A stretch of DNA of 64,000 nt from Cytophagales bacterium (GTDB taxonomy: Bacteria > Bacteroidota > Bacteroidia > Cytophagales > Cyclobacteriaceae). Positions 1 to 64,000 of the stretch are shown here, piece by piece (within the stretch, counting starts at the first letter, position 1; each line of letters opens with the position of its first letter). The notes under the pieces are model-generated. The model had not been told where the DNA came from and did not search any database. It was given only the letters and a program-made list of their open reading frames with translations. Location: NCBI GenBank assembly GCA_025359125.1, contig JANYHI010000042.1, positions 62,001-126,000 on the forward strand. Reading direction: 5' to 3'. The position numbers and the translations under genes were made by a program.

Positions 1-555
1 ACAGCCGTTCCGCTGCCAAACGAGAATATTGACACTGATCAGATTATTCCGGCTCGTTTCCTGAAAGCAACTACGCGCGAAGGCTTTGGAGATAATCTGT
101 TTAGAGATTGGCGCTACGATACAGAGAATAATCCGGTAACGGATTTTGTGCTAAATGATCCTACCTATTCTGGAAGGATTTTAGTAGCAGGAAAAAATTT
201 TGGTTGTGGCAGCAGTCGCGAACATGCTGCATGGGCTATTTATGATTTTGGATTTAGAGTAGTGGTGTCAAGTTTTTTTGCAGACATCTTTAAAAATAAT
301 GCACTCAACAATGGATTACTTCCCATTGTAGTTTCTGATAATTTCTTAAAACAGATGATTCAGGCCATCAAAGAAAATCCATCAACGGAAATTATGGTGG
401 ATTTAGAAAATCAGATTTTACAAGTGGGTTCAGTAAGGGAAACTTTTGAAATCAATGCTTATAAAAAAACGTGTTTGATGAATGGGTATGATGACATTGA
501 TTACTTGTTGAGTTTGAATAAAGAGATTAGAGAGTTTGATGCAGTACATAGTTAG
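1..555 (+). CDS. leuD: 3-isopropylmalate dehydratase small subunit, 5' end outside window
   Basis: The frame is open from the first base to a TAG at 553-555, so the N-terminus lies outside the window. LeuD pairs with LeuC to isomerise 2- to 3-isopropylmalate in leucine synthesis. Visible hallmarks are the early [14 protein letters not shown] segment and the [14 protein letters not shown] motif, both typical of the aconitase swivel domain. About 184 codons are present; the family is near 195-200, so only a short N-terminal piece is missing. An ATG at 148 is internal and is not the start. It is followed by leuB and leuA, and leuC is expected just upstream. Confidence 0.96.
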
Positions 556-561
556 ACTAGT

Positions 562-591
562 TTCCCAGTCACGGCAACCGTAAACTGGGAA
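562..591 (+). other. Intercistronic stem-loop between leuD and leuB
   Basis: An 8-bp inverted repeat (TTCCCAGT / ACTGGGAA) encloses a 14-nt loop in the 54-nt leuD-leuB gap. No T-run follows, so it looks more like an mRNA-processing or stability hairpin than a terminator. Function is inferred only from position. Confidence 0.4.
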
Positions 592-609
592 CAAAAATTA
601 GACTGAAAG

Positions 610-1713
610 ATGAAAAGAAAGATTGTTATACTGCCAGGAGATGGCATAGGCAAAGAAGTAACAACCGAAGGAAAAAAGGTGTTGCAGAAGATTGCCGAGA
701 TTTTTGATCATCAATTTGATTTTGAAGAATCTATTATTGGACATGATGCGATTGAGGCATCTGGAAATCCGTTGCCGGATGAAACAATAGTGCAACTCAA
801 AAATTGCGATGCCATTTTATTTGGAGCTGTCGGTCATCCTAAATATGATAATGATCCAACTCTTAAAGTAAGACCCGAGCAGGGCCTCTTAAAAATGCGT
901 AAAGAGTTGGGCTTGTATGCTAATCTTCGCCCGATAAAATTATTTGATGAGTTATTAGAAGCATCCAGTATTAAAGCGGAAATTTTAAAGGGCTCAGATA
1001 TTTTATTTTTCCGCGAACTTACGGGAGATGTGTATTTCGGTGAGAAGGGTAGAAAGGATGATGGCAATACTGCCTATGATTTAATGATTTATCAAAGATA
1101 TGAGATAGAGAGAATTGCTCACAAAGCTTTTCTGGCAGCACGAACGCGTAGAAGAAAAGTTACTTCTGTTGATAAAGCAAATGTGTTGGAAAGTTCGCGC
1201 CTATGGAGACAGGTGGTGACAGAAATTGCAAAAAATTATCCTGACGTTGAACTGGATCATCAGTTTGTAGATTCTGCCGCGATGAAGCTAATCCAAAACC
1301 CAAGAAGTTTTGATGTAGTACTTACAGGAAATTTATTTGGAGATATTCTTACAGATGAAGCGTCTCAAATTGCTGGCTCAATGGGAATGCTGGCCTCTGC
1401 TTCAGTAGGAGACTCGGTAGGATTATATGAACCTATTCACGGAAGTGCGCACGACATTACAGGTAAGGGAATTGCTAATCCGTTGGCATCAATTTTATCT
1501 GCTTCGCTGTTGCTTGATATTTCCTTCGGATTGAAGGAAGAATCGGAATTAATAATTAAAGCTATTGAAGCCACTCTAAAATCTGGTTATCGCACAGTAG
1601 ACATTGCAGATTCAAAAACATCAAAAGATAAAATTTTAAACACAAGCACAATGGGAAGTTTTGTAGTGAGTCAACTGGAAAAGATACCAGTTGTAAATTA
1701 TTTTAACTCCTAA
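610..1713 (+). CDS. leuB: 3-isopropylmalate dehydrogenase
   Basis: A cytosolic NAD-dependent enzyme that oxidatively decarboxylates 3-isopropylmalate to 2-oxoisocaproate. The 367-aa protein has full family length. It shows the N-terminal [11 protein letters not shown] segment, the [10 protein letters not shown] motif, the [13 protein letters not shown] segment and the C-terminal [20 protein letters not shown] metal/substrate-binding region, followed by the [13 protein letters not shown] nucleotide-site motif. The ATG is 54 nt downstream of leuD, and leuA follows after 25 nt, so the three genes are probably one transcript. Confidence 0.97.
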
Positions 1714-1738
1714 CTTCTGTATTCTAACTTCTACATTT

Positions 1739-2899
1739 ATGACTAACAAAATTCAAATCTTCGATACTACTCTTCGTGATGGAGAACAAGTTCCAGGCTG
1801 TCAGTTAAAGACGCACGAGAAAGTGATCATTGCAAAAGAATTGGAAGCGTTGGGTGTAGATGTGATTGAAGCTGGATTTCCTATTTCAAGCCCCGGAGAT
1901 TTTTTATCGGTTGTAGAAATTTCTAAAGCAGTGAAGAATGTTACTGTTTGCGGCTTAACGCGATCGAAGAAAGATGACATTGATGTAGCAGCAGAAGCAC
2001 TACATCATGCCAAGCATGGTAGAATTCATACAGGTATTGGCTCAAGTGATGTGCATATTAAACATAAATTTAAATCCAGTCGCGAGCAGGTGTTAGAGCA
2101 AGGCGTGTGGGCTGTAAAGTATGCGAAAGCGAAAGGCTATGAGGTAGAATTTTTTGCCGAAGATGCGGGGCGTGCAGATCTTGCTTTCTTAGCACAACTT
2201 ACAGAAGCAGTGATTGAAGCCGGTGCAGATGTGGTAAATATTCCTGACACAACAGGATATTGCTTGCCGCATTTATATGGAAAGCGAATTCAATATTTGT
2301 TTGATCATGTAAAAAATATTGACAAGGCAGTAATCTCGGTTCATTGCCATAATGATCTAGGGTTAGCTACAGCAAATACAATTGCCGGATTAACCAATGG
2401 TGCGCGGCAGGCCGAGGTTACCATCAACGGAATTGGCGAACGGGCAGGAAATACTTCGTTAGAAGAGATCGCGATGATTTTGCAAGTGCACAAAGATTTG
2501 GATTTGTACACCAATATTAAATCAGAAAGAATTTTTGAAATAAGTCAGTTGGTAAGTAGCATGATGCACATGCCCGTGCAACCCAATAAAGCTATTGTAG
2601 GTGCTAATGCATTTTCACACTCATCAGGCATCCATCAAGATGGATTTTTGAAACACGCTGAGAATTATGAGATCATCAATCCTGCTGATGTGGGTGTATC
2701 TAATTCTTCTATCGTGTTAACGGCACGAAGCGGTCGGGCAGCATTGAAGCATCGGATGGAATTGTTGGGACATAAATTTGAAGGCGAAGAGTTGAATACA
2801 CTTTACGAAAACTTCTTGCTAGTAGCAGACGAAAAGAAAGAAGTAGTTAATAATGATTTATTAGTGCTCGCTGCAAATATGTTGGTGTTAGCGAGATAA
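1739..2899 (+). CDS. leuA: 2-isopropylmalate synthase, short form without regulatory domain
   Basis: It condenses acetyl-CoA with 2-oxoisovalerate, the committed step of leucine synthesis. The 386-aa protein has the DRE-TIM barrel signature [13 protein letters not shown] at its N-terminus, the metal-binding VHCHNDLG motif and the [13 protein letters not shown] motif. Bacterial LeuA proteins of about 500 aa carry a C-terminal LeuA-dimer domain for leucine feedback. That domain is absent here, and the protein ends right after the linker region. Citramalate or homocitrate synthase are related alternatives, but linkage to leuD and leuB favours LeuA. Confidence 0.92.
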
Positions 2900-2914
2900 G
2901 AATCGTAACCCATT

Positions 2915-2932
2915 CACCACTCAAAAGCGGTG
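2915..2932 (+). terminator. Possible leuA terminator hairpin
   Basis: An imperfect 7-bp stem (CACCACT / AGCGGTG, one A-C mismatch) lies 16 nt after the leuA stop and is followed by the T-rich TATTATTTTC. It is weak but well placed at the end of the leu operon. Confidence 0.35.
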
Positions 2933-3071
2933 GTATTATTTTCAACCATCTACCATTTACTACGGTAAGTGGTAAAATGTTTATTTTGGTGGACTAGCTT
3001 CTTCAAAAATGAATTTATAAATTTGTTGTTTGTTGCTTTAATTTTAAGCAATCGAAAAGCGTATAATTTAT

Positions 3072-3923
3072 TTGCAATTGGAAGAAGAGGAGGTCAAAAA
3101 TTTAATTGAGTTATTGAATGAACGCACCATGAAGTTGATGGAGCGTGAAAGTGAATTGGCAGATAACCTAGAAGAAATTGAAGCTCAGAAGGAAGAACTA
3201 ACAGCGGCTGTTGAAGAACTTATCGGTAACAATAAAGAATTACTAGAGCGCAATCAAGAGTTAGATCAGATTTTGTACAGGGCGTCTCATGATCTAAGAT
3301 CTCCTATCTCATCTATGTTAGGTGTTTTAAATCTAATAAAGACAGAACAAGTGCCTTCGGCTCTGAAAGATTATTGTCACCATTTTGAGCTGCGCATTAA
3401 TCAGATGGAAGGCGTAGTAAATACACTTAATCTATTAGGCCAATCTACCCAAGAAGAAATTAAGATTACTAAAATTGAAATTAAGACCTTGGTTGAAAAT
3501 GAAATCAAACATCTTCACTATCTGCCCAATTTTAAGTTTATTGAGTTTGAAATAGAACATCTGGGGGCGTCTGTTATTGAAACTGATTCTGTTTTATTGA
3601 GTATTCTTATCAGGAGTTTACTATCCAACGCAATTATTTTTAGAGAAGCTAAGCAGGGAAGTGTTCGGGTTAATGTTAATGCAATACGCGAACAGTTAAT
3701 TATTACTGTTGCTGACGATGGAGAGGGAATATCTCCTACTATTGCACCTCGAATTTTTGAAATGTTCTATCGAGGTTCAGAAAAATCAATTGGCCAGGGG
3801 ATGGGATTATATCTGGTAAAGAAAATTCTAAACAGACTAAAAGGAAATGTGGACTGGCAGTGTAAAGATGATCTAACTACTTTTGAAGTTTCAATTCCAA
3901 TAATTCCGCTTCTAATTTCTTAA
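3072..3923 (+). CDS. Soluble histidine kinase with N-terminal coiled coil
   Basis: A two-component kinase of about 283 aa with no membrane segment and no recognisable sensor domain. Residues 1-66 are a Glu-rich coiled coil. The H-box SHDLRSPISS follows with His73, then N-box-like LLSNAI, G1-box DDGEGISP and G2-box GQGMGLYLVKKI of the ATPase domain. The start is uncertain: an in-frame stop lies at 3045-3047 and the first candidates are TTG codons at 3072 and 3078, with the first ATG at residue 20. The partner regulator is not adjacent. The last 47 bp overlap the convergent gene at 3877. Confidence 0.85.
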   Translation: MQLEEEEVKNLIELLNERTMKLMERESELADNLEEIEAQKEELTAAVEELIGNNKELLERNQELDQILYRASHDLRSPISSMLGVLNLIKTEQVPSALKDYCHHFELRINQMEGVVNTLNLLGQSTQEEIKITKIEIKTLVENEIKHLHYLPNFKFIEFEIEHLGASVIETDSVLLSILIRSLLSNAIIFREAKQGSVRVNVNAIREQLIITVADDGEGISPTIAPRIFEMFYRGSEKSIGQGMGLYLVKKILNRLKGNVDWQCKDDLTTFEVSIPIIPLLIS

Positions 3924-4161
3924 TGTACGCAACTTGATCTAGCATCATCAAATGTTTGCAATTACTTAATTCAAAAAAGTAATCTACTTCAGCTTCAATC
4001 TCATGAATTTCTGATAAAATAGATTGAGCCGACTGAGCGAACTCGGTCGGTTCAATTTTTTCAATTGAAGAATTAACTGCTTTGAGTCTACTCTTCACCA
4101 AAGAAATGGACTCTATAATTTTTTTCTGATCAAGCAAACCTGATTGAGTAGGATCGCTCAT
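3877..4161 (-). CDS. Small coiled-coil hypothetical protein
   Basis: A 94-aa protein starting MSDPTQSG, with the start chosen at 4161, four nt after the stop of the upstream gene at 4166. A longer frame reaching 4263 would run through that gene. The sequence is mostly helical, with heptad-like hydrophobic spacing and a charged C-terminus (KKLEAELLELKLQK). Family not recognised. The 3' end overlaps the convergent histidine kinase by 47 bp, so both C-termini are coded on opposite strands of the same DNA. It is probably co-transcribed with the gene ending at 4166. Confidence 0.65.
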   Translation of the reverse strand: MSDPTQSGLLDQKKIIESISLVKSRLKAVNSSIEKIEPTEFAQSAQSILSEIHEIEAEVDYFFELSNCKHLMMLDQVAYIKKLEAELLELKLQK

Positions 4162-4165
4162 AAAA

Positions 4166-4594
4166 TTATTTAGAGATGGCGTCTTCAAGATTGTCAGCGT
4201 ACTGAATATCCATCTGCAAATATTTTCCGTTCGGATGAATTTGCTTGATTTTATCTCTTCCAATTTTTACACTTTGCCGGAAAATTGGGTCTTGAGGTAA
4301 AATCTTACGATGCGTTTTTAAACCCAAATTAAACATCTTCTCCTTCCACTCTACAAAATACCACTCCATCGAAGGCTGATGGAATACAGATAATTTTCTC
4401 TTATCGAAAATGAGTTTAGTAATCTTTCTTTCTGCTGTGAATTTTCCAATCGCATTGAATATTTCTTTGAATTCTTCGATAGGAATGTAAGTGGTAATCG
4501 CCTCAACAATGGCTACTTCTGGCTTATCATCCACTATTTTAATTAAGGCGTGTTTGAATGTGCCAATTACTGTTACTTTTCTCTCTATTATCAT
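4166..4594 (-). CDS. Hypothetical protein, possibly STAS/SpoIIAA-like
   Basis: A 142-aa soluble protein beginning MIIERKVTV. The ATG at 4594 is preferred over an upstream one at 4696, whose extra 34 residues look non-coding. The alternation of short strands and helices (KVTVIGTFKHALIKI, then TTYIPIEEFKEIFNAIGKF, then KITKLIFDKRKLS) recalls single-domain STAS-like proteins common in Bacteroidota, but this is a fold-level guess. The downstream coiled-coil gene follows after 4 nt and is likely translationally linked. Divergent from the FAD oxidoreductase at 4828. Confidence 0.6.
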   Translation of the reverse strand: MIIERKVTVIGTFKHALIKIVDDKPEVAIVEAITTYIPIEEFKEIFNAIGKFTAERKITKLIFDKRKLSVFHQPSMEWYFVEWKEKMFNLGLKTHRKILPQDPIFRQSVKIGRDKIKQIHPNGKYLQMDIQYADNLEDAISK

Positions 4595-4827
4595 ATAATC
4601 TTTGTATTTAAATATTATATAAATATAACAAGTATTAGAATGTAATGTTTTAACGAATCCAGAATACTTTATGAACCCCATATTTCGCTTGCCCAAAGAA
4701 GTAATTGTGTTAACACCCTTTTTTTGATTGGAGAGCGAAAAATGTGTTTAAATTTTTCGATTTACTAAAGCCAATACCACAAAAGTAAAACTGACATCAA
4801 CCATATTTGTAATTCTTTTAATGATTA

Positions 4828-5904
4828 ATGAGTAAAGATCAGCAGAAGGTAGATGTGTTAATTGTTGGTCAGGGTCTAGCTGGCTCTGCTCTTGCTCTTC
4901 AACTGATTTACAGAAGTAAGAAGGTGATGGTTATCGATCAGCCCGCCAACAACAGAAGTTCTCGAGTGGCTGCAGGCCTTTTTAATCCCGTTACCGGAAT
5001 GGGTATTGTAAAAACATGGATGGAAGAACCTATATTTTCCTATCTCCATGAGTTTTATGCTGAAGCAGAAAAATTTTTTAACGAAAAATTCTTTTTTCCA
5101 CAACTTCTTTACCGGCCTTTTGGTACCATAGAAGAGCAAAACAGCTGGATGGGCAAAAGTGCCGACCCAACGGTAAATAATTTGATGGCGGATGTTTTTA
5201 CCACTTCGCATTTTGGTAATCAGGTGCACGATCGCTTTGGTGGTTTACTAATTAAAAATGCTGGATATATTGACTCTCCTGCATTCTTGAAAGCAGTACA
5301 ATCTTATTTGATTGCCAACCAATCGTATTGGGAAAGTCATTTTAATAGCGATGATCTTGTTCTAAATAATGAACGCATTTCATACCAAAATATAGTAGCC
5401 GATTACATTGTAATGTGTACAGGTATAAATTCATTAGTTCCTTTTTTTGATTGGTTGCCGATTCGATCTTTGAAGGGAGAGACATTAACAATTAGCATGA
5501 AACAGTCGCCCGAAATGCTTTTAAATAAAGGCGTGTATGTGGTGCCTACCGATCAGCCTAATTTATATAAAGCCGGAGCCACCTATTCTCTTAAAGAGCT
5601 GAGCCCTGCTACTACCATTGAAGGTGAAAATGAGATCAAAGAAAAGCTGGGTGCTTTATTAAAGATTCCCTTTGAAATAGTGGGTCAGGATTGGGGAATA
5701 AGGCCCACAACAGTAGACAGAAAACCGATTTTAGGTTCCCATCCAGTTCACCCCAAGTTGGTTATTTTTAATGGGCTCGGAACAAAAGGGGTAAGCTTAG
5801 CACCCTATTTTTCTAATCAGTTGGCAAACTGGTTATTAGAGAAAGGTGAAATTATTAAAGAAGTAAATATTAACCGCTTTAAACCGTTATATTCGAAGTC
5901 TTAG
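4828..5904 (+). CDS. FAD-dependent oxidoreductase, DAO family
   Basis: A 358-aa flavoprotein with an N-terminal dinucleotide-binding motif (VDVLIVGQGLAGSALAL), an acidic strand end (VMVIDQ) and a C-terminal FAD-contact region with the RPTTVDRKPILG and GLGTKGVSLAP segments, as in D-amino-acid/glycine oxidase-like (DAO) enzymes. No signal peptide is seen, so it is probably cytosolic. The substrate cannot be told from sequence. The next gene starts 14 nt after its stop, suggesting co-transcription with the outer-membrane fusion protein. Confidence 0.85.
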   Translation: MSKDQQKVDVLIVGQGLAGSALALQLIYRSKKVMVIDQPANNRSSRVAAGLFNPVTGMGIVKTWMEEPIFSYLHEFYAEAEKFFNEKFFFPQLLYRPFGTIEEQNSWMGKSADPTVNNLMADVFTTSHFGNQVHDRFGGLLIKNAGYIDSPAFLKAVQSYLIANQSYWESHFNSDDLVLNNERISYQNIVADYIVMCTGINSLVPFFDWLPIRSLKGETLTISMKQSPEMLLNKGVYVVPTDQPNLYKAGATYSLKELSPATTIEGENEIKEKLGALLKIPFEIVGQDWGIRPTTVDRKPILGSHPVHPKLVIFNGLGTKGVSLAPYFSNQLANWLLEKGEIIKEVNINRFKPLYSKS

Positions 5905-5917
5905 TAGTGTTATTTGT

Positions 5918-8900
5918 ATGAGATTGATTGGGAAGATAATTTTTGGACTGCTATTAGTATTCTGGTTTAAGTTGGCCACCGCGCAAAAGGCTACTGAGGT
6001 TTTTGGTCAAAACCGAATTCAATACAAAAATTTTGATTGGAAGTATTTAAGCTCCGAAAACTTTGATGTTCATTTTTATGGTGAGCGTAAGAAAGTGGCG
6101 GAAGAGGCTCTTCAATACTTAGAGTCTGAGTTTGATAGAATTACAGATCTGTTAGGATTTTATCCCTATCAAAAAACGAAAGTATTTTTATATAACTCCA
6201 TTACCGATCTTCAACAAAGTAATATCGGACTCAATCATTCGCGCTACAGCGCAGGCGGTGAAACAGAATTTATAAAACCATATGTAGAAATCGCGCATCC
6301 CGGAAACCTAGAAGAATTTAAGCAAGAGCTGATCTTTAAAATGTCAGACTTGCTGGTAAACGAGATGATGTTTGGCGGAAGCTTGAAAGACATGTTTCAA
6401 AATTCTGTTTTATTGAATTTGCCTGAATGGTTTATTGAAGGCACTTCTTATTATGTAGCAAAGGGCTGGAACGAAGAAATGGATGATTACGTGCGCCAGT
6501 TAGTTAAAAGTAAAAGAGTTAATAAGGCACTTCGGTTTACAGATAAAGAAGCTGCGCTAGTCGGGCAATCAATCTGGAACTACATAGTTGAAAAGTATGG
6601 AAAGAGCAGTATCAACAATATTCTTAACTACACACGCATTATTCGAAATGAAGAGAAAAGTATTTTGATCACACTGGGGGTTCCCTTTAGGCAATTGATG
6701 GTTGATTGGAAAAATTTCTACGGAGGCATCGACAAAAAAGTAGAGCAGAGTTATGTTGGCCTGGCCGATAGCTTGCAATTCAGCAAGAATAAAAGTAGAG
6801 GATTAACCTACACAACTGTTAAGATAAGTCCCGATGGAAAGAAAGTAGCGTATGCAGAAAATGATCGAGGAAAGTTTATTGTAAAAGTGCGGTCTCTTGA
6901 AAACGGAAAAGAGTCTGTGATCTTACATGGAGGCAACAGAGTTATAAAACAAACGGTAGATTATCGAGTGCCACTTCTTAGTTGGGCAGATGCTAATACG
7001 TTAGGAGTTATTGGAGTGAAAGAAGGGCAATATATTTTTTGGTTGTATGATTTGAACACACGATCAAAACTTCCCCGAGAACTTGATAAGTTCAGCAATA
7101 TCAGAAGTTTTAATTTCTCTAATAATGGAAGACTAGTGATTGTAAGCGCAGATTTTGAAGGGCAAAATGATTTGTTTTTATTAAGTAGCCGCAGAGATCG
7201 CACCAAGCGACTTACTAACGATAAGTTTGACGATCTAGATCCGGCCTTCATTCCAAATTCAAATACAATTGTGTTTAGCTCCAATCGCCCGTCCGATTCG
7301 TTGCATACCAACTTAAAAGGCCTTCAAAAACTATCGCCTAATTATAATCTATTCACGTACAACATTGATACCACCCTCAACAAGCTCATCCGAATCACCA
7401 ACACGCTAAGTAAAGATTTCCACGCACGCGCTGTTGATGAACATAACTTTTATTATTTGAGCGATCAGCGTGGCATTGTAAATCTTTTTCGATTCAATAC
7501 ACAATCGGGCATTTACGCACAGGTTACAAATTTTAATTCGAGCATTAAGGATTACGACATGAACTACGAGAATAAAATGCTAGCAACTGTTTTGACTCAA
7601 AATTTACGCGAAGATATTTTTATTGATCGTCAGACAAATTTTGAAAGACAAGTTTTTACACCTGCCACTAGGCGCAAAGAAGTGCAACAAGCGCGGGTAT
7701 TAACTGAACGAAAGAAAAAACAGCAAAACAAAGTTACGTCTATAAAGGATTTGATCAATTCCCGATTAAAAGAAAAGACAGATACAGTTCAGCAAGTAAA
7801 TCCCCCTCTCACTGAAATTAAGAAAGACACAGTAAAATCATTATCGAATCAGGGTATCAATACAGATGACTATACTTTTGAAGAAGTCAAAAAAGATACG
7901 GTGGCGAAACCAATTCTGGCACCAGGGGAAAAGCCATTGAACACAGACGATTATGTTTTTGAAGAAGAAGCTGTAAAAAATAAACAACCCAGTGAAAATT
8001 TCTTAACTCGTTACATGAAGGCTCGTGAAACAAATAGGGTGACGGGCCCTTTCGCTTACCAACCAAAGTTCAGCTATGAGAATTTGGTAACTAGTATTGT
8101 TGTTGATCCATTAAGAGGTTGGAGTTTGCGTATTGAAGCGCAAATGAATGATATGTTGGAAAACTATCGGATTTTCGGAGGCATACAAACGGCTACCGAT
8201 TTAAAGAGTGGAGATGTGTATGGCGAATTTCAGTACCTCCCACATCGTTTGGATTTCAGTGCACGCTTTGATCGCAAAGTTATTTTTTGGCAGCCACCAG
8301 GCAGAGATTTAGTTGAAGATGAAAATCAAAAGTATTCTTACCAGAAGTTAGAGTTTGGCGTTTCGTATCCTATTTCGGTTCGTACGCGTGTTACGCTCAA
8401 GCCATTTATTAGTTATACTGAATTTGTGGATAGAGGAAAAAACCCATTGGCTATTCAACCCGGTAGTTCCCCAGTTTTTAATCCTTCGCAAACTCAATTT
8501 TATTCAGGCGGAAAACTTGAAGTTGTTTACGATAATTCAATTACTACCGGCATGAACATTATGGAAGGCACAAGAGGTAAATTTAGTTTTGTAAACAATG
8601 TAGCTTTGGGAGATAATAAAAAGAGTTTTTCACAGGTGTCAGTTGATATTAGAAGATACCAGAAAATTTATAAAGAGATTGTTTTTGCATTACGAGGGTA
8701 TGCAGGTACTTTTTTCGGAAACTCTCCTAAAAGTTATTTGTTAGGCGGAATGGATAATTGGATAGCGAACAAGTTTAATTATTCTGGAGCACTCAATCCT
8801 TTAGTGAGTACCGTTGGATCTTACAATGAAAATCTACTCTTCGTAGATTTTGCTACAAACCTGCGAGGGTTTGATTACGCTACATTATATGGGAATAGCA

Positions 8901-9265
8901 CAGCAGTATTAAATGCGGAGTTTCGCGTACCACTTATTCGGGCATTATCAAGTGGGCCTATCACTTCTAATTTTTTCCGCAACCTCCAGCTGGTGGGTTT
9001 CTATGATTTTGGAAGTAGTTGGACGGGGCCAGTGCCAGTTGATTCTGAGAATAATGGAAGAGTTAGGATAGTACCAGAAAAACCAAGCGGTACTCCGTTT
9101 CGGGCAGAAATTAAAGAGTACTTAAACCCGTGGTTATATAGCTATGGAGCAGGCTTTAGATCCATGATTTTTGGATACTACATCAAAGTAGATGTAGCAT
9201 GGCCAGTTGAAAATTATGCAGTTAAAAATCCGCGCGCGTATGTTACGTTTGGATTTGATTTTTAA
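5918..9265 (+). CDS. Outer-membrane fusion: peptidase-MA-like, TolB-type propeller, BamA-like barrel
   Basis: A 1115-aa protein with a signal peptide (residues 1-22, ending ATAQ). Residues 40-270 resemble the peptidase MA-like (gluzincin) domain, including the LPEWFIEG segment at 168-175. The expected HExxH is QELIF at 136-140, so the zinc site looks lost. Residues 280-600 carry propeller blades of the PD40/TolB type (SPDGKKVAYAEN, FIPNSNTIVFSSNRPSD). A Lys-rich linker with a repeated NTDDY-FEE unit follows. From about 720 it is a surface-antigen/BamA-like barrel (LLGGMDNWI, NLRGFDYATLYGNS) ending in the terminal aromatic GFDF. The likely place is the outer membrane, with the N-terminal domains periplasmic. 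Confidence 0.8.
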   Translation: MRLIGKIIFGLLLVFWFKLATAQKATEVFGQNRIQYKNFDWKYLSSENFDVHFYGERKKVAEEALQYLESEFDRITDLLGFYPYQKTKVFLYNSITDLQQSNIGLNHSRYSAGGETEFIKPYVEIAHPGNLEEFKQELIFKMSDLLVNEMMFGGSLKDMFQNSVLLNLPEWFIEGTSYYVAKGWNEEMDDYVRQLVKSKRVNKALRFTDKEAALVGQSIWNYIVEKYGKSSINNILNYTRIIRNEEKSILITLGVPFRQLMVDWKNFYGGIDKKVEQSYVGLADSLQFSKNKSRGLTYTTVKISPDGKKVAYAENDRGKFIVKVRSLENGKESVILHGGNRVIKQTVDYRVPLLSWADANTLGVIGVKEGQYIFWLYDLNTRSKLPRELDKFSNIRSFNFSNNGRLVIVSADFEGQNDLFLLSSRRDRTKRLTNDKFDDLDPAFIPNSNTIVFSSNRPSDSLHTNLKGLQKLSPNYNLFTYNIDTTLNKLIRITNTLSKDFHARAVDEHNFYYLSDQRGIVNLFRFNTQSGIYAQVTNFNSSIKDYDMNYENKMLATVLTQNLREDIFIDRQTNFERQVFTPATRRKEVQQARVLTERKKKQQNKVTSIKDLINSRLKEKTDTVQQVNPPLTEIKKDTVKSLSNQGINTDDYTFEEVKKDTVAKPILAPGEKPLNTDDYVFEEEAVKNKQPSENFLTRYMKARETNRVTGPFAYQPKFSYENLVTSIVVDPLRGWSLRIEAQMNDMLENYRIFGGIQTATDLKSGDVYGEFQYLPHRLDFSARFDRKVIFWQPPGRDLVEDENQKYSYQKLEFGVSYPISVRTRVTLKPFISYTEFVDRGKNPLAIQPGSSPVFNPSQTQFYSGGKLEVVYDNSITTGMNIMEGTRGKFSFVNNVALGDNKKSFSQVSVDIRRYQKIYKEIVFALRGYAGTFFGNSPKSYLLGGMDNWIANKFNYSGALNPLVSTVGSYNENLLFVDFATNLRGFDYATLYGNSTAVLNAEFRVPLIRALSSGPITSNFFRNLQLVGFYDFGSSWTGPVPVDSENNGRVRIVPEKPSGTPFRAEIKEYLNPWLYSYGAGFRSMIFGYYIKVDVAWPVENYAVKNPRAYVTFGFDF

Positions 9266-9276
9266 AATATTATTTC

Positions 9277-10155
9277 ATGATTAAATCAATGACTGGCTTT
9301 GGCCAGGTAATTTCAAATAACGTAAACGTTTCTATTTCAGTCGAAGTAAAATCTTTAAATTCAAAATTTTTAGATCTCAATCTTAGATTGCCACGTAAGT
9401 ATTCTGAAAAAGAACTTGATCTAAGAACGCTAATAGCTGATAAACTTGAGCGTGGTAAGATTTCAATAGGAATTGATTTTCAGCAATCAGTCAAAACAGA
9501 AAATACACAGCGATATAACGAAGAACTTTTTGTTGGCTATTATTCTGAATTGAAGAAATTGGCTGACAAAGTAATGGCGGGTTACGATAATCTTTTTCAG
9601 ATGGCAATCAATTCTCCGGATGTAATGATAACAAATGGAAAAGAGGAATTAGATCCGGCCGAGTGGGAGCGAGTAAAGCAATTGGTGAATGAAGCAATGG
9701 ATAAGTGCGAGCAGTTTCGATTAGCAGAGGGCAAATCCTTAGAAATAAAATTGAGAGAGTACATTGAAAATATTCGCATGGGTTTAGTAGGTGTAGAAGA
9801 ATTAGATCCTAAAAGAATTGAGAGAGTGCGATCAAAAATAAAAGGTAGTATAACAGATTTTTTTGGCAACGAAGGTTTTGATTCTAATAGATTAGAACAA
9901 GAAATTATTTTTTATATTGAGAAGTTAGACATTCACGAAGAGCGTGTTCGCCTGAGAACACACCTTGATTATTTCTTGAAAGGAATAGTCGACAAACAAT
10001 CGAACGGAAAAAAATTGGCTTTCATCTCGCAGGAAATTGGCCGCGAAATAAATACTATCGGCAGCAAAGCAAATGATGCCGAAATGCAAAAGCACGTAGT
10101 GATGATGAAAGAGGAGTTAGAAAAAATTAAGGAGCAACTGAACAACGTCCTGTAA
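9277..10155 (+). CDS. yicC: YicC family protein (putative endoribonuclease)
   Basis: A 292-aa protein with the family hallmark start MIKSMTGFGQ, the EVKSLNSKFLDLNLRLPRK segment and a C-terminal YicC/DUF1732 domain (GKKLAFISQEIGREINTIGS, with KANDAEMQ). YicC proteins are RNA-degrading or RNA-stability factors in other bacteria. The gene lies 11 nt after the outer-membrane fusion gene. In many genomes yicC precedes gmk, but here a transporter follows instead. The protein appears full length. Confidence 0.93.
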   Translation: MIKSMTGFGQVISNNVNVSISVEVKSLNSKFLDLNLRLPRKYSEKELDLRTLIADKLERGKISIGIDFQQSVKTENTQRYNEELFVGYYSELKKLADKVMAGYDNLFQMAINSPDVMITNGKEELDPAEWERVKQLVNEAMDKCEQFRLAEGKSLEIKLREYIENIRMGLVGVEELDPKRIERVRSKIKGSITDFFGNEGFDSNRLEQEIIFYIEKLDIHEERVRLRTHLDYFLKGIVDKQSNGKKLAFISQEIGREINTIGSKANDAEMQKHVVMMKEELEKIKEQLNNVL

Positions 10156-10167
10156 TCATTCAAAAAT

Positions 10168-11436
10168 TTGAAACGCGATAAGCTTTCGAGTGTAATACTC
10201 TGGTCTGTTATTTCAGCCGCTTTTATTGGTCCTGGCACCGTAACCACAGCAGCTTCGGCAGGAGCACTTTTTCAACTCCAACTTTTATGGTCGGTAGTGT
10301 TTGCTACTGTTGCCTGTATTGTGCTTCAAGAAGTTTCAGCACGAATTACGATTTCAACAGGATTAACTTTAGGGCAAGCCATTGAAACAAAATTTGGTAA
10401 GGGGAATGGCTTTTGGATAAAGTGGTTAGTAGGGGGATCCGTAATCTTAGGTTGTGCCGCGTATGAAGCAGGAAATATTTTAGGTGGCACCGCAGGCTTA
10501 CTTCTTCTTTTCGATATTGATGGTAGAATTTATACTGTTTTACTTTCTTTTATTGCTTTTATAATTCTATGGACGGGCAGAGGTAAATGGATTTCTACAT
10601 TAATGACAATATTAGTAGCGCTTATGGGCGTTGCTTTTTTACTACTTGCCACCCAAACTGATTTTTCATTTAGCGAAATAATTTCTTCTAGCTTTATTCC
10701 TGCTATTCCGGATGGTGCTGAGTTGCTAACGCTTGGCTTGGTGGGTACCACCATTGTTCCTTATAATTTATTTTTAGGTTCGGGAATCAGTAAAGGTCAA
10801 ACTATTCCATTGATGCGAGTGGGGCTTACTATTTCTGTGCTAATTGGAGGAATGATAACCGCATGGATTTTAATGGCGGGTACATTATCTGCAAACTTTA
10901 CATCCTTCGCAGATTTAGCAAATCAATTTCAATTAAAGATCGGTTACATTGGAGTGTGCGCCCTGGGTATTGGATTGTTTGCAGCCGGATTTTCTTCAGC
11001 GATAACAGCACCCTATGCCTCTTCCATTATTACCACAAGCGTATTTGGTGTCGAGAAAAAGCAAACCGTGAGGCTGATATGGACTGGTGTTTTAGCAGTT
11101 GGATTTATTTTTGGAATCAGTGGAGTAAAACCTATTCCGGTGATTTTGACTGTTCAGGCATTGAACGGATTGATTTTGCCACTGCTTACTTTCTTTTTGA
11201 TTTTAATTAGCAACGATAAAAAACTAATACCACATGAAGGAAGGCATGCTCAATGGTATAATGTTATTTTAATTTTAATTCTTGCGTGCGTTTTGGTGCT
11301 TGGGCTAAATAATGTAGACAAAGTTTTGGTACAAGTGCTTAAGCTAAATAGTACACACTTTCAGATAGTATTAATTACTTCAATTACCTTTTCCGTTTTT
11401 ACTGGCTGGAAGATTTTAAGAATCGATAGTAAATAA
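10168..11436 (+). CDS. NRAMP-superfamily membrane transporter with non-canonical metal site
   Basis: A 422-aa polytopic protein with about 11 hydrophobic segments. It starts at a TTG 12 nt after yicC; the first in-frame Met lies deep inside the fold, so TTG is needed. Overall pattern and the TM1 and TM6 positions fit NRAMP/MntH. However, the canonical DPGN of TM1 reads GPGT (residues 21-24), and the MPH-N of TM6 reads VPYN (197-200). The aspartate, asparagine and methionine that bind Mn/Fe in classical NRAMPs are therefore missing. It probably carries another substrate or uses another chemistry, so an mntH label would be unsafe. Confidence 0.82.
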   Translation: MKRDKLSSVILWSVISAAFIGPGTVTTAASAGALFQLQLLWSVVFATVACIVLQEVSARITISTGLTLGQAIETKFGKGNGFWIKWLVGGSVILGCAAYEAGNILGGTAGLLLLFDIDGRIYTVLLSFIAFIILWTGRGKWISTLMTILVALMGVAFLLLATQTDFSFSEIISSSFIPAIPDGAELLTLGLVGTTIVPYNLFLGSGISKGQTIPLMRVGLTISVLIGGMITAWILMAGTLSANFTSFADLANQFQLKIGYIGVCALGIGLFAAGFSSAITAPYASSIITTSVFGVEKKQTVRLIWTGVLAVGFIFGISGVKPIPVILTVQALNGLILPLLTFFLILISNDKKLIPHEGRHAQWYNVILILILACVLVLGLNNVDKVLVQVLKLNSTHFQIVLITSITFSVFTGWKILRIDSK

Positions 11437-11464
11437 CAAAACCTGAGTAAACTCAGGCTTTGTT
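11435..11464. terminator. Bidirectional terminator between the NRAMP gene and clpC
   Basis: A 14-bp stem (one mismatch) around a 2-nt centre, with A-rich and T-rich outer arms. It lies between the convergent stops at 11434-11436 and 11488-11490, so it can serve both strands. Confidence 0.8.
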
Positions 11465-11487
11465 ATTTAAATTTGAGCGGTAATATG

Positions 11488-14043
11488 TTATTCGCTTTTT
11501 TTCTCTTTCGAAGAAGCTTTTGCTTTCTTAACTTTTATAGTTAACAAATCTCCGGTTCCTTCATAGTCGGCTTGAATAGTACCGCCTTCGGTGATTTCTC
11601 CTCTTAGAATTTCTTCTGCTACCGGATCTTCCAAATATTTTTGGATCGCACGGTTAAGTGGACGCGCGCCAAATTGTTGGTCATATCCTTTTTCAGCTAA
11701 GAAATCTTTGGCTTTGTCAGTAAGCTCAACATGATAACCGAGTGTAAGAATTCTTTCGAATAGTTTACCCAATGTGATATCAATGATTAGATGGATATGT
11801 TCGCGTTGCAATGAATTGAACACAATCACATCATCCAATCTATTCAAGAATTCAGGAGAGAAGGCACGCTTCAATGCATTTTGAATAGTTGATTTCATTA
11901 CCTCTTCATCATTTTCGCGATTGGCTTTGGTTGCAAATCCAATACCTGATCCGAAATCTTTTAAATCACGAACACCAATATTAGATGTCATGATGATGAT
12001 TGTATTTCTGAAATCTACTCTTCTCCCTAATCCGTCCGTCAAAATTCCATCGTCTAATACCTGTAATAGAATATTGAATACATCTGGATGAGCTTTTTCA
12101 ATTTCATCTAACAATACAACACTGTATGGTTTTCTACGTACTTTTTCTGTTAACTGTCCACCTTCTTCATAACCAACGTATCCTGGAGGTGCGCCTACTA
12201 ATCTAGACACAGAGAATTTCTCCATGTATTCGCTCATATCAATCCGTACCAATGCATCTTCTTTATCGAACAGATAAGTAGCAAGCACTTTTACTAATTC
12301 CGTTTTACCAACGCCTGTTGGTCCTAAAAAAATAAATGAACCGATTGGTTTCTTTGGATCTTTCAATCCGACACGGGTACGTTGAATTGCCTTTGTTAAT
12401 TTTTTAATAGCCTCGGTTTGTCCAATCACTCGACTACTTAATTTATCGGCCATTCCTAAAAGCTTGTTGCTTTCTTTCTGGGCAATTCGGTTGGCAGGTA
12501 TTCCCGTCATCATGCCCACTACATCCGCAACATTGTCTTCAGTAACTGTATACTTTTCTGTGCGAGTTTTTTCTTCCCAACGTGTTTTCGCTAAATCAAG
12601 CTGCTCAATAAGTTTTTTCTCTTTGTCCCGTAATTGTGCTGCCTCTTCGTACTTCTGACTTTTTACTACCCTATTTTTTTCTTTCTTCACATCTTCAATT
12701 GCTGCTTCAAATTTCACAATATCATCCGGAACGTGAATATTATTAATGTGCACACGAGCACCAGATTCATCCATTACATCAATCGCTTTGTCTGGTAAGA
12801 ATCTATCGCTGATGTACCGATCTGATAAACGCACGCAAGCCTCTAATGCTTCCTTGGTATACGTTACGTGATGATGGTCTTCGTATTTTTCTTTTATATT
12901 TTCAAGAATTTGAATTGTTTCATCAACTGAAGTGGAATCTACCATCACCATTTGAAATCTTCGGGCGAGGGCTCCATCTTTTTCAATGTATTGACGATAC
13001 TCATCTAACGTAGTGGCACCGATACATTGGATTTCACCGCGGGCTAGCGCAGGTTTAAACATGTTAGAAGCATCGAGAGATCCGGATGCTCCACCTGCGC
13101 CTACAATGGTATGTAACTCATCAATGAAGAGAATGACATCAGGTGATTTCTCTAACTCATTCATCACCGCTTTCATTCTTTCTTCAAACTGTCCGCGATA
13201 TTTTGTTCCCGCTACTAACGATGCGAGGTCAAGTGTAACCACACGTTTGCCAAAAAGAACACGCGAGACTTTCTTCTGTATAATTCTAAGAGCAAGACCT
13301 TCGGCAATGGCTGTCTTACCAACACCGGGCTCGCCAATTAAAATCGGATTATTCTTTTTTCTACGACTTAAAATTTGTGCTACACGCTCAATTTCTTTTT
13401 CGCGACCTACGATCGGATCAAGCTTATTGTCTTCGGCAAGCTTTGTTAAATCACGACCGAAATTATCAAGAACTGGTGTGCGTGATTTATCCGTTCCTTT
13501 TTTCTCTTTTGATCCACTACCGCCAGCACCTCCACTTCCAAACATTTTAGATGAATCATCATCCGGATCGTCTGTATCAGAAGAGGCAGTTGGTTGATCA
13601 TGTTGATACTCCAACATTTCTTTTACAACATCGTAGGCAACATCAAATTTATTTAAGATTTGAGTTGCCAGATTATCCGGATCTCTAAGGATAGATAAAA
13701 GTAAATGTTCGGTACCAATTAATTGCGCTTTGAAAACTTTTGCTTCTAGGTAAGTTATCTTCAAGGTTTTCTCTGAAGCGCGCGTTAACGGAATGTTTGC
13801 CAGATTTTTTATTTCATGAGTGGCAGTGCCTTTAGAAATTTTTTCAATCTCACCACGAAGTTGATCTAGTGGTACTCCCAATTTTTTGAGAACTCCCACA
13901 GCAACTCCCTCTCCTTCGCGAATCATTCCTAAGATAAGATGTTCGGTTCCAATGTAATCATGTCCTAAGCGTAATGCTTCCTCTCTGCTGAGGGAGATTA
14001 CCTCTTTAACACGGTTAGAGAATTTGGCTTCCATATTTGACAT
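11488..14043 (-). CDS. clpC: ATP-dependent Clp protease ATPase subunit ClpC
   Basis: A Hsp100 unfoldase feeding ClpP or acting in protein quality control. About 851 aa from MSNMEAKF; a frame open to 14091 adds 16 non-family residues. Two Clp_N repeats (LGHDYIGTEHLILG, LIGTEHLLLS) are followed by AAA domain 1 (GEPGVGKT), a UVR-like coiled segment (YEEAAQLRDKEKKLIEQL) and AAA domain 2 (GPTGVGKT). The C-terminal D2-small domain follows (FGARPLNRAIQKYLEDP). A Gly/Ser-rich linker after the N-domain (residues around 170-195) is unusual but common in this phylum. It has its own promoter-like element at 14060-14092. Confidence 0.96.
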   Translation of the reverse strand: MSNMEAKFSNRVKEVISLSREEALRLGHDYIGTEHLILGMIREGEGVAVGVLKKLGVPLDQLRGEIEKISKGTATHEIKNLANIPLTRASEKTLKITYLEAKVFKAQLIGTEHLLLSILRDPDNLATQILNKFDVAYDVVKEMLEYQHDQPTASSDTDDPDDDSSKMFGSGGAGGSGSKEKKGTDKSRTPVLDNFGRDLTKLAEDNKLDPIVGREKEIERVAQILSRRKKNNPILIGEPGVGKTAIAEGLALRIIQKKVSRVLFGKRVVTLDLASLVAGTKYRGQFEERMKAVMNELEKSPDVILFIDELHTIVGAGGASGSLDASNMFKPALARGEIQCIGATTLDEYRQYIEKDGALARRFQMVMVDSTSVDETIQILENIKEKYEDHHHVTYTKEALEACVRLSDRYISDRFLPDKAIDVMDESGARVHINNIHVPDDIVKFEAAIEDVKKEKNRVVKSQKYEEAAQLRDKEKKLIEQLDLAKTRWEEKTRTEKYTVTEDNVADVVGMMTGIPANRIAQKESNKLLGMADKLSSRVIGQTEAIKKLTKAIQRTRVGLKDPKKPIGSFIFLGPTGVGKTELVKVLATYLFDKEDALVRIDMSEYMEKFSVSRLVGAPPGYVGYEEGGQLTEKVRRKPYSVVLLDEIEKAHPDVFNILLQVLDDGILTDGLGRRVDFRNTIIIMTSNIGVRDLKDFGSGIGFATKANRENDEEVMKSTIQNALKRAFSPEFLNRLDDVIVFNSLQREHIHLIIDITLGKLFERILTLGYHVELTDKAKDFLAEKGYDQQFGARPLNRAIQKYLEDPVAEEILRGEITEGGTIQADYEGTGDLLTIKVKKAKASSKEKKSE

Positions 14044-14059
14044 AGTATATTGATATGTG

Positions 14060-14092
14060 TAAATGTAAAGTTTTAAGGGCAACAATTCCAAA
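14060..14092 (-). promoter_or_regulatory. Bacteroidota-type promoter upstream of clpC
   Basis: Reading the minus strand, TTTG (14092-14089), a 21-nt spacer and TACATTTA (14067-14060) match the phylum's -33/-7 pattern TTTG...TAnnTTTG with one mismatch. The predicted transcript start is about 10 nt before the clpC ATG. Confidence 0.5.
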
Positions 14093-14156
14093 CAACCTGT
14101 TCTCTACCATTTATCGGTAGTGTAAGGTAGTTATTAACTAAAACGCCTACTTAAAA

Positions 14157-14795
14157 TTATTTGTTCAAATTCGACTTAGAAGATTGAATAATGCGCAGTG
14201 AATTGGGGCCTTCGCAAAATAACAGATCTAAGAAGCTAAGGTTATTTACAAATGTATTGCCAAACACTTGCTGATAGCTTGTGGGCTGATAGAATGGCCG
14301 ATATTCAAAGTTTTTTTTAGGTGTAATCTTCCCCCTAAGATCGGAAATGTATGTTTCGAGCTGTTTTTCAAAAATGTCCGTACTGGTTAGGTGTCTCGAT
14401 AGGTCAATAGATCGCAGACAGAATGACAGCAAATTCATATTGAGATCAAAGAGCAATTCGTGGGTCTCGTAAATTATTTTTTTCAAATTATCACTATAAT
14501 ATTCGAAGTACGGAGCATTACGATAGGCCGATTCAATGCTTCTCCAATGTTTATTTTGCCACTTTTGTTGATGATCAATTTTAATTTCATGAATAGAAAT
14601 TTTTCCGTGCTTCTCGCGAAGAGGAACTATCAACTTTTGAATTCCTTGCGAAGTGTTAATGTAGCAGCGATTGCGAAAACTTTGTTTAACGTAATGTTCA
14701 TGCTTTTCCAGTTGAATTTCATCGAATGGATAGATAGCACACAAATACTCTAACGATGGAAGATAGTGAAGTTCTATTCTGGCAACCTTCATCAA
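14157..14795 (-). CDS. WbqC family protein
   Basis: A 212-aa soluble protein matching the WbqC-like family. It has the N-terminal ELHYLPSLEYLCAI segment, the RNRCYINTSQGIQKLIVPL segment and KWQNKHWRSIESAYRNAPYF in the middle. The last is the family's most recognisable motif. Family members occur in O-antigen loci, but their chemistry is not established, and here there is no sugar locus around it. It starts 20 nt after the accD stop and is probably in the accD transcript. An alternative ATG is one codon downstream. Confidence 0.85.
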   Translation of the reverse strand: MMKVARIELHYLPSLEYLCAIYPFDEIQLEKHEHYVKQSFRNRCYINTSQGIQKLIVPLREKHGKISIHEIKIDHQQKWQNKHWRSIESAYRNAPYFEYYSDNLKKIIYETHELLFDLNMNLLSFCLRSIDLSRHLTSTDIFEKQLETYISDLRGKITPKKNFEYRPFYQPTSYQQVFGNTFVNNLSFLDLLFCEGPNSLRIIQSSKSNLNK

Positions 14796-14815
14796 ATGAA
14801 TAACAATAAGATTTT

Positions 14816-15655
14816 TTATTGAAGCATCCTCAGGAGCGTGCTCAATCTTTGCTTGAGGCTTCTGCGATCGATAATAAAATCAAGGAAGCCGTGCTCTTGC
14901 ACAAACTCTGCGCTTTGAAAACCCTTTGGCAAATCTTTACCAATTGTTTCACGAATTACACGTGGTCCGGCAAATCCTATCAATGCGCCAGGCTCAGCAA
15001 CATTAAAATCACCCAACATCGCATAAGAGGCTGTAACTCCTCCGGTAGTAGGATCTGTTAAAAGAGATATGTAAGGGGTTTTTGCTTCGTCTAAAAGTGC
15101 CAACCGAGCTGAGGTTTTAGCCATTTGCATTAAGGAAAGACCTGCCTCCATCATGCGGGCGCCTCCCGAGCGAGAAATCATTAAGAAGGGAGTTTTTGTT
15201 ATCAATGAATGGTTAATGGCTCGTGCAATTTTTTCGCCAACCACCGATCCCATCGAGCCACCGATGAAAGTAAAATCCATACACGCCACACACAAATCAA
15301 GTCCATTGATTTTGCCATAAGCTGTTCTTACGGCATCTTTCAATTGTGTTTTTGATTGAGTCTCTTTAATTCTTTTAGGATATGGTTTAGTATCAACAAA
15401 TTTTAGCGGATCGCCTGATTCCATGTTGACATCAAGTTCGGTAAACTGATTGTTATCAAATAGAATTTCAAAATATTCTTCCGAGCCAATTTTTACATGG
15501 AGATCTTCTTCAGGAACTACGTAAGCATTGTTTTTTAATTCGCGTGTGTGAATAATTTTTCCGCTAGGCGATTTGAACCAAAGGCCATCTGGCACTTCGC
15601 GTTTTGATTCGGTGGGGGTAAGAATTCCTTTATCGGTACGTTTGAACCAAGGCAT
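14816..15655 (-). CDS. accD: Acetyl-CoA carboxylase carboxyltransferase subunit beta, lacking the zinc finger
   Basis: It forms malonyl-CoA with AccA for fatty-acid synthesis. The 279-aa protein has the crotonase-like core with [37 protein letters not shown] and [18 protein letters not shown]. In most bacteria residues about 20-50 form a four-cysteine zinc ribbon. Here that region keeps the flanking pattern ([10 protein letters not shown], then [13 protein letters not shown]) but has no cysteines, as I recall for other Bacteroidota AccDs. accA is not in the window. Confidence 0.95.
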
Positions 15656-15659
15656 ATTT

Positions 15660-15765
15660 TAAATTCAATTTGAAAATTTTTCAATTTGAAAATTTGAAAA
15701 TGACTACAAGTTATTGATGACTCTAATTTTCAAATTAGCGCATCTTCAAATTTTCGAATCAAATA
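15660..15765. repeat. AT-rich intergenic repeats between fbaB and accD
   Basis: The 110-bp gap is built from variations of AATTTGAAAATTT and TTTTCAAATT in direct and inverted orientation. It includes the hairpin CTAATTT-TC-AAATTAG at 15723-15738. It probably holds the fbaB terminator and the accD promoter. No ORF or RNA gene is seen. Confidence 0.5.
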
Positions 15766-16839
15766 TTAAGCAATATCAATCTTACTATCTAAATACACAT
15801 CTTGTATAGCTTGCAAAATTTCAACGCCCTCTTTCATGGGGCGCTGGAAAGCTTTCCTTCCAGAGATAAGTCCCATTCCACCTGCTCTTTTATTAATTAC
15901 AGCAGTGCGAACAGCATCTGCCATATCGCTTGAGCCTTTTGAGTCACCACCAGAGTTGATCAAGCCCGCGCGACCATTATAACAATTAAGAACTTGATAA
16001 CGACATAAGTCGATTGGATGATCAGAAGTCAATTCGGTATAGATTCTTTCATCTAATTTTCCATAACTGCTTCCACCGCTGTTCAACATTTTGTAACCAC
16101 CATTATTCTCAGCTAATTTTTGTTTGATAATATCAGCTTGAATCGTTACGCCAAGATGATTTGCCTGGCCCGTTAAATCTGCTGATACATGATAATCTTT
16201 GCCGTCTTTTTTGAAGGCATCATTACGAGTATAACACCATAATATTGTTGCCATACCTAGTTCATGGGCACGCTCAAAGGCAACGGAAACTTCTTGAATC
16301 TGGCGAGTAGCATTATCTGATCCAAAATAGATAGTGGCTCCAACAGCTACAGCTCCTAAGTTCCATGCGTCTTCAACAGATCCATACATAATCTGATCTG
16401 CTTTATTAGGATAGGTAAGAAGTTCGTTATGATTAATCTTTACGATGAAAGGAATCTTGTGCGCATATTTTCTTGACATCATTGCCAAGCCTCCAAAAGT
16501 GGTGGCAACAGCATTACATTGACCTTCGATAGCAAGTTTGATAATATTTTCCGGATCGAAATAAATCGGATTCTTAGCGAAAGATGCACCTGCGCTATGT
16601 TCAATACCCTGATCAATTGGGAGAATAGAGAGAAAACCAGTTCCGCCTAATCGACCCTTATCGAACAATACCTGCAAACTGCGCATGGTTTGAGGATTGC
16701 GGTTGGAGATGGAAAAAATACGATCAACAAAATCAGATCCTGGTAAGTGAAGGCTTTCTTTCGGAATAGTTTTGCTTTTATGAGTTAAAAGCGACTCGGC
16801 ATCTTTACCAAGTAATTCAGTGATGGTGGGTCTGGCCAT
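15766..16839 (-). CDS. fbaB: Class I fructose-bisphosphate aldolase (DhnA type)
   Basis: A Schiff-base aldolase of glycolysis and gluconeogenesis, cytosolic, 357 aa. Recognisable regions are [19 protein letters not shown] near residue 75, [21 protein letters not shown], and [12 protein letters not shown], whose ADIIK lysine is the candidate Schiff-base residue. The glycine-rich phosphate-binding LNSGGSS and [16 protein letters not shown] follow. It belongs to the archaeal-type class I family, not the metal-dependent class II one. It has its own promoter-like element at 16861-16891, and a strong terminator separates it from rplS. Confidence 0.93.
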
Positions 16840-16860
16840 AGGTTATTTTAAATGAGGGAC

Positions 16861-16891
16861 AAATATAGGTTGCTATGCCAATTCATCCAAG
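16861..16891 (-). promoter_or_regulatory. Bacteroidota-type promoter upstream of fbaB
   Basis: On the minus strand TTG (16891-16889), a 20-nt spacer and TATATTTG (16868-16861) give an exact TAnnTTTG -7 box with good spacing. The start codon is 22 nt downstream of the box. Confidence 0.6.
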
Positions 16892-16907
16892 GTTAAAGAA
16901 GAAAGCA

Positions 16908-16943
16908 AAAAACCCATTTCAACGGGTTGAAATGGGTTTTTTA
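16908..16943 (-). terminator. Strong intrinsic terminator after rplS
   Basis: A perfect 16-bp stem (AAAAAACCCATTTCAA and its complement) with the 4-nt loop CGGG, ending in a T-run on either strand. It lies just past the rplS stop and closes the rpsP-rimM-trmD-rplS block. Confidence 0.92.
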
Positions 16944-16957
16944 GAATATTTTTTTAA

Positions 16958-17329
16958 TTAAACGGCTATGTTTGTAGCTAATTTTTCTTTAATCCGTGCC
17001 GACTTTCCTTGGCGACCCTTCAAATAATAAAGCTTCGCTCTACGCACTTTACCCGCCTTTACAAATTCAATTTTATCAATGCTTGGGCTAAGAAGAGGGA
17101 AGATACGCTCTACTCCAACACCATTAGAAACCTTTCTTACTGAAAAGCTCTCGCCATTAGTTCCTGTTCCTCTGCGATATAAAACAACTCCTTGAAATTG
17201 CTGGATACGTTCTTTATTTCCTTCGCTGATTTTTACGTGAACACTTATCGTATCGCCAGATTTAAAGGTTGGTAATCCTGATCTTTTAGAAGCTAGCTCT
17301 TGCTCTACAATTTTCATTAAATCGGCCAT
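16958..17329 (-). CDS. rplS: 50S ribosomal protein L19
   Basis: A 123-aa large-subunit protein at the 30S/50S interface. Family features include the N-terminal [20 protein letters not shown] region, [19 protein letters not shown] and the [20 protein letters not shown] segment. [20 protein letters not shown] and [18 protein letters not shown] follow. Length is normal. It follows trmD in the standard rpsP-rimM-trmD-rplS order, with a 77-nt gap holding a promoter-like box. Confidence 0.97.
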
Positions 17330-17354
17330 GGTACTCGGTTTTTAAAATGGACTG

Positions 17355-17362
17355 CAAATATA
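17355..17362 (-). promoter_or_regulatory. Promoter -7 box before rplS
   Basis: TATATTTG on the minus strand is an exact TAnnTTTG match 26 nt before the rplS start. No well-spaced TTG/TTTG -33 element is seen, so it may be an internal, weaker promoter. Confidence 0.4.
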
Positions 17363-17406
17363 GGTGAAGAAGTTGAATTTGGAAGTGTGACCAAAGAAAT
17401 TTCATT

Positions 17407-18081
17407 CTAAGAAATTAAGCCTGGTCTTCGACTTTTAGTTCTTTTTATTGCTTCCTCTTGCTTCCAATCTTCAATTTTGGACTGATGACCGCTAAGCAGT
17501 ACCTCGGGTACCTTCCAGCCATTATAATCAGCAGGGCGCGTGTAAACAGGTGGTGCAATCAACCCATCTTGAAAAGAATCGCTCAGCGCGGATGTTTCAT
17601 CATTCAATACTCCTGGAAGCAATCGAATAATAGAATCTGCGACTACCGCAGCCGCTAGCTCGCCCCCAGATAGCACGTAATCGCCAATGCTAATTTCCCT
17701 TGTAATCAAATGTTCTCTTACGCGTTCGTCTACTCCTTTATAATGACCGCAAAGTAAAATCAGATTTTGCTTTAGGCTTAATTGGTTGGCTAATGATTGA
17801 GATAGGGTTTCTCCATCCGGACTCATGTAGAGAACCTCATCATATGTTCTTTCTGATTTTAATGAAGTGATGCACCTGTCTATGGGTTCAATCATCATTA
17901 CCATACCAGCACCGCCCCCAAAGGCATAATCGTCTGTTGTCCGGTGTTTGTTAGTGGAATATTCTCTTAGGTTATGAACTTTTACAGTTACCAACCCTTT
18001 GTCCTGCGCTCTTTTTAAAATGGAATCTGAAAAAGGACTCTCCAGTAAACGGGGTAAGCAAGTGATAATGTCAATGCGCAT
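17407..18081 (-). CDS. trmD: tRNA (guanine-N1)-methyltransferase
   Basis: It methylates G37 of tRNAs using S-adenosylmethionine and acts as a knotted SPOUT-fold dimer. The 224-aa protein carries [20 protein letters not shown] at the start, then [18 protein letters not shown] and [29 protein letters not shown]. The knot motif [20 protein letters not shown] comes next, with [24 protein letters not shown] near the C-terminus. It starts 3 nt after the rimM stop, so the two are coupled. Confidence 0.97.
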
Positions 18082-18084
18082 GGT

Positions 18085-18594
18085 TTAAATATCTAAAAAC
18101 CCATTGGGCAAAGCAACTTTAATTGTTTTCTTGGTTTTATTGGTGCTCAGTATAAAAGGGCTATTTAATGGAATAAGTATTTCCTTGAGATTAAATAATA
18201 CAGTTATCAGTCTGTTTGGGCCTGCCGATGATACTTCAGTAATTTTTCCAAGTTCTCCCACCTTTTCATCAATCACGGTGAACCCAATTACCTCGTCATC
18301 ATAAAACTCACCTCGTTTTAATTTTGGTCTCGCTTCTTTCGGCAGAAAAATGCTTGAACCCTTTAGTTCAGATGCTTTTTCGGATGAATTGATATCTTCA
18401 AATTTGATAAAGACCTTATCGCCTCTGTCTGAGAAAGACGAAATGAAGTACGGAACAAGTGAATTTCTTTGTTCGATAAAAAGAGATTCTATCGTGTCAA
18501 AATCGATTGGCTCGGTAACAATCATTGTAACTTCTCCTTTGAGGCCGTGCGTTTTGGCTACGTAGCCAATTTTAAAGCATTGATCTTTTTCCAT
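18085..18594 (-). CDS. rimM: Ribosome maturation factor RimM
   Basis: A 16S rRNA processing factor that binds S19 in the 30S head. About 169 aa starting MEKDQCFKIGYVAKTHGLKGEV. An in-frame ATG at 18618 lies inside the terminator hairpin and is not favoured. An N-terminal RimM barrel (GYVAKTHGLKGEV) is followed by a PRC-barrel-like half (YDDEVIGFTVIDEKVGELGKI). It sits between rpsP and trmD as in most bacteria. Confidence 0.94.
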   Translation of the reverse strand: MEKDQCFKIGYVAKTHGLKGEVTMIVTEPIDFDTIESLFIEQRNSLVPYFISSFSDRGDKVFIKFEDINSSEKASELKGSSIFLPKEARPKLKRGEFYDDEVIGFTVIDEKVGELGKITEVSSAGPNRLITVLFNLKEILIPLNSPFILSTNKTKKTIKVALPNGFLDI

Positions 18595-18609
18595 CGTATT
18601 GATAAATAA

Positions 18610-18639
18610 AAATGCCATCCCAATAAGGTGATGGCATTT
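18610..18639 (-). terminator. Terminator or attenuator between rpsP and rimM
   Basis: A perfect 10-bp stem AAATGCCATC/GATGGCATTT with a 10-nt loop, followed on the minus strand by TTTTATTTATC. It starts 22 nt after the rpsP stop and ends 15 nt before the rimM start, so read-through may set the S16:RimM ratio. Confidence 0.72.
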
Positions 18640-18660
18640 CCTGTTTTAAAACTTAAAATA

Positions 18661-19185
18661 TTATGCTTGAGCTTCTGTACTAGGTGCCTCAGCTTCAGTT
18701 GCCGTTTCAACAGTGGGCGCAGTAACAGGTACTTCAGCCTTCTTGCGAATAGCTTCTGCACGTGCTTCTTTCACCTTTGTTTCGGCCTCTTTACGTGCCT
18801 TAGCAGCATCTTGCTTAGATTTAGAAAGGGTGGATACTTTTGATTGTACAATTGCTTCTTTTGCCGTTAACCATTCGGCTAATTTGCCATCAGCTGCCTC
18901 TTGTGTTAAAGCACCTTTATCAACACCAATCTGCAAATGTCTTTTGTACATAATGCCTTTATAAGAAAGCATCGCTCTAACAGTATCAGAAGGTTGAGCC
19001 CCTGCCATTAACCAATGGAAAGCTCTGTCATCTTGAATTACAATAGAAGCAGGGTTTGTAGAAGGATTATAAGTTCCTATTTTCTCGATGAATTTACCAT
19101 CACGGGGAGCTCTTGCGTCTGCCACTACAATATCAAAAATCGAAAGTTTTTTGCGGCCTCTGCGAGCCAATCTCATTTTTACCAT
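18661..19185 (-). CDS. rpsP: 30S ribosomal protein S16 with acidic C-terminal extension
   Basis: A small-subunit protein bound to the 16S 5' domain. The core (residues 1-85) has MVKMRLARRGRKKLS, IVVADARAPRDGKFIEKIG, TYNPSTNP and GAQPSDTVRAMLS. Typical S16 is 80-90 aa. This one is 174 aa, with a Lys/Ala/Glu-rich helical stretch and then a Thr/Glu/Ala-rich tail (residues 110-174), an extension I recall in other Bacteroidota. The start MVKMRL matches the family start; another Met at residue 4 is less likely. The promoter-like element is at 19236-19266. Confidence 0.96.
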   Translation of the reverse strand: MVKMRLARRGRKKLSIFDIVVADARAPRDGKFIEKIGTYNPSTNPASIVIQDDRAFHWLMAGAQPSDTVRAMLSYKGIMYKRHLQIGVDKGALTQEAADGKLAEWLTAKEAIVQSKVSTLSKSKQDAAKARKEAETKVKEARAEAIRKKAEVPVTAPTVETATEAEAPSTEAQA

Positions 19186-19235
19186 TTTGTCTTACTTTTT
19201 TTAATGTTGGAACACGTCCGTTTTTAAAAGGATCG

Positions 19236-19266
19236 CAAAGGTAATCGGATTTTGAATATATGCCAA
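19236..19266 (-). promoter_or_regulatory. Bacteroidota-type promoter upstream of rpsP
   Basis: On the minus strand TTG (19266-19264), a 20-nt spacer and TACCTTTG (19243-19236) form an exact TAnnTTTG box with ideal spacing. It leaves a leader of about 44 nt before rpsP. Confidence 0.62.
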
Positions 19267-19417
19267 TCGGGTAGCTAATAAAGTCTCGAAAGTTAACAGG
19301 TTTTCTTATTACAATTGTAATTACTTGGCTGTCAACAAGTAAATAAAAGCATCTGCATATTATTATTAAATATTTGTTTAAGCGATTATTAAGTTTTTAA
19401 ATCTTATTCAACCTGAA

Positions 19418-19425
19418 TACATTTG
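19418..19425 (+). promoter_or_regulatory. Possible promoter -7 box for sucA
   Basis: TACATTTG matches TAnnTTTG exactly and lies 22 nt before the sucA ATG. No clear -33 TTTG is at the right distance. The 260-bp gap between rpsP and sucA otherwise holds only AT-rich sequence and the divergent rpsP promoter. Confidence 0.38.
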
Positions 19426-19447
19426 GTTAGATTTCAATTTCTAATTC

Positions 19448-22168
19448 ATGGATAAGTACAGTTACATTTCTAATGCTGACACTAGTTATATCGATCAGCT
19501 CTATCAAAATTATAAACAAGATCCGGCTTCTGTCGATGGCTCGTGGCAAAAGTTTTTTGAAGGATATGATCTGTCCTCTCAAAGATATGGCGAAAATGGT
19601 CACTCTGCAGCTTCGGCAGATACGCCTAATATTAAGGAGACCTATGTGAGAACGCTGATTTTTGCATACCGTTCTTTTGGCCATTTAAAATCAAATACTA
19701 ATCCGGTAAGAGAAAGGCGCGACCATGGTGTGCAGCTTGACCATGTTAAATTTGGATTAACCGATGCTGATTTAGATACAGAGTTCGATATAGCTTCCGA
19801 AATTGGGATGCCTAAATCTACTCTTCGCAAGATTATAGAGAGACTAAAGGTTCTTTATCTGGGCACTATAGGCTTTGAATATAATTTTATTCGCAATGAT
19901 GAAGTCCGCAGTTGGTTTTTCGATAAAATTGAAAAGGAATATTTCAGCTACAATCCTAATCAAGATGAAAAGAAGAGAATCCTTGGCAAGCTTAACGAGG
20001 CCGTGGTTTTCGAAAACTTTCTGCATACCAAATTTTTAGGCCAAAAGCGTTTTTCATTAGAAGGCGGTGAGAATACCATCCCCGCCTTGCAAACTATTAT
20101 TAATAAGAGTGCAGAATTAGGAGTGAAGGAGGTTGTCATTGGCATGGCGCATCGCGGTCGTTTAAATGTCTTGACAAACATCCTAGGTAAAATTTACGAA
20201 CAAATTTTTACGGAGTTTGAAGGAAACATCAATCCAGATTTAACGATGGGTGATGGCGATGTGAAATATCATTTAGGGTATTCCAGCCACATCGATACTC
20301 CATCTGGAAATAAGATCTATTTGAAGCTTACTCCCAATCCTTCTCATCTAGAAGCAGTGAACCCATTAGTAGTAGGCTATACTCGCGGACAAATTGATGA
20401 TGAATATCAAGGTGACTTGAACAAAGCAATGTCTATTCTTATTCATGGAGATGCCGCCATTGCAGGGCAAGGAGTAGGATATGAAGTTATTCAAATGTCT
20501 GGCTTGCCGGGTTACACCACTGGCGGAACAATTCACTTTGTTATTAACAATCAGATCGGTTTTACTACCGATTATGATGATGCACGCACTAGCATTTATT
20601 GTACTGATATTTCTAAAATTGTAGATGCACCTATCCTTCACGTAAATGGAGATGATGCAGAAGCAGTTACTTTCTGTTCTAATCTGGCAGTTGAATATCG
20701 CCAGAAGTTTGGTAAGGATATTTTCATTGATATGTTGTGCTATCGCAGGCATGGCCATAATGAAAGCGATGAGCCGAAGTTCACTCAACCAAAGCTTTAT
20801 AATTTAATTGCGAAGCATCCTAATCCACGCGAAGTGTATGTGAAAAAATTAATTGAGCGGGGAGACGTAGATGCTTCGTTAGCAGATGAAATGGATAAGA
20901 GCTTCCGCAGTCAGCTTCAAGATCGACTGAACGAGGTGAAACAAAAACCACTTCCTTATAAGCCTCAACAAATTGAAAATGAGTGGGAGAAGTTGCGCAA
21001 ATCAACACCTGCTGATTTTGACCAGTCGCCAGACACGAGCATTAAGCAAGTAATGATTGATAAAGTTGGGAAAGCGATTACTACTATTCCCGAAGGATTC
21101 AAGCCACTCAAGCAAATTGAAAAATTATTGAAAGATCGCAGTGCTGCTTTCTTCGAAACGAAAATGTTGGGATGGGCCGAAGCAGAATTATTGGCATATG
21201 GTTCGCTACTTTCTCAGGGTACTCCCGTTCGTATGAGCGGCCAAGATGTAAAGCGCGGAACCTTCAGTCACCGCCATGCATACTTCTTTGATGCCAACAC
21301 CAACGAACCGTATTGCGGATTAGATAATATTGAAAAAGGTCAGCTCAAATTTAATATTTACAACTCATTGCTTTCAGAATTTGGTGTGCTTGGTTTTGAA
21401 TATGGCTATGCCATGGCAACACCACATGCGTTGGTTATTTGGGAGGCACAATTTGGTGACTTTGCCAATGGTGCGCAGGTAATGATTGATCAATTCATTT
21501 GCAGTGCTGAATCGAAATGGCAACGGATGAACGGTTTGGTAATGTTGTTGCCTCATGGCTATGAAGGGCAAGGCCCGGAGCATTCAAATGCAAGACCAGA
21601 AAGATTTTTGCAGCTTTCGGCTGAGTATAACATGATTGTGGCGAACCCCACCACACCGGCAAATATTTTTCATTTGCTGAGAAGGCAGGTAGCTTGGGAG
21701 TTTAGAAAACCTTGTATTGTTTTTTCACCTAAATCATTACTGAGACACCCAAGCGTTATTTCGCCAATTAAAGATTTTACGAAGGGATCTTTTCAGGAGG
21801 TAATTGATGATGTTAACGTAAATGCCAAAGACGTTAAGAAAGTTGTATTGTGTACTGGAAAAGTATACTACGATTTACTGGAATCACAAGCCAAGAAAAA
21901 GAATAAAGATGTGGCGATTGTACGGATGGAGCAATTACATCCCTTTCCTGAAAAGCAATTGAATGCCATTCTTAAAAAATACAAAGGCGCGAAATTAGTG
22001 TGGACACAGGAAGAACCTGCTAACATGGGTTACTGGTCATTCATTCTCCGCTACATGACTGGCCTCGAATTAATTTCCCGAAAGGCAAGTGCATCTCCAG
22101 CTACTGGCTATTCAAAAGTGCATAAAGCGGAGCAGGAAAAAATTGTTTCACAATCTTTAGAAGTTTAA
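19448..22168 (+). CDS. sucA: 2-oxoglutarate dehydrogenase E1 component
   Basis: A thiamine-diphosphate enzyme that decarboxylates 2-oxoglutarate in the TCA cycle and passes succinyl to E2. 906 aa, full length. The N-terminal SYISNADTSYIDQLYQNYK resembles the E2-binding segment. VVIGMAHRGRLNVL is next, then the TPP-binding region with HGDAAIAGQGVGYEV through INNQIGFTT. The C-terminal transketolase-like half has NGLVMLLPHGYEGQGPEHS and AERFLQ-type contacts. It is the first gene of a sucA-sucB-lpdA run, with sucB 22 nt downstream. Confidence 0.97.
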   Translation: MDKYSYISNADTSYIDQLYQNYKQDPASVDGSWQKFFEGYDLSSQRYGENGHSAASADTPNIKETYVRTLIFAYRSFGHLKSNTNPVRERRDHGVQLDHVKFGLTDADLDTEFDIASEIGMPKSTLRKIIERLKVLYLGTIGFEYNFIRNDEVRSWFFDKIEKEYFSYNPNQDEKKRILGKLNEAVVFENFLHTKFLGQKRFSLEGGENTIPALQTIINKSAELGVKEVVIGMAHRGRLNVLTNILGKIYEQIFTEFEGNINPDLTMGDGDVKYHLGYSSHIDTPSGNKIYLKLTPNPSHLEAVNPLVVGYTRGQIDDEYQGDLNKAMSILIHGDAAIAGQGVGYEVIQMSGLPGYTTGGTIHFVINNQIGFTTDYDDARTSIYCTDISKIVDAPILHVNGDDAEAVTFCSNLAVEYRQKFGKDIFIDMLCYRRHGHNESDEPKFTQPKLYNLIAKHPNPREVYVKKLIERGDVDASLADEMDKSFRSQLQDRLNEVKQKPLPYKPQQIENEWEKLRKSTPADFDQSPDTSIKQVMIDKVGKAITTIPEGFKPLKQIEKLLKDRSAAFFETKMLGWAEAELLAYGSLLSQGTPVRMSGQDVKRGTFSHRHAYFFDANTNEPYCGLDNIEKGQLKFNIYNSLLSEFGVLGFEYGYAMATPHALVIWEAQFGDFANGAQVMIDQFICSAESKWQRMNGLVMLLPHGYEGQGPEHSNARPERFLQLSAEYNMIVANPTTPANIFHLLRRQVAWEFRKPCIVFSPKSLLRHPSVISPIKDFTKGSFQEVIDDVNVNAKDVKKVVLCTGKVYYDLLESQAKKKNKDVAIVRMEQLHPFPEKQLNAILKKYKGAKLVWTQEEPANMGYWSFILRYMTGLELISRKASASPATGYSKVHKAEQEKIVSQSLEV

Positions 22169-22190
22169 AAATCATTAAAGAATTTAAAGT

Positions 22191-23732
22191 ATGGCTCAAC
22201 AAGTAAAAGTGCCAACCGTTGGCGAATCAATTACAGAAGTAACCATTGCTAACTGGCTTAAGAAGGAGGGTGATGTGGTGAAGATGGATGAAGTAATAGC
22301 TGAATTGGAATCTGATAAAGCTACGTTTGAATTAACTGCACCTCAGGCTGGTGTATTAAAAATCTCTAAAGCAAAAGGTGAAGTAGTGCCCATCGGTACC
22401 GTGATTTGCGAAATTGCAGATGGAGGCGCTGCAGCGGTAAGTGCACTAGCAGCTTCACCAAAAGAAGTTAAGACTGAAAGTAAAACAGAAACGCCTGCTA
22501 AGCAATCTATGAAATCGACAGGAGCAATTAAAGAAATGAAAGTTCCGGCTGTGGGAGAATCTATCACCGAGGTAACCATTTCTACTTGGCTAAAGAAAGA
22601 TGGGGACTTTGTAAAATTAGATGAGATACTTGCCGAAGTAGAATCAGATAAAGCAACGTTTGAATTGCCTGCTGAGGCAAATGGAATTTTAATAATTGTT
22701 GCAAAAGAAAAGACAACGTTGCCTATTGGCGGATTGATTTGTAAGATTGAAATGACAGAAGGCGGAGCACCTGCCACAGCTGCGCCTGTATCATCAAAAG
22801 CACCTGCGGCTCAGCCAGTGGGCGGTTCAGTTTCGTATGCTGTCGGCACTCCTTCACCAGCAGCAGCCAAAATTTTAGATGAGAAAGGAATCCCGACAGG
22901 CCAAGTTTCTGGCAGTGGAGTGGGCGGAAGAATTACAAAAGATGATGCGGTAAAAGCACAAGCATCAGCCTCCGCGAAAGATAGTAAATCAGTGCCAGCT
23001 ATGTCTCCACCAGTAATTACTTCAGGGGGCTCGCGCACAGAACGCAGAGAGAAGATGACCTCGTTACGCAAGACAATTGCCAAGCGATTGGTAGCGGTGA
23101 AAAACGAAACTGCTATGCTTACCACTTTTAATGAAGTAGATATGAAGCCAGTGATGGATCTGCGTTCGAAATACAAAGATCAATTTAAAGAAAAGTATGG
23201 CGTGGGTTTGGGATTCATGTCGTTTTTTACCAAAGCAGTGTGTGTGGCATTGAAAGATTTTCCTGCGGTGAATGCATCCATTGATAAAGATGAAATTGTA
23301 TTCCATGATTATTGCGATGTATCGGTAGCGGTATCAACACCAAGAGGGCTAGTGGTTCCGGTAATCCGAAATGCAGAATCATTAAGTATGAATCAAGTGG
23401 AGGCAGAAATTGTTAGACTTGCTACGCGTGCCCGCGATGGCAAACTTTCGATTGAAGAAATGAGCGGGGGAACATTTACCATTACTAACGGTGGCGTGTT
23501 TGGCTCTATGTTATCAACACCAATTATTAATGCACCTCAATCGGCAATTTTAGGAATGCACAATATTGTGGAGCGGGCTGTGGTGCAGAAAGGTGAAATA
23601 GTGGTAAGGCCAATTATGTACCTGGCACTATCTTACGATCATCGGATTGTTGATGGCCGCGAATCTGTGAGTTTCTTAGTGAGAGTAAAAGAATTATTGG
23701 AAGATCCAGGTAGATTGATTTTAGGAGTTTAA
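22191..23732 (+). CDS. sucB: Dihydrolipoyllysine succinyltransferase (2-OGDH E2) with two lipoyl domains
   Basis: The core of the 2-oxoglutarate dehydrogenase complex. The 513-aa protein has two tandem lipoyl domains, each with the ESDKATFEL lipoylation loop (Lys43 and Lys154), joined by an Ala/Lys-rich linker. A peripheral-subunit-binding domain follows near 215-255 ([22 protein letters not shown]). The catalytic domain ends with the active-site motif [11 protein letters not shown]. Most 2-OGDH E2s have one lipoyl domain, so the second is notable. sucA is upstream and an E3 gene is 34 nt downstream. Confidence 0.95.
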
Positions 23733-23766
23733 TAGATGAATTGTTAAAAGTTGAAATCTAATTAGT

Positions 23767-25167
23767 ATGCAATACAATGTAATTGTGATTGGTTCTGGCC
23801 CTGGTGGATATGTTGCCGCCATTCGCTGCGCTCAGTTGGGAATGAAAACAGCCATCGTAGAAAAGTATAATACACTTGGTGGAACATGCTTAAATGTTGG
23901 ATGTATTCCTTCCAAGGCGTTGTTAGATTCTTCTGAACATTTTCACAACGCAGCACATACCTTTAAAGAACACGGCATCGATATCTCTGAGCCAAAGGTA
24001 AACCTCACTCAAATGATTTCCCGTAAGGCTGGAGTAGTAAAAGCAAATGTAGAGGGCATTGCTTTTTTGATGAAGAAAAATAAAATTGATGTGTTAACTG
24101 GCGTGGGTTCTTTTATAGATAAAAATACAATTAAGGTCACTGCTCAAGATGGAAAGGAAACAAGTTTCACTACTGAAAAAGTAATCATTGCAACAGGTTC
24201 AAAACCTACACCACTTCCATTTGCCCCATTTGATAAAAAAAGAATTATCTCTAGCACAGAAGCTTTAGAATTAAATGAAGTTCCCAAGCATTTAATTATT
24301 GTTGGAGGAGGTGTAATTGGAATGGAGCTTGGTTCTGTTTATGCGCGTATCGGGTCAAAAGTTTCTGTTGTTGAATTCCTGGATAGCCTTATTCCAACTA
24401 TGGATGGAACGATGGGTAAGGAATTACAAAAGTCAACTAAGAAATTAGGAATGGATTTCTATCTCGGGCACAAAGTAACTGAGATTGAAAATAAAGGTAA
24501 AGAGGTAATCTTAAAAGCGGAACCTAAGAATGGAGGGGCAGCAATTGAATTGAAGGGCGACTATTGTTTGGTGAGCGTGGGAAGAAGACCTTATACCGAT
24601 GGATTAGGTTTAGAGAAAGTAGGAATAGAATTAGACAGAGGTAAAATTCCTGTAGATGATCATCTCAAAACAAAAATTGAAAACATCTATGCTATTGGAG
24701 ATGTGGTACGAGGTGCAATGCTAGCACATAAAGCAGAAGAAGAAGGGGCAATGGTTGCCGAACAATTAGCCGGGCAAAAACCGCACATTAACTATTTGTT
24801 AATACCCGGGGTTGTTTATACATGGCCGGAGGTTGCCAGCGTTGGCTATACAGAAGAGCAATTGAAAGAACAAAGTCGCGCGTACAAAATGGGTAGCTTT
24901 CCTTACAAAGCATTAGGCCGAGCGCGTGCCTCTATGGATTTAGATGGTCTAGTAAAAATATTGGCAGATAAAACCACGGATGAAATTTTAGGAGTTCACA
25001 TCATCGGAGCTCGTGCTGCTGATATGATTGCGGCTGGAGTGGTAGCTATGGAATATCGTGCTTCGGCAGAAGATGTTTCGCGTATGAGTCACGCTCATCC
25101 AACTTACATGGAGGCTGTGAAAGAGGCTTGCTTAGCAGCGACAGCTAATCGCCCGATCCACATGTAG
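23767..25167 (+). CDS. lpdA: Dihydrolipoyl dehydrogenase (E3)
   Basis: A FAD flavoprotein that reoxidises E2 dihydrolipoamide with NAD+. 466 aa, complete. FAD motif IGSGPGGYVAAI is followed by the redox-active disulfide GGTCLNVGCIPSK (Cys41, Cys46). The NAD-binding motif IIVGGGVIGMELGSVYAR and the second FAD motif NIYAIGDVVRGAMLAHKA come next. The C-terminal catalytic HAHPTYMEAVKEA lies in the interface domain. Located right after sucB, it probably serves the 2-oxoglutarate complex and perhaps other lipoyl complexes. It converges on the DUF4105 gene with a 2-nt gap. Confidence 0.97.
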   Translation: MQYNVIVIGSGPGGYVAAIRCAQLGMKTAIVEKYNTLGGTCLNVGCIPSKALLDSSEHFHNAAHTFKEHGIDISEPKVNLTQMISRKAGVVKANVEGIAFLMKKNKIDVLTGVGSFIDKNTIKVTAQDGKETSFTTEKVIIATGSKPTPLPFAPFDKKRIISSTEALELNEVPKHLIIVGGGVIGMELGSVYARIGSKVSVVEFLDSLIPTMDGTMGKELQKSTKKLGMDFYLGHKVTEIENKGKEVILKAEPKNGGAAIELKGDYCLVSVGRRPYTDGLGLEKVGIELDRGKIPVDDHLKTKIENIYAIGDVVRGAMLAHKAEEEGAMVAEQLAGQKPHINYLLIPGVVYTWPEVASVGYTEEQLKEQSRAYKMGSFPYKALGRARASMDLDGLVKILADKTTDEILGVHIIGARAADMIAAGVVAMEYRASAEDVSRMSHAHPTYMEAVKEACLAATANRPIHM

Positions 25168-25169
25168 CA

Positions 25170-26333
25170 TTATAAGTTATTTTTTGAGAGCATTTTTATT
25201 ATAAATGCTCTCATTAATATGACTCCCACAACAGGTAATAAATAATTGTTCATTTGTTGAGGCAGTAATGTCCACATAAGTAAGGTGGTTGAAGTTAAAA
25301 TAATCACGAAGGTAAAATAGTTTATAACCCATTTATTAGACTTGTTTTTCATAAGTCCAATTGCTCCGAAAAGATGAATCGGAAATGCCCATAGCAAATT
25401 AAAATTACTTGCGGCTGCTTTGTGATCAGTAGCAACCCATAGTAGCAATAGAAGTAATCCTAACAAACCTAAGACACCAAACAGTGTAACATCAAACCAT
25501 TTTGTCAGCTTTTTTCGTCTCCAATCATGATAGGTAAGTAAGCTTACTAAGAAAAAAGCAATTCCGAAAATAATCCAAGGATGATACCAATGAAATGGAA
25601 TTTGCTCAGGCGAACTTTCATATACCGGAATATTTTTCTTTACAATGGGTTGTCTATTTAATGTGGTATGATTGAATGAAGCCTCTACGTAATCAGGTAA
25701 AAACATGTAGTCGTACGGAGTAGCTTTTTTATCCATGGGTAATCCTAAACAAATATCAATTCCTAACTCGCCCCATGGTTGTTGTGTTAGATACGCATGC
25801 GTTAAATCGCGAATGGTTAAATCAGTTTTTATAAAAGAACCATCGAATTTGATTTGATCTTTGAATACTTCTGCAAAAACATCTCGTACTTTGCTCGAAC
25901 AGTTGTTATAAAAATAATCGTACCGATAGGTTTGATTTAGTGGCTGAGCATTATTTTCTAAGTAACTGAAGATTTTTTGCTTTTGAACAGAATCCAAGTT
26001 TACAATTTGCTCATGCACGTAACGATTGTATGAAATATAATAATCGCGGAAGTCGGGATAAGAATAAACGCCAAGCTTGTAATACAAAAACCCTCTGGTG
26101 AAATTCAAATAAAAATTAGGCTGGTTGAAATCAAACACGCCATAATTGTAAGCAATATCGAAACCCAAAACAGGATCATTCACGCGAATAGCACTATGAC
26201 CAAAAGCCGAATAGAGTTCTCCCTGAAAAGGGCCACAGGTAATAACTGAAATTTCTGCTTGGGAGGAAAGAATAGTTTGAGAATTCCCAGCAATGGATAG
26301 CGATAGGAGCAGAGCAAATAAAACTTTCTTCAT
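25170..26333 (-). CDS. DUF4105 / Lnb-N-terminal-like membrane protein
   Basis: About 387 aa. The start at 26333 (MKKVLFALLLSLSI) is preferred because it gives a clean signal peptide; the frame is open to 26378. The periplasmic domain (residues 20-220) has the family pairs FGHSAIRV and YNNCSSKVRD, a His and a Cys placed as in Lnb-type cysteine acyltransferases. Residues 250-385 hold about five membrane segments. The DUF4105 family includes the N-terminal domain named after enterococcal Lnb, which moves an acyl group on lipoproteins. Whether this protein has that activity is unknown. Divergent from the radical SAM gene. Confidence 0.82.
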   Translation of the reverse strand: MKKVLFALLLSLSIAGNSQTILSSQAEISVITCGPFQGELYSAFGHSAIRVNDPVLGFDIAYNYGVFDFNQPNFYLNFTRGFLYYKLGVYSYPDFRDYYISYNRYVHEQIVNLDSVQKQKIFSYLENNAQPLNQTYRYDYFYNNCSSKVRDVFAEVFKDQIKFDGSFIKTDLTIRDLTHAYLTQQPWGELGIDICLGLPMDKKATPYDYMFLPDYVEASFNHTTLNRQPIVKKNIPVYESSPEQIPFHWYHPWIIFGIAFFLVSLLTYHDWRRKKLTKWFDVTLFGVLGLLGLLLLLLWVATDHKAAASNFNLLWAFPIHLFGAIGLMKNKSNKWVINYFTFVIILTSTTLLMWTLLPQQMNNYLLPVVGVILMRAFIIKMLSKNNL

Positions 26334-26409
26334 TTTTCTTTCATTTGGTGACTTATTTCCATTCCGAAAGATAAACAATCAACTTTGAAAAGGTAATTTT
26401 GAATTTGAT

Positions 26410-27432
26410 ATGAATCGCAATTTTAAAGATGGGTTGAATTTTCTTTCTAAAGTTACGCCTGCTCGCGCGTGGAATGCCTCAAAAGTTCTTTCTAGTTTTT
26501 ATGCTTCGAAATTATCAGGTAAACCGAATCATTCCGGAATGCCCATTAGTATCTCCATAGAGCCAACTACTTCTTGTAATTTGCGTTGCCCCGAATGCCC
26601 CAGTGGACTTCGATCATTCACTCGCCCCACAGGAATGCTTAAAACTGAGCTGTACCAATCTGTGATTGATCAGCTTGCTCCTTCGCTCTCTTATTTAATT
26701 TTTTATTTTCAAGGTGAACCGTATTTGCATCCATCTTTGGTAGACATGATTCGTTACACTTCCAATAAAGGAATTTATACTGCCACTTCAACTAACGCAC
26801 ATTACCTTAATGATCAGGCAGCCAAAAATACAGTTGAGTCTGGATTAGACCGATTGATTATTTCTATCGATGGAACATTACAGGAAACATACGAATCATA
26901 TCGGGTAGGAGGGAACTTGGAAAAGGTAATTGAAGGAACTAAAAATATTATTCGTTGGAAGCGTGAATTAAAATCTAAAACGCCACATGTTATTTTTCAA
27001 TTTTTAGTTGTTAAGCCAAATGAACATCAGGTTGACGAAGTAAAAAAACTGGCAACTGAATTAGGGGTGGATGAAGTAGTTTTAAAAACCGCACAGATTT
27101 ATGATTATAAAAACGGTTCAGATTTAATTCCTACGATCGATCAATATTCTCGTTATCAGAAAAAATCTGATGGTACCTATGAAATTAAAAATGAATTAGA
27201 AGATCATTGCTGGAAGATGTGGCACAGTTGTGTAATCACTTGGGATGGAAAAGTAGTGCCTTGTTGTTTTGATAAAGACGCACATTATGTGTTGGGCGAT
27301 CTTACAAAAAATACTTTTAAGGAAATATGGGAAGGACAATCCTATCATCAATTTAGAAGCTCGTTGCTCCAATCAAGAAGTGAAATTGAAATGTGCCGCA
27401 ATTGCACAGAAGGCACTAAGGTGTGGGCCTGA
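26410..27432 (+). CDS. Radical SAM/SPASM domain enzyme
   Basis: A 340-aa cytosolic enzyme. The cluster-binding motif is TSCNLRCPECPSG, i.e. CxxxCxxC, near residue 57. FYFQGEPYLHPSLVDMIRY carries the SAM-site GEP element, and RLIISIDGTLQETYESYRVGG follows. The C-terminal SPASM-like region has cysteines in HCWKMWHSC, WDGKVVPCCFD and the final EMCRNC, enough for auxiliary Fe-S clusters. Length and order fit the MoaA/peptide-maturase superfamily. No precursor peptide or partner is evident nearby, and the substrate is unknown. Confidence 0.88.
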   Translation: MNRNFKDGLNFLSKVTPARAWNASKVLSSFYASKLSGKPNHSGMPISISIEPTTSCNLRCPECPSGLRSFTRPTGMLKTELYQSVIDQLAPSLSYLIFYFQGEPYLHPSLVDMIRYTSNKGIYTATSTNAHYLNDQAAKNTVESGLDRLIISIDGTLQETYESYRVGGNLEKVIEGTKNIIRWKRELKSKTPHVIFQFLVVKPNEHQVDEVKKLATELGVDEVVLKTAQIYDYKNGSDLIPTIDQYSRYQKKSDGTYEIKNELEDHCWKMWHSCVITWDGKVVPCCFDKDAHYVLGDLTKNTFKEIWEGQSYHQFRSSLLQSRSEIEMCRNCTEGTKVWA

Positions 27433-27433
27433 G

Positions 27434-27592
27434 TTAAAAATTCTTTTGGAAACTTTTTGTAGCATCGGCTACTCCACATTTGCCACAGCCTGTTGAGCAT
27501 TCATGCTTAGCTTGGAAAGAACGATAGACCAGTCTTCCTAAGTAAAAAGCAGCTCCTAAAAATACGATTCCGATAAGTATGAGTTGAATCAT
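27434..27592 (-). CDS. Small Cys-rich single-pass membrane protein, FeoB-associated type
   Basis: A 52-aa protein starting at 27592 (MIQLILIGIV) and stopping at 27434. One transmembrane helix (residues 2-19) is followed by a short basic tail and the cysteine motif ECSTGCGKCG (residues 31-40). This arrangement matches the FeoB-associated Cys-rich membrane proteins, which usually sit beside ferrous-iron transporter genes. No feoA/feoB is present in the window. It ends 2 nt from the convergent radical SAM stop. Confidence 0.75.
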   Translation of the reverse strand: MIQLILIGIVFLGAAFYLGRLVYRSFQAKHECSTGCGKCGVADATKSFQKNF

Positions 27593-27640
27593 GATGTAAA
27601 GGTAGAAAGGACTTTTGCCAAATAAAAGTTCATCTTAGTC

Positions 27641-27656
27641 TGTCCGATTGCGGACG
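27641..27656. promoter_or_regulatory. 16-bp dyad, candidate NtrC-type enhancer site
   Basis: TGTCCG-ATTG-CGGACG is a near-perfect inverted repeat about 80 bp upstream of a -24/-12-like element for the ABC permease. The same TGTYCR-N4-YGGACR layout occurs at 53697-53712 upstream of the sigma-54 activator gene. It is the candidate binding site of that activator. Confidence 0.5.
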
Positions 27657-27726
27657 CACTAAATCGATTTTGAACGAGATTAATTTTTAGAGTTTAGAAA
27701 TAACAGCAATTAAGCAGCTTTCTATA

Positions 27727-27744
27727 TTGGCACTGAAGTTGGCT
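27727..27744 (+). promoter_or_regulatory. Sigma-54 -24/-12-like element before the ABC permease
   Basis: TTGGCAC, 5 nt, then TTGGCT. It matches the consensus TTGGCAC-N5-TTGCW except that the -12 GC reads GG. The predicted start would leave only a very short leader, which lowers confidence. Confidence 0.35.
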
Positions 27745-27758
27745 AAGGAGATAGAAAA

Positions 27759-30182
27759 TTGTTAGTTATGATCAAGAATTACTTTGTTATAGCCTTCCGC
27801 AGCATTCTTAGAAACAAGTCTTACGCATCTATCAATATTGCCGGGCTAGCATTAGGGATCACTACGTGCTTAATTATTTTTTTAATTATAAAAAGAGAAG
27901 TTAGTTACGATACAGTTTTTTCAAGGGCTGAGTCAATATATAGAATTGTAAGACATTCAACAGATGCATCTGGCTTAAATAAAAGTAGTATTACTCCCTA
28001 CACTCTTGGAAATGCACTAAAGAATGATTTCCCTGAAATAACTTCCACTCAATTTCATTTTCAATATGAGTCGTTGGTGACGATTGATGAGGAAAAAAGT
28101 AAAGTACAGAACATCGTCTTCGCAGATACTTCTTTCTTTGATGTATTCGATATCGAAGTTTTATCGGGCAATCCCCAAAAAGATTTAGCACAACCCGGCA
28201 AGATTTTTTTGACAGAAGAGTTTGCAAAAAAATTATTAAAGAAAGATGCCAAGCAATTAAAGCTTGATAACTTATTAGATTTTGAAATTGCCGGTATTAT
28301 TCGAATGCCAAAGTTACCCTCTCATATCGAAATTAATATGGTGGCCTCTATGGCAACGCTTACATCTGATCTGGCAAAAAAGTTTTTAGGGTTTCCAATT
28401 GATCAATGGGGGTTAAATTCAGCGGGCTTTACCTATTTGATTTTACCTCCTAACATAGATAAACAAACGATGGAGTCTAAGTTTACAGCATTCATTAAAA
28501 AATATGTAGATGCGGAAGATGCCACGCGGACTGCCTATTTTTTACAACCACTTAAGGACATTCATTTTAATACCGAATACAGTGATAATCCGGGCAGCAC
28601 GCCTACCTCATTTTCTGTTTTGATTATCTTAGGATTTATAGCATTATTCATTTTATTAATTGCTTGTGTTAATTTTATTAATTTATCAACCGCACTTTCT
28701 ATCCATCGATCGCGCGAAGTGGGTGTGCGCAAAACGTTGGGTGCCCAGCAAGGTCAGCTTGCAATGCAATATTTAGGCGAGGCCTTTTTACTAACTACGA
28801 TTGCAGCTCTTCTCTCAATTGTAGCTGCAGAATGGTTTACTCCCGTAATCGGTGGATTCTTACAAAAGAAAATTACGTTAAACTTATTGGCAAATCCTTC
28901 AGCTCTTAGTTTTTTAATTATCATTATTTTATTTACAGCACTTTTTTCTGGCTTATACCCAGCTTTGATTTTATCTAGGTTTAATCCCGTTAAGGCATTG
29001 AAAAGTAAAATGTCGGCTCACACGCAAGGAGCTGTTCCTGTTAGAAAAATATTAGTGGTTCTACAGTTTTTCATCGCACAGGTTCTCATCATTTGTACGC
29101 TGGTAGTAAGTAGCCAGCTTTCATTTTTTAGAAATAAATCTCTTGGCTTTGCAAAAGAGGCTGTAGTAAATGTGAACTTGCCCGATCAAGATGTGAATAA
29201 ATTAGAAGCGATCAGGAATAGATTAATGGCCGATGAAGATATTAAGGATGTATCTTTTTCACTGGGTGCACCGATGTCATCTTTTAATTTTGGAACTGGC
29301 ATGTTCTTAACCGAAAAGGGGAACACAAATCGCTATAGTGTTAGCATTAAGCCCGTTGATACCCATTATAAAAACGTGTATGGACTAGAGTTAATTGAGG
29401 GAAGGTGGTTTACTGAGAGTGATGAAAAGCTTGCTAACAATAAGGAGAAACCAATTTGGGTTTATATTCTAAATGAAACTGCCGTAAAGCAACTTGGCTT
29501 TGCTTCACCCAAAGATATTATCGACCAAAATATTACGATTAGCTTTAATGATATTTCAGGCCCGGTGATAGGTGTGGTAAAAGATTTTCATACGGCTTCT
29601 CTACAGCAAGAGATGAACCCAACGTGTTTATTGCCTTTTAATTTAGCACATGATGCAGGAATTAAAATTTCAACAGCTAACGCCTCAGGTATCATTAAAA
29701 AAATAGAAGCAGCGTACACTTCGCAATATCCTGAGTATTTATTTGAATATACTTTCTTAGATCAGTACATAGGTAAACAATACGAAGAAGAAGAGCGCAT
29801 GTTTACGATGTTTCAAATATTTGCAGGTGTTGCCATTTTTATTGGATGCCTCGGCTTATACGGTTTAGCTTCTTTCATGGCTCAGCAAAAAACAAAAGAG
29901 ATTGCTATTCGAAAAAGTTTGGGTGCATCCATTGGACATATCATTGCCATGTTTTCCAAGGAATTTATTAGCCTAATATTGATTGCTTTTGTGATTGCTG
30001 TTCCGGTGGCGTGGTATTCGATGAATAGTTGGTTGCAGGATTTTGCATATCGGGTTGAAATTGGCTGGGCAGTTTTTGCGATAGGAATTTCAAGCACATT
30101 ATTTATTACCATCCTAACGGTTGGCTACAGGTCTATTCTTGCGGCTTCTGCCAATCCAGTAGATTCGTTGAAGAATGAGTAG
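27759..30182 (+). CDS. ABC transporter permease, MacB/FtsX type
   Basis: An inner-membrane protein of about 807 aa from a TTG at 27759, or 804 from the ATG at 27768. An AAGGAG at 27745-27750 fits the TTG better. It has a TM helix at residues 20-42, a MacB-type periplasmic domain, three TM helices of an FtsX domain around 285-425 (the cytoplasmic SIHRSREVGVRKTLGA motif lies between them), and a second periplasmic plus FtsX unit in the C-terminal half (QQKTKEIAIRKSLGA). No ATPase gene is adjacent, as is common for this family in Cytophagales. The substrate is unknown. Confidence 0.88.
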   Translation: MLVMIKNYFVIAFRSILRNKSYASINIAGLALGITTCLIIFLIIKREVSYDTVFSRAESIYRIVRHSTDASGLNKSSITPYTLGNALKNDFPEITSTQFHFQYESLVTIDEEKSKVQNIVFADTSFFDVFDIEVLSGNPQKDLAQPGKIFLTEEFAKKLLKKDAKQLKLDNLLDFEIAGIIRMPKLPSHIEINMVASMATLTSDLAKKFLGFPIDQWGLNSAGFTYLILPPNIDKQTMESKFTAFIKKYVDAEDATRTAYFLQPLKDIHFNTEYSDNPGSTPTSFSVLIILGFIALFILLIACVNFINLSTALSIHRSREVGVRKTLGAQQGQLAMQYLGEAFLLTTIAALLSIVAAEWFTPVIGGFLQKKITLNLLANPSALSFLIIIILFTALFSGLYPALILSRFNPVKALKSKMSAHTQGAVPVRKILVVLQFFIAQVLIICTLVVSSQLSFFRNKSLGFAKEAVVNVNLPDQDVNKLEAIRNRLMADEDIKDVSFSLGAPMSSFNFGTGMFLTEKGNTNRYSVSIKPVDTHYKNVYGLELIEGRWFTESDEKLANNKEKPIWVYILNETAVKQLGFASPKDIIDQNITISFNDISGPVIGVVKDFHTASLQQEMNPTCLLPFNLAHDAGIKISTANASGIIKKIEAAYTSQYPEYLFEYTFLDQYIGKQYEEEERMFTMFQIFAGVAIFIGCLGLYGLASFMAQQKTKEIAIRKSLGASIGHIIAMFSKEFISLILIAFVIAVPVAWYSMNSWLQDFAYRVEIGWAVFAIGISSTLFITILTVGYRSILAASANPVDSLKNE

Positions 30183-30218
30183 TCGTATCTTTTGAGACTG
30201 GAGATTTAGACCTTGAAA

Positions 30219-30250
30219 TTAGTTAGATGTGATGATGTGCACCTAACTAA
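30219..30250 (+). terminator. Putative terminator after the ABC permease
   Basis: An 8-bp stem TTAGTTAG/CTAACTAA with a 16-nt loop, followed by TATTTATTG, 37 nt after the permease stop. The rest of the 175-bp gap up to the convergent phosphatase gene shows nothing recognisable. Confidence 0.5.
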
Positions 30251-30357
30251 TATTTATTGACTTGAAAAGATTACAGGATATTGAAAAAAGAGTAACGTTG
30301 CTCGTACACAAAATTACGGCTGTACAAAATATGGGGCTAAAAAATAAGTTAGCATTG

Positions 30358-31146
30358 TTACCACTTAGCTTTAATTACCTTCAGCATTTCTGCATGAACG
30401 TGCCCGGCCGCGCATAACTCTCCGCCAAAAATATAATTATCGCCACCGCTAAAGTCAGTTACTTTTCCACCGGCTTGTTGAAGAATGAAAGTACCACCGG
30501 CAACATCCCAAGGTTTTAAGTTGTATTCAAAAAAACCTTCCATTCGCCCACACGCAACGTACGCAAGGTCGATGGCGGCACTGCCCAATCTGCGGATGCC
30601 GTGTGTTTGTTCTAAAAATGTTTTGATAATCTCTAAGTAATTTTCTTTTTTCTCGGTGTGATAATATGGAAACCCTGTGGCGAGCAAACTTTCATTTAAG
30701 TGCTGGATGGGAGAGATGCTGATTACTTTTTCGTTGCAGTATGCCTTGCCACCTTCAATAGCATGAAAGCATTCTTGGTGCATTACTTCATGTACTATTC
30801 CTAAAACGGTTTTATCATTTCGGGTTAAGCCAATACTTATGGCGAAAAGCGGAAGGCCATGTAAAAAATTGGTAGTTCCATCCAATGGATCGATGATCCA
30901 TTTGTATTCGTTTGTACCCATTACTTCTGTACCTTCTTCTCCAATAAATCCTGCGCCCGGTAGAAGCTCTTCTAATTTTTTTACGAGCCTGTTTTCTGCC
31001 TCCTTATCAACATACGATACGAGATTACTAAAGCTTCCCTTCTGTTCAATTTTAGATCGATCAAAATTTTGATTCTCACTTTTGATAAAACTTCCTACCT
31101 CTTCACAAAGTTGAATAACTTCTTTTTCTAATGAGATCAGATTCAT
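30358..31146 (-). CDS. suhB: Inositol monophosphatase family protein
   Basis: A 262-aa metal-dependent phosphatase. Active-site motifs are GEEGTE, the metal-binding WIIDPLDGTTNFLHGLP, and the C-terminal KPWDVAGGTFILQQAGG. The fold also includes bacterial SuhB (inositol-1-phosphatase and transcription antitermination factor) and some CysQ-like enzymes, so the substrate is uncertain. Its start overlaps the stop of the upstream gene by 4 nt (ATGA), so it is coupled to the Lnt-like gene. Confidence 0.9.
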   Translation of the reverse strand: MNLISLEKEVIQLCEEVGSFIKSENQNFDRSKIEQKGSFSNLVSYVDKEAENRLVKKLEELLPGAGFIGEEGTEVMGTNEYKWIIDPLDGTTNFLHGLPLFAISIGLTRNDKTVLGIVHEVMHQECFHAIEGGKAYCNEKVISISPIQHLNESLLATGFPYYHTEKKENYLEIIKTFLEQTHGIRRLGSAAIDLAYVACGRMEGFFEYNLKPWDVAGGTFILQQAGGKVTDFSGGDNYIFGGELCAAGHVHAEMLKVIKAKW

Positions 31147-31913
31147 TTTTTCTTAGTTTGATGTTTTACTACTGCTAATAAGAGAATTAACACCGATATC
31201 CATGCTGCTGTTCTGGGTATTAATTCACCCTGCTTTGCATAAGCACCTAATGTAGACTTCCCTTGCGTATACAACGTAATCATTTGATCGCGGTTAATTC
31301 CTTCCATTGAAATAAAATAGGAAGCTAAAGCGGGGCCTATTAAACAAATTATTGTCAATACTAAAAATGGAATATTCAGTTTACCTTTAAATATAGCCAG
31401 ATAAAATAGTAAGCTGGTGCAGAGTATCCAAAGGCTTGCACCCAAGTATCCGGTATAGAAAGTCCAAGTAAGCCAACTTGTTTTGAGGGCCACAGCATCT
31501 GCCAGAAAAACGGATTCATTCCGCCAAGGTAATTTTAGTAAAACATATTCTAGCCCCAGCCAAAAAAAGATGATGGTAAATTTCCCCAATCTACTTCCTA
31601 GACTTTGATAGCAAAATGAATAAGCTAAAAAGGCAAGGGTGAATATGATGGCGTGCAGAATTGCAGCGATCAGATGATTTGAATTAAAAACGTATGCCGC
31701 AAAAAATGCAGTGAACAGCGTAAGTAAAATAAATTCTGTATTAATCCAGAAATCATCTTTCTCTTTTGCCTGATCTGCAATAGCGAAAAGCGGTGCAAAG
31801 CCAAGAAAAATTAAAATAGGAAATGACTTCATCATCCACCCCGCTGATAACAGGATTGCGCTAATAAGAAATAGCAGCCAGGGCTGTAATGTTTCGTTAT
31901 TCTTTTTTGCCAT
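31143..31913 (-). CDS. Lnt-like integral membrane protein without nitrilase domain
   Basis: A 256-aa protein with seven or eight hydrophobic segments and a short KHQTKKK tail. The segments PILIFLGFAPLFAIADQ and WLGLEYVLLKLPWRNE, then FYTGYLGASLWILCTSLLF, resemble the membrane domain of apolipoprotein N-acyltransferase (Lnt). Full Lnt is about 500-550 aa and has a periplasmic nitrilase domain with a Glu-Lys-Cys triad. Here only about 40 residues (ISMEGINRDQ to GELIPR) lie where that domain should be, then one last helix. It overlaps rsmI by 17 nt and suhB by 4 nt, so it sits in a tight operon. Assignment is by similarity I recognise, not by search. Confidence 0.6.
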   Translation of the reverse strand: MAKKNNETLQPWLLFLISAILLSAGWMMKSFPILIFLGFAPLFAIADQAKEKDDFWINTEFILLTLFTAFFAAYVFNSNHLIAAILHAIIFTLAFLAYSFCYQSLGSRLGKFTIIFFWLGLEYVLLKLPWRNESVFLADAVALKTSWLTWTFYTGYLGASLWILCTSLLFYLAIFKGKLNIPFLVLTIICLIGPALASYFISMEGINRDQMITLYTQGKSTLGAYAKQGELIPRTAAWISVLILLLAVVKHQTKKK

Positions 31914-32577
31914 CGATTACTACTACAATTTCTCCTTTCACTTCTTTACTTTTAAAATGCTGAGTCACTTCTGGTAACGTTCCAGTAAATGTTTCTTCGT
32001 AAAATTTAGTTAACTCGCGCGAAACGGAAACCATTCTTTCTTCCCCAAAAAATTCTGCCATCTGCTCTAATGTTTTCACCAATCGGTGTGGCGACTCGTA
32101 TAGAACAATAGTGCGTTCTTCTTCTGCTAATTTTTTTAAAGCTGTTTGCTTTCCTTTTTTGTGTGGGAGAAATCCTTCAAACACAAACCGATCGGTTGGG
32201 AAACCAGATTTAACAAGTGCCGGTACAAAAGCGGTAGCACCTGGCTGACTCTCAATCTTTAAATCAAATTTCAAACATTCTCGCACCAATAGAAATCCAG
32301 GATCGGAAATGCCTGGTGTGCCAGCATCAGCAATCAACGCCATCACTTCTCCGTCTTGCATTCGCTTTATTAACTGGCCGAGGGTTTTGTGTTCGTTAAA
32401 AATATGAAAGCTTTGGAGTGGCTTCGCTATTTCGTAGTGCTTTAATAATATTCCGGAAGTGCGCGTATCTTCGGCCAAAATTGTGTCAACGGATTTCAGG
32501 GTTTCTAACCCTCTGATAGTGATGTCACCCAAATTGCCAATGGGAGTGGAGACCAGAAAGAGAGATGTTTTGCCCAA
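31897..32577 (-). CDS. rsmI: 16S rRNA (cytidine-1402-2'-O)-methyltransferase
   Basis: It uses S-adenosylmethionine to modify C1402 in the decoding centre. The 226-aa protein has the family start SLFLVSTPIGNLGDITIRG, LAEDTRTSGILLKHY, ALIADAGTPGISDPGFLLVR and the FVFEGFLPHKKGKQ segment. YESPHRLVKTLEQM and VSRELTKFYEETFTGTL follow. All are standard for RsmI. It ends inside the start of the Lnt-like gene. Confidence 0.96.
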   Translation of the reverse strand: MGKTSLFLVSTPIGNLGDITIRGLETLKSVDTILAEDTRTSGILLKHYEIAKPLQSFHIFNEHKTLGQLIKRMQDGEVMALIADAGTPGISDPGFLLVRECLKFDLKIESQPGATAFVPALVKSGFPTDRFVFEGFLPHKKGKQTALKKLAEEERTIVLYESPHRLVKTLEQMAEFFGEERMVSVSRELTKFYEETFTGTLPEVTQHFKSKEVKGEIVVVIDGKKE

Positions 32578-32625
32578 GGTTAATTTAAAAATTCGTTGAT
32601 TTGAAAATGATGTTTAATCTAAAAC

Positions 32626-32856
32626 TTAAAATAGTTTGTCAATTGCTTTTGCAAGCTGATGATCTTTTTCTGTTACGGTATCTCCCGCATCGTGCGTAGA
32701 TAATTCGAAGCTTACTTTGTTGTATACGTTTGTCCATAACGGATGATGATCCATTTTCTCAGCAGTAATGGCCACACGTGTCATGAAGCCAAAAGCTTCA
32801 CTAAAATCTTTGAATATAAATTCTTTCTTCAGGCGATTATTCTCTTCTTTCCACAT
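32626..32856 (-). CDS. 4a-hydroxytetrahydrobiopterin dehydratase family protein
   Basis: A 76-aa protein from [12 protein letters not shown] longer frame to 32928 adds 24 residues unlike the family. The pterin-4-alpha-carbinolamine dehydratase motif [16 protein letters not shown] is clear, as is [19 protein letters not shown]. The enzyme recycles oxidised tetrahydropterin cofactor. No aromatic amino-acid hydroxylase gene is in the window, so the true partner is unknown. Confidence 0.87.
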
Positions 32857-32949
32857 AGCTTTTTTGATTAAGTGTGACCTGATCGGTGCAACCAGACTTA
32901 AATATCCTAAATTAATATGGAAGCTCAATGAATGAGTGCTAACACACTT

Positions 32950-33204
32950 TTAAAGAGCAATGATACCCTCAATTTTAGAAATAGATTGATAAGCAGAAAT
33001 AACAGCATCAGTCGATGGCATCATCATTTGGAGGGTAATGCTGGTATAGTTACCATTTTTAGATTGTCGCTCGGTAGCAATGTGGTTGGGAAACAACAAG
33101 GTTACTTCAGCCTCTTTTCCTTTCGGCACAATAAACTTGAAGGTGTAAAGCGCGGGCCATGTGTAGTGCTGATCTAGTTTTTCCTTTAGCGATGTCCAGT
33201 CCAT
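32950..33204 (-). CDS. DUF493 (YbeD-like) family protein
   Basis: An 84-aa small ACT-like protein with the pattern YTFKFIVPKGKEAEVTLLF and GNYTSITLQMMMPSTDAVIS. This matches the DUF493/YbeD family of unknown function. In enterobacteria ybeD sits between dacA and lipB, but here it is between ppiD and the pterin dehydratase. It follows a hairpin at 33212-33244. Confidence 0.8.
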   Translation of the reverse strand: MDWTSLKEKLDQHYTWPALYTFKFIVPKGKEAEVTLLFPNHIATERQSKNGNYTSITLQMMMPSTDAVISAYQSISKIEGIIAL

Positions 33205-33211
33205 AAAAAAA

Positions 33212-33244
33212 GAAAGTCGACCTTTTTGTGGAAAGTCGACCTTC
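33212..33244 (-). terminator. Putative terminator after the PpiD-like gene
   Basis: Two copies of AAAGTCGACC form an imperfect stem through their self-complementary GTCGAC cores (GAA-x-GTCGAC-x-TT pairing). It is followed on the minus strand by TTTCTTTTTTT, 16 nt after the stop of the foldase gene. Confidence 0.52.
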
Positions 33245-33259
33245 GTTTAAAGGATTAAA

Positions 33260-35401
33260 TTAAAAGAACTTATAACGGCTGTCTTCAATTTTAGAAACTT
33301 CTTTGATTGCCTGAGCAATCCCAAAACTTGATTTACCATTAAGACCTTGCAATAATTGGTTCTTAAACATAGTGTAGTCACCAATAGCAGGAGCCAATGT
33401 TTTATTTTGTGTTTCAATAATGAGTACACCATTTTCTCCGGCAAAGGCCTTAGATCTTTTTCCGTTTTCTAACGAGAAAGCAACGCCTACTGCTTTCGCA
33501 TCTAACCCTACCGAGGGTAGCGAGTTTGAATTTAACTTTAAATCACTGGTTGAGTTTACGGTAGCATCGTTTCCAAAGGCTTTGGCCATTTCATCCAATG
33601 ATCCTTTTTGTGCATTTATTTTCTCAATAATTTTTTCTCCTTTCAATTGATTCTTTACGATCGGAGTTATTTCTTCTTTCACTTTTTCGAAACTCTTAAT
33701 ACCTTCTTCGGTTTCGCCTGTCATCACGGCTACGATGTAGCTATCTTCTAAATCAAACACATCAGATACTTTACCCACTTTTCCATCGCGGAATAGCCAA
33801 GTAATCATTTGGCGAGCTTCACCTAAGTTACCAATTCTACGCTCGGCAGTGCTTAAATCATTTCCTTCTAAAATATTCAGGTTTTCTTTCTTGGCTTTTT
33901 CTTTGAAGGCATCTACACTAGATAAGCCCGCAGCAAAATTTTGCGCTTTTAAGAAAGCAGCATTTTGAGTGTCATCACTTGGCGTGATGGCTAACTCAAT
34001 AGTGGCAATGGTGTAAGTAGTATTGTCTTTTGTAGCTGTTACATCAATGATATGATAACCGTATTGTGTTTCAACCACATCAGCCAGTAGACCTGTTTTT
34101 TTAGCATCAAAAACTGCTTTCTGAAAAGGCTTTACCATTTGACCTGAAGTAAACCAGCCTAAGTCGCCACCTTTGGAAGCGGTACCATCGGTACCAAACT
34201 CACGCGCTTTGTCAGCGAATTTTGCTCCGGCTTTAATATCGTTCAATATTTTTTTCGCCTTGTCTTTAGCTATTTTTTTTCCTTCGGCTGTTTCATTTTC
34301 CCACTTGATTAGTATGTGACTTGCCTTAGCAGCATATGTAGTGTCTGATCCGATCTTCACCACCTTCACAATCTTATAATTTCCACCATCCAAAAATGGG
34401 CCATTCACATTGCCTGTTTGCAAACTTGCTTTATCGTTGCTTAAAGAAGCCGGCAAAGTAGCAATCGTATATTTTGAATATGGACTCGTTCCTTCTGTGT
34501 TGGTTGCAGCATAGAGAGAATCATCTGCAACTGTTTTGAAGTCAGAAGCAATTTTAGTGGCTTCGTCTCTTAGTTTAGCAGAGTCTGCTGGAGAAGGCAC
34601 CACAGCAAATCCAACATAACTTAAGCTTCTGTTTTGTTTTGCTTTATACTTGTCTTTGTTGCTATTGAAATAATCTCGCAATTGGCTGTCTGTTGGTTTT
34701 ACAACCGAGTCGCTGATTGCGTAGAAAGGAACGTATAAATATTTTGCTTCTACTACATCATTTTGAGTATGGTAGTCGCGCTCTGCTTCTGCTTCGGTTA
34801 CGTAGTTCGTTTTGATTAACAGGTTCTCGTATTTGATGCGCTCTCTGCCTAATCCCAATTCTTTTTGAAAAAGTGTCCAGCGGTATTTTCCTTCATTCCA
34901 TTGCGAGAGCATTTGAGGATTGCCCACCGGTGCAGGTGTATTAAAGTTGTTGATGTACTGCACTACTTTCTTACGATCAAAATTTCCGGCAGAGTCAGTG
35001 AAAGACTGTTTTACGTTTTCATCCACATTTTTTCCTTGGATCATATCCCAAATCTCCTCAGCCGTTACCTTCACTCCTGTTTTTTCAAACTGGGGTTTGA
35101 TGGCATGTTCTACCACTAAAAGTTCCCAAGCTTGCTGTTGTAAAGTAGGTCTTTCACGTTCGCCTGGTTGACGGCCGAAGCTCATGATGTAATTATTTTC
35201 GCGCTCTTGAACAAAGGCCTGATACTGCTCTCTGGAAATTGAAGCCCCTGCTATTTCGCCTACTTCATCATCGCTACCGCCAAATATTGAGCGAGGACCG
35301 TTTCCAAATAAGTCGTTCAAAATAAATGAGAGGATCGCTATCGCAACAAAACCAACAACCCATTTGGTCATTTTTTCTCTCAGAGTGCCTATCAATGCCA
35401 T
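33260..35401 (-). CDS. PpiD-like periplasmic peptidyl-prolyl isomerase/chaperone
   Basis: 713 aa, anchored by one N-terminal helix (residues 13-32, the VVGFVAIAILSFIL region) with the bulk in the periplasm. A SurA_N-type chaperone domain spans about 40-270. A parvulin domain runs about 355-455 with ASHILIKWEN, FADKAREFGTDGTASKGGDL, GWFTSGQMVKPF and YGYHIIDV. A second helical C-terminal domain follows. Length and order fit SurA N-terminal domain/PpiD proteins of Bacteroidota, which help fold outer-membrane proteins. It has a strong promoter-like element at 35457-35487. Confidence 0.92.
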   Translation of the reverse strand: MALIGTLREKMTKWVVGFVAIAILSFILNDLFGNGPRSIFGGSDDEVGEIAGASISREQYQAFVQERENNYIMSFGRQPGERERPTLQQQAWELLVVEHAIKPQFEKTGVKVTAEEIWDMIQGKNVDENVKQSFTDSAGNFDRKKVVQYINNFNTPAPVGNPQMLSQWNEGKYRWTLFQKELGLGRERIKYENLLIKTNYVTEAEAERDYHTQNDVVEAKYLYVPFYAISDSVVKPTDSQLRDYFNSNKDKYKAKQNRSLSYVGFAVVPSPADSAKLRDEATKIASDFKTVADDSLYAATNTEGTSPYSKYTIATLPASLSNDKASLQTGNVNGPFLDGGNYKIVKVVKIGSDTTYAAKASHILIKWENETAEGKKIAKDKAKKILNDIKAGAKFADKAREFGTDGTASKGGDLGWFTSGQMVKPFQKAVFDAKKTGLLADVVETQYGYHIIDVTATKDNTTYTIATIELAITPSDDTQNAAFLKAQNFAAGLSSVDAFKEKAKKENLNILEGNDLSTAERRIGNLGEARQMITWLFRDGKVGKVSDVFDLEDSYIVAVMTGETEEGIKSFEKVKEEITPIVKNQLKGEKIIEKINAQKGSLDEMAKAFGNDATVNSTSDLKLNSNSLPSVGLDAKAVGVAFSLENGKRSKAFAGENGVLIIETQNKTLAPAIGDYTMFKNQLLQGLNGKSSFGIAQAIKEVSKIEDSRYKFF

Positions 35402-35456
35402 ACGTAAAAATTTATTAAAGTTATGGGTTTACAAACCCCGCCATTTTAAAGAACGG

Positions 35457-35487
35457 CAAATTTAGTCCGTTATCTTTACTCAGCAAA
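35457..35487 (-). promoter_or_regulatory. Bacteroidota-type promoter upstream of the PpiD-like gene
   Basis: On the minus strand TTTG (35487-35484), a 19-nt spacer and TAAATTTG (35464-35457) match TTTG...TAnnTTTG exactly. It gives a leader of about 50 nt containing the perfect palindrome GGGTTT-GT-AAACCC (35425-35438), which may fold as a leader hairpin. Confidence 0.65.
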
Positions 35488-35550
35488 GATGGGAGAGTAA
35501 ATAAATGAACTGATTTTCAATGCTTTACGCTGAATAATTTGCGCGAGTCC

Positions 35551-36834
35551 TCAATCCCTTAATTCATTGGCATCAACCACTACTTTTATTGTGTCAATCC
35601 GCTTATTTTCTGTTTTCTGAATAGTGAATGAATAAGGGGGAATGGAAATTAAATCACCTTGTTTCGGAAAATCTTCGGTGTAAGCCAATATAAGACCTCC
35701 AAGGGTTTCATAATCTCCAGAAGGTAATTGCCATTTAAAATGTTCATTCAGATAATCCACTTCTAATCGGGCACTAACTAAATAAGTGTTTTGATCGATC
35801 TTTTGTTCTACCAGATTATCATTATCGTGCTCGTCTTCTATGTCGCCAAAGATTTCTTCAATTACGTCTTCCATGGTAACAATTCCGGAGGTGCCTCCAA
35901 ACTCATCTACAACTACCGCCATGCTTTTTCTGTCTTTAATCAATTGAACCATCAAATCATTTGCCAACATGGTTTCTTGGGCAATGCTAATGGGCGTAAG
36001 AATGTCTTCAATACGAGTTGGTTTTTTAAATAATGCGGCCGAATGACAATACCCAATTACGTTATCGATGCTTTCTTTATAAATCAGAATTTTAGAATGC
36101 CCACTTTGTATAAATGTCTCTTTTAGATTTGCAATACCTTCTTCTACATCTACGGCCGTCACTTCCATGCGAGGAATCATACAGTCCCTGATTTTTACAG
36201 TTTTAAATTCCAATGCATTGTGAAAAATCTTTTTGTCTAGTTCAATGTCTCCATCTTCGCTTCTCACCTTGAGCATGTTTTTCAAGTAGTGATTCAAATC
36301 GGTAAGGCCAAAGGCGGGCTTTTCTTCAGAGTATTCGATTCTAAGCACGTGAATGATCACCATTTTTGACAAGTAGACTATCGAGAAAGTGAGCGGGGCA
36401 AGAATGATGTAAACCACTCGAAAGGGTACCGCCAGCGTTGCCAACATAAAGTTGGGATTAATCAGAAATAAACTTTTGGGTAAAAACTCTGCGGTGAAAA
36501 GAATAAGTAAAGTAGATATGAGCGTTTGAAAAATCAGTACTACCACCTCGTCATTGATACTTTCGGGCAAGTTGGCAGCCAACCAGGGTTCTATCAATTG
36601 AGCCATGTAAATACCAAACAAAACCAACGCAAGCGTATTGCCAATTAGAGTGGTTCCTATAAACCAAGATTGTCTTTTAATGAAATAAGACATGATCCTG
36701 CCCCACAAGACCCCTTGTTTCCCTTGCAGCTCAATTTGTAGTTTATTGGCCGAAAGAAAAGCAATTTCAATTCCTGAAAAGAAAAATGAGAAAACAAGCG
36801 TAATGGCTATCATTAAATACGGACCCGTTTCCAT
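35551..36834 (-). CDS. CNNM/CorC-type protein (DUF21-CBS-CBS-CorC)
   Basis: 427 aa from METGPYLMI; a frame open to 36897 runs through the small gene upstream. The N-terminal DUF21 domain has about four membrane helices with the SGIEIAFLSANKLQIEL motif. Two CBS domains follow (residues 210-330, with DCMIPRMEVTAVD and DRKSMAVVVDEFGGTSGIVTMEDV). A C-terminal CorC_HlyC transporter-associated domain spans about 345-425. Relatives are Mg2+/Co2+ efflux-linked CNNM/CorB proteins, and older annotations say hemolysin C. It lies between lptC and the PpiD-like gene. Confidence 0.9.
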   Translation of the reverse strand: METGPYLMIAITLVFSFFFSGIEIAFLSANKLQIELQGKQGVLWGRIMSYFIKRQSWFIGTTLIGNTLALVLFGIYMAQLIEPWLAANLPESINDEVVVLIFQTLISTLLILFTAEFLPKSLFLINPNFMLATLAVPFRVVYIILAPLTFSIVYLSKMVIIHVLRIEYSEEKPAFGLTDLNHYLKNMLKVRSEDGDIELDKKIFHNALEFKTVKIRDCMIPRMEVTAVDVEEGIANLKETFIQSGHSKILIYKESIDNVIGYCHSAALFKKPTRIEDILTPISIAQETMLANDLMVQLIKDRKSMAVVVDEFGGTSGIVTMEDVIEEIFGDIEDEHDNDNLVEQKIDQNTYLVSARLEVDYLNEHFKWQLPSGDYETLGGLILAYTEDFPKQGDLISIPPYSFTIQKTENKRIDTIKVVVDANELRD

Positions 36835-36836
36835 GG

Positions 36837-36992
36837 CTATTTCTTTTTTCTGTAAGTAAAGATAAAAAATAGCCCTACCGCTAACATGATAGCCCAATAG
36901 GCATGGCCGATGCCGAGTGTCATGGTTTCGTGGATTCCAATAATGATAAAAGCGGCAGCAAGCGAGAGCAACAGGATATCAATCAATTTCAT
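36837..36992 (-). CDS. 51-aa small membrane protein
   Basis: Starts ATG at 36992 (MKLIDILLLS), stops TAG at 36837. Two hydrophobic helices (residues 3-20 and 32-47) flank a short loop HETMTLGIGHAYW, and the tail is TYRKKKK-like basic. The stop is 2 nt from the ATG of the CNNM gene, which suggests translational coupling and a shared membrane role. Family not recognised. It is too short for a default ORF call but has clean codon phase. Confidence 0.7.
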   Translation of the reverse strand: MKLIDILLLSLAAAFIIIGIHETMTLGIGHAYWAIMLAVGLFFIFTYRKKK

Positions 36993-37029
36993 GTTGGGCA
37001 AAGATACAATTTTCAAAATATGTGGAATT

Positions 37030-37554
37030 TCAATCTACTATATCCCTATTGCCAGTAATATTTTTAATATGATAAGTTGACATATCTTCTAGTGCTTCTA
37101 ATCCTGTCCCATAAACAACTCCTTCAGCATCAGTAATAGTAACAAACTTATCTGTTGATATTTTGCGTGTTCCAGGAAACCAGAATAATTCTTCTGAGTT
37201 CAGTTGTTGGTTTTTATCGATGTTTTTTATTTCAACTTTTCCGCGGCCGCGCCACTTGTTTTCATTTTTAAAATGATAAGCAGAATTAGCTCTTAGAGTT
37301 GATGTCATTTTGCCTGTCTTATCAAAGAATTCTAAATAAATCCCAGCTGGAAATTCTTCATCTCCATTTTGAAATTGGAATATTTTTTTTGCCTTCAGAA
37401 TTGCCTTTACCCGATCGTTTTCAGTGTAGTGCATCAATACATTTTCGTGTTCACTCATCGGTCCTTCGTAAATGAGTGCTTTGGTAACTTCTTTATTTCG
37501 GCATGAATAAAAAAAAGTTGTTAGGGCGAAAATAAATAAGCAATAACGAAGCAT
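37030..37554 (-). CDS. lptC: LPS export protein LptC, lipoprotein form
   Basis: About 174 aa from MLRYCLFIFA, or 186 from an ATG at 37590. The N-terminus has a lipobox-like TFFYSC followed by RNKE, so it is likely a lipoprotein, as in other Bacteroidota, instead of the helix-anchored enterobacterial form. The beta-jellyroll LptC pattern is seen in LEFFDKTGKMTSTLRANSAY and KWRGRGKVEIKNIDKNQQL, then NSEELFWFPGTRKISTD. It passes LPS from the LptBFG exporter to LptA. The next genes are the 51-aa protein and the CNNM gene. Confidence 0.88.
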   Translation of the reverse strand: MLRYCLFIFALTTFFYSCRNKEVTKALIYEGPMSEHENVLMHYTENDRVKAILKAKKIFQFQNGDEEFPAGIYLEFFDKTGKMTSTLRANSAYHFKNENKWRGRGKVEIKNIDKNQQLNSEELFWFPGTRKISTDKFVTITDAEGVVYGTGLEALEDMSTYHIKNITGNRDIVD

Positions 37555-37599
37555 CGATTTTAATTTACCGATTGACGATTTTGAAATCATGCTAAATGA

Positions 37600-37627
37600 A
37601 GAAGGCTGACCTTACAGCCAGCCTTCT
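37600..37627 (-). terminator. Hairpin between TPR gene and lptC
   Basis: A 9-bp stem AGAAGGCTG/CAGCCTTCT with a 10-nt loop, 19 nt after the TPR gene stop and followed by TTCATTT on the minus strand. It may be a partial terminator or a processing hairpin inside the cluster. Confidence 0.5.
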
Positions 37628-37646
37628 AATATTGTTTAAAATATAA

Positions 37647-39008
37647 TTATTCTTTTCCGCGGGTACGAAGCGTTACCGTTTCTCCTACCCAACACTTTTC
37701 AATTCTTTTGGTTTCTCCTTCTTTCCAATTTAGTTCAAATAATTCGGTAACAGAAGGAAACTGTCCGCGTGCAGATTTCATTTTGTCTTGGGCACCGGCT
37801 TTCGCATACATGTCATAAGCAGCGATGTACACCAATCTATCTTCAGCTAAACTTTGTTTTCTTGAACATTCTGCAAATGAGAAGTAATATAAGTCACCAA
37901 TTTTTTCATACCCATCTTTATTAGCCGGATCTGCGCCTAACGCTTTTCTGTAAAAATCTCTCGCAGCAATCTTGTTGCCTTTTTGATTTTCATTATCGCC
38001 AAGCAAGATATTTATTTCTCCTTTGTCTTTGGCATCTTTAGCAAGCGTTAACGCTTCGTTCAATAACGGTAATGCCTTTTCGAAATTTTTATTTTGGAGA
38101 TATTTGGCTCCTAATACTTTTGCTAATCCAAAATCTGGGGTTGTTTTGTGAACTAACTCAGTTGCTTGAAGCCAAAGAGGATCATCAGCACATTTATCTG
38201 CCAACATGAATTGGAAAATCTTTTTAGCAAGGCTAACATCAGTTGGGTTTGCTTTAAAGCGTGGCTCTAAATTTTTCTTTACAAAGGCACAATCAATCTT
38301 CACCATCTTTAAAAGCTTGTCATCCACGTTTGCCTTAATGGCTTTATACTTATCAACATCAGCAGTTTTATTTTCGCTTTGTGCTTTTACAATCTTAGCG
38401 TCAATTACCGCAGACAATTTATCGTACCGATTTATAATCTGATCTTCTGTTAATGTTTTTTGAGCCTCTGGCAATGTTTTTTGGGTAATGAAATTGGCGA
38501 GGATCACTGACATGTATGCCTCTAAATTATTATCGTTTACATTGTTTCCACTAATTTCGTAAACCCTATCAAAAAGCACTAACAACTCAGGAGCCTTCTC
38601 TTTATTGTTGATATTGTATTTCGCGTTTGATCCCGCTTTGCGGTTAAGCACATTTACTTCATCTCCGCAGGTTTTAATGCGCAAGTCATAAATCAGCATT
38701 AAAGAATCTATCAGAATTTTTTTCTTAGCAGCATCTTTTTCTTGTGAGGCAAGGCCATCGTAAGCGGCAGTTGCGTCTACATATAATTTAGTATTCCAGT
38801 TAGGTGCATTCGTCAGCATCCATTGAAGCGAAGCGGTTGCTTCTCTAAAATGCCCCTGCTTAACAGCATCACCGAAGATGGCTACTTCCTGTTCTGCTTT
38901 TGCTTTATTTTCTGGCCAGTTAAACCCTTTACATTGTGCATAAGCACCTACTGTATTAGCAGCTACTAAGGCCGTAGCCACTACTAATTGTTTCAAATTC
39001 ATTTTCAT
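37647..39008 (-). CDS. Secreted tetratricopeptide-repeat protein
   Basis: 453 aa with a signal peptide (residues 1-26, ending GAYAQ); an alternative ATG is two codons in. The mature part is helical with TPR-like units near 290-375 (FGLAKVLGAKYLQNKNFEKA, then NKIAARDFYRKALGADPANK). It also has several conserved-looking cysteines (CKGF, KTCGDE, IDCAF, DKCADD, AECSR, KCWVG). It is probably a periplasmic scaffold. Located between the barrel protein and lptC, which suggests envelope work, but no exact function is known to me. Confidence 0.8.
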   Translation of the reverse strand: MKMNLKQLVVATALVAANTVGAYAQCKGFNWPENKAKAEQEVAIFGDAVKQGHFREATASLQWMLTNAPNWNTKLYVDATAAYDGLASQEKDAAKKKILIDSLMLIYDLRIKTCGDEVNVLNRKAGSNAKYNINNKEKAPELLVLFDRVYEISGNNVNDNNLEAYMSVILANFITQKTLPEAQKTLTEDQIINRYDKLSAVIDAKIVKAQSENKTADVDKYKAIKANVDDKLLKMVKIDCAFVKKNLEPRFKANPTDVSLAKKIFQFMLADKCADDPLWLQATELVHKTTPDFGLAKVLGAKYLQNKNFEKALPLLNEALTLAKDAKDKGEINILLGDNENQKGNKIAARDFYRKALGADPANKDGYEKIGDLYYFSFAECSRKQSLAEDRLVYIAAYDMYAKAGAQDKMKSARGQFPSVTELFELNWKEGETKRIEKCWVGETVTLRTRGKE

Positions 39009-39019
39009 ACGTGTTTATG

Positions 39020-40294
39020 TCAATCAAACTTCCTTTTAATAAACCATCTATCGTTAAAAGTCATGCCAAAATAAAGCTTAAAATAGTTTTCGTCAATCGA
39101 GTTTTGAAGAATACTACCTCTTTTTCCAACTTTTAATGACAAATCTATAGTAGAAATGCTACCTACAGGTAAAGAGACGCCAAAATTTATGCCGTAATCT
39201 TTAATCTCATTGCTTCCTACTAGATAAGGGTACTTCTCGTAGCTTACACCTGTTCGGTAAGTAATTCGTCTTAAATAGTTGCTTACCCCTGCTTGGTCGG
39301 GAGTATATTCAAATCCAACGCCAGACCTAATTCCGGTAGTGGTGGCGGCAGTTTTGCCATTAAAATCTTTAAACTGATTGTAATCTAAAATGGTAAGGTC
39401 TGCAGCTAGCGTCCAAAATCCTGGTCGACCAAAAGAAATTCCTCCTCCATAAGTTTGTGGCAGTACTAGTGTACTTCCCTCATTGCTAATGGTGGTAGAA
39501 TCATTGATCTGGCCTCTAAATGATCGTTGATCGATGCGCGTTGATATCTCTGACTTTAAATTGGATTTAAAATCATAAACTGCCCCCACACTAATTCTAA
39601 AATTCTTTTTTGAAATAGAGTCTTTATGTAAATAAATCGCAGGGGAGAGGCCAAAGCCTTTAGCGTAGCTTAAAGTTTTTACCAAGGGATAGAACAGAAC
39701 TAGTCTGTTTTGATTCAAGGTTTGTGTTTCGTCACTTTCAATCGAACCGAAAAAATAACTGGCGCGCGCTCCTAAAGCCAGGTATTTATTAATTTTTACT
39801 CCGTTTGACCAATAGAACTGAGTAAGACCACCTGTACCTGTTTTTTGTGACAGCAATGTGGTATTTTGATCATTCAACACAGGTTCAACTACCGTGAATT
39901 TATATTTAGCGGTTGAGTAAGGCATTAGTCCAAGCGAAGTAGTCCATCTGCCAGATAGAACCGGAAAAGCAAGTGCCAAATAATTGAGATTTCCATTGGT
40001 ATTTTTTACGGACGAGCTTCCATCGTTTACAGTTCTGTTTTCCAGAATCATCCCAGCCTGAAAAGTAGTTACAAAATTATAGGTTAAGAGTGCGGGATTC
40101 TGGTTGTTGATATACCAAGAGCTGGGGTTACTAATACCCACGCCTCCCATCCCTTGATTTTGCGCAAAGCTAGTTCCATGCAAGTCGCCTACTCCAAAGG
40201 ATGAAAAAGGGCTATTTGCTATTTGAGCCACAGAGCTTGTTATAGCTAAAATAGCTAAAAAGGCTAGAAATGAAATTCTTTTAACGCGAGACAT
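39020..40294 (-). CDS. Outer-membrane beta-barrel protein, FadL/OmpP1-like
   Basis: 424 aa with a signal peptide ending SSVAQ. The mature protein is rich in alternating aromatic strands. It opens with SPFSSFGVGDLHGTSFAQNQ, MGGVGISNPSSWYINNQNPA, a start resembling FadL/OmpP1-type barrels (GMGGVG...NPA). It ends near LYFGMTFNDRWF. The substrate is unknown. Its start overlaps the coaX stop by 14 nt, and the TPR gene follows after 11 nt, so the three genes are one unit. Confidence 0.78.
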   Translation of the reverse strand: MSRVKRISFLAFLAILAITSSVAQIANSPFSSFGVGDLHGTSFAQNQGMGGVGISNPSSWYINNQNPALLTYNFVTTFQAGMILENRTVNDGSSSVKNTNGNLNYLALAFPVLSGRWTTSLGLMPYSTAKYKFTVVEPVLNDQNTTLLSQKTGTGGLTQFYWSNGVKINKYLALGARASYFFGSIESDETQTLNQNRLVLFYPLVKTLSYAKGFGLSPAIYLHKDSISKKNFRISVGAVYDFKSNLKSEISTRIDQRSFRGQINDSTTISNEGSTLVLPQTYGGGISFGRPGFWTLAADLTILDYNQFKDFNGKTAATTTGIRSGVGFEYTPDQAGVSNYLRRITYRTGVSYEKYPYLVGSNEIKDYGINFGVSLPVGSISTIDLSLKVGKRGSILQNSIDENYFKLYFGMTFNDRWFIKRKFD

Positions 40295-41000
40295 TATGAC
40301 TTAAGATCCTATTCAACCCTACAAAAACTAAATCTGGGGCTACAAATATGGTTGGTTTCAACTTGTTTTCAAAAAAAGGAGCGTCTCCACCACAAAGAAG
40401 TATACTCAGAGATGGATATTTATTCAAATACTGCTCTATTATTCCATTTATTTCATGCGAGGCTCCATTCATCACTCCACTTTGCATGCAACTCTCAGTT
40501 GTTGTTCCTGTTAATTCTGCATCAGCTTTAGGCTTTATTAACGGCAAGCGGGTGGTAAATGTATGCATGGCTTTAAAGCGCATTTCTATCCCAGGAGAGA
40601 TGGCGCCTCCTAAGTAGTTTCCATCAGCATCTAAAAATTCATAATTAATGCAAGTGCCTGCATCAATTATTAGACAATCTTTTTTAGGAAAAAATGATAA
40701 TGCTCCACAAACAGCAGCGATACGATCTACACCAAGTGTTTTTGATGTTTGATATTTTATTTGAATAGGAAGAGGTAATTGAGTGGATAGATAAAATTTT
40801 TTATTGCTGACGGTTAGCCTATCAAGAGATTCCTGAGCGGAATCTGAAACTGAACTAATAATTCCGTTTTCGAATGGGTTACTTTCTAAAAACTTGTGGA
40901 GATCACTTACAGAATCAAAAGCGATTTTTTTGATTAGCACATCGCCTTCAAATAAAGCAGCCTTTACCCGCGTATTACCTAAATCTATTACTACGTTCAT
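40281..41000 (-). CDS. coaX: Type III pantothenate kinase
   Basis: First step of coenzyme A synthesis, 239 aa. The ASKHA-fold motifs are all present: MNVVIDLGNTRVKAALF at the N-terminus, the TLGVDRIAAVCGA segment, then IIDAGTCINYEFLD with GGAISPGIEMRFKAMH. The pattern SVMSGVMNG-like ESCMQSGVMNGA and ILLCGGDAPFF finish the fold. It heads the long minus-strand cluster that continues through the barrel, TPR and lptC genes. Confidence 0.95.
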   Translation of the reverse strand: MNVVIDLGNTRVKAALFEGDVLIKKIAFDSVSDLHKFLESNPFENGIISSVSDSAQESLDRLTVSNKKFYLSTQLPLPIQIKYQTSKTLGVDRIAAVCGALSFFPKKDCLIIDAGTCINYEFLDADGNYLGGAISPGIEMRFKAMHTFTTRLPLIKPKADAELTGTTTESCMQSGVMNGASHEINGIIEQYLNKYPSLSILLCGGDAPFFENKLKPTIFVAPDLVFVGLNRILSHNVSR

Positions 41001-41138
41001 ATCAAGGTATGATTTACAAATTGCGATTTACGATTTTTAAGTAAACAAAAAGAGTGTCGCCAAAGCCAAACACTGTAAAGGGTGAAATGCAAATTGGGCA
41101 AATTATAATTCGTACAGCGTAAATCGTACTTTTATACG

Positions 41139-42398
41139 ATGAAAGATCTTCTGCAAAAGTTTGAAAATAAAAGACCGGAAATTGTTTTTGAGTGGAAAGA
41201 TGCCGAAACCGAAGCAGAGGGCTGGGTGGTAATCAACTCATTACGCGGAGGTGCGGCCGGAGGTGGTACGCGCATGAGAACTGGGCTTGACAAGCGCGAG
41301 GTTGAATCGCTGGCGAAAACCATGGAAGTAAAATTTACTGTCAGTGGCCCGCCCATTGGTGGTGCTAAGTCAGGAATTAATTTTGACCCGAACGATCCGC
41401 GTAAAGAAGGCGTGCTTCACCGATGGTATACGGCTGTAATGCCTTTATTAAAATATTACTATGGAACAGGCGGAGATATGAATGTGGATGAGATACATGA
41501 AGTAATCCCGCACACAGAAGACGTTGGAATTTGGCATCCGCAAGAGGGAGTTTTTACTGGGCATTATAAACCGACTGAGCCGCAAAAAGTAAATCGCATC
41601 GGGCAACTCAGGCAAGGTGTAGTAAAAATTATCGAAGATGAAAAATTTACACCGCTGCTTTCAAAGAAATATACCATTGCCGATATGTGTACGGGCTATG
41701 GCGTTGCAGAAGCAGTGAGACATTACTATGAGTTGTGGCCCTCCTTCGTTCAAGCTTCGGAAGATAAAAGAGGAAACATCAAAGGGAAAAGAGTAGTTGT
41801 GCAGGGCTGGGGAAATGTTGGCGCGGCCGCGGGTTTTTATCTTTCTCAACAAGGCACTAAAATTGTTGGTATACTTACACGCGAGGGTGGATTAATCAAT
41901 CAAAAAGGATTTACGCACGAAGAGGTTTGTCAATTAGTAGTAGACCGACAAGGAAATAGATTGGTGACAGATCAGCTTTTATCTTTTGAAATAGTAAACG
42001 AAAAAATCTGGGATCTAGAGTTCGAAGTTTTTATCCCGGCTGCCGCCTCCAGATTAGTTACCAAAGATCAGGTAGACCGGATGATTGCCTCTAAGGTCGA
42101 AGTATTTTCGTGCGGAGCAAATGTGCCTTTTGCTGATCCTGAAATTTTCTTCGGCTCGACTGGTCTTTATGCAGATGAAAAATTTTCTATCATCCCCGAT
42201 TTTATTGCCAACTGTGGAATGGCTCGTGTGTTTGCTTACTTTATGCAAAGTGAAGTGCCGATGGACGATGCTTCTATTTTTGCCGACATCTCTCAAACAA
42301 TCAGAGCTGCAATGGAGAAAACCAAGAAAGTGAACTCTGTAAAAACAAAAATCGCGCAAGCATCTTTTGAGATTGCCTTGCGCGAGTTGGTAAAATAA
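41139..42398 (+). CDS. Glu/Leu/Phe/Val dehydrogenase family enzyme
   Basis: A 419-aa NAD(P)-dependent amino-acid dehydrogenase. The catalytic-domain glycine-rich SLRGGAAGGGTRMRTG is followed by FTVSGPPIGGAKSGINFDP, in which the GGAKSG lysine binds substrate. GTGGDMNVDE comes next. The Rossmann domain has KRVVVQGWGNVGAAAGFYL, then IPAAASRLVT and IIPDFIANCGMARVFAYF. Whether it prefers glutamate or branched-chain amino acids cannot be read from sequence. It converges on nhaD. Confidence 0.88.
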   Translation: MKDLLQKFENKRPEIVFEWKDAETEAEGWVVINSLRGGAAGGGTRMRTGLDKREVESLAKTMEVKFTVSGPPIGGAKSGINFDPNDPRKEGVLHRWYTAVMPLLKYYYGTGGDMNVDEIHEVIPHTEDVGIWHPQEGVFTGHYKPTEPQKVNRIGQLRQGVVKIIEDEKFTPLLSKKYTIADMCTGYGVAEAVRHYYELWPSFVQASEDKRGNIKGKRVVVQGWGNVGAAAGFYLSQQGTKIVGILTREGGLINQKGFTHEEVCQLVVDRQGNRLVTDQLLSFEIVNEKIWDLEFEVFIPAAASRLVTKDQVDRMIASKVEVFSCGANVPFADPEIFFGSTGLYADEKFSIIPDFIANCGMARVFAYFMQSEVPMDDASIFADISQTIRAAMEKTKKVNSVKTKIAQASFEIALRELVK

Positions 42399-42421
42399 TT
42401 TTAGGATTGAATGACTATGGA

Positions 42422-43717
42422 TTAAACCCCAATTATAAAATGTTCGATAGCCAAGTAAGCAGCAGCACCAGCAAAATAACCTAGCATCGCTATCAAACTT
42501 ATTTTCTTGAGGTACCAAATAAAATCTATTTTTTCCATCCCCATCACAGCCACACCAGCCGCAGAACCAATAATTAAAATACTTCCTCCGGTGCCTGCAC
42601 AGTAAGCGAGGTATTCCCATATTAAGTGATCCATCGGATAGGTAGTAAGACTATACATTCCCATGCTTGCTGCCACCAACGGCACGTTATCTACAATTGC
42701 TGAGAGAAGACCAATGCAGGTTATAATAATTCGATTGTCGCCAAGAGATCTATCTAAGAATTCAGCAAAGTGATGGAGTATTTGCATAGATTCTAATGCA
42801 CCTACTGCCAATAAAATTCCTAAGAAAAATAAAACACTGGAAGAATCAATTCTAGAAAGGGCACCGGCAGCAGTAAATGGTTTTCGGGAAGCTTCATCTG
42901 CATGTGGGTTAATCAATTCAGAAACTACCCACAACACACCAAGCCCTAACAGCATACCAATGTAGGGTGGTAAATGAGTAACGGTTTTGAAAATCGGCAC
43001 GAATACTAAGGCTCCAATTCCTAAAATTAACATGGCAGTACTTCCCTTTGGTCTTTCACCTCCGTGCCCACCGGTATGCAAGTGTGCGGTATTTTGCCGA
43101 TGACCTAGTTCTCCTTTTAGTGTAAAGCTCAAATAGATGAGTGGAATCAATAAACATAAAAGGCTCGGAATAAATAGCACCTTCATAATATTTACGGTGG
43201 AAATTTGCCCGCCAATCCAAAGCATGGTAGTGGTTACATCGCCAATGGGAGTCCATGCACCACCTGCATTCGCTGCAATGATTACCATCCCGGCAAAAAA
43301 CATTCTCATTTCTTTGTTAGGAATTAATTTCCGAATCAAAGAAACCATAACAATGGCAGTAGTTAGATTATCTAATATGGAAGACAGAAAAAAGGTAACG
43401 AAGCAAATTAACCACAACAATGCTTTTGGATTTTCTGTATTAATCCGATCGGTAATTATTCTAAACCCTTGGTAGGCATCTACTAATTCTACAATGGTCA
43501 TAGCGCCCATCAGAAAGAAAAGTATTTCTGATACGCTACTGAGATGATGAGAAAGTTCAGATCCAACCTTGTCTGGTTCGTGTGAGGAGAGTGCGTAAAG
43601 CGTCCAACAAAGTACCCCTGTTAACAGGGCAGAAGCCGTCTTATTGATTTTGATAGGATGCTCCATGGCAATGGCTATGTAGCCTACCACAAAAACGAGA
43701 ATCACAAAAATTTCCAT
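42422..43717 (-). CDS. nhaD: NhaD-type sodium:proton antiporter
   Basis: A 431-aa inner-membrane transporter of the ion-transporter superfamily with about 12 helices. Hallmarks are FFLSSILDNLTTAIVMVSLI and NAGGAWTPIGDVTTTMLWIG, then the mirrored CIGLLSAIVDNVPLVAASMGM and GTGGSILIIGSAAGVAVMGM in the second half. These repeats carry the ion-binding Asp/Thr residues. It exports Na+ or Li+ in exchange for protons. It stands alone between the dehydrogenase and aspartate kinase genes. Confidence 0.92.
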   Translation of the reverse strand: MEIFVILVFVVGYIAIAMEHPIKINKTASALLTGVLCWTLYALSSHEPDKVGSELSHHLSSVSEILFFLMGAMTIVELVDAYQGFRIITDRINTENPKALLWLICFVTFFLSSILDNLTTAIVMVSLIRKLIPNKEMRMFFAGMVIIAANAGGAWTPIGDVTTTMLWIGGQISTVNIMKVLFIPSLLCLLIPLIYLSFTLKGELGHRQNTAHLHTGGHGGERPKGSTAMLILGIGALVFVPIFKTVTHLPPYIGMLLGLGVLWVVSELINPHADEASRKPFTAAGALSRIDSSSVLFFLGILLAVGALESMQILHHFAEFLDRSLGDNRIIITCIGLLSAIVDNVPLVAASMGMYSLTTYPMDHLIWEYLAYCAGTGGSILIIGSAAGVAVMGMEKIDFIWYLKKISLIAMLGYFAGAAAYLAIEHFIIGV

Positions 43718-43806
43718 AGCCTTAAGTTTGGTCTATGGTAAATATAACTTGAAAATTCAGAAATTAAATAGGCTCTTCTTAAATTTCATTGCTAGGTAAT
43801 TCCGGA

Positions 43807-45123
43807 CTAAAAGTGGAACAATCCTTCATTTAAAAGATTCAATGCTTTTTCTTTTTGCGAAGTTTCTATTAAAATCGATATGTTATTATGACTGCCGCCA
43901 AAAGAAACCATTCGCACTTTAATGTTGCCCAATGCCTGAAAAACTTCTTTCAATACATCCTCTTTTTCAGCGAGTGCATTGCCCACGATACAAATGATGG
44001 TTTGGTTTTGATCTACTTCAATTGTGCCAAAACTTTGTAGTTCAGATACGATTTCATTTAGGCGTTGGCTCTCATCAATGGTTACAGAAACAGCCACCTC
44101 TGATGTAGAGATCATGTCAATAGAAGTTTTATTCTTCTCAAACACTTCAAATACTTTTCTTAAAAAACCATAGGCCAACAACATGCGCGATGATTTAATG
44201 TTAATAGCAGTGATGCCATCTTTCGCAGCAATGGCTTTGAATTGCCCGCGAGAACCTTTGTCGCTGATGATCGTGCCTAGAGCTTTTTCGTCCATCGTAT
44301 TTTTTAAGCGAACGGGAACAGAATATTTTTGAGCTGGAACAATGGTAGACGGATGGAGAATTTTTGCGCCAAAGTAAGCAAGCTCAGAGGCTTCATCAAA
44401 AGTAAGTTCAGCAATGGGCATGGTCTTTTTTACTATGCGCGGGTCATTGTTATGCATCCCATCAATGTCTGTCCAAATTTGAATTTCTTCTGCGCGAATG
44501 GCTGCGCCAATCAATGAGGCAGTGTAATCACTACCACCTCTTTTTAAATTATCAATTTCATTTTTATGATTTCTGCAAATGTACCCTTGTGTTACAATTA
44601 CATCTGCTTGCATGGTTTCTAAAATGGGCTGAAGGCGTTCGCTGATTTTTTCTAACTCGGGCTCGTTGTTTTCATCTATCGACATAAAATGCAAAGCGGG
44701 TAAAAGCCTTGCATTGATTTTTCTTTCCTGAAGGTGATGATAGAAAAGTTCGGTAGAAATCAATTCGCCTTGCGCCAATAATTCGCGATAGCTACGATCA
44801 TCAAACTTTCCCGCTGCCAATAATCTGAATAAACTGAAATAACGACTTACTATTTCTTGGCCAATGGCTTGATAAGCTGTGGAAGAATATAGCTCTTTAA
44901 TAAATTGTGTGTAGTGCTTTTCTAATTCAGTAATTTCTTGCTGCGCGCCTGTTTGGCGTTGAGCCACTAAATGATCTCCAATTTTTACAAGTGTGTTAGT
45001 GGTTCCGCTTAAAGCAGAAAGAACTACTACCTTTTTGCCCGGCATAGATAAAACCAACTCAGCAATTTTTTTCATTCGCTCAGGTTTTCCAACCGAAGTG
45101 CCACCAAACTTTACAACAAGCAT
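43807..45123 (-). CDS. lysC: Aspartate kinase
   Basis: It phosphorylates aspartate at the head of lysine, threonine and methionine synthesis. The 438-aa monofunctional protein begins MLVVKFGGTSVGKPERM. It has the catalytic NLKRGGSDYTASLIGAAIRA segment and WTDIDGMHNNDPRIVK. Two ACT domains lie at the C-terminus (AINIKSSRMLLAYGFL and TIICIVGNALAEKEDVLK regions). These suggest feedback control by an end product. No homoserine dehydrogenase is fused. Confidence 0.94.
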   Translation of the reverse strand: MLVVKFGGTSVGKPERMKKIAELVLSMPGKKVVVLSALSGTTNTLVKIGDHLVAQRQTGAQQEITELEKHYTQFIKELYSSTAYQAIGQEIVSRYFSLFRLLAAGKFDDRSYRELLAQGELISTELFYHHLQERKINARLLPALHFMSIDENNEPELEKISERLQPILETMQADVIVTQGYICRNHKNEIDNLKRGGSDYTASLIGAAIRAEEIQIWTDIDGMHNNDPRIVKKTMPIAELTFDEASELAYFGAKILHPSTIVPAQKYSVPVRLKNTMDEKALGTIISDKGSRGQFKAIAAKDGITAINIKSSRMLLAYGFLRKVFEVFEKNKTSIDMISTSEVAVSVTIDESQRLNEIVSELQSFGTIEVDQNQTIICIVGNALAEKEDVLKEVFQALGNIKVRMVSFGGSHNNISILIETSQKEKALNLLNEGLFHF

Positions 45124-45145
45124 AATATTCTTTTTTTAAGAAGGG

Positions 45146-45153
45146 CAAATATA
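45146..45153 (-). promoter_or_regulatory. Promoter -7 box before lysC
   Basis: TATATTTG on the minus strand matches TAnnTTTG exactly, 22 nt before the ATG. A TTG lies 17 nt upstream of it, slightly closer than usual. Confidence 0.45.
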
Positions 45154-45252
45154 AATGTCTTTTGAATTATCAAGCATGGTTAGCGGAAATGTTTATTAGA
45201 TACGAAAATTGCAATGGTTTGAGAGAACAGTTGTAAGGTACAAAAACAAAAA

Positions 45253-45276
45253 AGTCCTGACGATACCGCCAGGACT
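45253..45276 (-). terminator. Intrinsic terminator after dnaK
   Basis: A 7-bp stem AGTCCTG/CAGGACT with a 10-nt loop, followed on the minus strand by TTTTTTGTTTTTG, 25 nt after the dnaK stop. Confidence 0.78.
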
Positions 45277-45300
45277 CTTGAATGGAAAACTTAGAAATAA

Positions 45301-47223
45301 TTACTTTTTCACCTCTTCGTATTCTACATCTTGTGCATCGCTGTTTCCGCTGGTGGTGTTATTACCGTCTGCGTTAGCTCCGGCTCCAGCACTTGCATCT
45401 GCACCGGGTTGAGCACTACCCTGCGCATACATTTCTTGAGAAGCAGCAGTCCATGCAGTATTCAGTGCATTCAATGCATTTTCAATTGCTGCCAAGTCTT
45501 GACTCTTGTGAGCCTCTTTCAGTTTTTCTAATGCACCATTGATAGCGGTTTTATTTCCTTCAGAAAGTTTCTCGCCAAATTCCTTCAATTGCTTTTCAGT
45601 TTGGAAAATCATCGAGTCAGCTTGATTGATTTTCTCAATCTTCTCTTTCTCTTTTTTGTCAGACTCTGCATTGGCTTGCGCTTCTTGCTTCATCTTTTGA
45701 ATTTCCGCATCTGTTAATCCGCTTGAAGCTTCAATACGAATCTTCTGTTCTTTGCCTGTGCCTTTATCTTTTGCTGCTACGTGTAAGATACCGTTTGCGT
45801 CAATATCAAAAATTACTTCAATTTGAGGAACACCGCGTGGTGCCGGAGGAATACCATCTAAATGGAATCTTCCTATCGTGCGGTTATCTTTTGCCATTGG
45901 TCTTTCGCCCTGCAACACATGTATTTCTACCGAAGGTTGACTATCAGATGCTGTTGAGAATGTTTCTGATTTCTTTGAAGGAATAGTTGTGTTTGATTCA
46001 ATCAATTTTGTCATTACACCCCCCATCGTTTCAATACCTAATGAAAGTGGAGTAACATCTAACAACAACACATCTTTTACTTCACCCGTTAACACACCAC
46101 CTTGAATGGCTGCACCTACTGCAACTACCTCATCAGGGTTTACACCTTTAGATGGTTTCTTGCCAAAGAATTTTTCAACCTCTTCTTGAATTCTTGGAAT
46201 ACGAGTTGAACCTCCTACTAAAATTACTTCGTCAATTTGAGATACAGAATAACCAGAATCGGCCATCGCTTTTTTACAAGGATCTAATGTGCGTTTGATC
46301 AAATCATCACATAACTGCTCAAACTTCGCGCGACTTAATTTTTTTACTAAGTGTTCAGGCACTCCATCCACGGAAGTGATATAAGGCAAGTTGATTTCAG
46401 TTTCATTGCCACTGGAAAGTTCAATTTTTGCTTTTTCAGATGCTTCTTTTAAGCGTTGTAACGCCATCGGGTCTTTTCGCAAATCGATGTTCTTGTCGGT
46501 TTTAAACTCATCGGCAAGCCAATTCATAATGCGCATATCAAAGTCATCACCGCCAAGGTGAACATCTCCATTGGTAGATTTTACTTCAAACACACCATCT
46601 CCCAACTCTAATATCGACACATCGAATGTACCACCACCCAAGTCGTACACTGCAATTTTCATGTCTTTGTTTTTCTTATCCAATCCATAAGCCAATGCAG
46701 CAGCAGTGGGCTCGTTGATAATACGTTTCACATCCAAACCTGCAATTTGTCCGGCTTCTTTTGTTGCTTGGCGTTCTGCATCGTTGAAATAAGCGGGTAC
46801 AGTTATAATTGCTTCGGTAACAGTGGTGCCTAAATAGTCTTCTGCTGTGCTCTTCATTTTTTGAAGAATCATGGCAGAAATTTCTTGTGAAGTGTACAAC
46901 CTATCTCCAATGCGCACGCGCACAGTGTCGTTGTTTCCACTTTCTACTTCATAAGACACCATTTTCTTTTCACCACTCACTTCATTGAATTTTTTGCCCA
47001 TGAAGCGCTTAATAGAAGAAACGGTGTTTTTGGGATTGGTAATAGCTTGGCGCTTGGCAGGGTCGCCCACTTTACGTTCGCCTTTACCGTTATCTAAAAA
47101 GCCAACAATACTAGGCGTTGTTCTTCTGCCTTCGCTATTGGCAATTACCACTGGCTCGTTACCTTCCATTACGGCCACGCAGCTGTTGGTCGTGCCTAAG
47201 TCTATTCCTATAATCTTTCCCAT
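45301..47223 (-). CDS. dnaK: Molecular chaperone DnaK (Hsp70)
   Basis: 640 aa, full length. The ATPase domain has [16 protein letters not shown], the [15 protein letters not shown] segment, [17 protein letters not shown] and the [16 protein letters not shown] motif. The interdomain linker is [19 protein letters not shown]. The substrate-binding domain and lid end in a Gly/Ala-rich tail and the terminal [12 protein letters not shown]. No dnaJ or grpE is adjacent. An inverted repeat at 47272-47317 lies in the upstream region. Confidence 0.98.
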
Positions 47224-47271
47224 ATGTGTAGTGTTTTAATTATTACTAATTCACGGCTGCATTAACAACCA

Positions 47272-47317
47272 CTATGCCAATAGGGAATTTTGAAGAAATT
47301 GTGCCACAATGGCATAG
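47272..47317. promoter_or_regulatory. Inverted repeat upstream of dnaK
   Basis: CTATGCCA (47272-47279) and TGGCATAG (47310-47317) form an 8-bp dyad with a 30-nt spacer. Inside the spacer ATTGT-GCC-ACAAT is a smaller dyad. It lies 49-94 bp before the dnaK start and may be a heat-shock regulatory site. It is not the CIRCE sequence. Confidence 0.35.
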
Positions 47318-47350
47318 ACTTGAAAACGATCCTTTAAAATGCCTGTTATT

Positions 47351-47440
47351 TGGGCGGCCGAGTCGGGCTGTCGTTACTCGCCATCAGCGCACATTCCATT
47401 TCGGGCTCAAACAAGCACTCCATCCCTGCCGCTTCGCTTC
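47351..47440. repeat. GC-rich intergenic repeat-like element
   Basis: This stretch is much richer in G+C than its surroundings. It reads GGGCGGCC...GTCGGGCTGTC...TCCATCCCTGCCGC. I recall dispersed intergenic elements in Bacteroidota with the skeleton GGGCG...TCGGGCTNTC...TCCATCCCTAACGC, and this looks like a degenerate copy. A 62-codon frame through it is not supported as a gene. Confidence 0.48.
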
Positions 47441-47474
47441 TTACTAGTTTTCTATTTTAACTCCACCTTTTATC

Positions 47475-47482
47475 TATTTTTG
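47475..47482 (+). promoter_or_regulatory. Promoter -7 box before ribH
   Basis: TATTTTTG matches TAnnTTTG and lies 20 nt before the ribH ATG. The -33 region is T-rich without a clear TTTG. Confidence 0.42.
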
Positions 47483-47502
47483 AATTCATTTAAAATCAAA
47501 TT

Positions 47503-47970
47503 ATGCCCGGCATTCTTAAATCTGTAACAGGAAAAAGTAAAGTCAATCTTGCTAAAAAGAAATTCTCCATTGTGGTGGCAGAGTGGAACGAAGAGATCAC
47601 AGAGCCTTTGTTTCAAGGAGCGTATAATGCATTAGTTCAACTAGGTGTAAAAAAGCAACACATTATTCGTAAAAATGTACCCGGCAGTTTTGAGCTTCCG
47701 CTGGCCGCACAATGGGAAGCCGAGAAAAAAGATGTTGCTGCAGTAATTTGTTTAGGCTGTGTTATTCAAGGCGATACTCCTCACTTCGATTATGTTTGTC
47801 AGGGTGTCACTTATGGCATTATGAAAGTAAGTTTAAAAACAAATAAGCCAGTAGCATTTGGTGTACTCACCACACTTAACAAACAACAAGCAATAGATAG
47901 GGCAGGAGGCAAGCTTGGTAACAAAGGAGAGGAGGCCGCACTTACCGTTGTTAAAATGTTAGAGAAATAA
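47503..47970 (+). CDS. ribH: 6,7-dimethyl-8-ribityllumazine synthase
   Basis: The penultimate step of riboflavin synthesis, forming hollow capsids in many species. 155 aa with the family segments FSIVVAEWNEEITEPLFQGA, VPGSFELPLAAQWEA and CLGCVIQGDTPHFDYVCQGV. The C-terminal PVAFGVLTTLNKQQAIDRAG and NKGEEAALTVVKML are also standard. It is standalone here. The 111-bp gap after it has short GC-rich dyads but no convincing terminator. Confidence 0.95.
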   Translation: MPGILKSVTGKSKVNLAKKKFSIVVAEWNEEITEPLFQGAYNALVQLGVKKQHIIRKNVPGSFELPLAAQWEAEKKDVAAVICLGCVIQGDTPHFDYVCQGVTYGIMKVSLKTNKPVAFGVLTTLNKQQAIDRAGGKLGNKGEEAALTVVKMLEK

Positions 47971-48081
47971 GAACAAGATATTTCAGGAAGGGAGGGACAA
48001 GGAGGTGTGAGGTGATAACACCTGACACGACTGAACAAGATGCACAAAGCACAAGCTAGGGCTTACGCTAGGTTGGGTCTA

Positions 48082-49221
48082 TCAGGTATTTCGACCTAAC
48101 GGTTTTAATCCAAATTTTTTGAGTGCCTGAAATAATATACCATAAATCACCCAAAAGGTATTTGGAAATGAATACCTCATCAACTTAAAGTAGTTTACGT
48201 TTTTTCTTAAAAGAGTTCTGTAAAAGAAATTATTGAGAGCGATTTCCGTTTCATTTATTTTATTGGAATCATTCGTTTTAAAATTTTCATTGAGACTCAA
48301 TTCTTTTATCCAAGTGTTGATGGTGATATCTAACGAATAGGTTTTTGCCGTTGTGTAAGCTTCTTCGCTCATTTGCTGGCGAACTGTTTTGTCTTCTAAT
48401 TTCTTCAATGCTTCAACCCATTCAGTTTCATTTTCGCAGATTATTCCATCTTTATTATGAGTGATTACATCTGCGTAGGAAGGAAGACGCGAACAAACAA
48501 CGGGTATTGACAGCGCCATTGCTTGTAGCAAACGGTTGGCAGACTTCACTGAATTATTTTCGTTATCTATCAAAATAGGAAGGGCAACGACATCGGCATT
48601 TTTTAAAACTTCCAACGAATTTAAATTCCATTGAAGAGTAGCTTCCGGATGATTTGATATGGTTATTAATTTCCATCGATCGCTTATTTTACCGATAATA
48701 TTTTTTAGCCTGATTACTTCCTCCCACTTAGGGTAAGATCCATCGCCAAACCAAAAACACTCTAGTATACCATTTTCTTTTTTGTTTAAATTATCATGAT
48801 ATAACTCAGGCGAATCTTCAATATAAAATGCTTGCTGTCCAATGGCTTTATAATGATTACATAGAATTTGAGAAGTGCAAATAATGGTATCTGCTAATTG
48901 ACCAACGTTACTAGATATTGGCAAATCGCAATCGATCAAAATAATTTTAATTTGTAGCTTTTTAAAATATTTAATGATTGATAGATTCGTAATGCTTTTA
49001 ATCTTTTGTAATACCACTATATCGCCAACACCGACTAGTGATTCAAATTTTTTGCGCTCAGAAAAATTAAAAGGAATTTCTTCTTCTATAAATAGTGGTT
49101 TGTAGGCTACCACTGAATGGTATCTTAATTCTCGCAATTTTCTATGAACAGCCATTCCATGAATTTTGGAACTTGCTGTGATGTCAGGATTTCCGAGCAT
49201 GAACCAGATGATTTTACTCAC
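48082..49221 (-). CDS. Glycosyltransferase, GT4-like
   Basis: 379 aa, GT-B fold by pattern. The C-terminal donor-binding region has NADVVALPILIDNENNSVKS followed by ANRLLQAMALSIPVVCSRLP and NKDGIICENETEWVEALKKL. This is the usual arrangement in family 4 glycosyltransferases. The N-terminal half (FMLGNPDITASSKIHGMAVH) is less typical. No signal peptide is seen. The gene looks more AT-rich than its neighbours, and no polysaccharide locus surrounds it, so it may have been acquired alone. It follows the lipid kinase gene after a 16-nt gap. Confidence 0.78.
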   Translation of the reverse strand: MSKIIWFMLGNPDITASSKIHGMAVHRKLRELRYHSVVAYKPLFIEEEIPFNFSERKKFESLVGVGDIVVLQKIKSITNLSIIKYFKKLQIKIILIDCDLPISSNVGQLADTIICTSQILCNHYKAIGQQAFYIEDSPELYHDNLNKKENGILECFWFGDGSYPKWEEVIRLKNIIGKISDRWKLITISNHPEATLQWNLNSLEVLKNADVVALPILIDNENNSVKSANRLLQAMALSIPVVCSRLPSYADVITHNKDGIICENETEWVEALKKLEDKTVRQQMSEEAYTTAKTYSLDITINTWIKELSLNENFKTNDSNKINETEIALNNFFYRTLLRKNVNYFKLMRYSFPNTFWVIYGILFQALKKFGLKPLGRNT

Positions 49222-49237
49222 GCTCTTTTAAGTTAGG

Positions 49238-50137
49238 TTATGCTTTATCATTTTTGGCCACTAGCATTCGCAAAGAGGCGGGCTGTATTTTTATTTCTAA
49301 GAGATCGATGGGAGCGTGGGCTTCTCCATCAATATGAAAAGCAATGGGCTTGTTAAATCTCAGTGATATTTTTTTTGCCTTGATCATTTCCACCAATGCA
49401 GACCGATGCAGCCCTCCGGAAAACATTTTATACCCAAACCCGATTGATTGGAGAACAGGTATTTTTTTTATGAAACACACATCAATCAACTGATCGCAGA
49501 CAGATGCTTGAGGTGCTACGCGCGCGTTGTTTCCATATTGAGACGAGTTTGCCAATGCGATGATAAACGATTCTCTGTTTATCTTTTCCCCATCTACTTC
49601 TACCTCTACTACAAATTCTTTGAATCTGAAAAATTCTTTTAATACTAGTTTAGAGTATCCAACAAAGCCACGGGTTCCATCTTTGCCAAACATACCTGCC
49701 ACATGCCCATCAAACCCAACACCCGATACATTTACAGATAGCATGTTGTTTACTAAAAGCGTATCCATTAAAATGCTTCTCGTAGATTCAATTAACGTAA
49801 GTGATTTTTTGAAATTCATGTGTAGCCCCAAGTGTCTGGCCAAACCATTTCCTGAACCATTTGGTATAATTCCCATCAAGGTGGAGGTTCCCACTAAACC
49901 CTGGGCTACTTCGTTTACTGTGCCATCGCCACCTACTGCAAAAACTGTTTTAAAATTATTTTGCTGGGCTGCCTGCTTGGCTAATTCAATGGCGTGCCCT
50001 TTGGTTTGGGTAAACTCAATAGAGCACTCAAGCTGAGCTTTGCCACACGCATCAATTATGCGACCCTCCAGAGAATCTTGAAACCCTCCGCCAGAAAACT
50101 TATTGATTATGAATAATACCTTCTTATTTTCGTTCAT
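49238..50137 (-). CDS. Diacylglycerol/lipid kinase (YegS/DagK family)
   Basis: 299 aa. The kinase catalytic domain has the nucleotide-binding VFAVGGDGTVNEVAQGLVGT and IIPNGSGNGLARHLGLHMNF motifs. The C-terminal beta-sandwich includes ANSSQYGNNARVAPQASVCD and FHIDGEAHAPIDLLEI. Family members phosphorylate diacylglycerol, sphingosine-like bases or undecaprenol-type lipids at the membrane; the substrate here is not known. Divergent from the YopX gene. Confidence 0.9.
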   Translation of the reverse strand: MNENKKVLFIINKFSGGGFQDSLEGRIIDACGKAQLECSIEFTQTKGHAIELAKQAAQQNNFKTVFAVGGDGTVNEVAQGLVGTSTLMGIIPNGSGNGLARHLGLHMNFKKSLTLIESTRSILMDTLLVNNMLSVNVSGVGFDGHVAGMFGKDGTRGFVGYSKLVLKEFFRFKEFVVEVEVDGEKINRESFIIALANSSQYGNNARVAPQASVCDQLIDVCFIKKIPVLQSIGFGYKMFSGGLHRSALVEMIKAKKISLRFNKPIAFHIDGEAHAPIDLLEIKIQPASLRMLVAKNDKA

Positions 50138-50200
50138 TCAACGGTCAAAGGTAATCAATGAAATAGTAAGTCATTGTTAATTGGATGTAATGAAATACAA

Positions 50201-50563
50201 ATGAGCGAATTTAAACAGAGAAAAATAAAATTCAAGGCCTGGGATCAAGAGCATAAACTATTGATGCGGTTAAATAGCATTGATTGCAACAAAGGAGAAT
50301 TGGTAAAGAAGAACCATATCCTACTTCAATTTACTGGGCTATTGGATAAAGAGGGCGAAGAAATTTATGATCATGACGTACTGATGATTTCGATGGAAAA
50401 GTACATTGTGTTTTGGAACGAAACTCAAAATGGATGGTCGTATTCTCCCTTAAATAATAGAAATACCCACACGCCCTTTCAATCTAAAGAAGCAGAAAAA
50501 ATGAAACGATTTAGTAATTATTTTGAACTATCTTCTCAGCCAGATGAAAAGAGGTATCGATGA
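50201..50563 (+). CDS. YopX domain protein
   Basis: 120 aa from the ATG at 50201; a TTG at 50174 would add nine residues. The YopX family skeleton is present: RKIKFKAWDQEHKLLM at the start, then ILLQFTGLLDKEGEEIYDHD followed by the predicted strand YIVFWNETQNGWSYSP. YopX proteins are usually encoded by phages and plasmids, and their function is unknown. No other phage gene is near, so it may be a lone remnant or a domesticated copy. It converges on the acyl carrier protein gene with an 11-nt gap. Confidence 0.82.
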   Translation: MSEFKQRKIKFKAWDQEHKLLMRLNSIDCNKGELVKKNHILLQFTGLLDKEGEEIYDHDVLMISMEKYIVFWNETQNGWSYSPLNNRNTHTPFQSKEAEKMKRFSNYFELSSQPDEKRYR

Positions 50564-50571
50564 TAATCGAT
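50556..50571. terminator. Possible short hairpin between YopX and ACP genes
   Basis: ATCGAT-GATA-ATCGAT can fold as a 6-bp stem spanning the YopX stop codon and the gap before the convergent ACP stop. It is weak, and T-rich sequence follows on the plus strand only. Confidence 0.28.
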
Positions 50572-50574
50572 GAT

Positions 50575-50814
50575 TTATTTTTTTAGTTTAGATTGGATGT
50601 AGCTAACAGCCTGCCCGATGGTCTGCATTTTCTCTGCGTCATCATCTGGAATTTTAATATCGAAGCTTTGTTCAAACTCCATCACTAATTCTGCATAGTC
50701 GAGTGAGTCGATACCCAAATCTTTTACGAAGCTCGCATCTGGAGTAATCTGTGAATCAGGGACGCCAAGCTTTTCAATTAGTATAGCGTTAACTTTCTTT
50801 TCAACATCTATCAT
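50575..50814 (-). CDS. Acyl carrier protein
   Basis: 79 aa, acidic and helical. The phosphopantetheine attachment motif is LGIDSLDYAELVMEFE (DSL serine near residue 36), followed by FDIKIPDDDAEKMQTIGQAV. In fatty-acid synthesis loci acpP sits beside fabF or fabD, but here it is alone between a YopX gene and a sensor kinase. It may therefore be a secondary ACP for a special acyl chain. A primary AcpP role cannot be excluded. Confidence 0.9.
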   Translation of the reverse strand: MIDVEKKVNAILIEKLGVPDSQITPDASFVKDLGIDSLDYAELVMEFEQSFDIKIPDDDAEKMQTIGQAVSYIQSKLKK

Positions 50815-50884
50815 GAATATGAGTTAGGGTGTTCAAAGCTAAAAAATCTTTTTGATTCATCGTTCTTAGCTGTCTTTTTATCCT

Positions 50885-52234
50885 TTAAAAACGCAATAAA
50901 AATTCTGTTCCTTCACCCAGAATGGATTTGACCGTAATGCCACCCTCGTGCTGCCGCATGATTTGTTTGGACAAACTAAGGCCAATGCCTGAACCAGTTT
51001 TCTTGGTAGAGAAAAATGGGATAAATATTTTTTCCAATGCTTCAGGCTCAATTCCGGTACCATTGTCTTTCACAGAAATAATTACGCTACCCTTTTCATT
51101 AATATAACTTGCCAATGAAATTTGCTGAGCAGGTTTTTCTTCAAACGCCTGGATCGCATTTTTAATCAGGTTGATCAACACTTGTTCGATAAGCGTTCGG
51201 TCAGCATTGATTTTAATATCACCTGGTTCTACTGAAATAGTGATCGCAATATTTTTGTCGGCCAGTTCTTTTTTATGAAGCATAGCCAGTTCATCTAAAA
51301 GAGGTTTCACTGCCACCTCTGTCAATTTTGGTTTGGGAATATGTGTAAGACTTCTAAACTCTTTCACGAATTTGATGAGTCCCTCGCTGCGTTTGCTAAT
51401 GGTTTGAACAGAAAGATGCATGTCTTCGGCCTCATCTCTTTTCATACTCAATTCATTCGCCACTAGCTTGCGTCCTAATTCTTCTTCTACTACACCCGCC
51501 AATGAAGAGATAGGTGTTACTGAATTCATAATCTCGTGTGTGAGAACGCGTACCAGATTTTGCCATGCTTCCATTTCCTTTTCTTCTAATTCGCTTTGAA
51601 TGTTACTCATCGAAATGAGTTTTACCTCTTCTCCGCGCAGAGTTAGCTCAATCGCATAAATGGATAGCTGAACAGTTTCGTCTCCGTTTTTTACGCGTAC
51701 CAATTCGCGGCCTCCAGTTTTAAGTTTTAAGTAAGATTCGACTAGTGCATCGCTTACTTCGCGTAGGTCACTTAATTTTTCTGCTCGATCAATACGCAAC
51801 AGTCGCTTGGCTGCATTGTTAATGATCTGAATGGTTTGATCTTTTTTAAATGTTAGAATTCCAATGCCTACATGCTGCACAATGTTTTTAAAGAACTGAT
51901 ATTCTGAATCTTTTTCTTTTCTATTTTGACGAAGCTTGCCAAGCGCATCATTCATCTCTTGCTGAAGTTGTTTAACAGATGGATTGCTGTGGTCTGTTTT
52001 GAAGGTAGAAGTGACCTCATCAAATTTGAGTTCATTCAAAAGAGAAGCAACATCTTGAGGTGGCTTTTCAATAATTTTTACAAGTTGAGAAACCTGAAAA
52101 CCAATGGCCACTAACAGACCAATTGCCAATAGGATGCTGCTACTTTCTAATTTTAATGCAGATGAAAATGCAAAAATGGTAAACACCAAAATTGCAATGC
52201 GAGTGACTATTGGCGATCGCCAATTAAATTCCAT
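50885..52234 (-). CDS. NtrB-like membrane sensor histidine kinase
   Basis: 449 aa. Two N-terminal membrane helices (residues 10-27 and 31-50) with almost no periplasmic loop are followed by a coiled region and a PAS domain near 112-215. The H-box is LVRVLTHEIMNSVTPISSLA (His233). The ATPase domain has NLIKNAIQAFEE, VKDNGTGIEPEALEKIF and KKTGSGIGLSLSKQIM. The short loop suggests it senses from the membrane or cytoplasm. It overlaps the upstream regulator gene by 11 nt and surely pairs with it. Confidence 0.92.
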   Translation of the reverse strand: MEFNWRSPIVTRIAILVFTIFAFSSALKLESSSILLAIGLLVAIGFQVSQLVKIIEKPPQDVASLLNELKFDEVTSTFKTDHSNPSVKQLQQEMNDALGKLRQNRKEKDSEYQFFKNIVQHVGIGILTFKKDQTIQIINNAAKRLLRIDRAEKLSDLREVSDALVESYLKLKTGGRELVRVKNGDETVQLSIYAIELTLRGEEVKLISMSNIQSELEEKEMEAWQNLVRVLTHEIMNSVTPISSLAGVVEEELGRKLVANELSMKRDEAEDMHLSVQTISKRSEGLIKFVKEFRSLTHIPKPKLTEVAVKPLLDELAMLHKKELADKNIAITISVEPGDIKINADRTLIEQVLINLIKNAIQAFEEKPAQQISLASYINEKGSVIISVKDNGTGIEPEALEKIFIPFFSTKKTGSGIGLSLSKQIMRQHEGGITVKSILGEGTEFLLRF

Positions 52235-53591
52235 ATTTTTCCATTCTGCGATAGAGCGATGCGCGGGTGAGGCCTAGTTCATCTGCTGCTTTAGAAATAT
52301 TTCCGTTATGCAATTGAATAGCCTTGACTACGGCAGCTTTTTCTACTTCATCTAAATTCAATGTGTCGCTCGCCAAGCTTTCATTTCCTTTTCGGCTAAA
52401 CAAGAAATCACTTTCTTGAAGTGTTTGAGAGTCAGCCATGATCAGCGCTCGTTCAATAGAATGTTGCAGCTCGCGCACATTTCCGGGCCACGGATATTTT
52501 TTTAATTTATTCATCGCCTCTGGCGAAATGGTCAATACATCTTTGCGATACTTTTTAGAATAGTAATTCAAAAAGTGATTGGCCAACATAGGGATGTCAT
52601 CAATGCGCTCGCAGAGAGGCGGAATATTTATTTCAACCGTGTTGATCCGATAAAGTAAATCTTGCCTGAACTTACCTTCTTTCACCATTTGGTGAAGAGG
52701 CATATTAGTTGCGCATACCAAACGAATATCTACTTCAACGTGCTGATTGGAACCAACGCGTGTTACTTGTCTTGATTGCAGTGCGCTTAACAGTTTGCTC
52801 TGTAGGCTCATACTTAAATTACCGATCTCGTCTAAAAATAACGTTCCTCCATTTGCTAACTCAAATCTACCGGGGCGATCTTCGCGTGCATCTGTGAAAG
52901 CTCCTTTTTTATGACCGAATAATTCGCTTTCGAAAAGTGTTTCGGTTACGGCACCCATATCTACTGCTACAAACGAATTATTCTTACGCAACGATTTTTG
53001 ATGAATGGCTCGTGCAATTAATTCTTTACCAGTTCCGTTTTCTCCTAAAATTAAAATGTTAGCATCGGTCTTGGCTACTTTATCAACTAAAGAAAATACT
53101 TCATTAATGGCAGAGCTGTTTCCAATAATATCGCGGAAGGGTTGACTGATTTGCTCTTCCAGCATTTCCTTTGCTTTACGCAGTTTGTCAACCTCGTTGT
53201 ATGACTTCTTTAATTTAATGGCCGTTGAAATAGTAGCAATTAATTTTTCGTTTTGCCAAGGCTTCAAAACAAAATCAGTTGCGCCTTCTTTAAGTGCGCG
53301 CACGGCCATCTCCACATCTCCAAATGCAGTTATCAAAATTACTACGGCATCGGGTTCTTTTTCCTTGATCACTTTCAGCCATTCAAATCCTTCTTTGCCA
53401 CTGGTAGTATCTTTGCTGAAATTCATATCCAGCAAAATCACATCATAGGTATCGTTATTAAGAAGAAAAGGAATTTTATTTGGATTTTTCTCTATGATTA
53501 CTTGATGACTATTTTTTTTGAGAAGCATTTTCGCTGCGAGCAATACATCTTCATCATCATCTATCATTAATATTTTGCCGCCTTCGTTCAC
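52224..53591 (-). CDS. Sigma-54-dependent response regulator, NtrC family
   Basis: 455 aa. The receiver domain (1-120) has the acidic triad DDDED and phospho-acceptor Asp55 in VILLDMNF. The AAA+ domain carries Walker A GENGTGKE (183-190) and GTLFLDEIG as Walker B. The sigma-54 contact loop reads GAFTDA (230-235), not the classical GAFTGA. A Fis-type helix-turn-helix closes the protein (NISKAADELGLTRASLYRRM). It is the first gene of a two-gene operon with the NtrB-like kinase. Upstream lie a -24/-12-like element and a 16-bp dyad, suggesting autoregulation. Confidence 0.95.
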   Translation of the reverse strand: MNEGGKILMIDDDEDVLLAAKMLLKKNSHQVIIEKNPNKIPFLLNNDTYDVILLDMNFSKDTTSGKEGFEWLKVIKEKEPDAVVILITAFGDVEMAVRALKEGATDFVLKPWQNEKLIATISTAIKLKKSYNEVDKLRKAKEMLEEQISQPFRDIIGNSSAINEVFSLVDKVAKTDANILILGENGTGKELIARAIHQKSLRKNNSFVAVDMGAVTETLFESELFGHKKGAFTDAREDRPGRFELANGGTLFLDEIGNLSMSLQSKLLSALQSRQVTRVGSNQHVEVDIRLVCATNMPLHQMVKEGKFRQDLLYRINTVEINIPPLCERIDDIPMLANHFLNYYSKKYRKDVLTISPEAMNKLKKYPWPGNVRELQHSIERALIMADSQTLQESDFLFSRKGNESLASDTLNLDEVEKAAVVKAIQLHNGNISKAADELGLTRASLYRRMEKYGI

Positions 53592-53620
53592 TATAGGTTT
53601 GGGTTAAGAGTTTGTGAATA

Positions 53621-53636
53621 AGAAAAATTGTGCCAA
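53621..53636 (-). promoter_or_regulatory. Sigma-54 -24-like element before the NtrC-type gene
   Basis: On the minus strand TTGGCAC (53636-53630) is an exact -24 box, followed by AATTTTTCTT where the consensus would be N5-TTGCW. The predicted transcript start falls roughly 20 nt before the ATG at 53591, a natural position. The -12 GC is missing. Confidence 0.38.
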
Positions 53637-53696
53637 TGCCAGAACCGTCCGGAAATGCGGTTTTGTCTTTCGGATTCGTTCTTTAGCGTACAAAGA

Positions 53697-53712
53697 TGTT
53701 CAAAAATGGACA
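53697..53712. promoter_or_regulatory. 16-bp dyad, candidate NtrC-type enhancer site
   Basis: TGTTCA-AAAA-TGGACA has the same 6-4-6 layout as 27641-27656 and lies about 70 bp upstream of the -24 element. It is a likely self-regulatory site for the sigma-54 activator. Confidence 0.48.
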
Positions 53713-53920
53713 GAGATCGAAATATCCACTCGATTTTAAGGGACGAATTAGATGTAAAACGCCATCTCAACAGTCGAAGTATTTTACTTACTGACCGATA
53801 AGATAGCTTGATAGAAGAATTCCTTAGGGAAGTTAGTTCGTTAGCGATGAACTATTTCAACACGCTTTTAGTGGCAAAACCTTCTTACGAATAAGTGGAA
53901 GATTTATTTAGTGCAATCGC

Positions 53921-54289
53921 TTATCCTTTGAACTTAGACTTTACCTCGGCAGGCATTTTATAAAAAGTACCCTTCTTGAGTTTAATTATAATGGCTCCAT
54001 TTTTAGCGAGAATGCCATATCGATCCGTTGCATCTTTTCCTTTGAATACTTCTATTGATTGAATCGAATTTGGATCGATAGAGTTCATCGTTTTTTTGAT
54101 TGCTATAGAATTCTCTACAGAGAACTCTGGGTAGGTAAAAAATTTATCATCGGCTGAGATAATATAGAGTGGAGAATTTGATGAAAGATGAAATTCTCTT
54201 AGTCCTTTATTTTTAGGCTCATCCGTTTGAGCAAATAAAAGCACTGAACTAACTACGAGCAGTATAGTTGATAGCAAATATTTTTTCAT
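53921..54289 (-). CDS. Small secreted TonB-plug-like protein
   Basis: 122 aa with a signal peptide ending LLFAQ. The C-terminal half (MNSIDPNSIQSIEVFKGKDA, then RYGILAKNGAIIIKLKKG) resembles the short conserved block of TonB-dependent receptor plug domains, where a DASA-YG-RGANGVI-type pattern occurs. There is no barrel and no CarboxypepD-like domain, so it cannot be a transporter on its own. Similar tails occur on Bacteroidota M56/BlaR1-like membrane peptidases. A palindrome lies 17 bp upstream of its start. Confidence 0.7.
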   Translation of the reverse strand: MKKYLLSTILLVVSSVLLFAQTDEPKNKGLREFHLSSNSPLYIISADDKFFTYPEFSVENSIAIKKTMNSIDPNSIQSIEVFKGKDATDRYGILAKNGAIIIKLKKGTFYKMPAEVKSKFKG

Positions 54290-54305
54290 ATAAGGTAATG
54301 TTAGT

Positions 54306-54324
54306 GTAACCCTAATTAGGTTAC
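54306..54324. promoter_or_regulatory. Palindromic operator-like site before the plug-like gene
   Basis: GTAACC-C-TAATTA-GGTTAC is a palindrome broken by one extra C, 17 bp before the start codon at 54289. Its position and symmetry fit a repressor operator. A BlaI/CopY-type regulator is a guess only. Confidence 0.4.
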
Positions 54325-54373
54325 ATTAAAATTAACTAATTCAGGTAATAATTCAATTTTATTCTGTTAAAAA

Positions 54374-54414
54374 GTAGAGAGGATGGACAAGTAAATGACT
54401 CGCCAACCCTCTAC
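54374..54414 (-). terminator. Terminator after the GIN-domain gene
   Basis: GTAGAG-A-GG pairs with CC-CTCTAC across a long loop. On the minus strand it is followed by TTTTTAAC, 17 nt after the stop of the GIN-domain gene. Confidence 0.58.
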
Positions 54415-54430
54415 TGAAATTTTATAATTA

Positions 54431-55138
54431 TTATTTTCTTCTAGGATTAACCTCAGCCCCTAAAAACTTGGAAGTATTCTTGTGGGCAGGATTACCCTTG
54501 TAAGAAATAGATGCTCCAAAATCTGCGGAAGCATTCAAGTTATTTTCGACAAATACAGAAACATCTGATCCCATAGAAGAAGTAACGGTAACATCCTGAC
54601 TTTGTAACATGGAAGCGTTAACACGGCTGCCCATTTTAGATTTGATATCAACGGTTTCGGCTTTACCAGTTAGTTCTACTTCGCTGCCCATAGACGAGTC
54701 TACTTCCAGAGATTTCACGTTAAGATCTAACTTAACATCTGAACCCATCTTGCTGACAATAGAAAAGCTCTTGGCATCTATAGTCATTTCTGATCGGATG
54801 ACAGCACCAGCTTTAGCATCAATATTATCTAGTGTAGTATAGTAAATAGTAACCTGTGCGTAGCGTTTGCCACGGTTACGATGGTCGTCATTAAAATCAA
54901 AAAAACTGCGGTTACGAATTTTAATTTGCAACTCTTCGTCATCGCATTTAATTAAAACATCTTCTGAATTTAAGCCTCTGTAATCAATTTCAGCCCTACT
55001 TGTTTCTGATTTGATCAGGGTTACTTTGAAAGAGCCATATATTTTTATTGAATGAAATTGATTGGCTTTAATCTTTTCAACTTGTGAAAAGGAAGTAGTG
55101 AGAAAACCAATAAGGAAAATTGTAAAAATGTAGCGCAT
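54431..55138 (-). CDS. Secreted head GIN-domain protein (DUF2807)
   Basis: 235 aa with a signal peptide ending TSFSQ. The DUF2807/GIN domain forms a right-handed beta-solenoid, beginning with ANQFHSIKIYGSFKVTLIK. Residues 129-200 contain four near-identical turns starting at 129, 148, 167 and 187, each with S(K/S)MGS-(D/E/R)V, so the period is 19-20 residues. The C-terminus (NPAHKNTSKFLGAEVNPRRK) is typical of the family. It is exported; the molecular role is unknown. An ECF-type promoter precedes it. Confidence 0.88.
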   Translation of the reverse strand: MRYIFTIFLIGFLTTSFSQVEKIKANQFHSIKIYGSFKVTLIKSETSRAEIDYRGLNSEDVLIKCDDEELQIKIRNRSFFDFNDDHRNRGKRYAQVTIYYTTLDNIDAKAGAVIRSEMTIDAKSFSIVSKMGSDVKLDLNVKSLEVDSSMGSEVELTGKAETVDIKSKMGSRVNASMLQSQDVTVTSSMGSDVSVFVENNLNASADFGASISYKGNPAHKNTSKFLGAEVNPRRK

Positions 55139-55152
55139 AAGATTGTTTTTTG

Positions 55153-55183
55153 TATAGACGCCTTAGTATTGCTAAAGGTTGCA
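55153..55183 (-). promoter_or_regulatory. ECF-sigma-type promoter before the GIN-domain gene
   Basis: On the minus strand TGCAACCTTT (55183-55174) then, 13 nt on, CGTCTATA (55160-55153), resembling the AACCTT / CGTC pattern of ECF sigma promoters. The ATG is 15 nt downstream of the -10 box. The dyad AAGGTTG-CA-CAACCTT (55175-55190) overlaps the -35 and could also be the terminator of the upstream gene. Confidence 0.5.
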
Positions 55184-55201
55184 CAACCTTCTTGATTCTT
55201 T

Positions 55202-56011
55202 CTAGTTGGGCTTGAAATCGAATAGCGAAACTTTGTTTTTCTTGTCTACGAGAACAATTCGCTCATCTGTTACAAGCGCAAACTTATTCTCACCACTTAC
55301 CTTTAATTCGTGTGTTTCTTCGCTGTAGAGATCATAGAAGATAATGGAAAAATCATTGAGGTAATAAAGCTCTTCACCAAAGAAGTTAAAATTTTCGATG
55401 CCTGCCTTTTCAATTTTATTAATCTGCTTGCCGATGTTGTTAAGTATGATGATGCCTGAATTACTATCCAATAGAAATACCATGTTTTGATATTCACGTA
55501 AGTAGGTGAATAAGGGTGGTGTTTTGAATTGTACAGTATCTAGGTAGAATTCTGTAAGAACTTCAGTTGAGAATTGATTTACTTTTTTCAGAGAAGCATC
55601 GGCCTTATCAAAAATCCAAAGTTTATTGTCGTTGCTTGGCCCTACTAGAATGGGTTCGATAGCCCAAGTAGATTCTAACGGTGTGATTTTCTCATTTTCG
55701 AAATGCCGACCTAATACACTAAAAGTTTGCTTTGGCTGGTTATAGATAAAAATGGAAGGATGATACCAAGGTTCTATCTGCGTTGTAATTTTTCCCTTTG
55801 TTGAAGCGGTAACACTTCCATTTGCATCGTATTTTTTAATGACACCATTTTTAAATACAAGAAAGAAATTACCCAACCGATCGACAGATACTTGTTTGAT
55901 TTCTTTTGCTTTGATCTCTTTGATTTTCTTACCAATAATTTGTGCAGGCAAACTAATGGAGAGAAGCCAGAAGAGAATACCAGTAGCAACTTTTCTACTT
56001 TTCATTTTCAA
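55202..56011 (-). CDS. Secreted propeller-like hypothetical protein
   Basis: 269 aa with a signal peptide ending SLPAQ; an ATG two codons in is equally possible. The mature protein has repeating beta segments (VSVDRLGNFFLVFKNGVIKK, then FFGEELYYLNDFSIIFYDLY, FALVTDERIVLVDKKNKVSL) that resemble irregular propeller blades. Family not recognised beyond that. Its start lies inside the last 17 nt of lpxH, so translation is probably coupled and an envelope role is plausible. Confidence 0.7.
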   Translation of the reverse strand: MKMKSRKVATGILFWLLSISLPAQIIGKKIKEIKAKEIKQVSVDRLGNFFLVFKNGVIKKYDANGSVTASTKGKITTQIEPWYHPSIFIYNQPKQTFSVLGRHFENEKITPLESTWAIEPILVGPSNDNKLWIFDKADASLKKVNQFSTEVLTEFYLDTVQFKTPPLFTYLREYQNMVFLLDSNSGIIILNNIGKQINKIEKAGIENFNFFGEELYYLNDFSIIFYDLYSEETHELKVSGENKFALVTDERIVLVDKKNKVSLFDFKPN

Positions 56012-56765
56012 ACTTCTTTAGCAGCACAGTTTGACCATCAAAAACTCCGTACGTATTGAAGTGAACCCACTCGCCTAGATTAATATATTTACTTGATGGC
56101 GACACTGATAAATCTAACGGCAAATGGCGGTGACCAAAAATATAAAAATCATGATGCTGAGTTTTTTCCAATTCTTTGCAATAGGTGAGGAGGAACTCAT
56201 TCTCTTCACCGTTAAATTTTTCTTCTCTTTTTGTATTTGCTATTCGGCTGTGTTTACTCCATAACTGCGCAATGCCAATTCCTAAATTTGGATGAATGCG
56301 CGCAAATAGCCATTGGCAAACTTTACTATTGAAAAACCATTTTTGAATTTTATATAGATGATCTCCCGGTCCGAGCCCATCGCCATGGCCAATTAAAATT
56401 TTTTTCTTGTTAATTGTTATTTCCTTTGGTTCGCGATAAACGGGAATACCTAACTCATTGGTGAAATAGTTAAACATCCACATGTCATGGTTGCCTGTGA
56501 AAAAATAAATTGGAATTCCTGCGTCTCTCAATTCAGCTAATTTTCCTTGAAAGCGAATAAATCCTTTGGGGATTGCATGACGGTATTCAAACCAAAAGTC
56601 AAAAATATCGCCTAACAAGTAAACGCTGTGAGCATCTGCTTTAATCTGATCTAGCCAAGCCACTAAACGCTTTTCGCGGAGCAGACTTGATTCTCTATCA
56701 GGCACTCCCAAATGAAAATCGGAAGCAAAATAAATACGTTGATGAGCTGGTAAGTTGATTTTCAT
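55995..56765 (-). CDS. lpxH: UDP-2,3-diacylglucosamine diphosphatase (LpxH-like)
   Basis: A metallophosphoesterase of the lipid A pathway, hydrolysing UDP-2,3-diacylglucosamine to lipid X. 256 aa from MKINLPAHQRI; the frame open to 56828 runs into the ftsH terminator. Metal-site motifs in order: FASDFHLGVPD, LLGDIFDFWFEYRH, FTGNHDMWMF, IGHGDGLGPGD and FGHRHLPLDL. The DFHLG-GDIFDFW-GNHD order is typical of LpxH and its close YbbF relatives. The downstream secreted gene overlaps it. Confidence 0.88.
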   Translation of the reverse strand: MKINLPAHQRIYFASDFHLGVPDRESSLLREKRLVAWLDQIKADAHSVYLLGDIFDFWFEYRHAIPKGFIRFQGKLAELRDAGIPIYFFTGNHDMWMFNYFTNELGIPVYREPKEITINKKKILIGHGDGLGPGDHLYKIQKWFFNSKVCQWLFARIHPNLGIGIAQLWSKHSRIANTKREEKFNGEENEFLLTYCKELEKTQHHDFYIFGHRHLPLDLSVSPSSKYINLGEWVHFNTYGVFDGQTVLLKKFENEK

Positions 56766-56790
56766 TTTTGCTAGCGAGCAGTAAAAATAG

Positions 56791-56823
56791 AAAAAGCCAT
56801 CCAGATATTCTGAATGGCTTTTT
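56791..56823 (-). terminator. Intrinsic terminator after ftsH
   Basis: A 10-bp stem AAAAAGCCAT/ATGGCTTTTT extended by a mismatch and 4 more pairs around a 3-nt loop. It starts 22 nt after the ftsH stop and has a T-run on the minus strand. Confidence 0.9.
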
Positions 56824-56844
56824 TTCAAAAGAAATAAATTTTTC

Positions 56845-58863
56845 TTAAGGCTTTACGGGTTCAACCACTGGTTCTGTGCTTGACTCCGCTTTTTCCTTAT
56901 CAGCGGAGGCGGTGCCGTTTGTAAATTTTTCGTAAGTTGTTTGGTTGGCAAACGGGCGCTTACCTATCAATCGCTCTAAGTCAGATTGAAATAGAATCTC
57001 CTTTTCCAATAGCTCTTTGGCAATTACTTCTAAATGCTCGCGGTGATGTGTTAAAAGATCTTTGGTACGGTTGTAAGCATTTTCTATAATCTTCTTTACC
57101 TCTTGATCAATACGTTCTGCGGTAGCATCTGAGTAGGGCTTGTTAAATGTATAATCAGATTGTTTGGAATCATAGAACGACATGTTTCCAATTTCTTTAT
57201 TCATACCATAAACAGTTACCATGCTATAAGCCATTTTGGTAATGCGTTCTAAATCACTTAAAGCGCCAGTAGATATTTTATCGAAGATGATTTCTTCGGC
57301 TGCACGCCCACCAAAGGTCATGCACATTTCATCAATAAGCTGTTCTGTTTGGTACAAGAACTGTTCTTTAGGCAGATATTGAGCGTAACCTAATGCTGCT
57401 ACTCCGCGCGGCACAATACTCACTTTTACGAGTGGATCTGCATGTTCTAAGAACCAACCTGCCACTGCATGGCCAGCCTCGTGGTAGGCCACAATTTTCT
57501 TTTCTTCGGGCGAAATAATTTTAGTTTTCTTTTCAAGACCACCGATCACGCGATCGACAGCATCTTGAAAATCTTGCATATCTACTTCAGACTTATCTCT
57601 GCGGGCAGCAATCAATGCAGCTTCGTTACATACGTTGGCAATTTCCGCTCCGGCAAAGCCAGGCGTTTGCGCTGCCAATTTTTTTACATCTACATTTTTA
57701 GAAAGCTTGATAGGCTTTAAGTGAACTTTAAAAATATGTTCGCGGCCTGCTATATCTGGTTTGTCAATGCTAATCTGTCTATCAAAACGACCTGGGCGCA
57801 TCAATGCTGAATCTAATACATCGGGTCGGTTAGTAGCTGCTAAGATGATTACACCACTATCTGTAGCGAAACCATCCATTTCTACCAGTAATGAGTTAAG
57901 TGTATTTTCTCGCTCATCATTAGAGCCCGGCATTTGTCCTCTTCCGCGTGAGCGGCCGATGGCATCAATCTCATCTATGAATACGATACAAGGTGCTTTT
58001 TCTTTTGCCTGTTTGAATAAGTCGCGCACACGTGCAGCACCTACGCCCACAAACATCTCAACGAAATCGGAACCCGACAAAGAGAAGAATGGAACACCTG
58101 CTTCGCCCGCTACGGCTTTTGCTAAAAGAGTTTTTCCTGTTCCCGGAGGGCCAACTAATAATGCGCCTTTCGGGATTTTGCCTCCCAGTTTTGTAAACTT
58201 TTGTGGTGTCTTTAAGAAGTCAACAATTTCTTTAACTTCTTCTTTGGCTTCTTCTAAGCCAGCTACATCGGCAAACGTAATTTTCACTTTATTCTCGGCA
58301 TCAAACAAGGCAGCTTTTGATTTTCCGATATTAAAAATTTGACCACCGGGCCCACCACCCCCTGTCATTCTACGCATCAGCATCCAGAATCCAAAAATCA
58401 ACAGGAATAAAAAACCAAAGTTGAGAATAGTATTCGTATAGTCGTCTCTCGTATCTATCTCTAAATCGATTTGCTGCTGACGAGGAATTTTTTTCTTGAG
58501 TTCGTCATACTTATCAAGGAATTTATCGATCGATCCAATCTTCAGTTTGTAATGTGGACCAGAAGTATTCGCGCCAAGCGGAGTAGTAAGCTTTTCAATT
58601 TCTTGCTTGTACTTACCATTTTGTAGTGCCTCTGCCTTTAAAGTAATTTCAATTACCTCTTCATTTTTAATCAGCACGAGTTTTTTGATGTCACCTGACT
58701 GCACCATATCTTCAAAACGGCTTGACTCGATTTGATTTAGTTCGCCCTTTGAAACAAGCTTGCTGATGGTGAATATAACTACTATTAAGCCGAGTATTAA
58801 CCAGGTTTGGTAGTTCGTTTTAGGTAATTTAGGAGGTAATATTTTCTTATCGTTGTCTGCCAT
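56845..58863 (-). CDS. ftsH: ATP-dependent zinc metalloprotease FtsH
   Basis: 672 aa, membrane-anchored AAA+ protease for membrane-protein quality control. A first helix at residues 20-37 and a second near 135-157 frame a periplasmic domain. The AAA domain has [33 protein letters not shown] and the [14 protein letters not shown] region. The zinc site is [16 protein letters not shown]-terminal Ser/Glu/Pro-rich tail is longer than in Escherichia coli. It follows rsfS after 50 nt and is closed by a strong terminator. Confidence 0.97.
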
Positions 58864-58913
58864 GATTTTTTTCTAAAAAATTCAAATTAATAACGTGCAC
58901 TAAGCATTTAAGT

Positions 58914-59285
58914 TCAATCTTCAATTTCGGTGATTTCTGCATCTCCCCAAAGCTTTTCTAATGAATAGAATTTTCTGCGGTCTTTTTTAAAAACATGCGC
59001 CACCACAGAGATATAGTCGAGAATCACCCACTCTTTATTGTTTTTTCCTTCCTGATGCCAAGGATTTTCTTTCATTTTCTTGTAGACTTCATCGTCAATA
59101 GAGGAGGCGATGGCATCTAATTGTTTATCAGAGTTTCCGGAGCAGATAACAAAGAAATCGGATACGGCATTTTTAATTTCACGCAAATCCATCACTACAA
59201 TATCAGAAGCTTTTATCTCTTGCATGCCACTGACAACGGCTTTTACAAGTTTTTCTGAATCTGTCTTCTTATTTTTTTTGGTCAT
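58914..59285 (-). CDS. rsfS: Ribosomal silencing factor RsfS
   Basis: 123 aa, binds ribosomal protein L14 and blocks subunit joining during starvation. Family features are KLVKAVVSGMQEIKASDIVV, DLREIKNAVSDFFVICSGNS, the PWHQEGKNNKEWVILDYISV segment and VVAHVFKKDRRKFYSLEKLW, then GDAE. It is the first gene ahead of ftsH, an order I recall from other Bacteroidota, and is divergent from birA across a 56-bp gap. Confidence 0.95.
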   Translation of the reverse strand: MTKKNKKTDSEKLVKAVVSGMQEIKASDIVVMDLREIKNAVSDFFVICSGNSDKQLDAIASSIDDEVYKKMKENPWHQEGKNNKEWVILDYISVVAHVFKKDRRKFYSLEKLWGDAEITEIED

Positions 59286-59341
59286 TCAACTATATTCGAA
59301 TTTTTGAGGGAATTACAATCAACAAAACTAATCAAAATACC

Positions 59342-60100
59342 TTGTATAAAATCCCTGCCAATACACTGTTCTTAGGTAAAAACTTGGTTTTCGTGCCAGA
59401 ATGTCACTCGACCAACACGTTGTTGATGGAGTTAGCTCAAAAGACTCAGTCAATAGAGGGAACTTTAATAATCACTGCAAATCAAACAAAGGGCAGAGGC
59501 CAGCGAGGCAATGGCTGGGAAACAGAGCCAGGAGTAAACTTCACAATGTCTCTTTTATTGAGACCAACTTTTTTGATGGCGAAAGATCAATTTCAATTAA
59601 CGCAGGCAATATCGCTAGGTATTGCAGATTATTTATCTGAAAGATTAACGAAGAGTATTTCGATTAAATGGCCAAACGATATTTTGGTGGGTAACAAAAA
59701 AATTACCGGAATATTGATTGAGAATACATTGTCTGGCGACTACATTCAACAAAGTATTATCGGTATTGGGTTAAATGTGAATCAAACAACTTTTAAAGTA
59801 CCCACCGCTACATCTATGCTGCTAGAAAAAGGAAATACTTTTCAGTTGCAAGATGAATTGGGTTTGTTGCTTGTCCATATTGAGAAGCGTTACTTGCAAC
59901 TTCGCGCAGGCAAGAAGGTAGACTTGAATGAAGAGTATTTGAAGCAATTGTATTGGAAAGGCGAAGCGCGAAAATTTTCAGCAAACGAAAAGATATTGGT
60001 TGGAAAAATTGAAGGAGTTGACTCAATTGGAAGATTGCTAGTGCGGCATGGAGATAAAGTAGATAGCTTTGGGTTAAAAGAAATTGCATTTGTAGAATGA
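59342..60100 (+). CDS. birA: Biotin--acetyl-CoA-carboxylase ligase, no HTH domain
   Basis: 252 aa. It attaches biotin to the biotin carboxyl carrier protein of acetyl-CoA carboxylase. The start is a TTG at 59342; the conserved FVPECHSTNTLLMELA begins at residue 17, so no later start is possible. The adenylate-binding motif is KGRGQRGNGWETEPGVNFTM, followed by SIKWPNDILVGNKKITGILI. The N-terminal DNA-binding domain of group II BirA is absent, so it should not act as a repressor. The next gene overlaps its stop by 4 nt. Confidence 0.95.
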   Translation: MYKIPANTLFLGKNLVFVPECHSTNTLLMELAQKTQSIEGTLIITANQTKGRGQRGNGWETEPGVNFTMSLLLRPTFLMAKDQFQLTQAISLGIADYLSERLTKSISIKWPNDILVGNKKITGILIENTLSGDYIQQSIIGIGLNVNQTTFKVPTATSMLLEKGNTFQLQDELGLLLVHIEKRYLQLRAGKKVDLNEEYLKQLYWKGEARKFSANEKILVGKIEGVDSIGRLLVRHGDKVDSFGLKEIAFVE

Positions 60101-60999
60101 ATCGGATAAAGGCTTGGCTACGCGGATTTTTTTCACTCTCTCGCTCAGAGACGAATGCTTTTATCATTCTTCTGCCTTTAATGGTTATCATCGTTTTTTC
60201 TGAACCTGCTTACCGTTACTGGGTAAGTCGAAAGCCGTTAGACGTAAGTCAGGATTCAGTGAAACTAGATAGTTTGCTCTCAACATTAAAATGGGAGCCG
60301 GATGATTCATCAGTAAGTAAAAATACCAGAAGTATACTTTTTCCTTTCGATCCTAACCAGACATCGCGAGATCAATTAATGAGTTTAGGTTTTACGGGTT
60401 TTCTAGCAGATCGTATTGTTAATTACAGAAACAAAGGAGGGAGGTTTTTTGCGAAAGCAGATTTGCTTAAAATTTATGGAATGGATACGATGCTTTACCA
60501 AAGGGTAATCAACTTTATTGATTTGCCGAAACAGAAAGCGCAATCAAAGTTTGAAACGAAAGAATTTAAAAAGAAAGAAATTGTGCTGCTCGATTTAAAC
60601 ACAGCAGATACAACTCAATTAAAGAAGGTGTTTGGTGTGGGCAAAAAACTATCCGAGCGCATCATAAAATTTAGAGATAAGCTGGGCGGATTTATTTCTG
60701 CTAACCAATTGACAGAAGTCTACGGACTAGATTCTACAGTTATAGCTGCTATTAAAATGAAATTTTTTATACAAGATAATTTCAAACCAAAGCAGCTTAA
60801 CATTAATACGGCAACAGAATTCGAATTAAGTACTCATCCATATATTTCAAACAAATTAGCGAAGGCTATTACTGCTTATCGTTTTCAGCATGGTAGTTTT
60901 GCCGGTCTAGCGGATCTTACCACTATACATATACTCACGCCATCCGAGTATGAACGAGTAAAAGCGTATCTTACCGTAAACCCATCTAGTGGCTTCTGA
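60097..60999 (+). CDS. Membrane-anchored triple helix-hairpin-helix protein, ComEA-like
   Basis: 300 aa. One membrane helix at residues 22-38 is followed by three ComEA-type HhH units, near 85-140, 165-225 and 235-295. The middle one is the most canonical (LDLNTADTTQLKKVFGVGKK, LSERIIKFRDKLGGF). Each pairs an INTA-type loop with a Y/FRxxxGxF segment. It probably binds DNA outside the cytoplasm, or is a periplasmic structural protein; ComEA itself has one such unit. Its start overlaps birA by 4 nt and the helicase start overlaps its end by 11 nt. Confidence 0.85.
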   Translation: MNRIKAWLRGFFSLSRSETNAFIILLPLMVIIVFSEPAYRYWVSRKPLDVSQDSVKLDSLLSTLKWEPDDSSVSKNTRSILFPFDPNQTSRDQLMSLGFTGFLADRIVNYRNKGGRFFAKADLLKIYGMDTMLYQRVINFIDLPKQKAQSKFETKEFKKKEIVLLDLNTADTTQLKKVFGVGKKLSERIIKFRDKLGGFISANQLTEVYGLDSTVIAAIKMKFFIQDNFKPKQLNINTATEFELSTHPYISNKLAKAITAYRFQHGSFAGLADLTTIHILTPSEYERVKAYLTVNPSSGF

Positions 61000-63900
61000 A
61001 AAAACCAAAAAAGTATTAACTAATTATTTGCGGAAGCTGACTATTCTCTCGGGCAGAAATCGCTCTATTTTTTTGCCGCGACTTAGTTCAGATCAATTCA
61101 TGGATATTCAGCAACTCAGTCAGTTAAACGGAGAAAAAGCGTTTGCCATTATAGAAGCTCTGATTGCCGGTAAGAAAAAAATGCTTTGCCCGGTGTTGGA
61201 TGCGCGTATGGAAGCGGTAAACGAAGCTAGTTATAAATTAAAAAAACTACAGCGATTAGATCAGTTCATTTTTGAGGAACGAGGTTCGCGCGAATTACAC
61301 ATTGGTTGGCCATTTGTAAGAGGAAAATTTTCTGATGGTACATTAATTCGGTGTCCCCTTCTGTATTTTCCGGTTGAATTGAAAATAGAAAACGCCCATT
61401 GGGTAATAGCGCTGCGCAATGATGCAGAGATTACCTTCAACAAATCATTTTTACTCGCTTACTCTTTTTACAATCAGGTAAAGGCATCTGAAGAATTGTT
61501 GGATGAAACATTTGAAGGTACGGACATCGATAGTACTGTCTTTCGCACACAACTCTACCAACTTCTTCAAAAGGCAAATCTCGCTATTCATTTCAATGCA
61601 GATAACTATCGCGATGAGCTTGCACTATTTCTCTCATTTAAGAAAGAAGAATTTGATGAACAACATCAAATAGGTGTGTTAAAATTATTTCCGGAGGCTG
61701 CCCTGGGAATTTTCCCACAGGCAGGATCTTTTTTAGTTCCAGATTATATTCAACTTTTGGAGAGCGATTCGTTTACAAATTTAGAAGATTTTTTTCAAAC
61801 ACGTTCTCCTGTTCAGCACGGTACGCTTACCGCTGAAATTTTAAGTCAGGTAAAAGAAGATAAAGTGTATTCAATTTTTCCTATGGATGTGTGGCAAGAG
61901 AAGGCATTGAAGGCTTCTAAGCTTGGATATTCGTTGGTTGTGCAAGGGCCACCCGGCACCGGTAAATCGCAATTGATTTGTAACTTAGTCTCAGATGCAA
62001 TTGCGCAAGGAAAGAGAGTGTTAATTGTGTGCCAAAAACGTGCTGCGTTAGATGTGGTATTCGCCCGCTTGCGCGAAAAAAATCTAACTGATTTTATTGC
62101 CCTTGTTCACGATTATAAAACAGATCGCAAAGAAATATTTGAAAAAGCCAACAGACAAATTGAGCGGGTAGATGAATATAAAACCCGCAATATTAGTTTG
62201 GATGCCATTCAACTCGACCGCCAGTTTTTTCAAACGGGTAAACGCATCGATCAAATTACAGAAGAACTGGAATCATTTCGCTCCTCGCTTTTTAGTGAAG
62301 TGGATTGTGGTATTAGTGTTAAACAATTGTACTTGTCGTCTGATTTTAGCGAACCCTTTATCAATCTGAAACAAGAATGCCACCAATTTAAAACTGCTGA
62401 GATAAAAGAGTTTACTCAAAAAGTGAAGAACTATTGTTTCTATGCAAATCGGTTAGTCACTGCTGATTATGTTTGGTTAGAGAGAAGATCTTTTTCAAAA
62501 TATCAAGCCAGCGATCGACAGGTAATGGCTGAATGCCTGTACGAAATTCCAGTTTACTTCAATCAAGTAAAAGAAAATTTCTTTAAAAACTTTAATACGC
62601 AATTAGATTGGGAACAGTGCGAAGCGTTGATCGATAGAAGACTAGAAGCTATTACTATAAAAGAATTGATTGCCACAGACGATCGCTATTTCTTTTTTCA
62701 AAAAATGATTAGCGAATCGGAAGATGAAACTAGTGCGTTGTGGCTTGCAAATGTAGAGCGGGTGGTAATAGAGTGCTATGAGGCAGAAGGCATTGAACAG
62801 ACTATCCCTTCTAATCAATTGGGGCAACTACAACAAGCCTTGTACAGAAGCATGAAGGCGAGGCGAAATTTAATTGGCCTAGTACGATGGGAATTATTTT
62901 CTAAAGATAAATATTTGGTTAGGCGTGCATTGGTAGGAAATAAATTGGAGAGTACGAAAGAGGGATTCAAAACGTTAGAGAAAATGCTGGATCAGCGATT
63001 GAATCTGGAGCATAACCTCTCTAAACTGAAAATAAAAAACTGGCTCCTGCAAATTCCGGATGGCTCATCAAAAGCAGTAATCATTTCCTGGTTTGCCGAT
63101 CAGCAAAGTGCAATCAAAGCAAAGGGAATTATTGGTTCCATACGAGGAATTAAAAATTTGATTTCGCCTATTGGTCAAACCAGAAACCAGTTTTGTGGAA
63201 AGCTCGATATGTTATTTCAACTGGTTGCTCAACTTCCGGGTAAGAAAGACTATTGGCAACAATATCTTTTATCATCTCAGATTAGCAAGGTTACTCAAAA
63301 ACCTGAATACGCAAATCAGCTTCGAGAAACATTGCTGCACGATTTTGATTCATTAGTTGAATTTGATCTCTTAAAAGAAAGTTTGAATACTGAAGAGCAA
63401 TCAATCATTGAAAAATTGCACAATAAAATTGAAAGTTGGAAGGGCGAAAAATTAATAAAGCTTTTTGAAAATAGTATTTACCTCGCATGGATTGATAACC
63501 TAGAGATAAAGCATCCTGAGTTGAGAATGGCTTCTTCCGGAAAATTAAATTTATTAGAACAAGAACTGAAAGATTTAATTGTGCATAAGCACAACATCAG
63601 CACAGAAATTTTATTACTTCGCTCGCGCGAGCGAGTGACAGAAGACCTAGAATTTAATCGCTTAAACAACCGTGTTACTTACCGCGATCTTCAGTATCAG
63701 GTAACTAAAAAGAAAAAAATCTGGCCATTGAGAAAAGTGTTGTCAGATTTTGAAGATGATATATTCAGACTTCTTCCTTGTTGGCTCGCTTCGCCCGAAT
63801 CTGTTTCAGCCATCTTTCAGATGAAAGAAATTTTTGACTTGGTTATTTTTGATGAGGCTTCGCAATGTTATGCAGAGCGTGGCATACCTGCGCTCTTTCG

Positions 63901-64000
63901 TGGCAAGCAAGCAGTGGTAGCAGGAGACTCTCAACAACTAAGGCCAGGCGATTTTTACCAAACTCGTTGGCAAGAGGAAGACGAGGAACCGGATACAGAA
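60989..64000 (+). CDS. Large SF1 (Upf1-like) helicase, 3' end outside window
   Basis: An uninterrupted frame of 1004 codons from a GTG at 60989 to the window edge, with no stop. Residues 1-300 are a family-specific N-terminal region (RKLTILSGRNRSIFLPRLSS). Walker A GPPGTGKS is at 320-327, with RVLIVCQKRAALDVV next to it (motif Ia). Motif II is LVIFDEASQ (Asp955) and motif III VVAGDSQQLRPGD (Asp980). About 630 residues, mostly helical, separate motifs I and II, which is unusually long. Motifs IV-VI should follow beyond the window. A later ATG at codon 38 is possible but would cut a conserved-looking stretch. The target nucleic acid is unknown. Confidence 0.9.
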   Translation, partial: MASEKTKKVLTNYLRKLTILSGRNRSIFLPRLSSDQFMDIQQLSQLNGEKAFAIIEALIAGKKKMLCPVLDARMEAVNEASYKLKKLQRLDQFIFEERGSRELHIGWPFVRGKFSDGTLIRCPLLYFPVELKIENAHWVIALRNDAEITFNKSFLLAYSFYNQVKASEELLDETFEGTDIDSTVFRTQLYQLLQKANLAIHFNADNYRDELALFLSFKKEEFDEQHQIGVLKLFPEAALGIFPQAGSFLVPDYIQLLESDSFTNLEDFFQTRSPVQHGTLTAEILSQVKEDKVYSIFPMDVWQEKALKASKLGYSLVVQGPPGTGKSQLICNLVSDAIAQGKRVLIVCQKRAALDVVFARLREKNLTDFIALVHDYKTDRKEIFEKANRQIERVDEYKTRNISLDAIQLDRQFFQTGKRIDQITEELESFRSSLFSEVDCGISVKQLYLSSDFSEPFINLKQECHQFKTAEIKEFTQKVKNYCFYANRLVTADYVWLERRSFSKYQASDRQVMAECLYEIPVYFNQVKENFFKNFNTQLDWEQCEALIDRRLEAITIKELIATDDRYFFFQKMISESEDETSALWLANVERVVIECYEAEGIEQTIPSNQLGQLQQALYRSMKARRNLIGLVRWELFSKDKYLVRRALVGNKLESTKEGFKTLEKMLDQRLNLEHNLSKLKIKNWLLQIPDGSSKAVIISWFADQQSAIKAKGIIGSIRGIKNLISPIGQTRNQFCGKLDMLFQLVAQLPGKKDYWQQYLLSSQISKVTQKPEYANQLRETLLHDFDSLVEFDLLKESLNTEEQSIIEKLHNKIESWKGEKLIKLFENSIYLAWIDNLEIKHPELRMASSGKLNLLEQELKDLIVHKHNISTEILLLRSRERVTEDLEFNRLNNRVTYRDLQYQVTKKKKIWPLRKVLSDFEDDIFRLLPCWLASPESVSAIFQMKEIFDLVIFDEASQCYAERGIPALFRGKQAVVAGDSQQLRPGDFYQTRWQEEDEEPDTE

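Follow-up and report, generated by a model that had tools for sequence, protein, structure and literature searches.

A conserved dyad before a duplicated FtsX-type permease gene as a candidate activating site of a sigma-54 exporter regulon in Cytophagales

The element at positions 27641–27676 of the window, the 64,000-nucleotide stretch of Cytophagales DNA that was analysed here, is in our estimate (probability about 0.85) an upstream activating site for the family of NtrC-type response regulators represented by the gene at 52224–53591, and belongs to a sigma-54 exporter regulon. Sites of this kind probably let one regulator family switch on scattered export-pump parts together in a group of Cytophagales. 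The phosphorylated regulator would bind 27641–27676, the DNA would loop, and the AAA+ domain of the regulator would open the sigma-54 promoter at 27727–27743, with transcription of the permease gene as the result. Besides its own gene, this family would activate exporter genes that are scattered as adaptor-ATPase-permease-permease, ATPase-TolC, and PadR-permease-permease units and as lone permeases. The pump parts would then be produced together on one signal, perhaps an envelope or antimicrobial one, and the lone permeases could borrow a co-induced ATPase. The features of the window are collected in Table 1.

Table 1. Features of the permease and regulator regions of the window
Feature	Position	Strand	Remarks
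Dyad 1 of the permease upstream activating site, TGTCCG-ATTG-CGGACG	27641..27656	+	predicted; conserved in orthologs
Possible degenerate dyad 2, AAATCG-ATTT-TGAACG	27661..27676	+	20 bp downstream of dyad 1
Predicted sigma-54 -24/-12 promoter, TTGGCAC-TGAAG-TTGGC	27727..27743	+	boxes 71-72 bp from dyad 1 in 5 orthologs
Duplicated FtsX/MacB_PCD permease, 804 aa	27768..30182	+	domain search
Sensor histidine kinase gene adjoining the regulator	50885..52234	-	
NtrC-type response regulator (receiver, AAA+ with GAFTDA loop, Fis-type HTH); GTG start	52224..53591	-	
Predicted sigma-54 promoter of the regulator gene, TTGGCACAATTTTTCT	53621..53636	-	weak -12 element
Dyad 2 of the regulator's site, TGTACG-CTAA-AGAACG	53677..53692	-	3/6 bases complementary; mean 3.9 over 25 orthologs
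Dyad 1, the regulator's own upstream site, TGTCCA-TTTT-TGAACA on the gene strand	53697..53712	-	conserved in orthologs

An earlier, sequence-only reading had paired two dyads, TGTCCGATTGCGGACG at 27641–27656 before the permease gene and TGTTCAAAAATGGACA at 53697–53712 before the regulator gene, each with a TTGGCAC box nearby. Both dyads are where it placed them and both boxes are present, at 27727–27733 (+) and 53630–53636 (−). Its spacing of 70–80 bp holds for the permease, where 70 bases separate dyad and box, but not for the regulator, where there are 60. One might suppose that the two dyads are alike by chance, and their numbers alone would allow it: with up to one mismatch, the window contains four matches (two sites, each on both strands) versus 1.78 expected, a count reached by 12 of 100 shuffles, and the 3.68-Mb genome has three exact dyads versus four for the reversed control. 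TTGGCAC alone is found 8 times versus 6.97 expected, and a looser -24/-12 pattern 46 times versus 48.28. The dyad count by itself, being at chance level in window and genome, was set aside as support. All three exact dyads of the genome lie before NtrC-type regulator or exporter genes, the third, at C22, separating an HlyD-type adaptor gene from the divergent gene of an NtrC-type regulator. The excess over chance is in the combination of dyad and box and in their placement, not in the counts.

This combination was searched as dyad-N55-85-TTGGCA in 58 genomes, the window's own and 57 relatives, and gave 64 matches in 32 genomes versus 7 for the reversed pattern, so that a random frequency, which the sequence-only reading had named as grounds for refutation, holds for the dyad alone but not for dyad plus box. 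Four of the 64 are the same dyad with a second box; the 60 distinct matches that remain were assigned by their first downstream gene or by position before a regulator gene. Forty-eight of them precede a regulator of the family (10 window-type, 1 other) or exporter genes. Among the latter, HlyD-type adaptors account for 19, a count that takes in a G047 match at only 24% identity and a G007 match that the over-long open frames of the two divergent genes both enclose; permeases follow directly in 8 cases (one at a distance of 233 bp, another truncated), a PadR gene and then a permease in 8, and an ATPase and then an FtsX-like permease in 2. The other 12 have another target or no fitting one, and include a match in G034 in which the dyad is the regulator's own and the box points away. 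The regulator family (E<=1e-100, up to 29 candidates scored per genome) is present in 44 of the 58 genomes, 31 of which have a match, as against 1 of the 14 genomes without it, where the match lies inside an open reading frame (Fisher p 3e-5, phylogeny not controlled). Such coherent targets and the reversed-pattern control (64 versus 7), together with the conservation before orthologs beyond chance described below, make a chance likeness of the two dyads highly improbable.

Site anatomy was compared at 77 loci, where 67 sites were located; the 10 loci missed by strict patterns (3 permease, 5 regulator, 2 ATPase-FtsX) were left out. In the regulator and adaptor classes, a second dyad follows exactly 20 bp after the first, with a mean of 3.9 and 4.8 complementary bases of 6 at +20, respectively, and at most 2.6 at the other scanned offsets. 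Permease sites reach 2.3 of 6 at +20, barely above their other offsets (up to 2.2), and the offset scan saw no second dyad at +20 in the PadR sites. The gaps between dyad 1 and TGGCA fall at 60–64, 70–74, and 83–84 bp, with exceptions at 51 and 66, and are thus phased at ~10.5 bp, about one helical turn. Tested against a uniform distribution over 50–85 bp, this phasing gives p ~5e-6 for 22 groups with one value each (1 of 200,000 simulations) and ~6e-4 with 14 collapsed groups, in a sample of sites preselected within 45–90 bp, with values grouped by hand and one box taken at each of seven loci that have two.

Such spacing bears on another view, in which a repressor, for example PadR, uses the dyad as its operator and the TTGGCA box is incidental. 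PadR proteins often repress their own genes, which counts in favour of an operator, as do the PadR genes downstream of 8 of the 60 matches; the remaining 52, however, were not assigned to a PadR gene, the spacing and phasing relative to the sigma-54 box fit an activator, and the PadR-permease locus C87 of the window's own genome has no site that our search could find. We consider a repressor operator improbable.

For the permease itself, dyad 1 matches our model R1 with E 7.9e-6 in a search of the window, the site having belonged to the training set. The possible dyad 2 shares its register with the second dyad seen in regulator and adaptor sites; 2 of its 6 bases are complementary, and its resemblance to other sites is mainly in the right half. 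The predicted promoter is one mismatch away from a TGGCAC-N5-TTGC-like element, matches to which are at chance level in the window. The open reading frame list starts the permease at a TTG at 27759. With no more than 17 candidates scored in each genome, orthologs at 50% identity or more were found in G012, G029 (partial), G030, G020, G034, G006, and G018, and six of the seven retain the upstream site, in the form CGTCC[GA]-N4-CGGACG. These sites begin with CG, not TG; they were therefore missed by the pattern of the sequence-only reading and were read by eye. Boxes lie 71–72 bp from the dyad in 5 of the 7 orthologs, and a weak box is present in G006, a further one; a sigma-54-type element is thus conserved before the permease orthologs. 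No site was seen before the orthologs of G018 (50%, inside a permease array) and G015 (49%).

Upstream of the permease lies a conserved radical-SAM/SPASM gene (26410–27432); in G012, G020, G034, G007, and G008, its counterpart, at 69–89% identity, likewise lies ahead of a site-bearing permease. A second permease follows the first in G012, G020, and G034; the window permease may therefore be the leftover of a permease pair. A 52-aa frame whose start is hydrophobic and which has four cysteines runs divergently from the permease on the minus strand (27434–27592), and the permease site is located between the two.

The regulator has the domains of an NtrC-type activator (PF00158, 2.6e-69; PF00072, 1.3e-18; PF02954, 2.6e-13), and the genome has one rpoN match, at C36 (E 3.9e-54). 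Every listed member of the family carries GAFTDA or GSFTDA, not GAFTGA, in the sigma-54 contact loop; of three further activators encoded in the genome, two have GSFTGA and one has GSFTSA. NorR with a similar loop substitution is constitutive. The part of PMC4641369 available to us places GAFTDA among the loop variants that would retain activity. Counting the window gene, 26 of 30 regulator orthologs have the dyad upstream, 25 of them with the box in register, and four lack the dyad; TGGCAY-N4-5-TTT precedes 24 of the 30. In a wider set of 80 loci, which may partly overlap the 58 genomes, 79 had a recognisable start and 77 enough upstream DNA; the dyad is present at 67 of these 77, 64 of them with a box, which is 60–63 bp away in 63. 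The named matches of this set include Ohtaekwangia, Chryseotalea, and Chryseolinea, which points to Cytophagales as the origin of the window; the regulator is present in the cultivated Ohtaekwangia koreensis and Chryseolinea serpens. Between dyad 2 and the regulator promoter, a half-site-like stretch, TCCGGACGG, was noticed at 53640–53657 (E 4.3 only), and many regulator orthologs have TCGGAC-like letters in this interval.

The dyad is thus conserved upstream of most orthologs of regulator and permease alike; a lack of such conservation would have refuted the sequence-only reading. A site common to the two genes and retained in this way fits autoregulation and joint control, as had been suggested, but the set is wider than these two targets and a second regulator exists. 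We scanned the genome with a sequence-only model of a 42-bp element (33 training sites), scoring 150 of 463 first-look candidates. At E<=10 there are at least seven matches in at least six regions, with adaptor, ATPase, TolC, and other permease genes among their targets, and all are at genes of the regulator family or of exporters: the two window sites, C22 on both strands, a C45 permease, C59, and C63, the last two lying outside the training set. At C59, an ATPase that matches the DarD model stands ahead of a TolC-type protein, and at C63 a PadR gene stands ahead of two permeases; the C22 operon, divergent from the C22 regulator, consists of adaptor, ATPase, and two permeases. Duplicated permease genes number 14 in the genome, including one that a contig end truncates; together with a fragment, they are distributed over ten loci. 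Four of these loci have sites; the other six have none at E<=1, C35 among them, whose upstream region is cut off by a contig end. Three DarD-like ATPase genes score above 200 bits, none above the cut-off, and two of them are in the site-bearing set, the third (C7:165571) being without a site. This third gene (G000:C7:165571–166209, L299) stands alone, with no recognised permease within the 9 kb examined.

The model was also run on 12 chosen relatives, with 150 candidates scored in each, and a subset of the matches listed was examined: 21 (3 from the window's own genome) in a first set and 19 (3 shared with the first) in a second. Nineteen of the 21 adjoin a regulator, adaptor, ATPase, PadR, or permease gene on either side, the misfits being G007:C13 and a match in G016, a genome without the regulators of this family, that lies inside a gene at E 0.9. 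In the second set, 5 sites precede a C59-type ATPase, 8 a permease, and 2 another gene and then a permease; one is divergent to PadR, and 3 have none of these. The site before the C59-type ATPase was found in 7 of the 13 model-searched genomes, and in G025 (98% complete) a site precedes a permease fragment that lies at the end of a contig.

Which member of the family acts on the window permease is a separate matter. The window regulator shares 60% identity with the C22 regulator, and the recognition helices of the two, LTRASLYRRMEKYG and LTRSSLYRRLEKHG, are nearly the same, for which reason the helix was dropped as a discriminator between them. Paralog loss was dropped as well: G025 is the single complete genome used in which only the window type was found, and the genomes with only the C22 type, G012 and G021, are 76 and 79% complete. 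We put the chance that the window regulator acts on the permease, alone or jointly, at about even. That the C22 paralog activates it instead we rate a little below even: the permease dyad is closer to the C22-regulator site TGTTCGGTTGCGGACG than to the TGTTCA-TTTT-TGAACA type of the window regulator, and the C22 regulator is encoded divergently from a site-bearing exporter operon. The near identity of the helices speaks against singling out the paralog, however, as does G025, in which only a window-type regulator was found among the 29 of 40 candidates scored, and yet a site precedes the permease fragment; the window type is therefore plausibly able to act on the permease site.

Activators of the NtrC family (the AtoC, NtrC, ZraR, and PEP-CTERM response regulator models) share with the window regulator the receiver, AAA+, and Fis-type HTH domains and with its targets the dyad sites upstream of a -24/-12 promoter. 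The window regulator, however, falls below the curated cut-off for all 25 models listed out of 101, and the GAFTDA loop and the exporter-gene targets set it apart. The FtsX and MacB_PCD domains, a sequence match to solved MacB, and the adaptor, ATPase, and TolC genes among the targets recall MacAB-TolC; in contrast to MacB, the window permease is duplicated, and the domain search matched no ATPase domain in its 804 aa. Permeases, adaptor, and ATPases also match the NCBIfam models of the darobactin exporter DarBCD (DarB, DarC, DarD), but all scores are under the curated cut-offs and the parts are dispersed over the genome. As DarB, the window permease scores 159.1 bits against a cut-off of 700 (NF038008), and as an ADOP duplicated permease 297.8 bits against 622.3 (TIGR03434); the latter match spans nearly the full length and is a likeness of architecture only.

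A link between sigma-54 and these permeases has been published. The parts of PMC12316311 that we consulted describe, for Bacteroidia and other classes, an enrichment of in-silico sigma-54 promoters ahead of FtsX-like permeases (COG0577) and call it the first such evidence. Our promoter before an FtsX-like permease agrees with this, but those parts name neither an activator nor a binding site, both of which are proposed here. The literature searched (titles and the starts of abstracts) likewise named no activator or binding site for FtsX-like permeases and held no description of an exporter regulon under sigma-54. As far as the consulted portions go, sigma-54 has been tied to the cell exterior in general (PMC3162934), and sigma-54 promoters have been mapped in a flavobacterium, with MacB and permease absent from the main text (PMC9723704).

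With 14 duplicated permease genes versus three DarD-like ATPase genes above 200 bits, the timing and the power source of lone permeases are at issue. The regulon supplies a candidate activator family, a directly testable site, and a co-regulated ATPase-TolC pair, and through that pair the question of a shared ATPase becomes testable. A bolder reading, which we offer tentatively and think somewhat doubtful, is that of a modular exporter. A self-amplifying sigma-54 two-component system would co-induce a limited pool of DarD-like ATPases, an adaptor, and a TolC channel along with several unlinked duplicated permeases that serve as interchangeable substrate modules of one common machine, and in relatives, paralogous regulators with diverged helices and sites would run parallel sets.

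A third class of regulator is found beside permease clusters in G015, G028, G017, and G026. Its recognition helix is changed (TRTALYRR), and the script search found no site-plus-box for it in these four genomes. TGTATC-N6-GATACA dyads are present in two of the four intergenic regions of this class (L123, L125), which is suggestive of a recognition helix and a site that co-vary.
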